Virus record (IMG/VR): IMGVR_UViG_3300029309_000097
Location: 1-40,600 of that record
DNA length: 40,600 nt
Direction: 5' to 3' (one strand)
Origin: a virus
This document shows, piece by piece, positions 1-40,600 of this stretch. A model generated the notes under the pieces. The model did no database searches and was not told where the DNA came from. It worked only from the letters and a program-made list of their open reading frames with translations. Numbering within the stretch: position 1 is the stretch's first letter; each line of letters starts with the position of its first letter. Made by a program: the position numbers and the translations under genes.

Positions 1-87
1 ACTGGATTCTTAGGTGATGTTGATGAGATGCTTACTGTTACCTACGAATTTATATTTAAGTCTTTGTTTTATCTGCGGATTAAATAG
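1..87 (+). CDS. C-terminal end of an unidentified ORF, possibly integrase
   Basis: Frame 1 is open from the first base of the window to a TAG stop at 85-87, giving the last 28 residues of a protein whose start lies outside the window. The peptide ends FYLRIK. I do not recognise a family motif. Its stop codon touches the tRNA-derived candidate attP that starts at base 87. Temperate phages often carry the tyrosine-integrase gene directly beside attP, so an integrase is the natural guess, but the guess rests on position alone. It could also be a chance open frame. Confidence 0.3.
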   Translation, partial: TGFLGDVDEMLTVTYEFIFKSLFYLRIK

Positions 88-144
88 ACTTAAAATCCAG
101 AGACTGTAATGGTCGTGCCGGTTCGAGTCCGGCCACTCGCACCA
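87..144 (+). other. attP: Candidate attP: 3' half of a tRNA-Leu(UAA) gene
   Basis: The stretch reads as a tRNA from the anticodon loop to the CCA end. Loop CTTAAAA holds anticodon TAA (91-93), and TCCAG follows as the 3' anticodon strand. Next come a long class II variable arm of the leucine type, a perfect T arm (GCCGG 117-121, loop TTCGAGT, CCGGC 129-133), the acceptor strand CACTCGC (134-140), discriminator A and an encoded CCA (142-144). The 5' half is missing: the bases before 87 do not pair with TCCAG or CACTCGC. A truncated tRNA keeping only its 3' half is the usual form of a phage attP that restores the host tRNA gene on integration. A tRNA-Leu match has been described for cyanophage P-SSP7. 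The lone fragment is not a functional tRNA gene. Confidence 0.8.
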
Positions 145-200
145 CTCTGAAAGGGTAGCAGTAAGTAACTCAAATTGTTAATTAAAACAAGGAGTTATTT

Positions 201-2594
201 ATGAGCAAGCAGGAAGAAGTCGAGAAGGAAATGCTTGATCGGGGCTATGCTTCAAGGCAAAGAAAAGTCCAGTTAAATATTCAAAAGGGTAGAGAATCAG
301 AGAATGATTATGCCAGAAGCATGATCGCTGCTGGTCTTGCACCTTTTTCTAAATCCATACAGCAATTTATTAATAGGGCTTGGAGGGGGAAACCAGGACC
401 AAAGGCTATTGCTGCTGTTAAGTTGTCAGAATTTCCTGATGTAGATGTCGTAGCCTTTATTGCTTTCAAGGCAATCATTGATGGTGCATCACAGGGTAAT
501 ACAGCTACGCAGATAGCTATTCAAACAGGTCATTTGTTGGAAGATGAAATGCGGTTCAGTGTCTTTGAAGAGGAAGACAAAAGACATTTTACTGCTGTTA
601 AAAAACATATTACCGATACAACTCATCCAAGATATAGACGCAATATGATGATAGGCCACATGAGAAATCAGGGGTTTGTTTTTAAGAACTGGGCTAAGGA
701 AGAGAAGCTACGCATAGGTACGAAACTATTGGATCTATTAATCAATACGTTGGGTATGGTTAAGGTTGTATCTAAAAGAATGGGTAGGACTACACAAAAC
801 TATGTGGAGTTTACGGAAAGTATTAACGAATGGATGAAGAGACAGAGGGTCAATAGGTTTGCAAGCTATCCAATATATATGCCTTGTGTAGAACAACCTA
901 TTGAATGGTTAAGCACTACTGATGGCGGTTTTCATACCAAGAGACTGCAACATATTAAAGCTATTAAGAGCAGGGATCTCTCTTACTTGCAAGAAGTATC
1001 AGAAAAGAAACCAACAGCGTTTTTTCAAGCATTAAATTGTCTACAGAATACCCAATGGGAAGTAAATACAAGTGTTCTTGAAATTGCTCAAAGCTGTTGG
1101 GATAGAAGTATAGAAGTGGGGTGTTTGATAGATGCTGAAACATTAACACTACCACCGAAACCATTTGATATTGATACCAATGAGGATGCAAGACTGAAGT
1201 GGAGAAAGGCAGCTAGTTTGATCCATGATCAAAATGCACACGATAGGATGAGGAGGTTTCAATGTCTGACTCTGCTTGATACAGCCCTTTATTACAAAGA
1301 TGCTCCTTTCTATCATGTATGGCAAGCAGATTTTACAGGTAGGATTTATCCAGTGGCTGCTGTTTTCAATCCACAGGGTAATGATTTATCCAGAGCCTTA
1401 CATAGATTTCATAATGGTGCAGCTATTAAGAATGAGACAGCTAAGAATTGGTTAGGTATAGCAGGTGCTAATAACTGGGGTCTTAGTAAAAGTAGTTATG
1501 AGGAAAGAATTGAATGGGCCAATACTGAAGGCTTTGCTTTGGCTGATCAGGTGGCTACTAATCCAGAAGCAACTGTCAGTATATGGAGCAAGGCAGATGA
1601 ACCATTTCAGTTTGTGGCCTGGTGTCTTGAGTGGTTTGAACTACAACAGCAAGGCTATGGGTATATATCAAAACATCCTGTCCTGTTGGACGGCACTAAT
1701 AATGGGTATCAACACTTTGCTGCCATGACCTGTGATCAAGACCTTGCAGCTAGGGTAAATCTTATTAAGTCTGATGAAGTACAGGATCTATATGATGAAG
1801 TAAGGGCAGAACTACTGACAGAGTTAGCTGATAGTGAAGACCTGTTAGCTGTTGAATGGTTTCATAATAAAGAAGTTATAACAAGAAAGCTGGTTAAAAA
1901 ACCAGTAATGGTTATTCCATATAGTGGTACGTTATTTGGTATTACAAAAGCAATCAGAGAATATTTATATAAACATGATGTAGATCTACCTTGGGAGAAA
2001 GATAGCTTTGAACATAATTATTTTCTAGCCAGAAAAATTGTTCAGACTGTGAAGAAAGTATGTCCAAAGTCATCAATCATTATGAAATATTTAACAGACA
2101 TTGCTAAATGTTATGGTAATGAACATAAAACAATGAAGTGGAATACACCCTCTAAGTTTTATGTTAATCAGAATTATTATTTACAAAATAGTAAACAAAT
2201 AAAGACTAAAATAGGCACTAGCACTGTAAGATTGTCACTTAATGAAGAGACTGACGAGGTGAATAGTAATAAATCTACAAGAAGTTTTGCTGCTAACTTT
2301 GTTCATAGTCTTGACGCTGCTAATGTACATTTAGCACTCGAGAAAAGTCATCAGAGGGGATTAAAAAACTTCACGACTATTCATGATTGTTTTGGATCTA
2401 CTGCTGCTGATATAGAAGAATTTATTTCCTGTGTAAAACAATCCTTTGTCGAAATGTACACGTCCAATGTATTAGATGATCTATACGGTCAGTCTGTTAT
2501 CCAGTTGGACAAACCACAAAAACTACCGACACCACCAGATTTAGGAGACTTTAATGTCTGTGAAGTGTTAGACGCACTATATGTGTTCAGTTAG
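201..2594 (+). CDS. Single-subunit T7-like RNA polymerase (left copy)
   Basis: DNA-directed RNA polymerase of the T7 gp1 family, 797 residues against 883 in T7. It transcribes the middle and late phage genes from phage-specific promoters. Catalytic landmarks are all present. The DFTGRIYP segment matches the T7 DFRGRVY segment. Motif A has Asp497 in DGTNNGYQHF (T7 Asp537). Motif B has Arg562, Lys566 and Tyr574 with the T7 spacing of Arg627, Lys631 and Tyr639. Motif C has His728-Asp729 in IHDCFG (T7 His811-Asp812). The start has an AGGAG ribosome-binding site at 191-195. This copy sits directly behind the candidate attP, while the copy at 38053 follows the early operon. The two differ at about 25 residues, all within the first 316, and are identical afterwards. 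Confidence 0.97.
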   Translation: MSKQEEVEKEMLDRGYASRQRKVQLNIQKGRESENDYARSMIAAGLAPFSKSIQQFINRAWRGKPGPKAIAAVKLSEFPDVDVVAFIAFKAIIDGASQGNTATQIAIQTGHLLEDEMRFSVFEEEDKRHFTAVKKHITDTTHPRYRRNMMIGHMRNQGFVFKNWAKEEKLRIGTKLLDLLINTLGMVKVVSKRMGRTTQNYVEFTESINEWMKRQRVNRFASYPIYMPCVEQPIEWLSTTDGGFHTKRLQHIKAIKSRDLSYLQEVSEKKPTAFFQALNCLQNTQWEVNTSVLEIAQSCWDRSIEVGCLIDAETLTLPPKPFDIDTNEDARLKWRKAASLIHDQNAHDRMRRFQCLTLLDTALYYKDAPFYHVWQADFTGRIYPVAAVFNPQGNDLSRALHRFHNGAAIKNETAKNWLGIAGANNWGLSKSSYEERIEWANTEGFALADQVATNPEATVSIWSKADEPFQFVAWCLEWFELQQQGYGYISKHPVLLDGTNNGYQHFAAMTCDQDLAARVNLIKSDEVQDLYDEVRAELLTELADSEDLLAVEWFHNKEVITRKLVKKPVMVIPYSGTLFGITKAIREYLYKHDVDLPWEKDSFEHNYFLARKIVQTVKKVCPKSSIIMKYLTDIAKCYGNEHKTMKWNTPSKFYVNQNYYLQNSKQIKTKIGTSTVRLSLNEETDEVNSNKSTRSFAANFVHSLDAANVHLALEKSHQRGLKNFTTIHDCFGSTAADIEEFISCVKQSFVEMYTSNVLDDLYGQSVIQLDKPQKLPTPPDLGDFNVCEVLDALYVFS

Positions 2595-2748
2595 AAATAA
2601 AGGATGACAGGTGAAAAATGTACGATAATATCAAATTTACGTCCAACAAGGACGAATATAAAAGAAACTACAACAGAAATTTCCAAATGATTAAATCAGA
2701 AATTCTTAACATCACATCACCCGTATGTCTTTTTCAATTTGCTTGGTT
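1185..2748 (+). repeat. Identical overlap block, copy 1 (same as 39037-40600)
   Basis: From base 1185, just after a G/A difference at 1184 versus 39036, the sequence matches 39037-40600 at a constant offset of 37,852 up to the end of the window. No mismatch was found in the stretches I compared by eye. It covers the C-terminal two thirds of the RNA polymerase and the start of the ssDNA-binding gene. It most likely marks where a circular or terminally redundant genome closes on itself. Confidence 0.9.
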
Positions 2749-3310
2749 AGTTGAACCCGATACCAAGTTTGATGCTTCTGGTATATGGCAAGTTGAATGT
2801 CTTATAGATCCAGAAAAGTCACAGGACATTGAGGAACAACTTAATGGTTTGTTAGACAGATGGAAGTCACAACTTAAGATTGCTAACCCTAACAAAAAGT
2901 ACAAGCTTGCACCTTTGCCTTTTGGTTTTGAAGAGATAGATGGCAAGCCATACTTTAGAGTAAAGACCAAGATGAAAGGTGGTGGTATCAGGGCAGATGG
3001 TACGCAATGGAAACAAAGACCACCTGTTTTATTTAATGCTGATGGTTCTCCTATGTCAGAGGATCAGAAGGAGAAGGTAAACAAGTGTGGTCCAGGTACA
3101 ACTGGACAAGTCAATATGCGTTGCAGTGGTTGGGAAAATCCTAGCTTTGGTGTTGGTATTAAGATTCAACCAGAAGCTGTAATCATTCATAACCATGTCG
3201 AATACAATAAAACAGCACAAGGCTATGGCTTTGAAACAGAAGAAGCAACCCAAGAAGAAACTACCAAAGTCCAAGGCTTTGAAACAGTTGCAGCAGGGGA
3301 CGAATTTTAG
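2618..3310 (+). CDS. Single-stranded DNA-binding protein, T7 gp2.5-like
   Basis: 230 residues, T7 gp2.5 being 232. It is placed between RNA polymerase and endonuclease I, where gp2.5 lies in T7. The body fits an OB-fold SSB (ITSPVCLFQFAWL near residues 32-44, a basic GGGIRADGTQWK stretch in the middle). The tail is acidic and ends GDEF, the acidic C terminus with terminal Phe by which gp2.5 contacts helicase and polymerase. It should coat ssDNA during replication and recombination. The first ATG has AGGTG upstream. A later ATG at 2687 is possible because the N-terminal 23 residues are low in family-like features. The 3' end overlaps the endonuclease gene. Confidence 0.88.
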   Translation: MYDNIKFTSNKDEYKRNYNRNFQMIKSEILNITSPVCLFQFAWLVEPDTKFDASGIWQVECLIDPEKSQDIEEQLNGLLDRWKSQLKIANPNKKYKLAPLPFGFEEIDGKPYFRVKTKMKGGGIRADGTQWKQRPPVLFNADGSPMSEDQKEKVNKCGPGTTGQVNMRCSGWENPSFGVGIKIQPEAVIIHNHVEYNKTAQGYGFETEEATQEETTKVQGFETVAAGDEF

Positions 3311-3689
3311 AAGTAAGTTTGAAGCTGGTATTGCAGCAACATTACAAGCAGACAAAGTTCAATTCTCTTATGAAACACTCGATATTGACTACCAAATCAG
3401 TTGCACTTATAAGCCTGATTTCATCCTTGACAACGGCATCTGTATTGAAACTAAGGGCTTCTTCTCAAAAGAGGACCGCAGAAAACATATTGCGATTAAG
3501 ACGCAAAGACCCGACTTAGATATACGATTCTGTTTTCAGAATAGTAAAACAAAATTGAGTCGTGGCAAAAGAAGTATAACCTATGGTGCTTGGGCTACCA
3601 AGCATGGGTTTCTCTGGAGTCATGGCTCTATTCCCAGAGACTGGTATGAAGAACAAGAGCAATTATGTAAGGAAGACAAGCTGCCCTGA
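3195..3689 (+). CDS. Endonuclease I / Holliday-junction resolvase, T7 gp3-like
   Basis: T7 endonuclease I family, which cleaves branched DNA and host DNA. The four active-site residues are present: Glu43 in RSKFEAG, Asp74 in YKPDFIL, and Glu84 and Lys86 in IETKGFF. The Asp-Glu-Lys spacing equals T7 Asp55-Glu65-Lys67. The C-terminal half retains DIRFCFQNSKTKL and a YGAWATKHG stretch also typical of the family. Length is 164 residues from the first ATG, or 154 from ATG 3225; T7 gp3 has 149. The start is uncertain because the N terminus is a Lys-rich extension encoded within the end of the SSB gene (overlap 86-116 bases). It follows SSB and overlaps the primase-helicase gene, as in a compact replication operon. 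Confidence 0.92.
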   Translation: MSNTIKQHKAMALKQKKQPKKKLPKSKALKQLQQGTNFRSKFEAGIAATLQADKVQFSYETLDIDYQISCTYKPDFILDNGICIETKGFFSKEDRRKHIAIKTQRPDLDIRFCFQNSKTKLSRGKRSITYGAWATKHGFLWSHGSIPRDWYEEQEQLCKEDKLP

Positions 3690-5247
3690 GTGTGGCAGTA
3701 AGGATAATATGGCTATTTATGATGACGGACATGGTTTCTGTTTCGGCTGTAGCTATACCTATCACCCACCAAAAGAAAGACCTAGAAAAAGTTTTATTAA
3801 GACTGTGAAGAAACCATTACTGAAATTTGTTACACCAAAAGCATTACCAAAACGTGGCATAACACAGGAGACATGTGAACTATTTAATTATGGGATTACA
3901 GAACATAATGGAGTACCTGTGCAAGTGGCAACCTATGAAGATAATTTAGGAAGACCATCTGCACAACATATACGCTATCAAAATAAAAGATTTATATGGT
4001 TGGGTGATGTCAGCAACCTACAGCTATGGGGTCAGAAGCTATGGAGACAGCATACTACAGGTAAGATGTTTGTCACTATCACTGAAGGTGAGATAGATTG
4101 CATGTCTGTTTCACAGGCTCAGGGTAACAAGTTTCCTGTGGTTAGTTTGCCTTCTGGTTCACAGTCAGCTAATAAATATATAGCAGCAAATTTAAAATGG
4201 TTATCTCAATTTGTACGCATAGTTCTGTGCTTCGATAGTGACGAGCCTGGTATGGTTGCTGCCGAAAAAGCAATTAAAATCTTACCTCCTGGCAAGGCAG
4301 CTATATGTAGATTACCAAGAAAGGATGCTAATGAAATGCTCCTCAATGGAGAAGGGGAAGAACTTAGAGATCTCTTATTCAGGGCAACACCTGTTAGACC
4401 AGATGGAATACTTAATGCCAGTAACCTCTGGCAGGAACTGACAAAGAAAGGTACCAACAGTATCTGTCCTTTTCCATTTCCACAACTTGATACCTTTACC
4501 AAAGGTTTTCATAAACAACAGATGGTATGTATAGCTGCTGGTAGTGGCACTGGTAAATCAACTATATGTAGAGAACTGGCTCATCACTTTATTAAGAATG
4601 ATCTGACTGTTGGATATATAGCTTTGGAGGAATCAGTACAGAGAACTATGCAAGGTATTCTTGGTGTTGAGGTAAACAAACCATTGCATCTTGAAGATAA
4701 TATTGAACATGAAAGCTTGAAGCAGTCGTTTGATAAGTTGTTCGGTACAGGAAAACTATTCTTATATGATCACTTTGGTTCTATTGATCCCGATAGATTA
4801 GTTGAACAGATACAGTATCTTGCCACAGCAGAGGGTGTAGATGTTGTTATCTTGGATCATCTAACAATAGTTGTGTCAGGAATCTCTGACTTAGATGAAA
4901 GAAGAGCCTTGGATGTGGTCTGTACCAAGCTCAGGCAGGTGGTTGAATCCACTGGTATAGGTTTAATCATTGTCTCCCATTTGCGTAGACCAGAAGGTAA
5001 AGGGCATGAGGAAGGTAATAAGGTAAGTCTTAATCATCTGCGGTCTTCTCATTCAATCGCACAGCTATCAGATCTTGTGGTTGCATGTGAAAGAAACCAG
5101 CAGGGGGATGTAGCTGAAAGGGCTGAACTACAGTTACGTGTATTGAAGAATAGACATACAGGAATGACAGGAGCAATAGACAAATTATTGTATGACGATA
5201 AAACAGGAAGGTTGGTTCTTCCTTTGGACACCTACTTCGGAGACTGA
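3646..5247 (+). CDS. Primase-helicase, T7 gp4-like
   Basis: Bifunctional primase and replicative DnaB-type helicase. Numbering from ATG 3646, a four-Cys zinc-binding site (Cys13, 16, 32, 35) lies at the N terminus and matches the template-reading domain of gp4A. A TOPRIM domain follows (EGEIDCMS, then CFDSDEPG). The helicase has the Walker A loop GSGTGKST (299-306) and the Walker B-type ILDHLTIVV. Length is 533 residues; T7 gp4A has 566. An upstream in-frame ATG at 3583 would add 21 residues inside the endonuclease gene and looks less likely. The stop codon overlaps the start of the exonuclease gene by one base. T7 has its DNA polymerase gene between these two; here there is none, so this helicase must work with a polymerase encoded elsewhere, presumably the host's. 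Confidence 0.95.
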   Translation: MKNKSNYVRKTSCPECGSKDNMAIYDDGHGFCFGCSYTYHPPKERPRKSFIKTVKKPLLKFVTPKALPKRGITQETCELFNYGITEHNGVPVQVATYEDNLGRPSAQHIRYQNKRFIWLGDVSNLQLWGQKLWRQHTTGKMFVTITEGEIDCMSVSQAQGNKFPVVSLPSGSQSANKYIAANLKWLSQFVRIVLCFDSDEPGMVAAEKAIKILPPGKAAICRLPRKDANEMLLNGEGEELRDLLFRATPVRPDGILNASNLWQELTKKGTNSICPFPFPQLDTFTKGFHKQQMVCIAAGSGTGKSTICRELAHHFIKNDLTVGYIALEESVQRTMQGILGVEVNKPLHLEDNIEHESLKQSFDKLFGTGKLFLYDHFGSIDPDRLVEQIQYLATAEGVDVVILDHLTIVVSGISDLDERRALDVVCTKLRQVVESTGIGLIIVSHLRRPEGKGHEEGNKVSLNHLRSSHSIAQLSDLVVACERNQQGDVAERAELQLRVLKNRHTGMTGAIDKLLYDDKTGRLVLPLDTYFGD

Positions 5248-5978
5248 TGACTTTACTGATTGATGCTGATTGGCTGATCTATTCTTCGTGCTGTGCTTGT
5301 GAACAGGACATTAAATGGGATGACAACTTACATACATTGCATGCTGATGAAAGAGATGTACATGAAATGGTAGATGGCAGAATATCTCATTATCAAAATA
5401 TTGCTGAAGGTGATAAAGATGTTGTCATGTGTTACACAGAATATCCAACATTCAGACATACGATTTACCCAGAATATAAAGCCAATAGAAAACATAAAAG
5501 AAAACCATTAGGGCTAGGAAAGATTATCGAACAGACTAAGGAACGGTATCAATCTGAAAGCTACTCAGGGTTAGAGGGTGATGATGTTATGGCTGTGCTT
5601 GCCACCAGTAAGAAATATCCTGATCCTATTATTGTGTCAGTTGATAAGGACATGAGATCTGTACCCTGCACACTACTAGCAGGTGATGACATGGAACTTA
5701 TAACCAGACGTAAGGCTGATAGACATTGGATGATACAGGCTCTTACAGGTGACTCTACTGATAACTACTTCGGTATAGATAAAGTAGGACCAGTAACAGC
5801 AGAAAAGATACTTGGTGAAGCTAAGACACTTGAACAGATGTGGGAGAAGGTAGTGGCTGCGTATGAGAAAAAGAAATATAACTTCGCTGATGCTGTTCTT
5901 AATGCACAACTGGCAAGGATATTGAGAGATGGTGACTTTGATTTTCAGACAGGTGAAGTATCTTTGTGGACTCCATAA
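5247..5978 (+). CDS. 5'-3' exonuclease, T7 gp6-like (FEN/PIN fold)
   Basis: 243 residues; T7 gp6 has 300. Flap-endonuclease family signatures are in order: an N-terminal LLIDADWL with the first metal-binding Asp, YPEYKANR, GLEGDDVMA with the acidic pair, SVDKDM, and LTGDSTDNYFGIDKVGP, the helix-three-turn-helix DNA-binding element. The enzyme should remove RNA primers and degrade host DNA to nucleotides. Its ATG overlaps the stop of the primase-helicase gene by one base, so translation is probably coupled. It is the last gene before a strong terminator and appears to close the replication operon. Confidence 0.93.
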   Translation: MTLLIDADWLIYSSCCACEQDIKWDDNLHTLHADERDVHEMVDGRISHYQNIAEGDKDVVMCYTEYPTFRHTIYPEYKANRKHKRKPLGLGKIIEQTKERYQSESYSGLEGDDVMAVLATSKKYPDPIIVSVDKDMRSVPCTLLAGDDMELITRRKADRHWMIQALTGDSTDNYFGIDKVGPVTAEKILGEAKTLEQMWEKVVAAYEKKKYNFADAVLNAQLARILRDGDFDFQTGEVSLWTP

Positions 5979-5980
5979 AA

Positions 5981-6016
5981 AAAACACCTGCCTACCGACT
6001 GTAAGGCAAGTGTTTT
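5981..6016 (+). terminator. Rho-independent terminator after the exonuclease gene
   Basis: Inverted repeat AAAACAC-c-TGCCT with AGGCA-a-GTGTTTT, one mismatch, loop of about ten bases. The A-rich left arm and T-rich right arm let it work on both strands. It lies three bases behind the exonuclease stop and separates the replication block from the structural block. Confidence 0.85.
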
Positions 6017-6046
6017 ATCCGTGTTGCTTGTATAAGCCTATTCACC

Positions 6047-6075
6047 TTATCACATAAATTTAAAGCTGCTATACT
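6047..6075 (+). promoter_or_regulatory. Candidate sigma70-type promoter
   Basis: TTATCA (6047-6052, 4/6 to consensus) and TATACT (6070-6075, 5/6) are separated by 17 bases in the gap between the terminator and the structural genes. It directly abuts the phage-type motif at 6076, so one of the two may be coincidence. AT-rich DNA produces such matches often. Confidence 0.4.
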
Positions 6076-6090
6076 TTATTATCAAAAGTG
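6076..6090 (+). promoter_or_regulatory. Candidate phage RNA polymerase promoter, site A
   Basis: TTATTATCAAAAGTG matches sites at 10057 and 36864 under the consensus TTAWTATCNNWAGYG. It lies 30 bases before the first gene of the structural block and behind a terminator, where a T7-type class III promoter is expected. The assignment to the phage polymerase is inference. Confidence 0.55.
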
Positions 6091-6119
6091 AACTACAATA
6101 CCTATAAATCTTATTAATC

Positions 6120-6323
6120 ATGTCATCTGAAAAGCTTCCAGTGATTACAGATGAATTGATCTTTGCCTTAGATCAAATCTTTCCTAACCGTCATCCTGAC
6201 TTGTCTTTATCTGATAGAGAGATATGGTACAAAGCAGGGCAACGGTATGTTGTTGATTACCTGATTGAACAACAGGCAAGACAAAAAGAAACCATGCTTA
6301 CTGAATCAGTACTGGAGAATTAG
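6120..6323 (+). CDS. Small conserved-looking protein upstream of the portal
   Basis: 67 residues, no signal peptide or membrane segment. The body has an amphipathic, helical look (LIFALDQIFPNRHPDLSLSD, then REIWYKAGQRYVVDYL). Similar short proteins occur upstream of the portal gene in marine T7-like phages, to my recollection, without assigned function. It is the first gene after the 5981 terminator and promoter region. It is followed two bases later by the next small gene, so it heads the structural operon. Confidence 0.75.
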   Translation: MSSEKLPVITDELIFALDQIFPNRHPDLSLSDREIWYKAGQRYVVDYLIEQQARQKETMLTESVLEN

Positions 6324-6325
6324 TT

Positions 6326-6541
6326 ATGTGCATCTTTAGTCCACCTTCCCCACCACCTTTACCAAAGCCAAGGCCAACTGCACCTATGCCAGAGAAGACA
6401 GCTAAAGCTCCAGTTGTTGGCAGCAGAAGAAAAACTTCAACAAAGACTGGTCGTGGTAGAACAGCTTTCAGAAGACTTGGTACAAGTTCTTTACGCATAC
6501 CTCTTAACAGGAATATGAGTAACAGCGATTTAAATTACTAA
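6326..6541 (+). CDS. Pro-rich basic small protein with SLRIPLN motif
   Basis: 71 residues. The N terminus is Pro-rich (PPSPPPLPKPRP), the middle is basic and Thr/Arg-rich, and the end carries SSLRIPLNRNM. The SL(K/R)I core recurs at the C termini of three other small head-region proteins in this window (genes ending 9736, 11381 and 11464). The gene lies one base before the portal gene. Position and charge suggest a connector- or head-associated role, which I infer and cannot show. Confidence 0.75.
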   Translation: MCIFSPPSPPPLPKPRPTAPMPEKTAKAPVVGSRRKTSTKTGRGRTAFRRLGTSSLRIPLNRNMSNSDLNY

Positions 6542-6542
6542 T

Positions 6543-8132
6543 ATGGAATACTCTGCACAAGGTAATACAGCAGCAGGTAGATATGAATCACTTGTTGGTG
6601 ACAGGTCTACTTTTGATAGAGAAGCAAAGGAATCTTCTAAATTAACAATACCTAGTCTTATACCAGAAAGTGCTACTGGTACAAAAGCAAGAATTAAAAC
6701 TCCCTTTCAAGCTGTAGGTGCAAGAGGTGTTAACAGTTTAAGTAATAAATTCCTGATGACTTTACTACCACCAGGAACACCATTCTTTAAACTTACAATA
6801 GATAGTTTGGAACTCTTAAAAGAAGGACAGGAAGGATTAGAAAGTGAAATAGATAAAGGACTACGCACTGTAGAAAATGCTTTGATGAATGAGATTGAGG
6901 TATCAAATGACAGAGTTGCTATGTTTGAAGCACTTAAACATTTAGTTGTCTCAGGTAATGTGCTTTTATATTTAACTGATAAAGGGTTAAAGGTATATCC
7001 ACTGTCTAAGTTTGTATGTAAAAGAGATGAGGTCGGTAATGTATTAGAGATACTTACAAAAGAAACAGTACATCCACAAGCCTTACCATCAGATTTCTTA
7101 GAACAGATAAAGAAGAAAGAAAATTATGATGATGACATGATGCAGAATGATCTTGATATTTATACACATGTCAAGAGAATGAATGATGACTTCATGTGGT
7201 ATCAGGAATGTAGAGGAGAAAAGATACCTGGAACTGATGGCAGATCAAAGGTAGATGTATCACCTTGGATATTACTAAGATTTATTCGTATAGATGGTGA
7301 AGACTACGGTAGAGGTTATGTAGAAGAATATCGTGGTGATCTCATTACATTGGAATCTTTAATGCAGGCAATAATAGAAGGTGCTGCTGCCAGTGCAAAA
7401 GTTTTATTTCTTGTAAATCCTAATGGTGTTACTCGTGCAAGCACATTAGCAAAAGCTCCCAATGGTGCAATCAGAGAAGGATCTGCTACTGATATATCTG
7501 TTATGCAGGTAGGTAAGGGTGGTGATTTTAATGTTTCATTCTCTGCTATACAACGAATTGAATCAAGGTTAGAATATGCTTTCCTTATGGCTAGATCTGT
7601 TCAGAGAGATGCCGAAAGAGTAACAGCAGCAGAAGTAACTCTTATGGCACAGGAACTGGAGAATAGCTTAGGTGGCATATATTCAATACTCACTCAAGAA
7701 TTTCAATTACCTTATCTAAAACGTAGGATGCACATGCTTGTTAGATCAGGTAAAGTTCCAAAACTTCCAGATAAAATTGTAAGACCTAAGATCGTTACAG
7801 GTTTACAAGGTCTTGGTAGAGGTAATGATAGGAATAAACTGATTGAATTTATTGGTACTGTCTCACAGGCATTAGGTCCAGATGTAATGAGACAATATGT
7901 AAATGTAGATGAAGCAGTAAAACGTCTTGCCACAAGCATAGGAATTGATACTGCTAATCTTGTTAAGTCACAGGAGCAGATACAAGCTGAAGCACAGGCT
8001 GCTCAACAGCAGCAGCTTATACAAAGCCTTGGACCTGCTGCTCTTGGATCACCATTACTTGATCCTAAAAATAATGCACAGGCACAACAACTAACGGAGG
8101 AATCCAATGCCAACCAAGAAACCACAAACTGA
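6543..8132 (+). CDS. Portal (head-tail connector) protein, T7 gp8-like
   Basis: 529 residues; T7 gp8 has 536. It forms the dodecameric ring at the capsid vertex through which DNA is packaged and ejected. Family features include the N-terminal region around GARGVNSLSNKFLMTLLPPGTPFF, the central VKRMNDDF...WILLRFIRIDGEDYGRGYVEEYRGDL stretch, and MARSVQRDAERVTAAEV near residue 350, which is typical of T7-like portals. The C terminus is Gln/Ala-rich. It is followed by scaffold and capsid as in T7. Its 3' end contains the GGAGG ribosome-binding site of the next small gene. Confidence 0.95.
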   Translation: MEYSAQGNTAAGRYESLVGDRSTFDREAKESSKLTIPSLIPESATGTKARIKTPFQAVGARGVNSLSNKFLMTLLPPGTPFFKLTIDSLELLKEGQEGLESEIDKGLRTVENALMNEIEVSNDRVAMFEALKHLVVSGNVLLYLTDKGLKVYPLSKFVCKRDEVGNVLEILTKETVHPQALPSDFLEQIKKKENYDDDMMQNDLDIYTHVKRMNDDFMWYQECRGEKIPGTDGRSKVDVSPWILLRFIRIDGEDYGRGYVEEYRGDLITLESLMQAIIEGAAASAKVLFLVNPNGVTRASTLAKAPNGAIREGSATDISVMQVGKGGDFNVSFSAIQRIESRLEYAFLMARSVQRDAERVTAAEVTLMAQELENSLGGIYSILTQEFQLPYLKRRMHMLVRSGKVPKLPDKIVRPKIVTGLQGLGRGNDRNKLIEFIGTVSQALGPDVMRQYVNVDEAVKRLATSIGIDTANLVKSQEQIQAEAQAAQQQQLIQSLGPAALGSPLLDPKNNAQAQQLTEESNANQETTN

Positions 8133-8250
8133 GAAAACAGATACAGCTAAAGCTGTTGTGTCTGAACTAGGCGTGAATGAAGAAAATCCAGTGCCAGAAA
8201 AGAAAGGAGATGTTAAAACTAAAAATGGTAATACAATTACTTATAACTAA
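8107..8250 (+). CDS. 47-residue protein between portal and scaffold
   Basis: Starts at ATG 8107 inside the end of the portal gene and has a strong GGAGG site (8097-8101), which is unusual for this genome and supports real translation. The 47 residues are Lys/Glu/Thr-rich and probably disordered, ending KTKNGNTITYN. Ten bases separate it from the scaffold ATG. No family recognised. Confidence 0.65.
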   Translation: MPTKKPQTEKTDTAKAVVSELGVNEENPVPEKKGDVKTKNGNTITYN

Positions 8251-8259
8251 ATAAATTTT

Positions 8260-9069
8260 ATGACTTCATCCCAGGTAAACATTTCAGAGACACCACCTAT
8301 GTCTGCTGAAGACTTGCAAACTCTTGCTAAGAATGAGACTGATGATAATGGTTTGATATTAGGAAAGTTTAAAAGTGTTGAAGACTTGGCTGCCAGCTAT
8401 AAAGAACTGGAAGGTAAGCTTGGTACTGTTACAGAAGAAGACCAACCACCAGCAGAAGAAGAAGAAACAGAGACTAGTGACAGCACTGAATTTAATGCAG
8501 AAGAATACTATGGTGATGGTCTTGCTTCAGTATTGGAAGAAGTAGGTATAGATCCACAAGAGATCTCACAAAGGTTTACAGAATCAGGAGAGATCAGTGA
8601 AGATGATTACAGCAAATTAGGAGAAGCAGGGTTTTCTAGACAGGTAATAGATACATACCTGCAAGGATTAAATGGTGGTAATCAGGGAGATCCTACAGAG
8701 ATAGCTACACAACAGATACAAGGTATAAAAGATTCTATTGGTGGGGAAGATAACTACGGCAAGATGGTAAGCTGGGCTTTGGAAAACTTACCAGCAGAAG
8801 ATCAGCAGGCATTTAATCAAATTACAGAAACTGCTGATGCACCTATAATAAAAATGGCCGTTCAAGGTCTTTATTCTCAATACACAAATGCTATGGGTGT
8901 TGAACCTAATTTAGTTTCTGGTCGTACTGCATCAAGTGGACCTACACCATTTAGATCTACATCTGAAGTGGTAGCTGCCATGTCAGACAAGAGGTATGGT
9001 AAAGATGTTACATATACAGAAAGTGTGCAGGCACGCTTGGCTGGCAGTGACGTATTCTCAGGTCGTTAA
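8260..9069 (+). CDS. Scaffolding protein, T7 gp9-like
   Basis: 269 residues; T7 gp9 has 307. It is strongly acidic, with a central Glu-rich stretch (near residues 68-80), helical segments and a basic-leaning C terminus, as expected for a capsid assembly scaffold. It lies between portal and capsid, as gp9 does in T7. Segments such as KFKSVEDLAASYKELEGKLG (residues 34-53) and SWALENLPAEDQQAFNQ are typical of scaffolds in marine T7-like phages. It should direct procapsid assembly and then leave the head. Confidence 0.88.
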   Translation: MTSSQVNISETPPMSAEDLQTLAKNETDDNGLILGKFKSVEDLAASYKELEGKLGTVTEEDQPPAEEEETETSDSTEFNAEEYYGDGLASVLEEVGIDPQEISQRFTESGEISEDDYSKLGEAGFSRQVIDTYLQGLNGGNQGDPTEIATQQIQGIKDSIGGEDNYGKMVSWALENLPAEDQQAFNQITETADAPIIKMAVQGLYSQYTNAMGVEPNLVSGRTASSGPTPFRSTSEVVAAMSDKRYGKDVTYTESVQARLAGSDVFSGR

Positions 9070-9071
9070 TT

Positions 9072-9218
9072 ATGGCTAACACACCTACAAACCCAAAGCT
9101 TTATGCAAGGGTAAAGTCAGAAGCAAAACAGAAGTTTAAAGTTTATCCTTCTGCCTATGCTAATGCGTGGTTGGTCAGGACATATAAAAAACGTGGAGGA
9201 GGTTATCGTAAAACTTAA
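9072..9218 (+). CDS. 48-residue basic protein with YPSAYANAWLV motif
   Basis: ATG 9072, two bases after the scaffold stop. The 48 residues include KLYARVKSEAKQKFKVYPSA, then YANAWLVRTYKKRGGGYRKT at the end. This is a recurring motif in short basic proteins of marine phages and large DNA viruses, function unknown. The run of small basic genes between scaffold and capsid suggests head-associated or DNA-binding proteins, as inference. Confidence 0.75.
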   Translation: MANTPTNPKLYARVKSEAKQKFKVYPSAYANAWLVRTYKKRGGGYRKT

Positions 9219-9220
9219 TT

Positions 9221-9346
9221 ATGCCTTATTCAAAGAAACAAATGAAGATCGCTAGGGTTGCAGAACCTAGAGATAAAATAACCAGAGAAGATCTTATGAT
9301 CCTTCGTAAATCCAAGAAAGGTAAAAAGAAAAATGGCAAAGCTTAA
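9221..9346 (+). CDS. 41-residue basic protein
   Basis: ATG 9221, two bases after the previous stop. The 41 residues start MPYSKKQMKIARVAEP and end in a Lys/Gly tail (KSKKGKKKNGKA). The stop lies inside the next gene, which starts at 9333. No family recognised. Continuous tiling with its neighbours and lack of spacing support it as a real gene. Confidence 0.6.
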   Translation: MPYSKKQMKIARVAEPRDKITREDLMILRKSKKGKKKNGKA

Positions 9347-9485
9347 TCTTTCACAGATGAAAAAGCTGAAGGCACATTCAGTTCATCACACACCAAAACA
9401 CATGAACCTTATGAAAAAGCTCATGCGTGAAGGTAAAACATTCAAACAGGCACATACTGCTGCACAGAAACAAGTAGGCAAATGA
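9333..9485 (+). CDS. 50-residue basic protein (His/Lys-rich)
   Basis: ATG 9333 overlaps the previous gene by 14 bases, and its TGA stop overlaps the next ATG in the form ATGA (9482-9485). The 50 residues contain LSQMKKLKAHSVHHTPKHM and KLMREGKTFKQAHTAAQ. The latter resembles short phage segments I have seen in other head-region proteins. No function can be given. Confidence 0.65.
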   Translation: MAKLNLSQMKKLKAHSVHHTPKHMNLMKKLMREGKTFKQAHTAAQKQVGK

Positions 9486-9736
9486 GTCTTAAAAGATGGT
9501 TTAAAGAGAAGTGGGTTGATGTCAAAACAGGTAAACCCTGTGGACGTAAAAAGGGAGAAAGTCGTGCCTACCCTGCTTGCAGACCATCTAAAAGAGTTAG
9601 TAGTAAAACACCTAAGACTACAGGTGAAATGAGTAGTAGAGAGAAAGCAAGATTCAAAGCAGAGAAGACCAGTAGTAAAAGAATTTCTTACAATCACAAG
9701 AGGAGAAAAGGACGAAACAGTTTAAAGATTGCATAA
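9482..9736 (+). CDS. Small basic protein, DUF5872-like
   Basis: 84 residues. The N-terminal half contains KWVDVKTGKPCGRKKGE, YPACRPSKRVSSKTPKTTGE and MSSREKARFK. I associate this pattern with the DUF5872 family found in phages and giant viruses (assignment from memory). It ends GRNSLKIA, carrying the SLKI motif shared with other small genes here. It starts by ATGA overlap with the preceding gene. Function unknown; its high Lys/Arg content suggests binding to DNA or to the acidic scaffold. Confidence 0.8.
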   Translation: MSLKRWFKEKWVDVKTGKPCGRKKGESRAYPACRPSKRVSSKTPKTTGEMSSREKARFKAEKTSSKRISYNHKRRKGRNSLKIA

Positions 9737-9791
9737 GGGTGTTATATTTTAATTAACTGCTTATCTTTCCTTTATGTCGAAGGGAGTATCA

Positions 9792-10037
9792 ATGACCAAG
9801 AAGGATAAAGATCCTACAGGGGGTCTTACTGCTTCTGGTCGTAGAAAATACAACCGAGCAACAGGTGGAAACTTGCAAGCACCTGTTACTAAAACGACAG
9901 GTCTTTCACCAAGACAGAAAGCCAGAAGAAAATCTTTCTGTGCAAGGATGTCAAAGGTAAAAGGACCATTAAAGAAAGATGGTAAGTTGACTCGTAAAGC
10001 CCTTGCATTACGCAAGTGGAATTGCGGTTCAGTATAA
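9792..10037 (+). CDS. Small basic protein, DUF6321-like
   Basis: 81 residues from ATG 9792, which has AGGGAG at 9781-9786, five bases upstream; an earlier in-frame ATG at 9774 lacks a ribosome-binding site. Features are DPTGGLTASGRRKYNRATGG, then SPRQKARRKSFCARMSKVKG and TRKALALRKWNCGS. I associate this pattern with DUF6321 (from memory), a family seen in marine viruses and some bacteria. Two conserved Cys are visible. Role unknown. It ends the cluster of basic genes before the capsid. Confidence 0.8.
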   Translation: MTKKDKDPTGGLTASGRRKYNRATGGNLQAPVTKTTGLSPRQKARRKSFCARMSKVKGPLKKDGKLTRKALALRKWNCGSV

Positions 10038-10056
10038 ACTAAACAAAACGAAAATC

Positions 10057-10071
10057 TTAATATCAATAGTG
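10057..10071 (+). promoter_or_regulatory. Candidate phage RNA polymerase promoter, site C (capsid)
   Basis: TTAATATCAATAGTG fits TTAWTATCNNWAGYG, the motif also at 6076 and 36864. It lies 86 bases upstream of the capsid ATG, in the same position as T7 phi10, and is followed by two hairpins in the presumed leader. Confidence 0.55.
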
Positions 10072-10091
10072 CCTGATGCGTCAGATAACAC

Positions 10092-10133
10092 TTGAGAGAA
10101 CAGACAGTAGTGAAGTTAGTTTCTCAATTTTTT
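10092..10133 (+). terminator. Hairpin with U tract in the capsid leader
   Basis: TTGAGA-g-AAC (10092-10101) can pair with GTT-TCTCAA (10119-10127), followed by six Ts (10128-10133). A smaller hairpin (AGTG/CACT enclosing CTGA/TCAG, 10068-10092) precedes it. The form is that of a rho-independent terminator, yet it lies between the candidate promoter at 10057 and the capsid start. It may stop upstream read-through, or be a processing or stability hairpin of the capsid message. Confidence 0.5.
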
Positions 10134-10156
10134 CAATTAACTAAAGGAATTTAATT

Positions 10157-11143
10157 ATGGCTAACGCCACAGTTTCACGCCTTGGTTTGGTGAACAATAC
10201 TGGAACAGACTTTGATGCTCTGTTTTTGAAGGTGTTCAGTGGAGAAGTTCTTACTTCTTTTGCTCAGAACAATATCTTCAATGAGCAGCTACATTCTGTC
10301 CGTACAATCACAAGTGGTAAATCAGCACAGTTCCCAGTATTAGGAACAGCGACTGCGGCTTATCACACACCAGGCAACCCACTGGTAGGGGCAAACCAGA
10401 TCAAGGCAAATGAGAAGATTATTTCTATTGATGATCTTTTAATTGCACAATCATTCATCAGCAATTTAGATGAATTGAAGAATCATTATGACGTAAGGGC
10501 AACTTATGCAAGTGAACTTGGTAAGGCTTTAGCTCGTACTTATGACCAGAACGTAGCGAAGGTTATAGCAAATGCTTCCAGAGCTTCCACTACTCTTAGT
10601 GGTGGTAATGGCGGTGTTGTATTAACACTTGCTAATGGTAATACAGCTTCTTCTGATGTTACTGGTGATGAGATAGCAGCAGCTATCTATGATATTGCAC
10701 AGACATTTGATGAAAGAGACATTCCTCCAACAGATCGTTTCTGTGTATTACCACCTGCTGAGTATTACAAATTAGCTGAGTCTGCTACAAGAACAGTAGA
10801 TGTAGACTTTAACCCAGGTGGTAATGGTTCATTTGCTTCTGGTCGTGTACAGCAAGTTGCTGGCATCCCTATCATGATGTCTAACAACGTACCTCAGTCA
10901 AATGTAGGATCAAACCCATCAGGTGCTAACAACACATATAGTGGTGACGATAGTAAAACTATTGGTCTTGTCTTCCATAAATCAGCAGTTGGTACTGTGA
11001 AGTTGATGGATATGACTACTGAGATAAGTGGTCAGGACTATGGCATCATGTATCAAGGTACATTGATGGTTGCTAAGTATGCTTTAGGTCATGGAGTTCT
11101 AAGACCTGAGTGTGCAGCTACAATCAAGTTATCTGCTTCTTAA
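10157..11143 (+). CDS. Major capsid protein, T7 gp10A-like
   Basis: 328 residues; T7 gp10A has 345. HK97-fold shell protein. The N terminus (TGTDFDALFLKVFSGEVLTS, residues 15-34), the VRTITSGKSAQFPVLGTA stretch and SIDDLLIAQSFISNLDELKNH segment (split here at family-typical points) are characteristic of T7-like major capsids from marine phages. The start is preceded by AAAGGAATTT. The codon choice shows more C/G at third positions than its neighbours, as expected for the most expressed gene. It stands alone between a hairpin leader and a strong terminator. Confidence 0.97.
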   Translation: MANATVSRLGLVNNTGTDFDALFLKVFSGEVLTSFAQNNIFNEQLHSVRTITSGKSAQFPVLGTATAAYHTPGNPLVGANQIKANEKIISIDDLLIAQSFISNLDELKNHYDVRATYASELGKALARTYDQNVAKVIANASRASTTLSGGNGGVVLTLANGNTASSDVTGDEIAAAIYDIAQTFDERDIPPTDRFCVLPPAEYYKLAESATRTVDVDFNPGGNGSFASGRVQQVAGIPIMMSNNVPQSNVGSNPSGANNTYSGDDSKTIGLVFHKSAVGTVKLMDMTTEISGQDYGIMYQGTLMVAKYALGHGVLRPECAATIKLSAS

Positions 11144-11153
11144 TTTACATAAA

Positions 11154-11182
11154 GGGTACTCAGTAAACTGGGTACTCTTTTT
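11154..11182 (+). terminator. Strong terminator immediately after the capsid gene
   Basis: GGGTACTCAGT (11154-11164) pairs with ACTGGGTACTC (11167-11177) if G-U pairs are allowed in the RNA, giving 11 pairs around a two-base turn; a larger loop with one pair fewer is more realistic. AAA (11151-11153) precedes it and TTTTT (11178-11182) follows. It lies 10 bases behind the capsid stop, the position of Tphi in T7. Confidence 0.85.
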
Positions 11183-11195
11183 CTTAACTAAAATT

Positions 11196-11381
11196 ATGTC
11201 TAAATTTAAATATAAAGTTCTCAATAAAAACAATGACATTATTGAAGGTACTTTTGGTACTAGAGATGGAGCTAAGCGTTTTATTGAACAAGAAGAACCT
11301 GTCGAAGGAATGTTTCAAATAATTCTTGAAAGAGTGGAAAAGAAAAAAGATAGAAAATCACTTAAAATTAAAAAAGCTTAA
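11196..11381 (+). CDS. Small protein with C-terminal RKSLKIKKA
   Basis: 61 residues from ATG 11196. An earlier in-frame ATG at 11112 lies inside the capsid gene and across the terminator, so it is not used. The N-terminal part looks like a small alpha/beta domain (KYKVLNKNNDIIEGTF, then TRDGAKRFIEQEE). The C terminus is a Lys-rich linker ending RKSLKIKKA, nearly the same as the end of the next gene. Function unknown. Confidence 0.72.
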   Translation: MSKFKYKVLNKNNDIIEGTFGTRDGAKRFIEQEEPVEGMFQIILERVEKKKDRKSLKIKKA

Positions 11382-11392
11382 TGGAGGACACT

Positions 11393-11464
11393 ATGGCTTA
11401 CGGAAAGATGAAGAAGAAAAAGAAAAAAGGTGGAAGAGATTCACTTAAAATAAAAAAGTATTAA
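11393..11464 (+). CDS. 23-residue Lys-rich micro-protein ending RDSLKIKKY
   Basis: ATG 11393 has a strong GGAGG at 11384-11388. The peptide is a Met-Ala-Tyr-Gly start, a run of Lys and Gly-Gly-Arg-Asp-Ser-Leu-Lys-Ile-Lys-Lys-Tyr. The last eight residues repeat the C terminus of the preceding gene, and the DNA is also close to it (TCACTTAAAATTAAAAAAG versus TCACTTAAAATAAAAAAG), indicating a local duplication. The tail tube A gene follows three bases after the stop. Confidence 0.6.
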   Translation: MAYGKMKKKKKKGGRDSLKIKKY

Positions 11465-11467
11465 ACC

Positions 11468-12076
11468 ATGACTGTAGCTGCAACCACTGAACTTGAAGCT
11501 GTCAACATTATGCTGGCTGCTATAGGAGAAGCACCTATTAATACATTGACAGGTACATTACCTGTTGATGCAAAGACAGCACAGACTACACTGGCTGAAA
11601 TAAATAAAGAAGTTCAATCAGAAGGTTGGTCTTTTAATACAGAAATAGATGTTGTCTTAAGTAGAGATAGTAGTAACAACATTAATTTATCTAACAATGT
11701 ATTAGTAGTAGATCCTAATATTCATCAGCATCCAGACGTAGATGCCATACAAAGAGGTCTGAAGTTATATAACAGACAGAAACATGTATTTACTTTTGAT
11801 GAAGATCTTACCTGCACAATTGTATTTTTAAGAGATTTTGATGAGATACCAGAACCTGCAAGAAAATATGTGATTATAAAAGCTGCCAGAGTATTTGTTG
11901 ATAGGTTAGTAGGAGATGAATCCTTAAGGACTTATACACAACAGGATGAGATTAGAGCAAGAGCTATATTAATGGAAACAGATCTAAGTAATGCTGATCA
12001 TAACTTGCTAAGAGGAGATCCAAGTTTAACAAGTGTATTCAGTACTTACTCACCATCTAACGCATTAATTAGGTAA
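11468..12076 (+). CDS. Tail tubular protein A, T7 gp11-like
   Basis: 202 residues; T7 gp11 has 196. It begins ELEAVNIMLAAIGEAPINTL, the standard N terminus of this family, and has EINKEVQSEGWSFNTE a little later. The protein forms the adaptor ring between portal and nozzle. It is followed two bases later by the tail tube B gene. Confidence 0.95.
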   Translation: MTVAATTELEAVNIMLAAIGEAPINTLTGTLPVDAKTAQTTLAEINKEVQSEGWSFNTEIDVVLSRDSSNNINLSNNVLVVDPNIHQHPDVDAIQRGLKLYNRQKHVFTFDEDLTCTIVFLRDFDEIPEPARKYVIIKAARVFVDRLVGDESLRTYTQQDEIRARAILMETDLSNADHNLLRGDPSLTSVFSTYSPSNALIR

Positions 12077-12078
12077 CT

Positions 12079-14619
12079 ATGGCAATAGTATCAAGAGCAA
12101 TACCAACATTGCTCAGAGGTGTTTCACAAGCTTCAGATTCTACAAAACAAGCAGACCACTGTGATATACAGGATAATGCTGATAGCAGTCCTGTACAGGG
12201 TTTACAGAAACGTAGTGGTACACAATATATATCTACTCTTGCTAACTTTCCTACTGATGCTAATGTACATCTTCATACTATAAATAGAGATATAACAGAA
12301 AGATATGTTGCTGCTTTTACAAACGGTGCTGTTAAAGTTTATGACATAGATGGCACTCCGAGGAATGTAGATACACCAGATGGAACAACATATCTAGCTA
12401 CAACAAATCCAAGAGATGAAATAAAAACTGTAACTATTGCTGACTTTACCTTTGTTGTTAATACATCAAAGTTAATAGCAATGGATTCTTCTTTAAGTCC
12501 GTATAATCAAGACACTTTAAATGGTCAACAGGTAGATTTAGAACATCAGGCAGTAGTATTCTTTAACCAAGTATCAGATAAAACCAGCTATACAGTTACA
12601 GTAAACAGTACAACTGCAACAGTAGATACAAGTAGCCATGATCCTTTAAGTACGACTAGAGTTGCCACTGAAATATTACAGAAGTTATTAGGTACTAATA
12701 GTCAAACACCAACATCAGGTTCTGCTTTGTCTGGTTTTACCATCAGTCAAAATGGTCCTGTGTTATGGATAAGAAAAAATGATGGAGGTTCTTTTACTAT
12801 TGATAGTAATGATACTCAAGGTAATAGTCAGATAACACTTATAAAAGAATCTGTACAAAGATTTAGTGATCTTCCTACGGTGTCACCTAATGGTTATGTA
12901 GTGGAAGTAAAAGGTGATGACACAACTAATTTTGATAATTATTTTGTGAAGTTTGTTTCTAATAATGGAGGAGATTTTGAAGAAGGGCAGTGGGAAGAGA
13001 CTGTCAAGCCTGGTATTAAATTTAAATTTAATTATGACACCATGCCCCATGTCCTGATTAGAAAATCAGATAATAATTTTATATTTGCAAGAATTGATGG
13101 TGGAACTTACACCGTAAATGGCACAACTTTCAAGCTACCATTATGGGGAGAACGCACCGTTGGTGATTCAGATTCTGCACCAAACCCTAGCTTTGTTGGT
13201 AATAAAATTAATAATGTTCTTTTCTTCAGAAACAGATTAGGTTTTCTATCTGATGATAATGTTATCTTGTCTCGTGTATCAGAGTTCTTTAACTTCTTTC
13301 CAGAAACAGTAACCACTGTAATTGATTCTGATCCTATAGATGTAGCAGCTTCACATACAAAAGTATCAATACTAAAAAATGCAAAGACAATGGGAGAACA
13401 ACTGATATTGTTTTCCGATCAGACACAGTTTATTTTATCCTCTTCATCAGATTCATTAACACCAAAGACAGCAAACGTAAACGTAGCAACTGAGTTTGAA
13501 AATGATACTGGTAGTATTCCTGTTTCCAGTGGTAGAAGTATTTACTTTCTTATAAAAAAAGGTTTGTTTGCTGGTGTCAGAGAATATATAGCACAAGAAG
13601 ATTTAGCGATAAAAGATGCAGCAGATATAACTATTCATGTACCAAAATACATACCAGCCAATATATTTAAAATGGCAATATCCACTAATGAGGATGTTCT
13701 TGTTTTACTAGGTAGTGATAATCCAAATAAGTTGTATATCAATAGATGGTTATATGGAGACAGAGGACAGAAGATATTAAATGCTTGGTCTACTTTTATA
13801 TTTAATTCATCCAGAACTATATTAAATGTAGATTTTATTGATGCTGATTTATTTTTAGTAGTAAGAAATAGTCATAATGTAGTATCACTAGAAAAGTTAC
13901 CTTTTGAACCAGGGTTTGCAGAAAGTAATTCTACATTTGAATTTCATTTAGATCATAAATTAACAGAAGCTTCAACAGGGGTATCAGTATCTTTTAACAG
14001 TAGCACTAATAAAACAACATGGACTTTGCCATATAAAACGTACGCAGCGATGTCTGTTGTAGGAAGACATCTGGCATCAGGTGAAGAAAGTAAATTTATT
14101 GCCACACCAAATACAAGTGCAGTGGACTTAAAACCAGGTCAGGTTATATCTACCACTACAACAAATACTGATGGTTCTACTACAACTGTTACAGCAACAG
14201 GTAATTATGAAACGGCTGGTAACAGTCCAGCAAAAGTTATTATTGGTGAGCCTTATGAAATGCACTATAGGTTTAGTTCTCAACGACTGACAGATCAAGG
14301 TGGAGGAGGTAGTGAAATTATAGGTGGTCGATTACAACTACATCATTTCTATATAAAGTTTGAAGACTCAGGATTCTTTAAAGTCGAAGTTACACCAGAG
14401 AATAGAGATACAAGTACACATAATTTTACTGGTACATCTTTAGGTGCAGCTTCAAGTTCTATTGGTACAGTAAATTTAGAAACAGGAACATTTAGAGTGC
14501 CAGTAATGAGTAGAGCAGATAGAGTTAATATTGACGTAAAAAATAATACGTTCCTACCTACCAGATTAAACAGTGCTGAATATGAAGCAAGATTTCACAT
14601 TAGAAGTAGAAGGGTATAG
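12079..14619 (+). CDS. Tail tubular protein B (nozzle), T7 gp12-like
   Basis: 846 residues; T7 gp12 has 794. It forms the hexameric nozzle of the short tail. Family hallmarks are the N terminus (SRAIPTLLRGVSQASDSTKQ, residues 4-23), then QGLQKRSGTQYI, the central FFRNRLGFLSDDNVILSR segment and the C-terminal FKVEVTPENRDTSTHNFTG. It lies directly between tail tube A and the gp13-like gene with no gaps. Confidence 0.95.
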   Translation: MAIVSRAIPTLLRGVSQASDSTKQADHCDIQDNADSSPVQGLQKRSGTQYISTLANFPTDANVHLHTINRDITERYVAAFTNGAVKVYDIDGTPRNVDTPDGTTYLATTNPRDEIKTVTIADFTFVVNTSKLIAMDSSLSPYNQDTLNGQQVDLEHQAVVFFNQVSDKTSYTVTVNSTTATVDTSSHDPLSTTRVATEILQKLLGTNSQTPTSGSALSGFTISQNGPVLWIRKNDGGSFTIDSNDTQGNSQITLIKESVQRFSDLPTVSPNGYVVEVKGDDTTNFDNYFVKFVSNNGGDFEEGQWEETVKPGIKFKFNYDTMPHVLIRKSDNNFIFARIDGGTYTVNGTTFKLPLWGERTVGDSDSAPNPSFVGNKINNVLFFRNRLGFLSDDNVILSRVSEFFNFFPETVTTVIDSDPIDVAASHTKVSILKNAKTMGEQLILFSDQTQFILSSSSDSLTPKTANVNVATEFENDTGSIPVSSGRSIYFLIKKGLFAGVREYIAQEDLAIKDAADITIHVPKYIPANIFKMAISTNEDVLVLLGSDNPNKLYINRWLYGDRGQKILNAWSTFIFNSSRTILNVDFIDADLFLVVRNSHNVVSLEKLPFEPGFAESNSTFEFHLDHKLTEASTGVSVSFNSSTNKTTWTLPYKTYAAMSVVGRHLASGEESKFIATPNTSAVDLKPGQVISTTTTNTDGSTTTVTATGNYETAGNSPAKVIIGEPYEMHYRFSSQRLTDQGGGGSEIIGGRLQLHHFYIKFEDSGFFKVEVTPENRDTSTHNFTGTSLGAASSSIGTVNLETGTFRVPVMSRADRVNIDVKNNTFLPTRLNSAEYEARFHIRSRRV

Positions 14620-15072
14620 ATGGGATATTTAAGAAAAGCTACTTTTAAAGATCTGCAATATGTTGCTAATAATTTAAGAGAAGTAGATAAATTGGAAGCC
14701 TTTTATCAGACAGGACAAGAACCGTTACAGGCTTTACAATTTACATATCTATGCAGCAAGGTAAATATGGCAATAGCTGATGATAATGATGCTCCTATAG
14801 GTCTTTGTGGTGTTGTTAATGGTGGTGTTATATGGATGGTATCTACAGATGCGTTATTTGATAATAGAAAATATAAGATACAACTAATAAGAAAAGGTCG
14901 AGAATGGGTAGATAACCTGTTGAAATCTTACAAAGTCTTATATAATTTTGTATATGCAGAGAATAAATCTGCTATCAAGTGGTTAAAGTCTCTTGGATTT
15001 ACCTTTATCAAATATCATGAAGAGTATGGTATGCAGGGTAAACCATTCTACGAATTTCTGAGGATCGCATAG
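14620..15072 (+). CDS. gp13-like internal virion protein with GNAT-like features
   Basis: 150 residues, starting directly after the stop of the nozzle gene. Size and place match T7 gp13 (138 residues). The C-terminal half (YNFVYAENKSAIKWLKSLGF, near residues 107-126) aligns by eye with the T7 WNYVWVGNTSHIRFLKTIG segment, which is also the signature of a GNAT N-acetyltransferase fold. I do not see a clear acetyl-CoA (Q/R-x-x-G-x-G/A) loop, so enzymatic activity is doubtful. It is needed in T7 for internal core assembly; here it might alternatively be a diverged acetyltransferase. Confidence 0.8.
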   Translation: MGYLRKATFKDLQYVANNLREVDKLEAFYQTGQEPLQALQFTYLCSKVNMAIADDNDAPIGLCGVVNGGVIWMVSTDALFDNRKYKIQLIRKGREWVDNLLKSYKVLYNFVYAENKSAIKWLKSLGFTFIKYHEEYGMQGKPFYEFLRIA

Positions 15073-15729
15073 ATGTGTGTTTCAGCATTTACAGCATTAG
15101 GAAGTGCAGGGCCACTCTTTGCAGCATCTTTAGGTCTTAACTTAGTAAGTGGTCTTGCACAAAGATCTGCTGCACAGTCAGCAGCCAACCAGACTTATCA
15201 GGCAGCCTTGATAGCAAACAAGTCAGCAGAACAAGCCTTTGCAGCACAACAGGAAGCTTTAGGTGCTGAACTTAAGGAGACAAGAGCATCAGCAGCACAG
15301 GAGCAGTTAGCTGCAACAATCAGAGGATTACAAGCTCAAGGTTCTGTAAGAGCATCAGAACGAGCAGGTCTTACCGTCAATCTGTTATTACAGGATCAGG
15401 AAAGACAGGCTGCTAATTTAAGAGAATCTATAAACCAGGCAGTTGAATCAGCAGGCAGACAATATACAAGAAATGTAACAGGACTAGAAGCACAAAGAGA
15501 TAATAGACGTAATCAATTGACAAGTAATATTAATCAGGCATATAACCAGATACCTACACTGGGATCAGTTCTGTTAAATACTGCCGTATCAGGTCTTAGC
15601 TCGTATGTTGGACTTACAGGTGGGCTTGGTGAAATAGGAGGTAATTCTTCAACCTTAATAGAAGGAATACCAACTTTCCGATCAACTGGATTTACTGATT
15701 GGTCAAAAGCCATAGAGATAGTACCTTAA
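15073..15729 (+). CDS. Internal virion protein B, T7 gp14-like
   Basis: 218 residues; T7 gp14 has 196. It begins immediately after the gp13-like gene. A hydrophobic Ala/Gly/Leu-rich N terminus (residues 5-28) precedes a long Ala/Gln-rich helical region and a Gly-rich C terminus. That fits gp14, which is ejected first and forms the outer-membrane pore. The family diverges strongly, so position and composition carry the call. Confidence 0.85.
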   Translation: MCVSAFTALGSAGPLFAASLGLNLVSGLAQRSAAQSAANQTYQAALIANKSAEQAFAAQQEALGAELKETRASAAQEQLAATIRGLQAQGSVRASERAGLTVNLLLQDQERQAANLRESINQAVESAGRQYTRNVTGLEAQRDNRRNQLTSNINQAYNQIPTLGSVLLNTAVSGLSSYVGLTGGLGEIGGNSSTLIEGIPTFRSTGFTDWSKAIEIVP

Positions 15730-15732
15730 ATT

Positions 15733-17832
15733 ATGACAAACAGTTATCAAAGTACAGCTTTTCGATCCTCTGCAAGACCTGTAGATACTTTTGTAGCACC
15801 CCCTAGTGTTCAACCTAAGACTGGTATAGAACAATTAGCAGAAGCATTGCAATCTATAAATCCAAATATACAAAGTTTTTTAGAAACAAGAATTAAAAAA
15901 GAAGTAGAAAAAGAAGAAGCAGAAGGAACAGAACTAGCTATAGAAGATGCTGCAAAAAACTTTAAAGATATAAGTAGAGGTGTAAAAAAGACTGATGGTG
16001 AAGATGCGGCTAGAAGACTTATTGGTGGCAGTATCTTTGCTGATCGTGCCTATCAAAAAACCAAAGCAGAGATTTTAGGTAATAACTTAAAAAGTACTTT
16101 ATCGAATAGCTATGCAACAACACAGGTAGATGGTAGATCTCTTAATGCTTTTTCTCTTGAATCACCACAATTTCAAACATGGCTTGAAGGAGAAAGAACA
16201 AAAGTTGTTGATCAATTAGGTGATATAAATCCTACCTATGTAAATAAATACTTTTTACCAAAATTAGCAGATGCTACTAGCACAGTTACCTCTAGTCATA
16301 TAGAACAACATCAGGAATATAATCTTGAAAAACTAAAGAACTTAGCTGTTCCTTTGGTCAAAGGATTGATAGTTAGTGATGATGAAGAAGACCAGACTTT
16401 AATTACTACTTTCGAAGAAAGTATGAATAACTTAGGTCTTGTCACTAAAGATAGAAGTGATCTTAATAAAACAATAGTTGGAGTTTTACTTGATCAAGCA
16501 GAAGCTGCTGGTCTTTCTGGTAATGGTGATATAGAAGCAGCAGAAAAGATCTTAGATATAGCTAAAAAATTTCCTTATGGTGTTGATGGTAAGTTAAACC
16601 TTACTGCTCATCCTGATTATCAAGGTAAAGTTAATGATCTTAAAAGATCAATCAACAACTACATTTACGAATATGAAAATAGAAAAGATGTAGAACGAAA
16701 AAGAATACAAAGAGAAGATACTATTAACCAGTTAAAACAATTTGCAGAAACTGGTAATGCTCAAATTATCAGCGATCTTATAAAAAAATATCCACTTGAT
16801 GCTACAAAAATATCTACATCAGGTGTTGCTATTGATGGCAATACATTAGAAAGATCTGCTCTTGTAGAATTTGGAATGATTAATGGTAATTATGAATCAT
16901 CAAAAGAAGCAAGCATAGCAGCTTTACAATGGTATCAAGATTCAAGAACACCAAAAACTGTACAAAACAGAAACAGATTGACTCAGTTATTAGGCACTGC
17001 TGAATCTGTTGAGAGGGGTGATTACACAGAAATTAACAAAGGTCTTACAGAATTGTTAGGTCAATTAAAAGGTGAGTTTAGTAGTAGTGATTTTATTGTT
17101 GGTGCTACAGGACAACTAAATGACAACGGTTCTCGTAAAGTTACTGATTTCTATAACAAAGCAAAATTAGAACTATATCAATATCGTCTTAGCGAAGAAG
17201 GGAAAGCAGCAAATACTTTACAGATAATTGAAAAGATAGAAGCTGTTAAAAGTAAATACATTGAACAGGCAAGAAAACTAAATCCAGGTATGAATATTGA
17301 ATCAGGCGTAAATGATGAAGGAAAAATTAAGAAAGAACAAAACATAGACGATATACAGGGTGATGTAGAACCAGGAGCAGCAACAGAAGTGACAGATGAA
17401 GAAGCAAGACGAATCATAGAAGCAGAAGATAAGGAAGAAAAAAGTGTGTTAGATGAAATTGATATAACAAAACCCTTGGAATACAACACATTAGAAAGAC
17501 TTGCAGTAGAAGGTGGATTTACACCGGAGCAAGCTAAGATTATGGCTGCTATAGCTTTAGCTGAATCTAGTGGAAGAGCAAGAGCATTAAACGATAATAC
17601 AGATACAGGAGATCTTTCCTACGGTTTATGGCAGATTAATATGATTGACTATCCTACCTATAAATTAGGTGAAGAAAGAAGAAAGCAAATGAAATTAAAA
17701 GATAATGATGAATTATATGACCCTGCTGTTAATGTAAGAGCAGCTAAGATGATTTTTGATCAGCAAGGTTATGATGCTTGGTCAGTCTACAAATCAGGAG
17801 CTTACAAGAAGTTTTTACCTAAAACTAATTAG
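15733..17832 (+). CDS. Internal virion protein gp15-like with C-terminal lytic transglycosylase
   Basis: 699 residues; T7 gp15 has 747. The bulk is helical, charged and core-protein-like. The last ~115 residues form an SLT-type lytic transglycosylase: IALAESSGRA with catalytic Glu611, SYGLWQINM near 633-641, then PAVNVRAAKMIFDQQG and YDAWSVYKSGAYKKFLP. In T7 the transglycosylase is the N terminus of gp16, the next gene. Here the same DNA order is kept but the gene break falls behind the domain. The domain should locally open peptidoglycan during DNA ejection. The next gene starts two bases after the stop. Confidence 0.9.
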   Translation: MTNSYQSTAFRSSARPVDTFVAPPSVQPKTGIEQLAEALQSINPNIQSFLETRIKKEVEKEEAEGTELAIEDAAKNFKDISRGVKKTDGEDAARRLIGGSIFADRAYQKTKAEILGNNLKSTLSNSYATTQVDGRSLNAFSLESPQFQTWLEGERTKVVDQLGDINPTYVNKYFLPKLADATSTVTSSHIEQHQEYNLEKLKNLAVPLVKGLIVSDDEEDQTLITTFEESMNNLGLVTKDRSDLNKTIVGVLLDQAEAAGLSGNGDIEAAEKILDIAKKFPYGVDGKLNLTAHPDYQGKVNDLKRSINNYIYEYENRKDVERKRIQREDTINQLKQFAETGNAQIISDLIKKYPLDATKISTSGVAIDGNTLERSALVEFGMINGNYESSKEASIAALQWYQDSRTPKTVQNRNRLTQLLGTAESVERGDYTEINKGLTELLGQLKGEFSSSDFIVGATGQLNDNGSRKVTDFYNKAKLELYQYRLSEEGKAANTLQIIEKIEAVKSKYIEQARKLNPGMNIESGVNDEGKIKKEQNIDDIQGDVEPGAATEVTDEEARRIIEAEDKEEKSVLDEIDITKPLEYNTLERLAVEGGFTPEQAKIMAAIALAESSGRARALNDNTDTGDLSYGLWQINMIDYPTYKLGEERRKQMKLKDNDELYDPAVNVRAAKMIFDQQGYDAWSVYKSGAYKKFLPKTN

Positions 17833-17834
17833 TT

Positions 17835-20800
17835 ATGACCGATTCAAACCCAATAGCTCGTTTGTCTAAATTTAATCAAGAAAGACAAGAACGCAATAAA
17901 AAGTTTCGTGCAAGTCAAAAAGAACTTAGTAAAAAATTAAAGCAAACTAAAACTTCTAAAGTTATCAGAGGTGCTTTATCTGGTCCTTTAAAAGCTGTTA
18001 ATGAGACTGTTGAGTTTGTAGATGATATTTATGATTATGCTGTTGGTAATCCATACGATAATAATGAGCTTATAGATCTACAGGCATTAGGTCTTGAAAT
18101 AAAAGGTGATAAAGAAGATTGGGCATATACCGTGCCACAGGCTATAACACAGTTTTTATTACCTGCTGGTGCTATCAGTAAAGGATTAAAAGGTACAAAG
18201 CTAGTAGGAATGAACAATGCGTGGGTAAGAAATGCTTTTGCAGGTTTTGTAACTGATGCTGTTGTACAAGATCCTTATGAAGAGAACCTGTTCAATATGA
18301 TCGACAAACACCCAAGACTAGGGGGTGCTATTACTGACGTGTTAAAAGCAAAGACACCAGAAGAGATAGGTGTTGCAGATGCACGTTTCAGACAAGCAGC
18401 AAGTGGATTGGTAGCAGGTGAAACTCTTACTGCTTTAGGTCTTGGTGTGAAGGCTATAAAGAAAACACCTGAGTTATATGAAAAAGTAATAAAAAGATTA
18501 TCAAGACGAGATGAAATCTTAATGACAGATAATGTTGTTGATAATCTTGGTGATGAAATTATTGATGATCTAAATCTTCCTAACAAAGTTGTTAAAGATG
18601 GTGAGAAAGTAGATACAACTTTCAATACAAAAACTAAAACAGAAGGACAATATTTTCAAACTACTACTCTTACAGGTGGTGGTGATCCTGATGTACAAAA
18701 ACTAATTATTGATAGAGCAAACAAGATTAAAGAACTTGATGCTAATAATGCATGGCCTTACAAAAGAACTTTTGCAGACATGGTGCAATCTGCAAATGAT
18801 CTGTTACCACAGGAAACCATAGAGTCTGCAAGATTATTTAACGCTAGGTATGGCAGAGGAGGAGAAGAAGACTTACCTGCAACATTAATAGCAATGAATC
18901 AGTTAATGAATAAAAACGCTATAAATTTAGCATCATTAGCAAAAACCATAGATGAAACTTTAGCTACAGGTAATAAAGGTGGTTTGACTAAAGAATTAAA
19001 AGAACAATTTATTACTGAAGCAAAAGTATTGGATGGTCTTATCACTCTTAATAAACCTCTTAAAACAGTGCCTGCACAAACATTAGCTGCTAACAGAGCA
19101 GGTGGTGGAGTAGGTAATGTAGCAGCTTCTATAGATGATTTAAAAGGTAGAACACCAGCAGAAAAAGCAATAGACCAAGCGACTGATATTAGAGGAACAG
19201 TAAAAGAACCTACCGATCCATTAGGTGAGTTTTCAATTAAAGAAATTATAGAAGCTGCTGAAAAAGGTGATAAAGCATCTTGGAAAAGACTAAGAATAAT
19301 TACTAAGAAACTGCAAGCTGCACAAGGTAATCCTCAAGCCTTACAAAAGATGGCTAATGAAAGTAAATTTATGAGAGGAGTAAAAATACAAAATGAGATT
19401 TTTATAAATTCAATACTATCTGGTCCAGAAACACACGCTGTAAATATAATGTCCACTGCTTTAAATACATTAGCAAGGCCATTAGAAAACACATTAGGTT
19501 CTGTTTCTCGTCAAGGTTTTGATCAAATGCAGGCCATGCGAGGTGGTAAGGAACTTTATTACCTCATGTCATCTATTTCTGATTCATTAAAAGCAGCAAA
19601 GCAAGCATTTCAAATTGAAGATAATATTGTTAATCCTGGTGCAATGATACAAGAAGCTGATCGTTTTCAAATAAGAATGGAAGGAAATGGAAATTTAGCA
19701 AATATTGTAAATGGATTAGGTACTATTATTCGTTTACCAGGTAGATTTTTACTGGCAGAGGATGAATTTTTCAAACAACTTAACTTTAGAGCTTATGTAA
19801 AAGCAAGTGCTTGGGAAGATGGCATGAGAAAAGGTTTGCAAGGTGCTGATTTACAAAAACATATACAAGAACAATTTGATGGCACTATTGAAATTGTCAA
19901 TAAAAACAGCATGGCAAATATAAAAGACAAATCTGTTATAGATCTATACGATAAAGCACAAAAATATGCTGCTGAAACAACATTTACTGCTGATTTGCCA
20001 GAGGATAGTTTAGGTGCTGCAATACAAGGAGTTTCACGACATCCTTTTGGAAGAGTGGTCTTACCTTTTGTGAGAACACCAGTAAATATATTTAAAGCAC
20101 AAGTAAGAAGAACTCCTGGAGTTAATATGGCTTTAAAAGAATATAGACAAGCACTTAGAAGTGCTGATCCATCTGTAGCAGCAAAAGCAAGAGGTGAAAT
20201 GTATTTGGGGGGTGCAATATGGTCAATAGCAGGTGCTACAGCATTTTCAATAAATGATCCAATGTCTGAACTAGCAATTACTGGTGGTGGCCCTTCTGAT
20301 TTCAATATGCTTAATCAAAAGAGAGCTACAGGTTGGCAACCTTATAGTTTTAGATTTCTTTTAAAAGACGGAGATGGCAATGTAAAAATGGGTAAAGATG
20401 GCAAGCCAAGGTATAAATATGTCAGCTTTAGGAGATTAGACCCTTGGGCTTCTTTCTTAATGATGGCTGCTGATGCAGCAGCTATTACAGGCGGTTTAAG
20501 TAAACAAGATCGTGATGATTTTGGTGTAGCTGCTTCTGTCGCATTAGGTCGTAATATTACAAATAAAACTTATTTACAAGGTATTACTGAGCTTGCTGAT
20601 TTGTTAGGAAAACCACAATTTTTTCAAAATTGGTTAGCCAGAAGAGCAGCAGCTACTGTCAATCCATTCAGTGCGCTTGGTAGATCAGTAAAAAGAAACG
20701 TAACCTCTGATAAAGAGATATTAGATAAAAAAACAAGAGCAGGTGATGATAATTTTGTATGGTTAAGAAAGTTCTATAACGAATTAGCAACAACAATACC

Positions 20801-21401
20801 TGGATATAGTGGTGGTCTTAGGCCAATGAGAAACTTTATTACAGGTTCTATCATCGAATATCCAGTTGGTTTCGGTCCTGACAATATGAGTGTTCTTAAT
20901 CCAATCAAAGAAACAAATAGTATTAATAACAATGTTTTAACAACACTTGATGATATTGGTGCAAGGATAACTCAACCGTCAGATGAACTTAGTCTTGGTA
21001 GATTACCCAGTGGTCAAGCTATCGGTAGTGGTATAGAACTTACTTATGATGAGCATCTTGACCTTATAGAAGAAACTGCTTTTGTAAAAATTAATGGTCA
21101 GACTATGGTCAGAGATTTACATAACAGAATCCAACAAAAAGATTTTCAAGCACTTATGAAAAGTGTACGAGGTGAATTGATAGAACAGAACAATATGGAT
21201 ATAGAAGTACAGGCACAACAAGCTAATAGAGATCTGGCAGAAGATATTTTAAGAGATATAGTAAATAAATACAAAAAAGCAGGTAAACAAATATGGTTAA
21301 GTAAAAATCCAGAACGCAAAAAAGAATATCTACAACTTCAAGCTACAATTAGACAAGAAGCTAACAATGACATCCTTGAAGGGTTTCAACAACTTAACTA
21401 A
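17835..21401 (+). CDS. Internal virion protein gp16-like (ejection channel)
   Basis: 1188 residues; T7 gp16 has 1318. It lacks the N-terminal transglycosylase of T7 gp16, which here ends the preceding gene. The N terminus is a charged helix followed by VPQAITQFLLPAGAISKGLK, a possible membrane-active stretch. Later regions include AEDEFFKQLNFRAYVKASA and VLPFVRTPVNIFKAQVRRTP, typical of these very large phage internal proteins. With gp14 and gp15 it should build the trans-envelope ejection channel. It is followed after two bases by the tailspike gene. Confidence 0.9.
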   Translation: MTDSNPIARLSKFNQERQERNKKFRASQKELSKKLKQTKTSKVIRGALSGPLKAVNETVEFVDDIYDYAVGNPYDNNELIDLQALGLEIKGDKEDWAYTVPQAITQFLLPAGAISKGLKGTKLVGMNNAWVRNAFAGFVTDAVVQDPYEENLFNMIDKHPRLGGAITDVLKAKTPEEIGVADARFRQAASGLVAGETLTALGLGVKAIKKTPELYEKVIKRLSRRDEILMTDNVVDNLGDEIIDDLNLPNKVVKDGEKVDTTFNTKTKTEGQYFQTTTLTGGGDPDVQKLIIDRANKIKELDANNAWPYKRTFADMVQSANDLLPQETIESARLFNARYGRGGEEDLPATLIAMNQLMNKNAINLASLAKTIDETLATGNKGGLTKELKEQFITEAKVLDGLITLNKPLKTVPAQTLAANRAGGGVGNVAASIDDLKGRTPAEKAIDQATDIRGTVKEPTDPLGEFSIKEIIEAAEKGDKASWKRLRIITKKLQAAQGNPQALQKMANESKFMRGVKIQNEIFINSILSGPETHAVNIMSTALNTLARPLENTLGSVSRQGFDQMQAMRGGKELYYLMSSISDSLKAAKQAFQIEDNIVNPGAMIQEADRFQIRMEGNGNLANIVNGLGTIIRLPGRFLLAEDEFFKQLNFRAYVKASAWEDGMRKGLQGADLQKHIQEQFDGTIEIVNKNSMANIKDKSVIDLYDKAQKYAAETTFTADLPEDSLGAAIQGVSRHPFGRVVLPFVRTPVNIFKAQVRRTPGVNMALKEYRQALRSADPSVAAKARGEMYLGGAIWSIAGATAFSINDPMSELAITGGGPSDFNMLNQKRATGWQPYSFRFLLKDGDGNVKMGKDGKPRYKYVSFRRLDPWASFLMMAADAAAITGGLSKQDRDDFGVAASVALGRNITNKTYLQGITELADLLGKPQFFQNWLARRAAATVNPFSALGRSVKRNVTSDKEILDKKTRAGDDNFVWLRKFYNELATTIPGYSGGLRPMRNFITGSIIEYPVGFGPDNMSVLNPIKETNSINNNVLTTLDDIGARITQPSDELSLGRLPSGQAIGSGIELTYDEHLDLIEETAFVKINGQTMVRDLHNRIQQKDFQALMKSVRGELIEQNNMDIEVQAQQANRDLAEDILRDIVNKYKKAGKQIWLSKNPERKKEYLQLQATIRQEANNDILEGFQQLN

Positions 21402-21403
21402 CT

Positions 21404-23692
21404 ATGGCTATTAATACAGTTCCGTCAAAGCAAACTCATACAGCAGCTAATAATGCCAGTGGTAATACTTCTGGTCCTTATGCCATATCTTTTGATTATC
21501 TTTTAGAAGCTGATGTACAAGTTAGTGTTAATGGTGTATTAAAAACTAGAACAACACATTATACATTTCCTAGTAAAACACAGATATTATTTACTACTGA
21601 TAACTTTCCTACGATTGGACAGACTATAGAAATAAAAAGAAATACTGATATAACAACACCTAAAGTAGATTTTCAGGATGGTTCTGTATTAACTGAATCT
21701 GATTTAGATAACAACAGCAAGCATATCTTATTTGGTATGCAGGAAACAAAAGAAGATGTAGAAGGTCTTGTCAGTACCTTTGTTGGTGCTACTGCTCCTA
21801 CTGATGTATTAAATGGTGCGAGATGGTTTGATACAGTCTCTGGTCGTACCTTTGTTTATTATGTTGATACTGATTCTGCACAGTGGATAGAAGCCAACCC
21901 ACCCTTTGCTGCTGGTGATCTAGCCAATGTAAATATATCAAATCTTACTAATAATAATATTGCTAGTAATGCTGCAATAGCACAGTCGAAATTAAACTTA
22001 TCTATAACTGACTCTGAAGTTAATGCTAATGCTGCGATAGCACAGTCAAAGTTAAATATCACTTCGTTAGATGCTTCTAAAATATCTTATACAAGCAGTG
22101 GTACAGGTGGTACAGCTAGGACATTAGCTACAAAATTAGGTGATGTCTTTAATGTAAAAGATTATGGTGCTACAGGTGATGGTTCAACTGATGATAGAAA
22201 TGCCATACAAAATGCTATAAATGCAGTTCCTTCCACTGGTGGAACAGTAGTATTCCCTGCTGGTACATATAAATTAGGAAGTGCTTTAACTATTGGTGCA
22301 ACACAAAATGCCATCATCCTACAAGGTTTAGCTGGTATGACAATAGGTAGTGATAATTATGGAGTGAAATTATTAAGACAAGATGGTGATACAGACCCTT
22401 TTATAAGTATTACTCAAGCAAGATCAATACAAATAAGAAACATTGCTTTTATTGGTGGTACATATAACAACACTAATACAGGTGGAGCAGGTGTAAAACC
22501 TTCTAATGGTGCTATTCATGTAATAGCTAATCCTGGTTGTCAAGAACACATATACGATAATCTTTCATTTCATGGAATTACTAATTGTTTAAATTTTGAT
22601 GGTTTAAGTTCAACTATTATAAGAAACTGTAAATTTAGACAAATCCCAGACGGAACAACAGGTAACGCTGTAATTAAATTACATGGCAGTTCTTCTACTG
22701 ACCGTATGGATCAGATTAGAATTGTTGATTGCATTATTGATGGAAGTCCAGCACCAGGTATAGGTCCTTTTGGAGATCAGTCTCTTACTGCTAACACAAA
22801 TCCAACAGGTCCACAAGAACATTGGCGGTCTAGCTACGCTGATTATAGTGTTGGTGAAAAAGTAAAAAATGATGGAGATAGAGCTTACGAGCTAACTGCT
22901 ACTGGAACTACTGCTTCAAGTGGTGGGCCTACAGGAACAGAAAATAGTATTACAGATGGAACAGCTACTTGGAAATTTATAGGTAATACTATTAACAGAA
23001 CTGTAAGAGGTATCGTTATAGATTCTGAAGTTACGACTGTTTTCATTTCAAGAACATCAGTAATTAGATGTAGAGATTGCTATTTTATTAACGGAACTTG
23101 GAATGGTAACTTTATTAACTTTGAAAATGCTGAAGCAGAAAGAGCTTTATTTGACGGATATAGCATAAATGGTACAGGTAATTTTATAACTATGGCTAAT
23201 TGTTTTTCTAGTACCTGTCATAACAATGGTATAAATATAGGTACAGCACAAGATTCATCAATAGAAATATCTAATCCAAATATAAGAGATAATTATTATC
23301 ATGGTATTCAAATAAATTCTCCAACAGAAAACGTTACTATAGTAAACCCTACTATTGGTGGTAATAGTAAAGGTAATCCAAACACCTATCATGGAGTTGA
23401 TATCGCATCTTCATCTAATCATGTATATATAGGTGGTGGTAAGATTGGTGGTCAGACTGAAGATTTAGGTGGTAACGGTCCTCAAGGTTACGGTATTAAT
23501 ATAAATGGTGCAAGTCATAATCATATTAGAATAATTGGTGTTGACGTATCAGGTAATTATTATAGTCAACTTAACAACTCAAATCCTGTTGGCATTTCTT
23601 GGCAAACAAGTGGTGCTAATGTACAAGCAGCTAGTGAAAACTTTATTCAGTTTTGTGCTGGCTATTCAACTGGTCAAACTACATTTCCGTAA
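21404..23692 (+). CDS. Tail fibre / tailspike: T7 gp17-type N terminus with pectate-lyase-like beta-helix
   Basis: 762 residues. Residues 1-120 match the T7 gp17 N-terminal tail-attachment domain (PYAISFDYLLEADVQVSVNG, residues 26-45; IKRNTDI and DGSVLTESDLDNNSK later). A linker with two NAAIAQSKL repeats follows (189-217). From about residue 250 comes a pectate-lyase-superfamily start (FNVKDYGATGDGSTDDRNAI, then GGTVVFPAGTYKL) leading into a long parallel beta-helix rich in Asn/Ile/Gly. This is the architecture of tailspikes that bind and often depolymerise surface polysaccharide. The catalytic residues cannot be placed by eye, so depolymerase activity is inferred. Confidence 0.9.
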   Translation: MAINTVPSKQTHTAANNASGNTSGPYAISFDYLLEADVQVSVNGVLKTRTTHYTFPSKTQILFTTDNFPTIGQTIEIKRNTDITTPKVDFQDGSVLTESDLDNNSKHILFGMQETKEDVEGLVSTFVGATAPTDVLNGARWFDTVSGRTFVYYVDTDSAQWIEANPPFAAGDLANVNISNLTNNNIASNAAIAQSKLNLSITDSEVNANAAIAQSKLNITSLDASKISYTSSGTGGTARTLATKLGDVFNVKDYGATGDGSTDDRNAIQNAINAVPSTGGTVVFPAGTYKLGSALTIGATQNAIILQGLAGMTIGSDNYGVKLLRQDGDTDPFISITQARSIQIRNIAFIGGTYNNTNTGGAGVKPSNGAIHVIANPGCQEHIYDNLSFHGITNCLNFDGLSSTIIRNCKFRQIPDGTTGNAVIKLHGSSSTDRMDQIRIVDCIIDGSPAPGIGPFGDQSLTANTNPTGPQEHWRSSYADYSVGEKVKNDGDRAYELTATGTTASSGGPTGTENSITDGTATWKFIGNTINRTVRGIVIDSEVTTVFISRTSVIRCRDCYFINGTWNGNFINFENAEAERALFDGYSINGTGNFITMANCFSSTCHNNGINIGTAQDSSIEISNPNIRDNYYHGIQINSPTENVTIVNPTIGGNSKGNPNTYHGVDIASSSNHVYIGGGKIGGQTEDLGGNGPQGYGININGASHNHIRIIGVDVSGNYYSQLNNSNPVGISWQTSGANVQAASENFIQFCAGYSTGQTTFP
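21968..22054 (+). repeat. Tandem 60-base period encoding NAAIAQSKL twice
   Basis: AATGCTGCAATAGCACAGTC (21968) recurs with one change at 22028, a spacing of exactly 60 bases. The encoded NAAIAQSKLN motif is common in phage fibre linkers. A related NAAIDGTKI is encoded near 24117 in the next gene. Confidence 0.8.
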
Positions 23693-23698
23693 AATATT

Positions 23699-26600
23699 AT
23701 GGCTCTTGACTTTCCCTCTAGTCCATCTGCGACAGACGTACATAATGCTGCAAATGGACTGCAATATGTCTTTGATGGTGTTAAATGGATCTCACAAGGA
23801 AGATATGATACAGGTGCTATAAACGCAGAGAAACTAGATAATATTTCTAGTAATTTCAATGGTGTATTAACTACATTTAATTTAAAAGTTAATAACATTA
23901 CTGTTAAACCAGCCAGTGCTGAATCTCTACATATCGTATTAGCAGGTCATCTACAAGAACCTTCTACTGCTTATACGATAAATTCTGTAAACGGTACGAT
24001 AACTTTTGCTACTGCTCCTAGCAATGGCACTGCTTTCTTTGGTGTTGTCTTATCAAGATTACCAATAGCAGATACAACTGGTACAAGCACTATTACAAAT
24101 GCAAATGTAGCTGCTAACGCTGCTATAGATGGTACAAAAATTAATCCTGACTTTGGTAGTCAAACAATTACAGGAGTAACTACAACTCAAAGTGCAACTG
24201 ATAATACATCAAAATTAGCTTCTACTGCTTTTGTACAAACTGCTGTATCAAACCTAGTTGATAGTAGTCCTGACGCATTAAATACATTAAATGAATTAGC
24301 TGCTGCTTTAGGTGATGATGCTGATTTTTCTACAACTATCACCACTGCCTTGGCAGCTAAAGCACCCCTAGCTAGTCCTACATTTACTGGTACTGTCTCT
24401 GGTATTTCATATAACGATTTAGACGATCTTCCCTCTGGTTCTAATCTAACAACAGAACAGGTACAGGATATTGTAGGAGCTATGGTCACTGGTAATACTG
24501 AAACAGGTATATCAGTTACTTATGATGATGCTGGTGATGGTACGGGTAAATTAAATTTTGAAACTACAAGTTCTGCTGCAACAAGTCAAACTTTTAACGA
24601 TAACGTAAAAGCTATATTTGGTACAAGTAATGATGGATTAGAGATATACCATGATGGCAATAATTCAATAATTGATGACACAGGTACAGGTGATCTTTTA
24701 CTGTTTGGTTCATCTATAAAATTACAAAGAACAAACTCCACACCAGAAAGTTTGATGATAGAAGCTTTTGGTGGTAATGCAGTTAAATTATATTATGATG
24801 GTGCTTTAAAATTTGAGACAGATACAGCAGGTGCAAAGTGGAGTGGTGACTTATTTGCTGATGCCTTCACTAACAGTGGTGGAGGTAAAATCAAAATGGG
24901 GCCAAGTGGGGCCTTGCAGATTTATCACGATAATACAAACTCTATAATTGACGATACAGGTACAGGATCATTATTAGTTTACGGTTCTAATGTAATTATC
25001 CAAGAATCTGGCACATCAAATGTGATAGCTGATTTTCATCCAAACACAGTCAAGCTATATAAAAGCAATAAAGAAAAGTTAGTTACAACAGATAATGGTA
25101 TAGAAATTAAAGGTGACAGTAGTAATGGCACACAAGGATCTATACAACTTAATTGTTCTGCTAACAGTCATGGTGTAAAGATTGAATCACCTGCCCATAG
25201 TGCAGGGCAGTCTTATACAATAATCCTTCCTGATAATCAGATAGCAGTAAACAAAATATTAAAGGTTAAAAGTATTAGTGGCAGTGGATCTACAGCAATA
25301 GGTCAACTAGAATTTGCAGATGATAGTACAGGATCATCTGTAACAGCATCTAATATAAACGCAGCTTTTGTAGATACAACTCAATTCATATTAGGTGCTG
25401 CTGACGGTGATGGTGATGATGCTTTAAAGCTTTATTATGGTACTGGTAGTGGAACTAGCTACGGAGTAATAACTGCTGATAATGGAGTTCATTTACAATT
25501 TGACGGTGCTAATAAATTAGAAACACATTCTACAGGTATTAAATGGATAGGTGATCTTTTCTGTGATGATAATCAAAAAATAAAATTAGGTTCTTCTGGT
25601 GATCTAGAAATATATCACGACCAAAATAATTCTATTATTGATGGAACAGGTACAGGATCTTTACTACTTTACGGAGAAGATATTATTTTCCACGAGAAGT
25701 CAGATGCCAGTAATAGAATGGCTGACTTTGCTCAGGATGGTAGTACTGGTGTAAGACTTTATTATGATAATTCAGTTAAATTACAGACAACTTCTTCTGG
25801 TCTTAGCGTAACAGGCAATATAACTACGGGAGATCAAATAACTCTTTCAGGGACAAATCCACACATAACATTTACAGATAGTAACAACAATCCAGATTTT
25901 GAAATATATGGTAGTGCTGGTATTTGGCAAGTTTGGGATTCAACTAATAATGTAGGTAGATTGGTTGTAAATTCAGATGGTCACATTGATATAGCTGGAA
26001 ACCTAGACGTTGGTGCTGGTCTTGATGTAACAGGGAATATCACAGTTACAGGAACGGTAGATGGAGTAGATATAGCTGCTTTAAATACAACGGTATCTGG
26101 CATTGCTTCACCAACAGCAACCACTATCAATGCTTTATATCCTGATAACGGTAATTTAATATTAGGTACTGGTACAGGAGATGACACTTTAAAACTTTAC
26201 TATGACGGTACTAATGGATATATAACTGGTAATAATGGAGTGCAACTTCAATATGATGGTAGTACAAAAATACAAACAACTAATACTGGTGCATCTGTTA
26301 CAGGCAAACTTAATATCCAACATGGTAATGAATTTGGATTATTTACAAGTGGGTCTTATAATTTTCAAGCAAAATTTGAATCTACTGATGCAGAAGCAGC
26401 AATAGTAATAGAAGATGTTAACAGTACAACTGATTACAACAGAATTGGAGTCATTGGAAATGAGATGCAATTTGTTGTTAACAATTCTCCAGCTTTACAT
26501 ATAAATTCATCTAGAAACGTAGGTATAGGTACCATAAATCCTTCTTTTCCTCTTGATGTTATAGGGACAAACAACACTACTTTTGACCATGTAAGTACTT

Positions 26601-28378
26601 TGAGTTTAACAGGTACAAATGCTTTTGATTCTGGTGATGCGGGTGCAGGTATTTCTTTTAGTGGTAAATATGACAGTGCTGGTAATATCACTACTTTTGC
26701 TCAAATATCAGGAATAAAAGGTAATACTGCAACTGGTGAATATGACGGGATGCTAACTTTTGGTGTGAGAAATGATGCTGAAGGTGTGAATATTGAGAGG
26801 ATGCGTATAACAAACGCAGGTCGAATTGGTATCGGGACCCCAAGCCCTAGTGAGCTTGTACATTGCAGAGGAGCAAATGCCAGTTTAATAATAGAAGGTA
26901 CTGAAGGTACTAACGCAAAGCTTATTTTAAAAGCTGATGATGGTGATGACCCTGAAGATATATGGCAACTTGAATCACACCCTTCTGGTTACTTTGCAAT
27001 ACAAAGTCTTGGAAATAATACAACAGGAGCGCATTTTTATGCAGTGCCAAATGGTAGATCAGAACTGCTATATGACGATAGTAAAAAGCTTGAGACAACG
27101 GCAGGTGGAGTGACTATCACTGGAACTGATGCTAGTGACGGTACGATTATTAAAGGAGATCTTAGATTACACAAAGAAGGTGGGTCTTCTTCAAAAATTA
27201 AATGGGATGGTTCTGAAGGCACTGATGGACATTTAGAACTCTTTGATGATGTAAAACTTACGTTTGGTACTAACTCTGACCTACAAATTTTTCACGATGG
27301 CTCAAATTCTTACATAAAAGAAGCTGGAACTGGAAATGTTATATACGAAGTGACGGATGCAACTATTGAATTTAAAAAGGGCGGATCAGCACATTTAGCT
27401 AAATTTATTCCAAACGGAGCAGTAGAGTTATATCATGGCGGCAGTAAAAGGTTTGAGACACACAGCGAAGGAACTTATCATTACGGTCATAGTACTTTTA
27501 TAATTGGAGATGAAGGTGAATCGGCACAACTTTTCCTTTATGCAGATAATGGAGATGATAATGCAGATAAGTGGAAATTTGCAGGTTCTACTGGAGGGCC
27601 ATTATATATACAGAACTATACAAGTGGATCGTGGGAAAGTAATTTAATTCTTTATGGTAACGGAGGTGTACAGCTATATCACGACAACAGTCTAAAATTT
27701 GAAACCATGTCTACGGGTGCAAAGTGGCATGGTGATCTCTTCTGTGACGATAATCAATATTTAAAAATTGGAAGCAGTGCAGACCTACAACTTTATCACA
27801 ATGGATCGAATAGTTATATAAACAACTCTATTGGAGTCAACTTAATAGTAAAATCAAATTATCTCTATCTAAATGACGCAGACGGTTATAACTTTATACG
27901 TTGTGAAGACGGTAGTTATGTATCCTTACATTACGATGGCGGTAAAAAACTACAAACAGTTAGTGTCGGAGTTGATATTTCTGGAACTTTAAGACCTGAC
28001 GCTAACAACAGTAGAGATCTTGGTGCATCTGACAGAAGATGGGCAACTATATATGCTGTCAACGCTTTAAATACTTCTGATGAAAACGAGAAAAAAGATA
28101 TAAATAACTGTGATCTAGGATTAGATTTTGTTAATAAAATAAATCCTGTTTCATATAAATGGAAAGATGCACAGCTAGGATCTAAAACTCATTATGGGTT
28201 ACTTGCACAAAACATAGAAGATGCAGTGAAATCTGTAGGTAAAACCTTAGATGACTTTGGTGCAATTCATAAACCACAACAAGATGCAATGGCTTTAAAT
28301 TATAACCAGCTTATTGCACCTCTTGTAAAAGCAATACAAGAATTATCAGCTAAAGTTGCAGCGTTGGAAGCTGCTTAG
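23699..28378 (+). CDS. Giant tail fibre with repeated YHDG modules and S74 chaperone
   Basis: 1559 residues, the longest gene here. The N terminus is a short PSSPSATDVHNAANGLQYVF segment typical of fibre or appendage proteins, followed by Ala/Asn/Thr-rich linkers. The middle holds at least five modules of the form L-x-I-YHDGNNSIIDDTGTG-x-LL, each followed by a KLYYDG/KFET strand pair. The C terminus (about 1437-1559) is an intramolecular chaperone of the peptidase S74 family: RDLGASDRRWATIYA, then TSDENEKKDI with Ser1460 and Lys1465 in the place of the self-cleaving dyad, and YGLLAQNIEDA. The chaperone should trimerise the fibre and cleave itself off. It is a second receptor-binding candidate behind the tailspike. 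Confidence 0.92.
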   Translation: MALDFPSSPSATDVHNAANGLQYVFDGVKWISQGRYDTGAINAEKLDNISSNFNGVLTTFNLKVNNITVKPASAESLHIVLAGHLQEPSTAYTINSVNGTITFATAPSNGTAFFGVVLSRLPIADTTGTSTITNANVAANAAIDGTKINPDFGSQTITGVTTTQSATDNTSKLASTAFVQTAVSNLVDSSPDALNTLNELAAALGDDADFSTTITTALAAKAPLASPTFTGTVSGISYNDLDDLPSGSNLTTEQVQDIVGAMVTGNTETGISVTYDDAGDGTGKLNFETTSSAATSQTFNDNVKAIFGTSNDGLEIYHDGNNSIIDDTGTGDLLLFGSSIKLQRTNSTPESLMIEAFGGNAVKLYYDGALKFETDTAGAKWSGDLFADAFTNSGGGKIKMGPSGALQIYHDNTNSIIDDTGTGSLLVYGSNVIIQESGTSNVIADFHPNTVKLYKSNKEKLVTTDNGIEIKGDSSNGTQGSIQLNCSANSHGVKIESPAHSAGQSYTIILPDNQIAVNKILKVKSISGSGSTAIGQLEFADDSTGSSVTASNINAAFVDTTQFILGAADGDGDDALKLYYGTGSGTSYGVITADNGVHLQFDGANKLETHSTGIKWIGDLFCDDNQKIKLGSSGDLEIYHDQNNSIIDGTGTGSLLLYGEDIIFHEKSDASNRMADFAQDGSTGVRLYYDNSVKLQTTSSGLSVTGNITTGDQITLSGTNPHITFTDSNNNPDFEIYGSAGIWQVWDSTNNVGRLVVNSDGHIDIAGNLDVGAGLDVTGNITVTGTVDGVDIAALNTTVSGIASPTATTINALYPDNGNLILGTGTGDDTLKLYYDGTNGYITGNNGVQLQYDGSTKIQTTNTGASVTGKLNIQHGNEFGLFTSGSYNFQAKFESTDAEAAIVIEDVNSTTDYNRIGVIGNEMQFVVNNSPALHINSSRNVGIGTINPSFPLDVIGTNNTTFDHVSTLSLTGTNAFDSGDAGAGISFSGKYDSAGNITTFAQISGIKGNTATGEYDGMLTFGVRNDAEGVNIERMRITNAGRIGIGTPSPSELVHCRGANASLIIEGTEGTNAKLILKADDGDDPEDIWQLESHPSGYFAIQSLGNNTTGAHFYAVPNGRSELLYDDSKKLETTAGGVTITGTDASDGTIIKGDLRLHKEGGSSSKIKWDGSEGTDGHLELFDDVKLTFGTNSDLQIFHDGSNSYIKEAGTGNVIYEVTDATIEFKKGGSAHLAKFIPNGAVELYHGGSKRFETHSEGTYHYGHSTFIIGDEGESAQLFLYADNGDDNADKWKFAGSTGGPLYIQNYTSGSWESNLILYGNGGVQLYHDNSLKFETMSTGAKWHGDLFCDDNQYLKIGSSADLQLYHNGSNSYINNSIGVNLIVKSNYLYLNDADGYNFIRCEDGSYVSLHYDGGKKLQTVSVGVDISGTLRPDANNSRDLGASDRRWATIYAVNALNTSDENEKKDINNCDLGLDFVNKINPVSYKWKDAQLGSKTHYGLLAQNIEDAVKSVGKTLDDFGAIHKPQQDAMALNYNQLIAPLVKAIQELSAKVAALEAA
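24641..27840 (+). repeat. Dispersed YHDGNNS-type repeat modules inside the fibre gene
   Basis: Related units start near 24641, 24914, 25601, 27279 and 27780. Each encodes variants of YHDGNNSIIDDTGTG with progressive decay in the last two. The first three share long DNA matches (GATGACACAGGTACAGG-type). They are protein-level structural repeats of a beta-rich fibre shaft and possible recombination sites. Confidence 0.85.
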
Positions 28379-28405
28379 TATATTAGGTAAACATATAACA
28401 TTATT

Positions 28406-28600
28406 ATGCCCACACCAGAAGAACAACTAAACATAATACAACAACGTTTTAATAAAAATGTTGCTCAGGCACAGCAAATAGAACAACAGATAGCAAAACT
28501 ACAAGAACAACTAAGAGGTTTACAACAACCACTTATTGAAGATCAGGGTGCTATAAAAGCTTTAAAAGAAATTTTAGAACCAGTTGAGCAAACAGCTTAA
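28406..28600 (+). CDS. 64-residue coiled-coil protein
   Basis: Nearly the whole protein (residues 5-60) is a Gln/Glu/Leu-rich heptad-like helix (QQRFNKNVAQAQQIEQQIAK, then LQEQLRGLQQPL). No signal peptide or membrane segment. It follows the fibre gene by 27 bases. Small coiled-coil genes are common behind tail fibres in marine phages. Role unknown; a fibre-assembly or spanin-like role would be speculation. Confidence 0.75.
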   Translation: MPTPEEQLNIIQQRFNKNVAQAQQIEQQIAKLQEQLRGLQQPLIEDQGAIKALKEILEPVEQTA

Positions 28601-28625
28601 CTTATATCACAAAGGATTTATTATC

Positions 28626-28964
28626 ATGGCTATTACCTACGAATGGGAAATCAACGGAACTTCTTGCAAGAGAGATGTTGCTGATGGTTACTATACAAAT
28701 GTTGTCTATAGAGTAAAAGGTATGGATGACGGCACAGAGAAAGCTAGACGTACAGGTGAAGTTGTATTTACAAAACCAGAATCACTACCATCAGGTTTTA
28801 TCGCTTTTGATACTTCTGCAAAAACACCAGATCAGGCAACAATGCTTACTTGGGTAAAAGAAGATTTAGGTACAGATCAGGTTACAGCTATAGAAGCAAG
28901 CTTAAAAGCAGAAATAGATTTAATTAATACACCAGTACAAACTGAAGGTGTAGCCTGGTCTTAA
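28626..28964 (+). CDS. Small conserved phage protein (112 aa)
   Basis: ATG 28626 with AAAGGA upstream; an earlier in-frame ATG at 28584 lies within the preceding gene. The sequence begins MAITYEWEI and has VVYRVKGMDDG, KPESLPSGFIAFD, and a C-terminal amphipathic helix ending TPVQTEGVAWS. This pattern recurs in many marine phage genomes near tail-fibre genes, to my recollection, with unknown function. The fold looks beta-rich at the N terminus and helical at the C terminus. Confidence 0.82.
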   Translation: MAITYEWEINGTSCKRDVADGYYTNVVYRVKGMDDGTEKARRTGEVVFTKPESLPSGFIAFDTSAKTPDQATMLTWVKEDLGTDQVTAIEASLKAEIDLINTPVQTEGVAWS

Positions 28965-29048
28965 TTTGTTTTATTAATCATTTGACGTTGCATTAATCCT
29001 AATGTGACGTACAAGGGGCTGATACCTATAATAAACAGTAGAACGGCT

Positions 29049-29303
29049 ATGCTCATCACTGACATAGCCCTAATTATTGCAAGTCTTACCATGTTTAACA
29101 AAATAGCTAATATTCTTTCTATTATTTCATTCCTGATGGTCTCGTCAATGAGTGTAGGAGCTTACTTAGCAATTCAATATATGAGATCACCAGAGTTTGA
29201 ACGTAACCTTAAAAATAAAGTTATGGGTGATTTACAAAATAAAATGAAAGACGAGATACCAAAACAGTTACCTAAATTCAGTGGACCTTCATTACCTATG
29301 TAA
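29049..29303 (+). CDS. Small membrane protein with two transmembrane segments
   Basis: 84 residues from ATG 29049; a GTG at 29004 would add 15 residues. Two hydrophobic helices (residues 2-14 extended by TMFNKIANI, and 21-42, ILSIISFLMVSSMSVGAYLA) are followed by a charged soluble tail ending KQLPKFSGPSLPM. Similar short proteins ending in a PK-x-x-GP-x-LP tail occur in cyanophages beside the next gene, from memory. With two helices it is also a holin candidate. Its stop overlaps the next start (TAATG). Confidence 0.72.
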   Translation: MLITDIALIIASLTMFNKIANILSIISFLMVSSMSVGAYLAIQYMRSPEFERNLKNKVMGDLQNKMKDEIPKQLPKFSGPSLPM

Positions 29304-29953
29304 TGGAAATCCCAGAAATAAAAATACCGCAGATAGATATACCAGTACATAATCCATATCAAGTATTAAACGTTCCTCTACCATCGTTAAAGCTACCTGG
29401 ATGTGTAAAGCATCATAGAGATGCTTCTCCAAAGAATACAGCCTTATATAATGATGATCCGACAGGAACTGTAATTAACTGTCCTTATGGTTCAATGCCT
29501 TCTTTTGAACCAATGTTATATGACAGAAGAAGAATACAGATAGTAGAAATCAAACAAGAATCACAACAGAAAAGACAAGAACCAACACCAAAAGTAAAAA
29601 CTGAAAAACCTAAATTACCAGAAAAAAAGAAAGAAGAATTTTTTATAAAATGTCCTGGTGACAAAGATCAAAGGGTTGGAGATTTTCGTAACGATAAAAA
29701 ACTAGAACGTGTCATAGGTCATAAATTATCAGATGATAAAAGTGAGTGCATAACACTCTATGAAGACACAAATTTCATCGACCAGTATCTACCTTCAGCT
29801 AAAGCTGCTACTACTGCTGCTGGTATTGCTTTGGTCGCTGCTACTACTCCATTACTTATTAATGCTGTAAAACCATTAGTAAAAAACTTAGTGAAAAAAC
29901 TTACTTCTCGGAAGTCAAAGAATGACGATGAGGTAAAACCTGACCCTTCTTAG
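29303..29953 (+). CDS. Pro/Lys-rich protein with C-terminal membrane segment
   Basis: 216 residues. The N terminus is a repeating Ile/Pro pattern (EIPEIKIPQIDIPVHNPY), then LPGCVKHHRDASPKNTALYN and NCPYGSMPSFEPM with paired Cys, then a Lys/Glu/Pro-rich linker and a second Cys pair (IKCPGD, SECITLYED). A hydrophobic Ala/Thr/Leu segment (about 168-190) is followed by a basic tail. The Cys-HRD-KNT pattern is one I have seen only in cyanophage accessory genes of unknown function. It overlaps the convergent minus-strand ORF by about 53 bases. Confidence 0.78.
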   Translation: MEIPEIKIPQIDIPVHNPYQVLNVPLPSLKLPGCVKHHRDASPKNTALYNDDPTGTVINCPYGSMPSFEPMLYDRRRIQIVEIKQESQQKRQEPTPKVKTEKPKLPEKKKEEFFIKCPGDKDQRVGDFRNDKKLERVIGHKLSDDKSECITLYEDTNFIDQYLPSAKAATTAAGIALVAATTPLLINAVKPLVKNLVKKLTSRKSKNDDEVKPDPS

Positions 29954-30710
29954 GTACAACTTCTATATCCTTACAAATATTGTAGTAAGGACTATCTTTT
30001 GCAAACTGAATACCAGCTAACTTCTTCTCACCACAATGACGTAATCTTGCAAAATGCCAGTCTAACTCTAAGTTTTTAAGCTTTTGTTTCTGTATATTTA
30101 TCTGTGTCTGTGCTGCATCTTTACATTGCCTGCCTAATTCTCTATCCAAAGGAATAGAAAAGTTTAAAGTGATTCCTGTACCAAGTGCATAACTATCCTT
30201 ATTAGTACCAGAATAGTTCTGTTGATAATATAAAATATCTCCTGGGTTATCAGGTGTGCCATCTCCTATAGCATTACCATCATCATCAAAATCACCAACT
30301 ATATCAGTCTGATCATATACAGGTGTCTCATACCTATGATCAAAAGGTTTTCTATAGTTACTATTGAAAGTAGAAAAAGGAGTTATGGTCATCATTGCAC
30401 CCTGACAAACTATATTTCCTCCATATTGATTAGTATGAAAACTACCATTGTTTACATTCCAGTTCTGATTAGTGACTGATCCACTGTTGCTTTGGCTTAC
30501 AGCATTGGCTAAAACCTTTACAGGACTAAATATTATTGCGAGAACACAGAGGTAGTTGTAGTAACGGATTCCGTTGTTATATCTCTTGTTATTGACGTTA
30601 CGTTCTGTAGACCTGGACCAGAATATGTCTCTGTGAATTGAAAGGCATTTCCTGATGTCGGGTTTGTTAATGTCCAATTTGGTTTTGTTGTCATATCTGC
30701 TCCTGTCCAT
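29901..30710 (-). CDS. Secreted or envelope protein, start codon unclear
   Basis: Minus-strand frame of 269 residues from ATG 30710, but the family-like part begins about residue 53. There LCVLAIIFSPVKVLANAVSQ reads as a signal peptide with cleavage after VLA. No ATG, GTG or TTG lies in frame close to it. The N-terminal 50 residues overlap the neighbouring gene in another frame and look like non-coding translation. The mature part has a GGNIVCQGAMMTITPFSTFN stretch, an acidic DDDGNAIGDGTPDNPGDILY stretch, and a C-terminal helix-Cys region (LDWHFARLRHCGEKKLAGIQ, SPYYNICKDIEV). I recall this combination from cyanophage proteins of unknown function. Start possibilities are a rare codon, a -1 frameshift from the upstream gene, or a sequence error. 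Confidence 0.7.
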   Translation of the reverse strand: MDRSRYDNKTKLDINKPDIRKCLSIHRDIFWSRSTERNVNNKRYNNGIRYYNYLCVLAIIFSPVKVLANAVSQSNSGSVTNQNWNVNNGSFHTNQYGGNIVCQGAMMTITPFSTFNSNYRKPFDHRYETPVYDQTDIVGDFDDDGNAIGDGTPDNPGDILYYQQNYSGTNKDSYALGTGITLNFSIPLDRELGRQCKDAAQTQINIQKQKLKNLELDWHFARLRHCGEKKLAGIQFAKDSPYYNICKDIEVVPKKGQVLPHRHSLTSEK

Positions 30711-30961
30711 GTATAAGATTGACCTCCTACCGTACCTGTGACTTGAGTTGCATCGGGTGACATACTTCCGCCATCATGTTCAATACCTGTTCCAGTAACA
30801 GTATATTCATAACCTGTCTTATAATCTTTGCTTGTAATTGTTTCTGAAATTGTAGTAACGGTATTAGTAGTGCTTTGCATATTTCCTTGTACAAAGTTAG
30901 GTACAATATTCGCATTAACTGGTAAAACATATAAACAAAACAGTAGTAAAATCCTTTTCAT
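30533..30961 (-). CDS. Secreted Thr/Ser/Gly-rich protein
   Basis: 142 residues with a clear signal peptide (MKRILLLFCLYVLPVNA, cleavage after VNA). The mature part is Thr/Ser/Gly-rich and beta-like, with YTVTGTGIEHDGG and VGGQSYTWTG. It resembles the upstream neighbour (YSVSGTGVNTTDGT, VGG), so the two look like paralogues. Export to the periplasm or outer surface of the infected cell is implied. Similar proteins exist in cyanophages and cyanobacteria, from memory. It begins six bases after the stop of that neighbour and its end overlaps the next frame. Confidence 0.78.
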   Translation of the reverse strand: MKRILLLFCLYVLPVNANIVPNFVQGNMQSTTNTVTTISETITSKDYKTGYEYTVTGTGIEHDGGSMSPDATQVTGTVGGQSYTWTGADMTTKPNWTLTNPTSGNAFQFTETYSGPGLQNVTSITRDITTESVTTTTSVFSQ

Positions 30962-30967
30962 AACTCA

Positions 30968-31453
30968 TTAGTCTACCGTTACAGAAGTTACATATTGTCC
31001 TGTAGCTGTAGTACCTGATGATCCTGCTGTAATAGTAATAACATGATTATCTACAGTACCAGCTAAATTCGTTGCAGTACCTCCAGAAGTGCTTGTAAGA
31101 TCACCAAAGGCACTTACCTCACCAGTGGTTAAAGAAGTTCCTATAGTATCACCTGTCGTATGTGAGACTGTATAACTGAAGCTCTCTCCATCTGTTAGCT
31201 GACTTGCAGTAATTGGTGTATAAGCATTTACACCATTAGTCGCTGCACCTAATCCACCAACACTACCTGCTGTAGTACCATCTGTAGTGTTTACACCTGT
31301 ACCAGAAACACTATATGAGTTACCTATACGATCAGCAGTTGTTCCTGGTGCTGCCACTTCAAGTTTTACTGAAGATGTTATTGTGGAAGTAATATCTGCA
31401 TAACATGCAGTGGGTGTAAAAAAGAAAAGAAATGGCAGTAATTTTTTAATCAT
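30968..31453 (-). CDS. Secreted Thr/Ser/Gly-rich protein (paralogue)
   Basis: 161 residues. Signal peptide MIKKLLPFLFFFTPTACYA with a Cys near the end; the spacing is not a convincing lipobox. The mature sequence is almost entirely Thr/Ser/Gly/Ala/Val, with SSVKLEVAAPGTTADRIGNS, then YSVSGTGVNTTDGTTAGSVG. No Cys is present after the signal. Such composition suggests an exported beta-structured or surface protein. The start overlaps the upstream stop as ATGA, so the minus-strand genes form one operon. Confidence 0.8.
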   Translation of the reverse strand: MIKKLLPFLFFFTPTACYADITSTITSSVKLEVAAPGTTADRIGNSYSVSGTGVNTTDGTTAGSVGGLGAATNGVNAYTPITASQLTDGESFSYTVSHTTGDTIGTSLTTGEVSAFGDLTSTSGGTATNLAGTVDNHVITITAGSSGTTATGQYVTSVTVD

Positions 31454-31722
31454 GTGTTGGAAATACCCACTTTTGAATCTTTGTTATCTACTATATTAAT
31501 CTTACCTTTCATCTTTTTATTCTCAGTAGCCTTTTTAACATTTAGCCCATAGTTACTCATGACAGCCGAAAGCAGTCCGGCAGCGAAAGTAGTATCAATC
31601 TGTCTGACAGGATTAGGATTAAAATATGACCAAGAAATAACTCCAAGTGACCAAGCAAGAATCACCAACTGCACTGCGTTTCCAATGATTCCCAGTCCTT
31701 GTTTTTCTTCTTGTTCTTCCAT
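31450..31722 (-). CDS. Small membrane protein, holin candidate
   Basis: 90 residues. A charged N terminus (MEEQEEKQGLG) precedes a hydrophobic segment (IIGNAVQLVILAWSLGVISW, about 12-31) and a second weaker one (TFAAGLLSAVMSNYGLNV). The C terminus is Lys-rich and hydrophilic. The two-helix layout, small size and charged tail fit a class II holin. It is the first gene of the minus-strand operon that encodes the secreted proteins. I see no endolysin beside it, so the holin call is tentative. Confidence 0.72.
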   Translation of the reverse strand: MEEQEEKQGLGIIGNAVQLVILAWSLGVISWSYFNPNPVRQIDTTFAAGLLSAVMSNYGLNVKKATENKKMKGKINIVDNKDSKVGISNT

Positions 31723-31738
31723 GTTGACTAATAAAGAA

Positions 31739-31786
31739 AAGCCCTGTAATGGGGAATAGGGCTTATTGACTTGTGTGAGGAGTCAA
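31739..31786. promoter_or_regulatory. Two hairpins in the divergent intergenic region
   Basis: AAGCCCT (31739-31745) pairs with AGGGCTT (31758-31764), and TTGACT (31766-31771) pairs with AGTCAA (31781-31786). They lie in the 114-base gap between the start of the minus-strand operon and the + strand gene at 31837. The first has A-rich DNA to its left and ATT to its right and could terminate in either direction. They might instead be regulatory. No clear promoter is visible. Confidence 0.5.
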
Positions 31787-31836
31787 GCCAAAATTAGCAA
31801 ATATATACATAATTGGGAAGTATATAAATAAAACCT

Positions 31837-31998
31837 ATGCTTGCAATCATCAGACCAATCCTTTTTACCTTTCTCAGATCCAAAGCAATAAGACAACTTG
31901 CATTAGATCTCGTTCGTGCCTGTGTTAAAAAAACTGATAATGATGTCGATGATAGATTATGCGATATGTTGGAGCAAGCATTATTTCCAGGTAAATGA
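31837..31998 (+). CDS. 53-residue protein with hydrophobic N terminus
   Basis: ATG 31837. MLAIIRPILFTFLRSKAIRQ, then a helix and an acidic stretch (DNDVDDRLCDMLEQALFPGK). Short proteins beginning MLAIIRPILF are familiar to me from cyanophages, function unknown. The N terminus could insert into or associate with a membrane. The stop overlaps the next ATG as ATGA. Confidence 0.75.
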   Translation: MLAIIRPILFTFLRSKAIRQLALDLVRACVKKTDNDVDDRLCDMLEQALFPGK

Positions 31999-32324
31999 AC
32001 CATCAGGAATTTTACGAAGTTCTCATTGGTAAGACACCACCAGAAATAGAACTTGATATTGAAATCAGAAAAAGAGAAATCAAAGAGATGCCTAACGATG
32101 TCGTTAGAGAAATGTGTCTTCAATTAATGAATGATAATAAATTACAGGATTTTCTTATAATGGCTGCCATAGACCGTATATCAGAAATGAATACAAAACT
32201 TATACGCTATGAAATGTCAGAACATCACAGAACAAAAAATATAAAACCAACTAAAAAGAAAAAATATAAGACAAGAAAAACACTACTCGACAGGTTTAAG
32301 ACTATGCTGAGCGTGTTCAGATGA
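31995..32324 (+). CDS. 109-residue charged helical protein
   Basis: Begins by ATGA overlap with the upstream gene. The N-terminal two thirds are charged helix (FYEVLIGKTPPEIELDIEIR, then MPNDVVREMCLQLMNDNKLQ), and the C terminus is strongly basic (KPTKKKKYKTRKTL). No family recognised. Its last 42 bases are antisense to the end of the minus-strand gene at 32283-32510. Confidence 0.7.
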   Translation: MNHQEFYEVLIGKTPPEIELDIEIRKREIKEMPNDVVREMCLQLMNDNKLQDFLIMAAIDRISEMNTKLIRYEMSEHHRTKNIKPTKKKKYKTRKTLLDRFKTMLSVFR

Positions 32325-32510
32325 CCTTCTATCATCCCATTTAACTTTGTAATAGTATTGATTTACACCAAGTTTATTAGCTCTTGTAAGGGCTTCTGTA
32401 ACAGTTCCTATATGTTTCTTATACTTACTACCTGAGTATCCAATCGTATGATTTCTCACGACACGATCATCAATCTTAAATCGTTGTCCGACTGTAGCTG
32501 TATTGGGCAT
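32283..32510 (-). CDS. Small beta-rich protein on the minus strand (SH3-like appearance)
   Basis: 75 residues with family-like character: VGQRFKIDDRVVRNHTIGYS, then KKHIGTVTEALT, and YYYKVKWDDRRSSEHAQHSL. The alternation of short strands and the W-D-D-R-x-S-x-x-x-H pattern resemble small SH3/KOW-type proteins found in cyanophages, from memory. It converges on and overlaps the + strand gene before it by 42 bases, and its start is 44 bases from the divergent terminase operon. It is more likely real than a shadow, because the opposite strand has no gene over most of its length. Confidence 0.75.
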   Translation of the reverse strand: MPNTATVGQRFKIDDRVVRNHTIGYSGSKYKKHIGTVTEALTRANKLGVNQYYYKVKWDDRRSSEHAQHSLKPVE

Positions 32511-32554
32511 AAATTTCTAAAACAAGGTATATTGGTTGCAAGAACATTTTAACT

Positions 32555-32782
32555 ATGGAAAAAGCAAATAAATTAGAATTATTAGAACACCTTCATACAG
32601 TTCTTATACAAGAATTGTTAGACAAGGTAAAAAGTGGAGCAGCAAAACCTGGTGATTTAAACGTAGCAAGACAACTGTTGAAGGATAATGGTATTGAATG
32701 TATCCCAACAGAGAAGAGTCCTATGGAAGATCTCATGTCAAACCTTCCAGACCTTGATGTAATACCTGCTTTAGAAAGATAG
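32555..32782 (+). CDS. Terminase small subunit, T7 gp18-like
   Basis: 75 residues; T7 gp18 has 89. LELLEHLHTVLIQELLDKVK, then SGAAKPGDLNVARQLLKDNG and a PLEDL-like acidic end (PMEDLMSNLPDLDVIP). The gp18-type DNA maturase A pattern of a helix followed by A-x-x-x-D-L-x-x-A-R-x-L-L-K-D-x-x-I is visible. It recognises the concatemer for packaging together with the large subunit. The methyltransferase-like gene starts one base after its stop. Confidence 0.9.
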   Translation: MEKANKLELLEHLHTVLIQELLDKVKSGAAKPGDLNVARQLLKDNGIECIPTEKSPMEDLMSNLPDLDVIPALER

Positions 32783-32783
32783 T

Positions 32784-33416
32784 TTGAAAGTTCTTGTAGC
32801 CTGTGAATACTCTGGCAGAGTGCGAGATGCCTTTATATCACAGGGGCATGATGCAATAAGCTGTGATCTACTGCCTACAGAGGTGGAAGGACCACACTAT
32901 CAGGGAGATGTAAGAGACATCCTCTATGATGGTTTCGATCTGATGATTGCACATCCTTCTTGTCAACATCTGGCAGTATCAGGTGCAAAGCATTTCTGGA
33001 GAAAAGAAAAAGAACAGAAAGAATCTCTTGATTTTGTCAGAACACTTATGAACTGTAATATTCCAAGATGGTGTATAGAAAACCCTGTAAGTGTGATTGG
33101 ATCAAAGATAAGACCTGCTGACCAGATAATTCAACCCTATGAACATGGAGATCCTTTTCAGAAATCAACCTGTCTGTGGTTAAAGAACTTACCTCTGTTA
33201 AAACCAACAAAAATAGTTAATAAAGGTGAGTTTTATGTATCTCCAAGTGGTAAAAAAATGCCTGATTGGTTCAGTAAGAATAAATCATGGAAGGTGCGTA
33301 GTACCACGTTTCAAGGTATAGCAAACGCATTTGCTTCTCAGTTTGGTAATGAAAATAATTTACCAGTACCAGTAGAACAATTATCTCTATTTGAACAATA
33401 TGCAACCGCTTCCTGA
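32784..33416 (+). CDS. DNA cytosine methyltransferase-like protein
   Basis: 210 residues starting at TTG 32784, directly behind the terminase small subunit. The N-terminal VLVACEYSGRVRDAFISQGH is an AdoMet-binding start, followed by a CDLL acidic step, DLMIAHPSCQHLAVSGA in place of the PC motif, and WCIENPVSVI (the ENV-like motif). These order like C5-cytosine methyltransferases. The PPC motif is HPSC, the target-recognition half is missing and the protein is short. Many phages carry this shortened form. It could modify phage DNA before packaging, or have lost activity. It is wedged between the two terminase genes and overlaps the large subunit start. Confidence 0.8.
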   Translation: MKVLVACEYSGRVRDAFISQGHDAISCDLLPTEVEGPHYQGDVRDILYDGFDLMIAHPSCQHLAVSGAKHFWRKEKEQKESLDFVRTLMNCNIPRWCIENPVSVIGSKIRPADQIIQPYEHGDPFQKSTCLWLKNLPLLKPTKIVNKGEFYVSPSGKKMPDWFSKNKSWKVRSTTFQGIANAFASQFGNENNLPVPVEQLSLFEQYATAS

Positions 33417-35121
33417 GAAACTACAAGACTTTAGATACTTTCTAATCATAACGTGGCGTCATCTTAACCTACCTGACCCTACACCAGTTCAATTAGACAT
33501 TGCTGAGTATTTACAGCATGGACCTCGTAGAAAGATCATACAGGCGTTCAGAGGAGTGGGTAAGAGTTGGATTACTTCTACCTATGTCGTATGGAAACTA
33601 CGAATGAATCCACAACTGAAGTTTCTTGTAGTCTCCGCAAGTAAAGACAGAGCAGACAACTTCAGTACATTCACTATGAGGTTGATCAATGAGATGCCAA
33701 TATTAGCTCCACTGCGTCCAGAAGACTCTCAAAGAAACTCTAAGATAAGTTTTGATGTTGGGCCTGCATCTGCTGATCATGCCCCTTCTGTTAAGTCTCA
33801 GGGTGTCTTAGGACAGATGGCTGGTAGTAGAGCAGATGAAGTAATTGCTGATGATGTGGAAGTACCAAATAACAGCTTTACTCAACCAATGAGAGACAAG
33901 TTAAGTGAAGCTGTAAAAGAATTTGATGCCATACTGAAACCAAGCGGTAAAATTACCTTTCTAGGAACACCACAAACAGAACAATCTTTATATCTAACAC
34001 TTGAAGAAAGAGGATATACCACACGTATATGGACTGCACGTTATCCAGAACTAAAAAACAACTATGGAGACAGACTTGCTCCTAAGTTAGCTCAGAGGCT
34101 ATCAGAAGAGCTTGTAAAGCCTAAAGATCCTGTTGACCCTGATAGGTTCTCATCAATAGATCTGATGGAACGTGAAGCCTCCTATGGACGTTCTGGGTTT
34201 AGTTTGCAGTTCATGCTTGATACATCTCTATCAGACCAAGACCGTTACCCTCTAAAACTATCAGACCTAATAATTTCATCAGTAAACCCAGACCATGCAC
34301 CAGAAAAGGTTATATGGTCTTCCTCTCCCGAGTACGTCATCAAAGAATTACCCTGTGTAGGCTTTAATGGAGACCACTTCTACAGACCTGCACAACAATT
34401 CGGTGATTGGATTGAATATACAGGCTCTGTAATGTTCATTGACCCCTCTGGTAAGGGTAGAGATGCTACTGGTTACGCTGTAGTAAAGATGTTAAACGGT
34501 AATCTATACGTCCCAGACGCAGGTGGTCTTAACGGTGGATACTCAGACGCTGTTTTAACAACACTATCTAAAATAGCTAAGACAAATAAAGTTAATACCA
34601 TACTCGTTGAGTCAAATATGGGTGGTGGTATGTTTGCTGAACTACTTAAACCCTTTCTTCTCCGTTATCATCCCTGTGAAGTACAAGACGTACGTAACAA
34701 TAAGACCAAAGAACTAAGGATAATAGATACCCTTGAACCTGTAATGAACTCTCACAGGCTTATATTCGACAGAAAGGTAGTAGAAAAAGACTATAGATCC
34801 AATCCTAACGAAGCTCCAGAACGTAAATTAAAACTTCAACTCTTCTATCAGATGTCTCGCATAACAAAACACAGAGGTTCTCTTGTACACGATGACATCC
34901 TAGATGCTCTATCAGGGGCAGTTGCCTACTGGACTGAGTACATGAACCAGGATGAAGACCGTAATATCAAATCCAGAAGAGATGAATTACTTGCCATTCA
35001 CCTCGATAACTGGGGTTCTTCTATTAACAATTCTGTTACACAAACAGCACTAGGACTAACACCTGCACAGATAAGAAATTCTAATACCTCCTCCGATGGA
35101 TTTATTAACAACACTTATTAG
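33400..35121 (+). CDS. Terminase large subunit, T7 gp19-like
   Basis: 573 residues from ATG 33400 (a TTG at 33391 would give 576); T7 gp19 has 586. ATPase domain: Walker A in AFRGVGKSW (Lys55) and Walker B-type acidic pair in EVIADDVE (about 151-152). C-terminal RNase H-like nuclease: FIDPSGKGRDATGYA with Asp348, and HDDILDALSGAVAYW with Asp498-Asp499. It pumps DNA into the procapsid and cuts concatemers at the terminal repeats. It overlaps the methyltransferase-like gene by 17 bases and is followed by the long non-coding region that should hold its cutting site. Confidence 0.95.
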   Translation: MQPLPEKLQDFRYFLIITWRHLNLPDPTPVQLDIAEYLQHGPRRKIIQAFRGVGKSWITSTYVVWKLRMNPQLKFLVVSASKDRADNFSTFTMRLINEMPILAPLRPEDSQRNSKISFDVGPASADHAPSVKSQGVLGQMAGSRADEVIADDVEVPNNSFTQPMRDKLSEAVKEFDAILKPSGKITFLGTPQTEQSLYLTLEERGYTTRIWTARYPELKNNYGDRLAPKLAQRLSEELVKPKDPVDPDRFSSIDLMEREASYGRSGFSLQFMLDTSLSDQDRYPLKLSDLIISSVNPDHAPEKVIWSSSPEYVIKELPCVGFNGDHFYRPAQQFGDWIEYTGSVMFIDPSGKGRDATGYAVVKMLNGNLYVPDAGGLNGGYSDAVLTTLSKIAKTNKVNTILVESNMGGGMFAELLKPFLLRYHPCEVQDVRNNKTKELRIIDTLEPVMNSHRLIFDRKVVEKDYRSNPNEAPERKLKLQLFYQMSRITKHRGSLVHDDILDALSGAVAYWTEYMNQDEDRNIKSRRDELLAIHLDNWGSSINNSVTQTALGLTPAQIRNSNTSSDGFINNTY

Positions 35122-35216
35122 GTACTACCTGTAGATAAATTAACCCATGAAAGGGGGGGATTATAGGGGGGGATAGCTACCACAGAATGTGGGTAGTGAT
35201 TTGGCTCTGACAAATT

Positions 35217-35226
35217 ACTGCCCAGT
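35217..35226 (+). repeat. ACTGCCCAGT element, copy 1 of 3
   Basis: ACTGCCCAGT occurs here and at 36286-36295. The inverted form CTGGGCAGT is at 35340-35348. All lie within 1.1 kb around the presumed genome ends, in DNA that is otherwise AT-rich. They may be terminase, replication or regulator binding sites. Confidence 0.6.
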
Positions 35227-35613
35227 TTAGACACTTAAGACCATAATAGATAAATACATAGTCATAAGATCATACATAGAACTATCTTCTGCAGAATAAT
35301 CTTATAAAATATAATATATAAGATCCTTATAAGACACTTCTGGGCAGTCTATAGGGATCTTATAGTCTTCTTATAGATAACTATTAAGTAACTATTAGGT
35401 AACTTATAGTTAACCTATAAATAGGTCTGAAATAATTTTGGAACAAAAATTTCTAGGGTTTACGCATATATACAAAACTAAAAATCCCCCCTTGTATGTA
35501 GACTTTTTGCCTAGATTCTTACTATGACTACAGTCTTTTTATTGCAGTACTGTCATAGAGACAGTTCTACACACTTGTGGTAGATAGGGTTCTGGTAACT
35601 TTGGACAAACTTT

Positions 35614-35641
35614 TGGACAACTTGGACATAAAAAATAGAAT
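35614..35641 (+). promoter_or_regulatory. Candidate sigma70 early promoter
   Basis: TGGACA (35614-35619, 5/6 to TTGACA) and TAGAAT (35636-35641, 5/6 to TATAAT) with a 16-base spacer. It lies about 145 bases before the first early gene on the same strand and inside the TTGGACA repeat cluster. A host-read promoter is required in this region for the early genes. Confidence 0.5.
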
Positions 35642-35787
35642 ATAAGGGGGTCTATTGTTACAAAGTGTTAAGAATCTGTAATTTTATTTAATCGATGCCC
35701 ACCACTTAGTAATACTACAGTCTAGTACTAGCTAACTAATAGCTAACTAATAGATAGCAGTACTAAGCCCCAGAACTTATTAACCAA

Positions 35788-36183
35788 ATGGAATCTTTAA
35801 AGCAAGATGTTATTTCTTATATGATCTCTCAATTAGAGGATCAAGTAGGGCTAGATAATGATGTATCAGATTTACACCATTATTTACTCAATGAAGATTA
35901 TTTCATTATTGGAACTTACCAAGCTAAACAATGGCTAAGTTCTTATGTCTTTGATGTTATCGAAACAATTAGAGAATATGAGCAATCAAACTTTGGTGAA
36001 GTCTCAACAGATTTTTCCGATCCTGAGAAAGTGGCTAATATGTACGCTTATATCTTGGGTGAAGAAATATTATCTGAGTCTGATATTTATCAACAAATAC
36101 AGTTTGATAAGGACATATTAGAAGAAGATGATATTAAAAACCTTATAGAGGATCTTAAAGAGAATCTACTGGTTAAGTCTTAG
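35788..36183 (+). CDS. Acidic early protein (131 aa)
   Basis: 131 residues, acidic, no membrane segment. The middle has VIETIREYEQSNFGEVSTDF, then SDPEKVANMYAYILGEEIL, a pattern I recall from small early proteins of cyanophages. It is the first gene behind the gene-free region, so it should be among the first to be expressed. It ends before a hairpin at 36189. Function unknown; host-takeover roles are common for genes in this place. Confidence 0.8.
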   Translation: MESLKQDVISYMISQLEDQVGLDNDVSDLHHYLLNEDYFIIGTYQAKQWLSSYVFDVIETIREYEQSNFGEVSTDFSDPEKVANMYAYILGEEILSESDIYQQIQFDKDILEEDDIKNLIEDLKENLLVKS

Positions 36184-36188
36184 ACAAT

Positions 36189-36219
36189 CCCTTAAAGGCT
36201 CTACGGAGCTTTTAAAGGG
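36189..36219 (+). terminator. Hairpin after the first early gene
   Basis: CCCTTAAA (36189 on) pairs with TTTAAAGGG (to 36219) with one bulge, and an inner GCTC/GAGC extends the stem. The downstream TTCTCT is only a weak U tract. It starts five bases behind the stop. It may be an attenuating terminator or an RNA-processing hairpin. Confidence 0.55.
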
Positions 36220-36309
36220 TTCTCTCATAGATTGAACCTTAGTAGTTCTTATGTAGTTCTTTAGAGCTATGGAGGAGCTACAAACACTGCCCAGTAACTA
36301 ATTAATTAA

Positions 36310-36444
36310 ATGAAATTAGAACCAAACAAAAAGTATAGATTTATTGATGATGACTTAATCAATGGATCTTACGTCTTAACTGGTAAACAGTTAAACAAGC
36401 TTATAGAAGAAGCTTACAAGGATGTTATGGAGTCTAAGAAATGA
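36310..36444 (+). CDS. 44-residue early protein
   Basis: ATG 36310. The 44 residues are MKLEPNKKYRFIDDDLINGS, then YVLTGKQLNKLIEEAYKDVM and a basic end. It follows an ACTGCCCAGT element by 14 bases, and its TGA overlaps the next ATG as ATGA. No family recognised; possibly a small DNA- or protein-binding early factor. Confidence 0.65.
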   Translation: MKLEPNKKYRFIDDDLINGSYVLTGKQLNKLIEEAYKDVMESKK

Positions 36445-36596
36445 CTCCTAACAACCACCAAGAAGAAAGTCTAAAGGCTGCCAGACGTGCAGAAGCCGAG
36501 CGTATATGGTTTAACCAGGAAGCTACTAACGAGGAGCTGCTGCAAGCCTATAAATCTTTAGATGTAAATGAGGAGGTAACAAATGCCAATTTATAG
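36441..36596 (+). CDS. 51-residue charged early protein
   Basis: ATG 36441 by ATGA overlap. A single charged helix (EESLKAARRAEAERIWFNQE), then ATNEELLQAYKSLDVNEEV. Its end contains the GAGGAGG ribosome-binding site for the next gene, whose ATG at 36583 lies 14 bases before its own stop. No family recognised. Confidence 0.65.
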   Translation: MTPNNHQEESLKAARRAEAERIWFNQEATNEELLQAYKSLDVNEEVTNANL

Positions 36597-36807
36597 AGTT
36601 TTTGGAAACTCATATAATGACCATGAAATATGGGTTAAAGCAAAAGATGAAGATGAAGCTTTGAAGATTGCAGATAATGCTCCCGAAGAAGCTTGGTCTT
36701 ATACAGGAGAGAGCTTTGAGATACATGCACATGATGTAGTCCAACCCTCCGATCCTAATGAAAAACATAAGGACATTTTATATAAACCAGGGAAAGAGCC
36801 TAATTAA
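36583..36807 (+). CDS. 74-residue early protein
   Basis: ATG 36583 behind a strong GAGGAGG. The sequence has a small alpha/beta look: MPIYRVFGNSYNDHEIWVKA, then KDEDEALKIADNAPEEAW, followed by an acidic region. Strand-then-helix proteins of the form (I/V)W-V-K-A-x-D-x-x-E-A are frequent in phage early regions; no function assigned. Its stop lies within the stem of the terminator at 36797. Confidence 0.75.
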   Translation: MPIYRVFGNSYNDHEIWVKAKDEDEALKIADNAPEEAWSYTGESFEIHAHDVVQPSDPNEKHKDILYKPGKEPN

Positions 36808-36820
36808 TTTTAGGCTTTTT
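36797..36820 (+). terminator. Rho-independent terminator between early gene groups
   Basis: AGCCTAA (36797-36803) and TTAGGCT (36810-36816) form a perfect seven-pair stem, followed by TTTTT and further T-rich sequence to about 36850. It ends the first early transcription unit. Confidence 0.88.
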
Positions 36821-36863
36821 CTTCTTTCTTTTTTTTTATTTATTTTTTTTAGATGTTAGTTGC

Positions 36864-36878
36864 TTATTATCCGTAGCG
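36864..36878 (+). promoter_or_regulatory. Candidate phage RNA polymerase promoter, site B
   Basis: TTATTATCCGTAGCG fits TTAWTATCNNWAGYG, shared with 6076 and 10057. It follows the 36797 terminator and precedes the operon that leads into RNA polymerase. If real, the polymerase would amplify its own transcription. Confidence 0.5.
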
Positions 36879-36968
36879 AAACTTTAAATGAACCTATTAA
36901 GAATTTTTTCTATATGAATTTTTAACAGGCTCTTTTGAGTCTATTGTCCCAGATTTTTTATTTATTAA

Positions 36969-37322
36969 ATGAAACCAACTAAAAAACCAACACAAGGTAA
37001 AAACTTAGATGAATTTATCAAGCATTTAGAAATAGGATTAGATGCCGCAGGTCTAAATCTTGAAGAATACAACCCTATGTATGTATTAGATAAAAAAACT
37101 AATGAACGAGGCTTCTTGTTTTCTCAAATTATGAATGATGCTGAATCAAGTGTTGTAGCTTTTAATGATCGAGTTGAATTTCCTAGTGGTACTTCAATAA
37201 TCATTAACAAAACACAACCTGCATCACAAGTAGCAATTTTATTTATAGTTTCAATCATTCAAAACAATCCTATAGAAGCACCATTATGTCCAGAATGTGA
37301 GAAAGAGGAGGTGTTGGCATGA
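36969..37322 (+). CDS. 117-residue early protein
   Basis: ATG 36969, about 90 bases after the candidate promoter. LDEFIKHLEIGLDAAGLNLE near the N terminus, ERGFLFSQIMNDAESSVVAF in the middle, and a C-terminal CPEC pair followed by an acidic end. No full zinc site is visible. Its stop overlaps the next ATG. It heads an operon of five tightly overlapping small genes that ends in RNA polymerase. Function unknown. Confidence 0.72.
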   Translation: MKPTKKPTQGKNLDEFIKHLEIGLDAAGLNLEEYNPMYVLDKKTNERGFLFSQIMNDAESSVVAFNDRVEFPSGTSIIINKTQPASQVAILFIVSIIQNNPIEAPLCPECEKEEVLA

Positions 37323-37510
37323 AAAGAAAAGATTATGCAATTCTTATAGAGTTAGAGTGCATCCATGAAAGGTTATGTAGAATTTTAGGTAAGAGTAGTA
37401 ATGTTCCACAACTTTTACCTAATCTTCCACGCAAACAATTAGATAAAAAAGAGTGCATAACTTTATTAAAAAGAGAATGTATTCAAACACTTTTGGAGAT
37501 AGACACATGA
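37319..37510 (+). CDS. 63-residue early protein
   Basis: ATGA overlap with the previous gene. The sequence is helical with three Cys (ELECIHERLCRILGKSSNVP, then KECITLLKRECIQTLLEIDT). There is no recognisable zinc-finger spacing. The next gene starts by ATGA overlap at 37507. Confidence 0.65.
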   Translation: MKRKDYAILIELECIHERLCRILGKSSNVPQLLPNLPRKQLDKKECITLLKRECIQTLLEIDT

Positions 37511-37680
37511 GTGATTATCCGTACAGTCTTAATGCCATTGCCAGTCATCTAAAAGATTTATCTTTGGAGTTATCTAAGTTATTAGATATTAGCCATGATG
37601 ACGCATGGGAAATGTGCATACAAAAACTAGATGATAAGTTTTTAACAATGGATAAGGAGACTAATGATTCAATGTCCTAA
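37507..37680 (+). CDS. 57-residue early protein
   Basis: The start at 37507 is chosen over an upstream in-frame ATG at 37453 because it makes an ATGA overlap like its neighbours. MSDYPYSLNAIASHLKDLSL, then ELSKLLDISHDDAWEMCIQK and an acidic end. Helical, soluble, no family recognised. Overlaps the next gene by 17 bases. Confidence 0.65.
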   Translation: MSDYPYSLNAIASHLKDLSLELSKLLDISHDDAWEMCIQKLDDKFLTMDKETNDSMS

Positions 37681-37939
37681 GTGCGGAAGCAATACTATTG
37701 CTTATGGTCAGACAAGAGACCGACCTAACGCTAATTATGTATGGAGATCTCGTACGTGTAAAAATCCGCAGTGCCGTAAAACTTTCAGCACAAGAGAGTA
37801 CACGTTAGAAGAACTTGCTAAGTTGATTGATGAAGGTGGGAACTCTGTAGTGGATCTTCGCAATCAATGTGATGATCTACTGGCAGACCTTGCCGAACTT
37901 ATAACCCAATACAAAACATCTGATGCCAAAAGTAATTAA
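37664..37939 (+). CDS. Zinc-ribbon early protein (NrdR/Ogr-like N terminus)
   Basis: 91 residues. The N terminus has CPKCGSNTIAYGQTRDRPNA, then RSRTCKNPQCRKTFSTREYT, a C-x2-C and C-x4-C zinc ribbon. The layout is similar to the NrdR DNA-binding ribbon and to Ogr/Delta-type phage activators. The rest is a helical segment (LEELAKLIDEGGNSVVDLRN). The ATP-cone of NrdR is absent. It may bind DNA or RNA polymerase as a small regulator. It overlaps both neighbours. Confidence 0.8.
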   Translation: MIQCPKCGSNTIAYGQTRDRPNANYVWRSRTCKNPQCRKTFSTREYTLEELAKLIDEGGNSVVDLRNQCDDLLADLAELITQYKTSDAKSN

Positions 37940-38060
37940 CTTCAACAAGTATAAATACGAACGAAACAAGGTAATAGATGAGAGGATAGCTAACGCGAAA
38001 CTGAGGATTTTTGAATTGGAATGTCTTATAGAAGCATGGAGACTGTCAAAGCATGAGTGA
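37923..38060 (+). CDS. 45-residue early protein overlapping RNA polymerase
   Basis: ATG 37923 lies within the end of the zinc-ribbon gene, and its stop lies eight bases into the RNA polymerase gene (ATG 38053). MPKVINFNKYKYERNKVIDE, then a charged helix. Continuous tiling between its neighbours supports a real gene. No family recognised. Confidence 0.6.
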   Translation: MPKVINFNKYKYERNKVIDERIANAKLRIFELECLIEAWRLSKHE

Positions 38061-40446
38061 ACAGGTAAAAATCGAACAAAAAATGCTTGATCGGGGCTAT
38101 GCTTCAAGACAGAGAAAGATCCAGAGGTGTATTGACAAAGGAAGAGAATCAGAAACAGATTATGCACGTAACATGATTGCTGCTGGTCTTGCACCTTTAT
38201 CAAAAGCAATACAGCAATTTATTGATAGGTCTTGGAGAGGTAAACCAGGGCCAAGGGCTATTGCTGCTGTTAAGTTGTCAGAGTTTCCTGATGTAGATGT
38301 CGTAGCTTTTATTGCTTTCAAGGCAATTATTGATGGTACATCACAGGGTAAAACAGCTACACAGATAGCTATGCAGACAGGGCATTTGTTAGAAGATGAA
38401 ATGCGGTTCAGTGTCTTTGAAGAAGAGGATAAACGACATTTCACTGCGGTTAAAAAACATATAACAGATACAACACACCCACGTTATAGACGCAATATGA
38501 TGATAGGTCACATGAATAATAGAGGGTTTGTTTTCAAGAGATGGGCAGAGGAGGAAAAACTACGCATAGGTACGAAACTATTAGATCTTTTAATCAATAC
38601 TTTGGGTATGGTTAAGGTTGTATCTAAAAGAATGGGTAGGACTACACAAAACTATGTGGAGTTTACTGAAAGTATTAACGAATGGATGAAGAGACAGAGG
38701 GTGAATAGGTTTGCAAGCTATCCAATCTATATGCCCTGTGTAGAACAACCTATTGAATGGTTAAGCACTACTGATGGTGGTTTTCATACCAAGAGACTGC
38801 AACATATCAAAGCTATCAAGAGCAGGGATCTCTCTTACTTGCAAGAAGTATCAGAAAAGAAACCAACAGCGTTTTTTCAAGCATTAAATTGTTTACAGAA
38901 TACGCAATGGGAAGTGAATACAAGTGTTCTTGAAATTGCTCAAAGCTGTTGGGATAGAAGTATAGAAGTGGGGTGTCTGATAGATGCTGAAACATTACCA
39001 CTGCCACCTAAACCATTTGATATTGATACCAATGAAGATGCAAGACTGAAGTGGAGAAAGGCAGCTAGTTTGATCCATGATCAAAATGCACACGATAGGA
39101 TGAGGAGGTTTCAATGTCTGACTCTGCTTGATACAGCCCTTTATTACAAAGATGCTCCTTTCTATCATGTATGGCAAGCAGATTTTACAGGTAGGATTTA
39201 TCCAGTGGCTGCTGTTTTCAATCCACAGGGTAATGATTTATCCAGAGCCTTACATAGATTTCATAATGGTGCAGCTATTAAGAATGAGACAGCTAAGAAT
39301 TGGTTAGGTATAGCAGGTGCTAATAACTGGGGTCTTAGTAAAAGTAGTTATGAGGAAAGAATTGAATGGGCCAATACTGAAGGCTTTGCTTTGGCTGATC
39401 AGGTGGCTACTAATCCAGAAGCAACTGTCAGTATATGGAGCAAGGCAGATGAACCATTTCAGTTTGTGGCCTGGTGTCTTGAGTGGTTTGAACTACAACA
39501 GCAAGGCTATGGGTATATATCAAAACATCCTGTCCTGTTGGACGGCACTAATAATGGGTATCAACACTTTGCTGCCATGACCTGTGATCAAGACCTTGCA
39601 GCTAGGGTAAATCTTATTAAGTCTGATGAAGTACAGGATCTATATGATGAAGTAAGGGCAGAACTACTGACAGAGTTAGCTGATAGTGAAGACCTGTTAG
39701 CTGTTGAATGGTTTCATAATAAAGAAGTTATAACAAGAAAGCTGGTTAAAAAACCAGTAATGGTTATTCCATATAGTGGTACGTTATTTGGTATTACAAA
39801 AGCAATCAGAGAATATTTATATAAACATGATGTAGATCTACCTTGGGAGAAAGATAGCTTTGAACATAATTATTTTCTAGCCAGAAAAATTGTTCAGACT
39901 GTGAAGAAAGTATGTCCAAAGTCATCAATCATTATGAAATATTTAACAGACATTGCTAAATGTTATGGTAATGAACATAAAACAATGAAGTGGAATACAC
40001 CCTCTAAGTTTTATGTTAATCAGAATTATTATTTACAAAATAGTAAACAAATAAAGACTAAAATAGGCACTAGCACTGTAAGATTGTCACTTAATGAAGA
40101 GACTGACGAGGTGAATAGTAATAAATCTACAAGAAGTTTTGCTGCTAACTTTGTTCATAGTCTTGACGCTGCTAATGTACATTTAGCACTCGAGAAAAGT
40201 CATCAGAGGGGATTAAAAAACTTCACGACTATTCATGATTGTTTTGGATCTACTGCTGCTGATATAGAAGAATTTATTTCCTGTGTAAAACAATCCTTTG
40301 TCGAAATGTACACGTCCAATGTATTAGATGATCTATACGGTCAGTCTGTTATCCAGTTGGACAAACCACAAAAACTACCGACACCACCAGATTTAGGAGA
40401 CTTTAATGTCTGTGAAGTGTTAGACGCACTATATGTGTTCAGTTAG
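38053..40446 (+). CDS. Single-subunit T7-like RNA polymerase (right copy)
   Basis: 797 residues and identical to the copy at 201-2594 from residue 317 on, including all catalytic motifs (Asp497, Arg562, Lys566, Tyr574, His728, Asp729). About 25 substitutions lie in residues 3-316, densest in the first 70; the last is Thr316 to Pro. Its context is a compact early operon with eight bases of overlap to the gene before. No tRNA-like sequence lies upstream. It most likely represents the same locus from a related strain, with the contig closing on itself, rather than a second polymerase in one genome. Confidence 0.95.
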   Translation: MSEQVKIEQKMLDRGYASRQRKIQRCIDKGRESETDYARNMIAAGLAPLSKAIQQFIDRSWRGKPGPRAIAAVKLSEFPDVDVVAFIAFKAIIDGTSQGKTATQIAMQTGHLLEDEMRFSVFEEEDKRHFTAVKKHITDTTHPRYRRNMMIGHMNNRGFVFKRWAEEEKLRIGTKLLDLLINTLGMVKVVSKRMGRTTQNYVEFTESINEWMKRQRVNRFASYPIYMPCVEQPIEWLSTTDGGFHTKRLQHIKAIKSRDLSYLQEVSEKKPTAFFQALNCLQNTQWEVNTSVLEIAQSCWDRSIEVGCLIDAETLPLPPKPFDIDTNEDARLKWRKAASLIHDQNAHDRMRRFQCLTLLDTALYYKDAPFYHVWQADFTGRIYPVAAVFNPQGNDLSRALHRFHNGAAIKNETAKNWLGIAGANNWGLSKSSYEERIEWANTEGFALADQVATNPEATVSIWSKADEPFQFVAWCLEWFELQQQGYGYISKHPVLLDGTNNGYQHFAAMTCDQDLAARVNLIKSDEVQDLYDEVRAELLTELADSEDLLAVEWFHNKEVITRKLVKKPVMVIPYSGTLFGITKAIREYLYKHDVDLPWEKDSFEHNYFLARKIVQTVKKVCPKSSIIMKYLTDIAKCYGNEHKTMKWNTPSKFYVNQNYYLQNSKQIKTKIGTSTVRLSLNEETDEVNSNKSTRSFAANFVHSLDAANVHLALEKSHQRGLKNFTTIHDCFGSTAADIEEFISCVKQSFVEMYTSNVLDDLYGQSVIQLDKPQKLPTPPDLGDFNVCEVLDALYVFS

Positions 40447-40600
40447 AAATAAAGGATGACAGGTGAAAAATGTACGATAATATCAAATTTACGTCCAACA
40501 AGGACGAATATAAAAGAAACTACAACAGAAATTTCCAAATGATTAAATCAGAAATTCTTAACATCACATCACCCGTATGTCTTTTTCAATTTGCTTGGTT
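39037..40600 (+). repeat. Identical overlap block, copy 2 (same as 1185-2748)
   Basis: Matches 1185-2748 at an offset of 37,852 without a visible difference, through the polymerase C terminus, the intergenic AGGATGACAGGTG stretch and the first 131 bases of the SSB gene, until the window ends. It marks closure of the genome unit. Confidence 0.9.
40470..40600 (+). CDS. Single-stranded DNA-binding protein, 5' part (cut by window end)
   Basis: The first 43 codons of the gp2.5-like SSB gene, the same as at 2618-2748. Truncated only because the window ends here. Confidence 0.85.
   Translation, partial: MYDNIKFTSNKDEYKRNYNRNFQMIKSEILNITSPVCLFQFAW

Follow-up and report, generated by a model that had tools for sequence, protein, structure and literature searches.

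The T7 replisome is the textbook minimal replication machine, four proteins that include the phage's own DNA polymerase. The DNA described here raises the question of how a T7-like phage copies its genome when that one enzyme is missing. It is the IMG/VR virus record IMGVR_UViG_3300029309_000097, 40,600 bases long, and is referred to in its entirety as the window. The genes for RNA polymerase (RNAP), single-stranded DNA-binding protein (SSB), endonuclease I, primase-helicase (gp4) and exonuclease follow one another in T7 order (Table 1). The last four had been recognised in the original prediction, made from the sequence alone, and Pfam and PHROGs matches behind the T7-type RNAP agree with it. 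Endonuclease I keeps the catalytic acidic residues and Lys in an alignment with T7 gp3. The start of the primase-helicase at 3646 is sensible, as its ATG lies just before the CPECG zinc motif; the protein retains the zinc, Toprim and Walker A motifs, and its C-terminus reads ...LPLDTYFGD, without an acidic Phe-ended tail. The traits of the Autographiviridae are present (single-subunit RNAP, T7-type order, portal, terminase, tail tube and nozzle proteins), but the family-A DNA polymerase usually found in their core between gp4 and the exonuclease is missing. The stop codon of gp4 (TGA, 5245-5247) and the start codon of the exonuclease (ATG, 5247-5249) have one base in common, exactly as first noted. 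In T7, P60, CRP-125, the pelagiphages and P-RSP2 this slot holds the DNA polymerase gene; the P-RSP2 record names no products, and its polymerase was placed by matches to the custom profile described below.

Table 1. Features of the window (positions in the 40,600-base record).
Feature	Position	Strand	Basis
Probable last codons of integrase gene (integrase-positive strain variant)	1..87	+	L011 comparison, frame 1
tRNA-Leu(UAA) 3' half, probable attP core	87..144	+	sequence through CCA
Single-subunit T7-type RNA polymerase (variant 1)	201..2594	+	PF00940 E 3e-84
gp2.5-like SSB, acidic C-terminal tail ...AAGDEF	2618..3310	+	phrog_112 Gp2.5-like E 1.7e-13
Endonuclease I (T7 gp3-like)	3195..3689	+	PF05367 E 2.7e-37; T7 gp3 alignment
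Primase-helicase (T7 gp4-like)	3583/3646..5247	+	phrog_239 E 8.7e-167; alignments
gp4 stop/exonuclease start overlap TGATG	5245..5249	+	direct reading
5'-3' exonuclease (T7 gp6-like)	5247..5978	+	PF02739/PF01367; phrog_107 E 2.9e-57
67-aa protein, function not assigned	6120..6323	+	genome comparison
Terminase small subunit	32555..32782	+	PF11123 E 7.3e-18
phrog_757 'DNA methyltransferase', C-terminal QLSLF	32784..33416	+	PHROGs match
Terminase large subunit (TerL)	33391..35121	+	phrog_38 E 3.3e-109; 77.5% to P-SCSP2
NrdR-like zinc-ribbon ORF, immediately upstream of RNAP in integrase-less allele	37664..37939	+	PF22811 E 3.6e-5
Second pass: RNAP and start of SSB gene	38053..40600	+	1,564 bp exact closure

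The absence of a DNA polymerase, also part of the original prediction, held for Pfam families A, B and C and for a T7-like PolA profile. PF00476 (DNA_pol_A) found no match in the window, the same search being positive in ten control genomes; PF07733 (DNA_pol3_alpha) and PF00136 (DNA_pol_B) found none in the window either, again with positive controls. For PF03175 (DNA_pol_B_2) the window gave no match and the controls were equally silent. The custom PolA profile, built from ten T7-like polymerases and without a match in the window, matches all 15 of 15 polymerase-bearing genomes; five of these lie outside the profile-building set, and the matches there include P-RSP2, ProddE and the P-SSP7 gene, which is split and was matched in both halves. 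No ORF accepted as a gene matched a polymerase family in scans with Pfam and/or PHROGs. Among 66 other records PF00476 was found only in L117, an IMG relative, and in P-SSP7, and families B and C were found in none of 18 records (the B_2 search being one without a positive control).

Profiles can miss extreme divergence, and the window holds many small ORFs without known function, so that a phage polymerase too diverged for sequence profiles has to be weighed; it is the third possibility listed by Cai et al. 2022 (PMC9860041). We regard it as very unlikely. Every ORF of more than 270 aa has a virion, RNAP, gp4 or terminase assignment, an ORF of 1188 aa (scanned against PHROGs only) matching an internal virion protein. 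In the early region, the largest ORF lacking a known role has 131 aa (35788-36183) and occurs in the window only among eight polymerase-less genomes. The number of genes found in all eight of these genomes and in none of seven polymerase-bearing ones is zero, which argues against a hidden common polymerase and equally against a common dedicated recruiter of another enzyme. This exclusion of a common substitute gene is a new part of the present work. The 67-aa ORF after the exonuclease was considered as a clade-specific recruiter and rejected, being present in polymerase-bearing relatives too.

A polymerase gene might also lie in DNA missing from the contig, on the left as the original prediction allowed, or the genome might be defective or mis-assembled. 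The left 200 bp do lend themselves to such a reading: bases 1-200 differ from 37853-38052, and the ends of the record are therefore not a plain repeat. However, positions 201-2748 and 38053-40600 are 96.3% identical, and all 95 mismatches are confined to 201-1184, while 1185-2748 is exact over 1,564 bp. The record is one full turn of a 37,852-bp circle plus a self-overlap, and because that circle closes there is no left segment missing. Frame 1 of the left end reads ...LGDVDEMLTVTYEF...RIK followed by a stop codon; in L011 the integrase match stops about 20 bases before the position equivalent to window base 1. In 13 related loci the same tRNA-Leu half is placed between the integrase and RNAP genes, and ARAGORN reported zero tRNAs in the window because only the 3' half is there. 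Two arrangements occur among the relatives: zinc-ribbon ORF, integrase, half-tRNA and RNAP in L011, L012, L016, L032 and L038, and the zinc-ribbon ORF directly before RNAP in L045, L048, L055, L075 and the right end of the window. From this comparison the contig appears to join an integrase-plus and an integrase-minus allele, ie two strain variants. The polymerase gene is in neither, as judged from the window and from the integrase-positive relatives L011, L012, L016 and L038, which run from the zinc-ribbon ORF through integrase and att to RNAP without one. The same gp4-exonuclease junction is seen, moreover, in most other contigs and in the isolates P-SCSP1 and P-SCSP2. Closure and relatives together refute the missing-DNA reading for this record, and its probability is negligible. 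A repeat search for phage promoters or an origin in the window found no obvious promoter-like family.

The original prediction referred to a reported polymerase-less lineage and took the window to fit it; such a lineage is indeed published, and the window is of the polymerase-less T7-like kind. Eighteen Prochlorococcus phages without a DNA polymerase form the MPP-C clade; their genomes measure 37.3-37.9 kb and lack auxiliary metabolic genes (Cai et al. 2022, PMC9860041). The 37,852-bp circle falls within that range, the genome is T7-like without an identifiable DNA polymerase, and no Pfam family for psbA, hli, mazG, rnr, talC or thyX was present in any scanned ORF of the window. Among named phages it is most closely related to P-SCSP2, MedDCM-OCT-S08-C159 and the P-SCSP1 phages. 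The kind is thus already published, and the window is a further member on the P-SCSP2 side; GenBank places the P-SCSP phages in Autographiviridae despite the missing polymerase. A co-infecting, polymerase-bearing phage acting as helper is highly improbable, since P-SCSP1 and P-SCSP2, two members of this clade, were obtained as isolates and propagated on Prochlorococcus MED4 (PMC9860041).

In our judgement the window is probably from a small T7-like phage (Autographiviridae) in whose clade the family-A polymerase has been lost, and whose primase-helicase and SSB work with a host polymerase, most likely Pol III. RNAP transcripts and the phage primase would supply primers and the gp4 ring would unwind the fork. 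Synthesis of both strands would fall to a polymerase of the host, the likeliest being the Pol III holoenzyme together with its sliding clamp. The gp2.5-like SSB would coat single strands, and its acidic Phe-ended tail may be the remaining contact with the host polymerase. Endonuclease I and the exonuclease would recycle host DNA and process primers. The original proposal that the phage helicase cooperates with the host replicase remains the most convincing interpretation and gains support from the lost docking tail of gp4; the host enzyme as synthesiser, the choice of Pol III over Pol I and the recruiting contact are what we infer.

The acidic Phe-ended tail of T7 gp4 docks the DNA polymerase (PMC12230644, PMC5997990). 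Such a tail was found in 0 of 225 polymerase-less gp4 sequences, compared to 12 of 14 polymerase-bearing ones. All 191 of 191 complete polymerase-less SSBs have a tail that ends in [DEN]F, and in the gp4 alignments the primase zinc cysteines, the Toprim acidic residues and the Walker A residues are invariant. The gp4 tail is not a strict marker, since in HTVC119P and HTVC200P, which have a polymerase, gp4 ends in HEEI, and ...VYEDFI is the C-terminus of 26 P-SCSP2-like polymerase-less helicases. Both losses, of the tail and of the polymerase, fall on a single branch and should be counted as one evolutionary event and not as 225. The apparent loss of the helicase tail with retention of the SSB tail, as read from these alignments, is a second new part of this study.

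Two other enzymes could in principle take the place of gp5. Host DNA polymerase I belongs to the same polymerase family as T7 gp5, and as a stand-in for it we consider Pol I unlikely. It is not known to have a T7-type thioredoxin-binding loop on which a tail could dock, and the phage helicase tail is lost in any case; the presence of a clamp motif in a DNA-modifying enzyme of the phage also points, weakly, to a clamp-bearing replicase. The second is the phage RNAP itself. Single-subunit RNA polymerases have the family-A fold, and in T7 RNAP one Tyr-to-Phe change admits dNTPs. That dNTP-rejecting Tyr is nevertheless kept in 176 of 178 polymerase-less sequences, and the same set shows no variation in the catalytic Asp and His-Asp motifs; an RNAP acting also as DNA polymerase was rejected on these grounds and is hardly credible. 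Pol I comes first in the list of Cai et al. 2022 (PMC9860041).

The clamp motif just mentioned is in ORF 32784-33416, which ends ...PVPVEQLSLFEQYATAS, a perfect bacterial sliding-clamp-binding pentapeptide, QLSLF. It is kept in close homologues of the window's lineage and in some other marine contigs, with the weaker forms QLSFL, QLDLI and QLQLI in remoter contigs that have T7-like genes and in which no polymerase was seen. The motif tail is missing in the homologues from polymerase-bearing T7-like phages (P-SSP7, Pasto and two IMG contigs). Clamp motifs in gp4, SSB and the exonuclease were also looked for, and none is conserved. The protein is absent from P-SCSP1 and P-SCSP2 and cannot therefore be a general recruiter. 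Its QLSLF, in a putative methyltransferase, hints weakly at a clamp-bearing fork, ie at Pol III.

The extent of the polymerase-less group was followed with three gp4 scans of IMG/VR, taking the best 80 of 101 loci near the window, 238 near P-SCSP2 and 464 near L099; most of these records are fragments and many are near-copies. Among these loci a polymerase was found only in L117. At the gp4-exonuclease junction the group near the window mostly has a one- or four-base overlap (0 in some relatives), and in three loci the slot is occupied by a gene for a 232-aa Mom-like DNA modification protein. The L099 group is uncultured, has a GC content of 48-64% and is arranged in the order RNAP-SSB-endonuclease-gp4-exonuclease-portal-scaffold-capsid-tail. 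No polymerase was found in its 15 larger records searched whole, and among 50,697 phage records it has no relative above 58% gp4 identity.

In the primase-helicase phylogeny proposed with the original prediction, which has 43 rows, a 100/100 branch has all 28 polymerase-less sequences together on one side, and the window, P-SCSP1 and P-SCSP2 all fall within one marine subclade. An 8-gene tree likewise unites the polymerase-less phages (support 100); in it the nearest polymerase-bearing kin are of the roseophage and pelagiphage types, not P-SSP7 or P60. The window, P-SCSP2 and C159 group together (100), and P-SCSP1a groups with the high-GC uncultured phages, so that in the 8-gene tree the published MPP-C is not monophyletic once these are added. 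Rooting assumed the polymerase-bearing side as outgroup. Most simply, the polymerase would have been lost once, before the marine branches arose and the clade diversified. The window shares the traits by which we define that clade: no polymerase, a tailless gp4, an SSB tail in [DEN]F and its place on the branch. What is new here is that the trees point to one larger polymerase-less clade reaching into uncultured high-GC phages. We put at about even the chances of a fuller account, in which a single loss in an ancestor outside the marine cyanophages gave rise to a clade with many hosts (34-64% GC). Its T7 replisome would have been rewired by shedding the helicase docking tail, keeping the SSB tail and leaving synthesis to the clamp-bearing replicase of the host; a phage DNA-modifying enzyme would in one branch have gained a clamp motif with which to follow this fork, and MPP-C would be one marine part of the whole.

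The word 'cyanopodovirus', used in the original prediction, is a claim about the host, and as stated it is not supported by the data. High-GC uncultured phages also belong to the clade, whose closest relatives with a polymerase are roseophages and pelagiphages. The att half-tRNA of the window predicts CTGGA/TCCAG as anticodon stem and CACTCGC as the end of the acceptor, unlike the GGGAGTG...CCGGA half in the MED4 phage P-SSP7. In genome contigs the exact att 30-mer occurs only in Heliophilum, Tumebacillus and a Rhodospirillaceae MAG, three unrelated genomes, and the variable arms differ in all three; 385 genomes of the class of that MAG gave no att match at 3 mismatches. The contigs L266, L275 and L280, and likewise L274 and L282, have att half-tRNAs too.

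A clade that has kept all but the polymerase is a natural experiment on the remaining parts of the replisome. The question posed by MPP-C, whether Pol I, Pol III or a hidden enzyme does the synthesis, becomes testable with defined parts, namely the tailless gp4 and the tailed SSB. The polymerase is consistently missing from hundreds of contigs, some of them high-GC and not among the known cyanophages. Surveys using DNA polymerase as marker therefore undercount T7-like phages, and the undercount reaches beyond the ocean surface lineage noted before.

Among known systems, the proposed division of labour is found in phage lambda, where a phage helicase (or loader) directs the host Pol III. Bacillus phage SPP1 is cited as doing the same (PMC9860041). 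The likeness is functional only and no homology is claimed; SPP1 and lambda encode origin proteins, whereas none was found in the window. The MPP-A and MPP-B cyanopodoviruses (P60, P-SSP7) share the T7-like architecture and have cyanobacterial hosts, but they possess the polymerase and lie farther off in the 8-gene tree. Roseophages and pelagiphages (CRP-125, HTVC109P, HTVC119P) have the gene order of the window around the fork genes and differ in that the gene of a DNA polymerase of about 565-595 aa separates gp4 from the exonuclease; the gp4 tails of CRP-125, HTVC120P, HTVC031P and HTVC109P end in DF. The uncultured phage MedDCM-OCT-S08-C159 (GU943031, Jalkavirus) has gp4 followed by exonuclease without a polymerase, as in the window, with 91.6% identity in the major capsid protein (MCP) and 79-89% in the portal, although it is a 10.3-kb fragment with an SSB only 31% identical. 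MPP-C differs from the window in gp4 (only 56-62% identical), in RNAP (26-45%) and in internal virion and tail-fibre genes that are largely different, and the SSB was not found in P-SCSP2 by plain tblastn. It is nevertheless MPP-C that has both the T7-like order and the absent DNA polymerase of the window, and P-SCSP2 that comes closest to it among named phages, with an MCP 93.6%, a portal 82% and a TerL 77.5% identical.

The two ends of the contig carry different alleles, an integrase with a tRNA-Leu att site on the left versus no integrase on the right. Both forms, with and without the integrase module, are seen among the relatives, and the integration genes are therefore a presence/absence polymorphism. 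All 95 differences between the two copies of the T7-type RNA polymerase gene (201-2594 and 38053-40446) lie within its first ~980 bp, so that the 5' part looks as if it had been replaced through recombination with the integrase module.

In three relatives the polymerase slot, between the primase-helicase (gp4) and exonuclease genes, is exactly occupied by a Mom-like DNA modification gene. Varied small inserts occur in this interval in a large uncultured, high-GC (48-64%) group of polymerase-less T7-like phages (L213-L289), and in some of its members (L266, L275, L280, L282) integrases adjoin other half-tRNA att sites.

Features located in the window and in related phage records
Feature	Record	Position	Strand	Remark
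Mom-like gene, 232 aa	L050	2153-2848		between gp4 and exonuclease
Mom-like gene, 232 aa	L080	3058-3753		between gp4 and exonuclease
Mom-like gene, 232 aa	L081	10426-11121		between gp4 and exonuclease
Endonuclease I ORF	P-SCSP2 (L001, OM416780)	5185-5625		unannotated; catalytic residues kept
Integrase + tRNA-Leu att	window	1-200		left end, ahead of RNA polymerase
Integrase-less allele	window	37940-38052		right end
Methyltransferase-like protein	window	32784-33416		C-terminal QLSLF sliding-clamp motif
Minus-strand genes	window	29901-31722	-	rest of genome plus-strand

The clamp motif of the methyltransferase-like protein is retained in close relatives; the C-terminal tail is missing in polymerase-bearing T7-like phages. 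Three of the minus-strand genes (269, 142 and 90 aa) have counterparts in both P-SSP7 and P-RSP2. The MPP-C paper recognised no endonuclease (Cai et al. 2022, PMC9860041); contrary to that statement, P-SCSP2 does encode an endonuclease I ORF.
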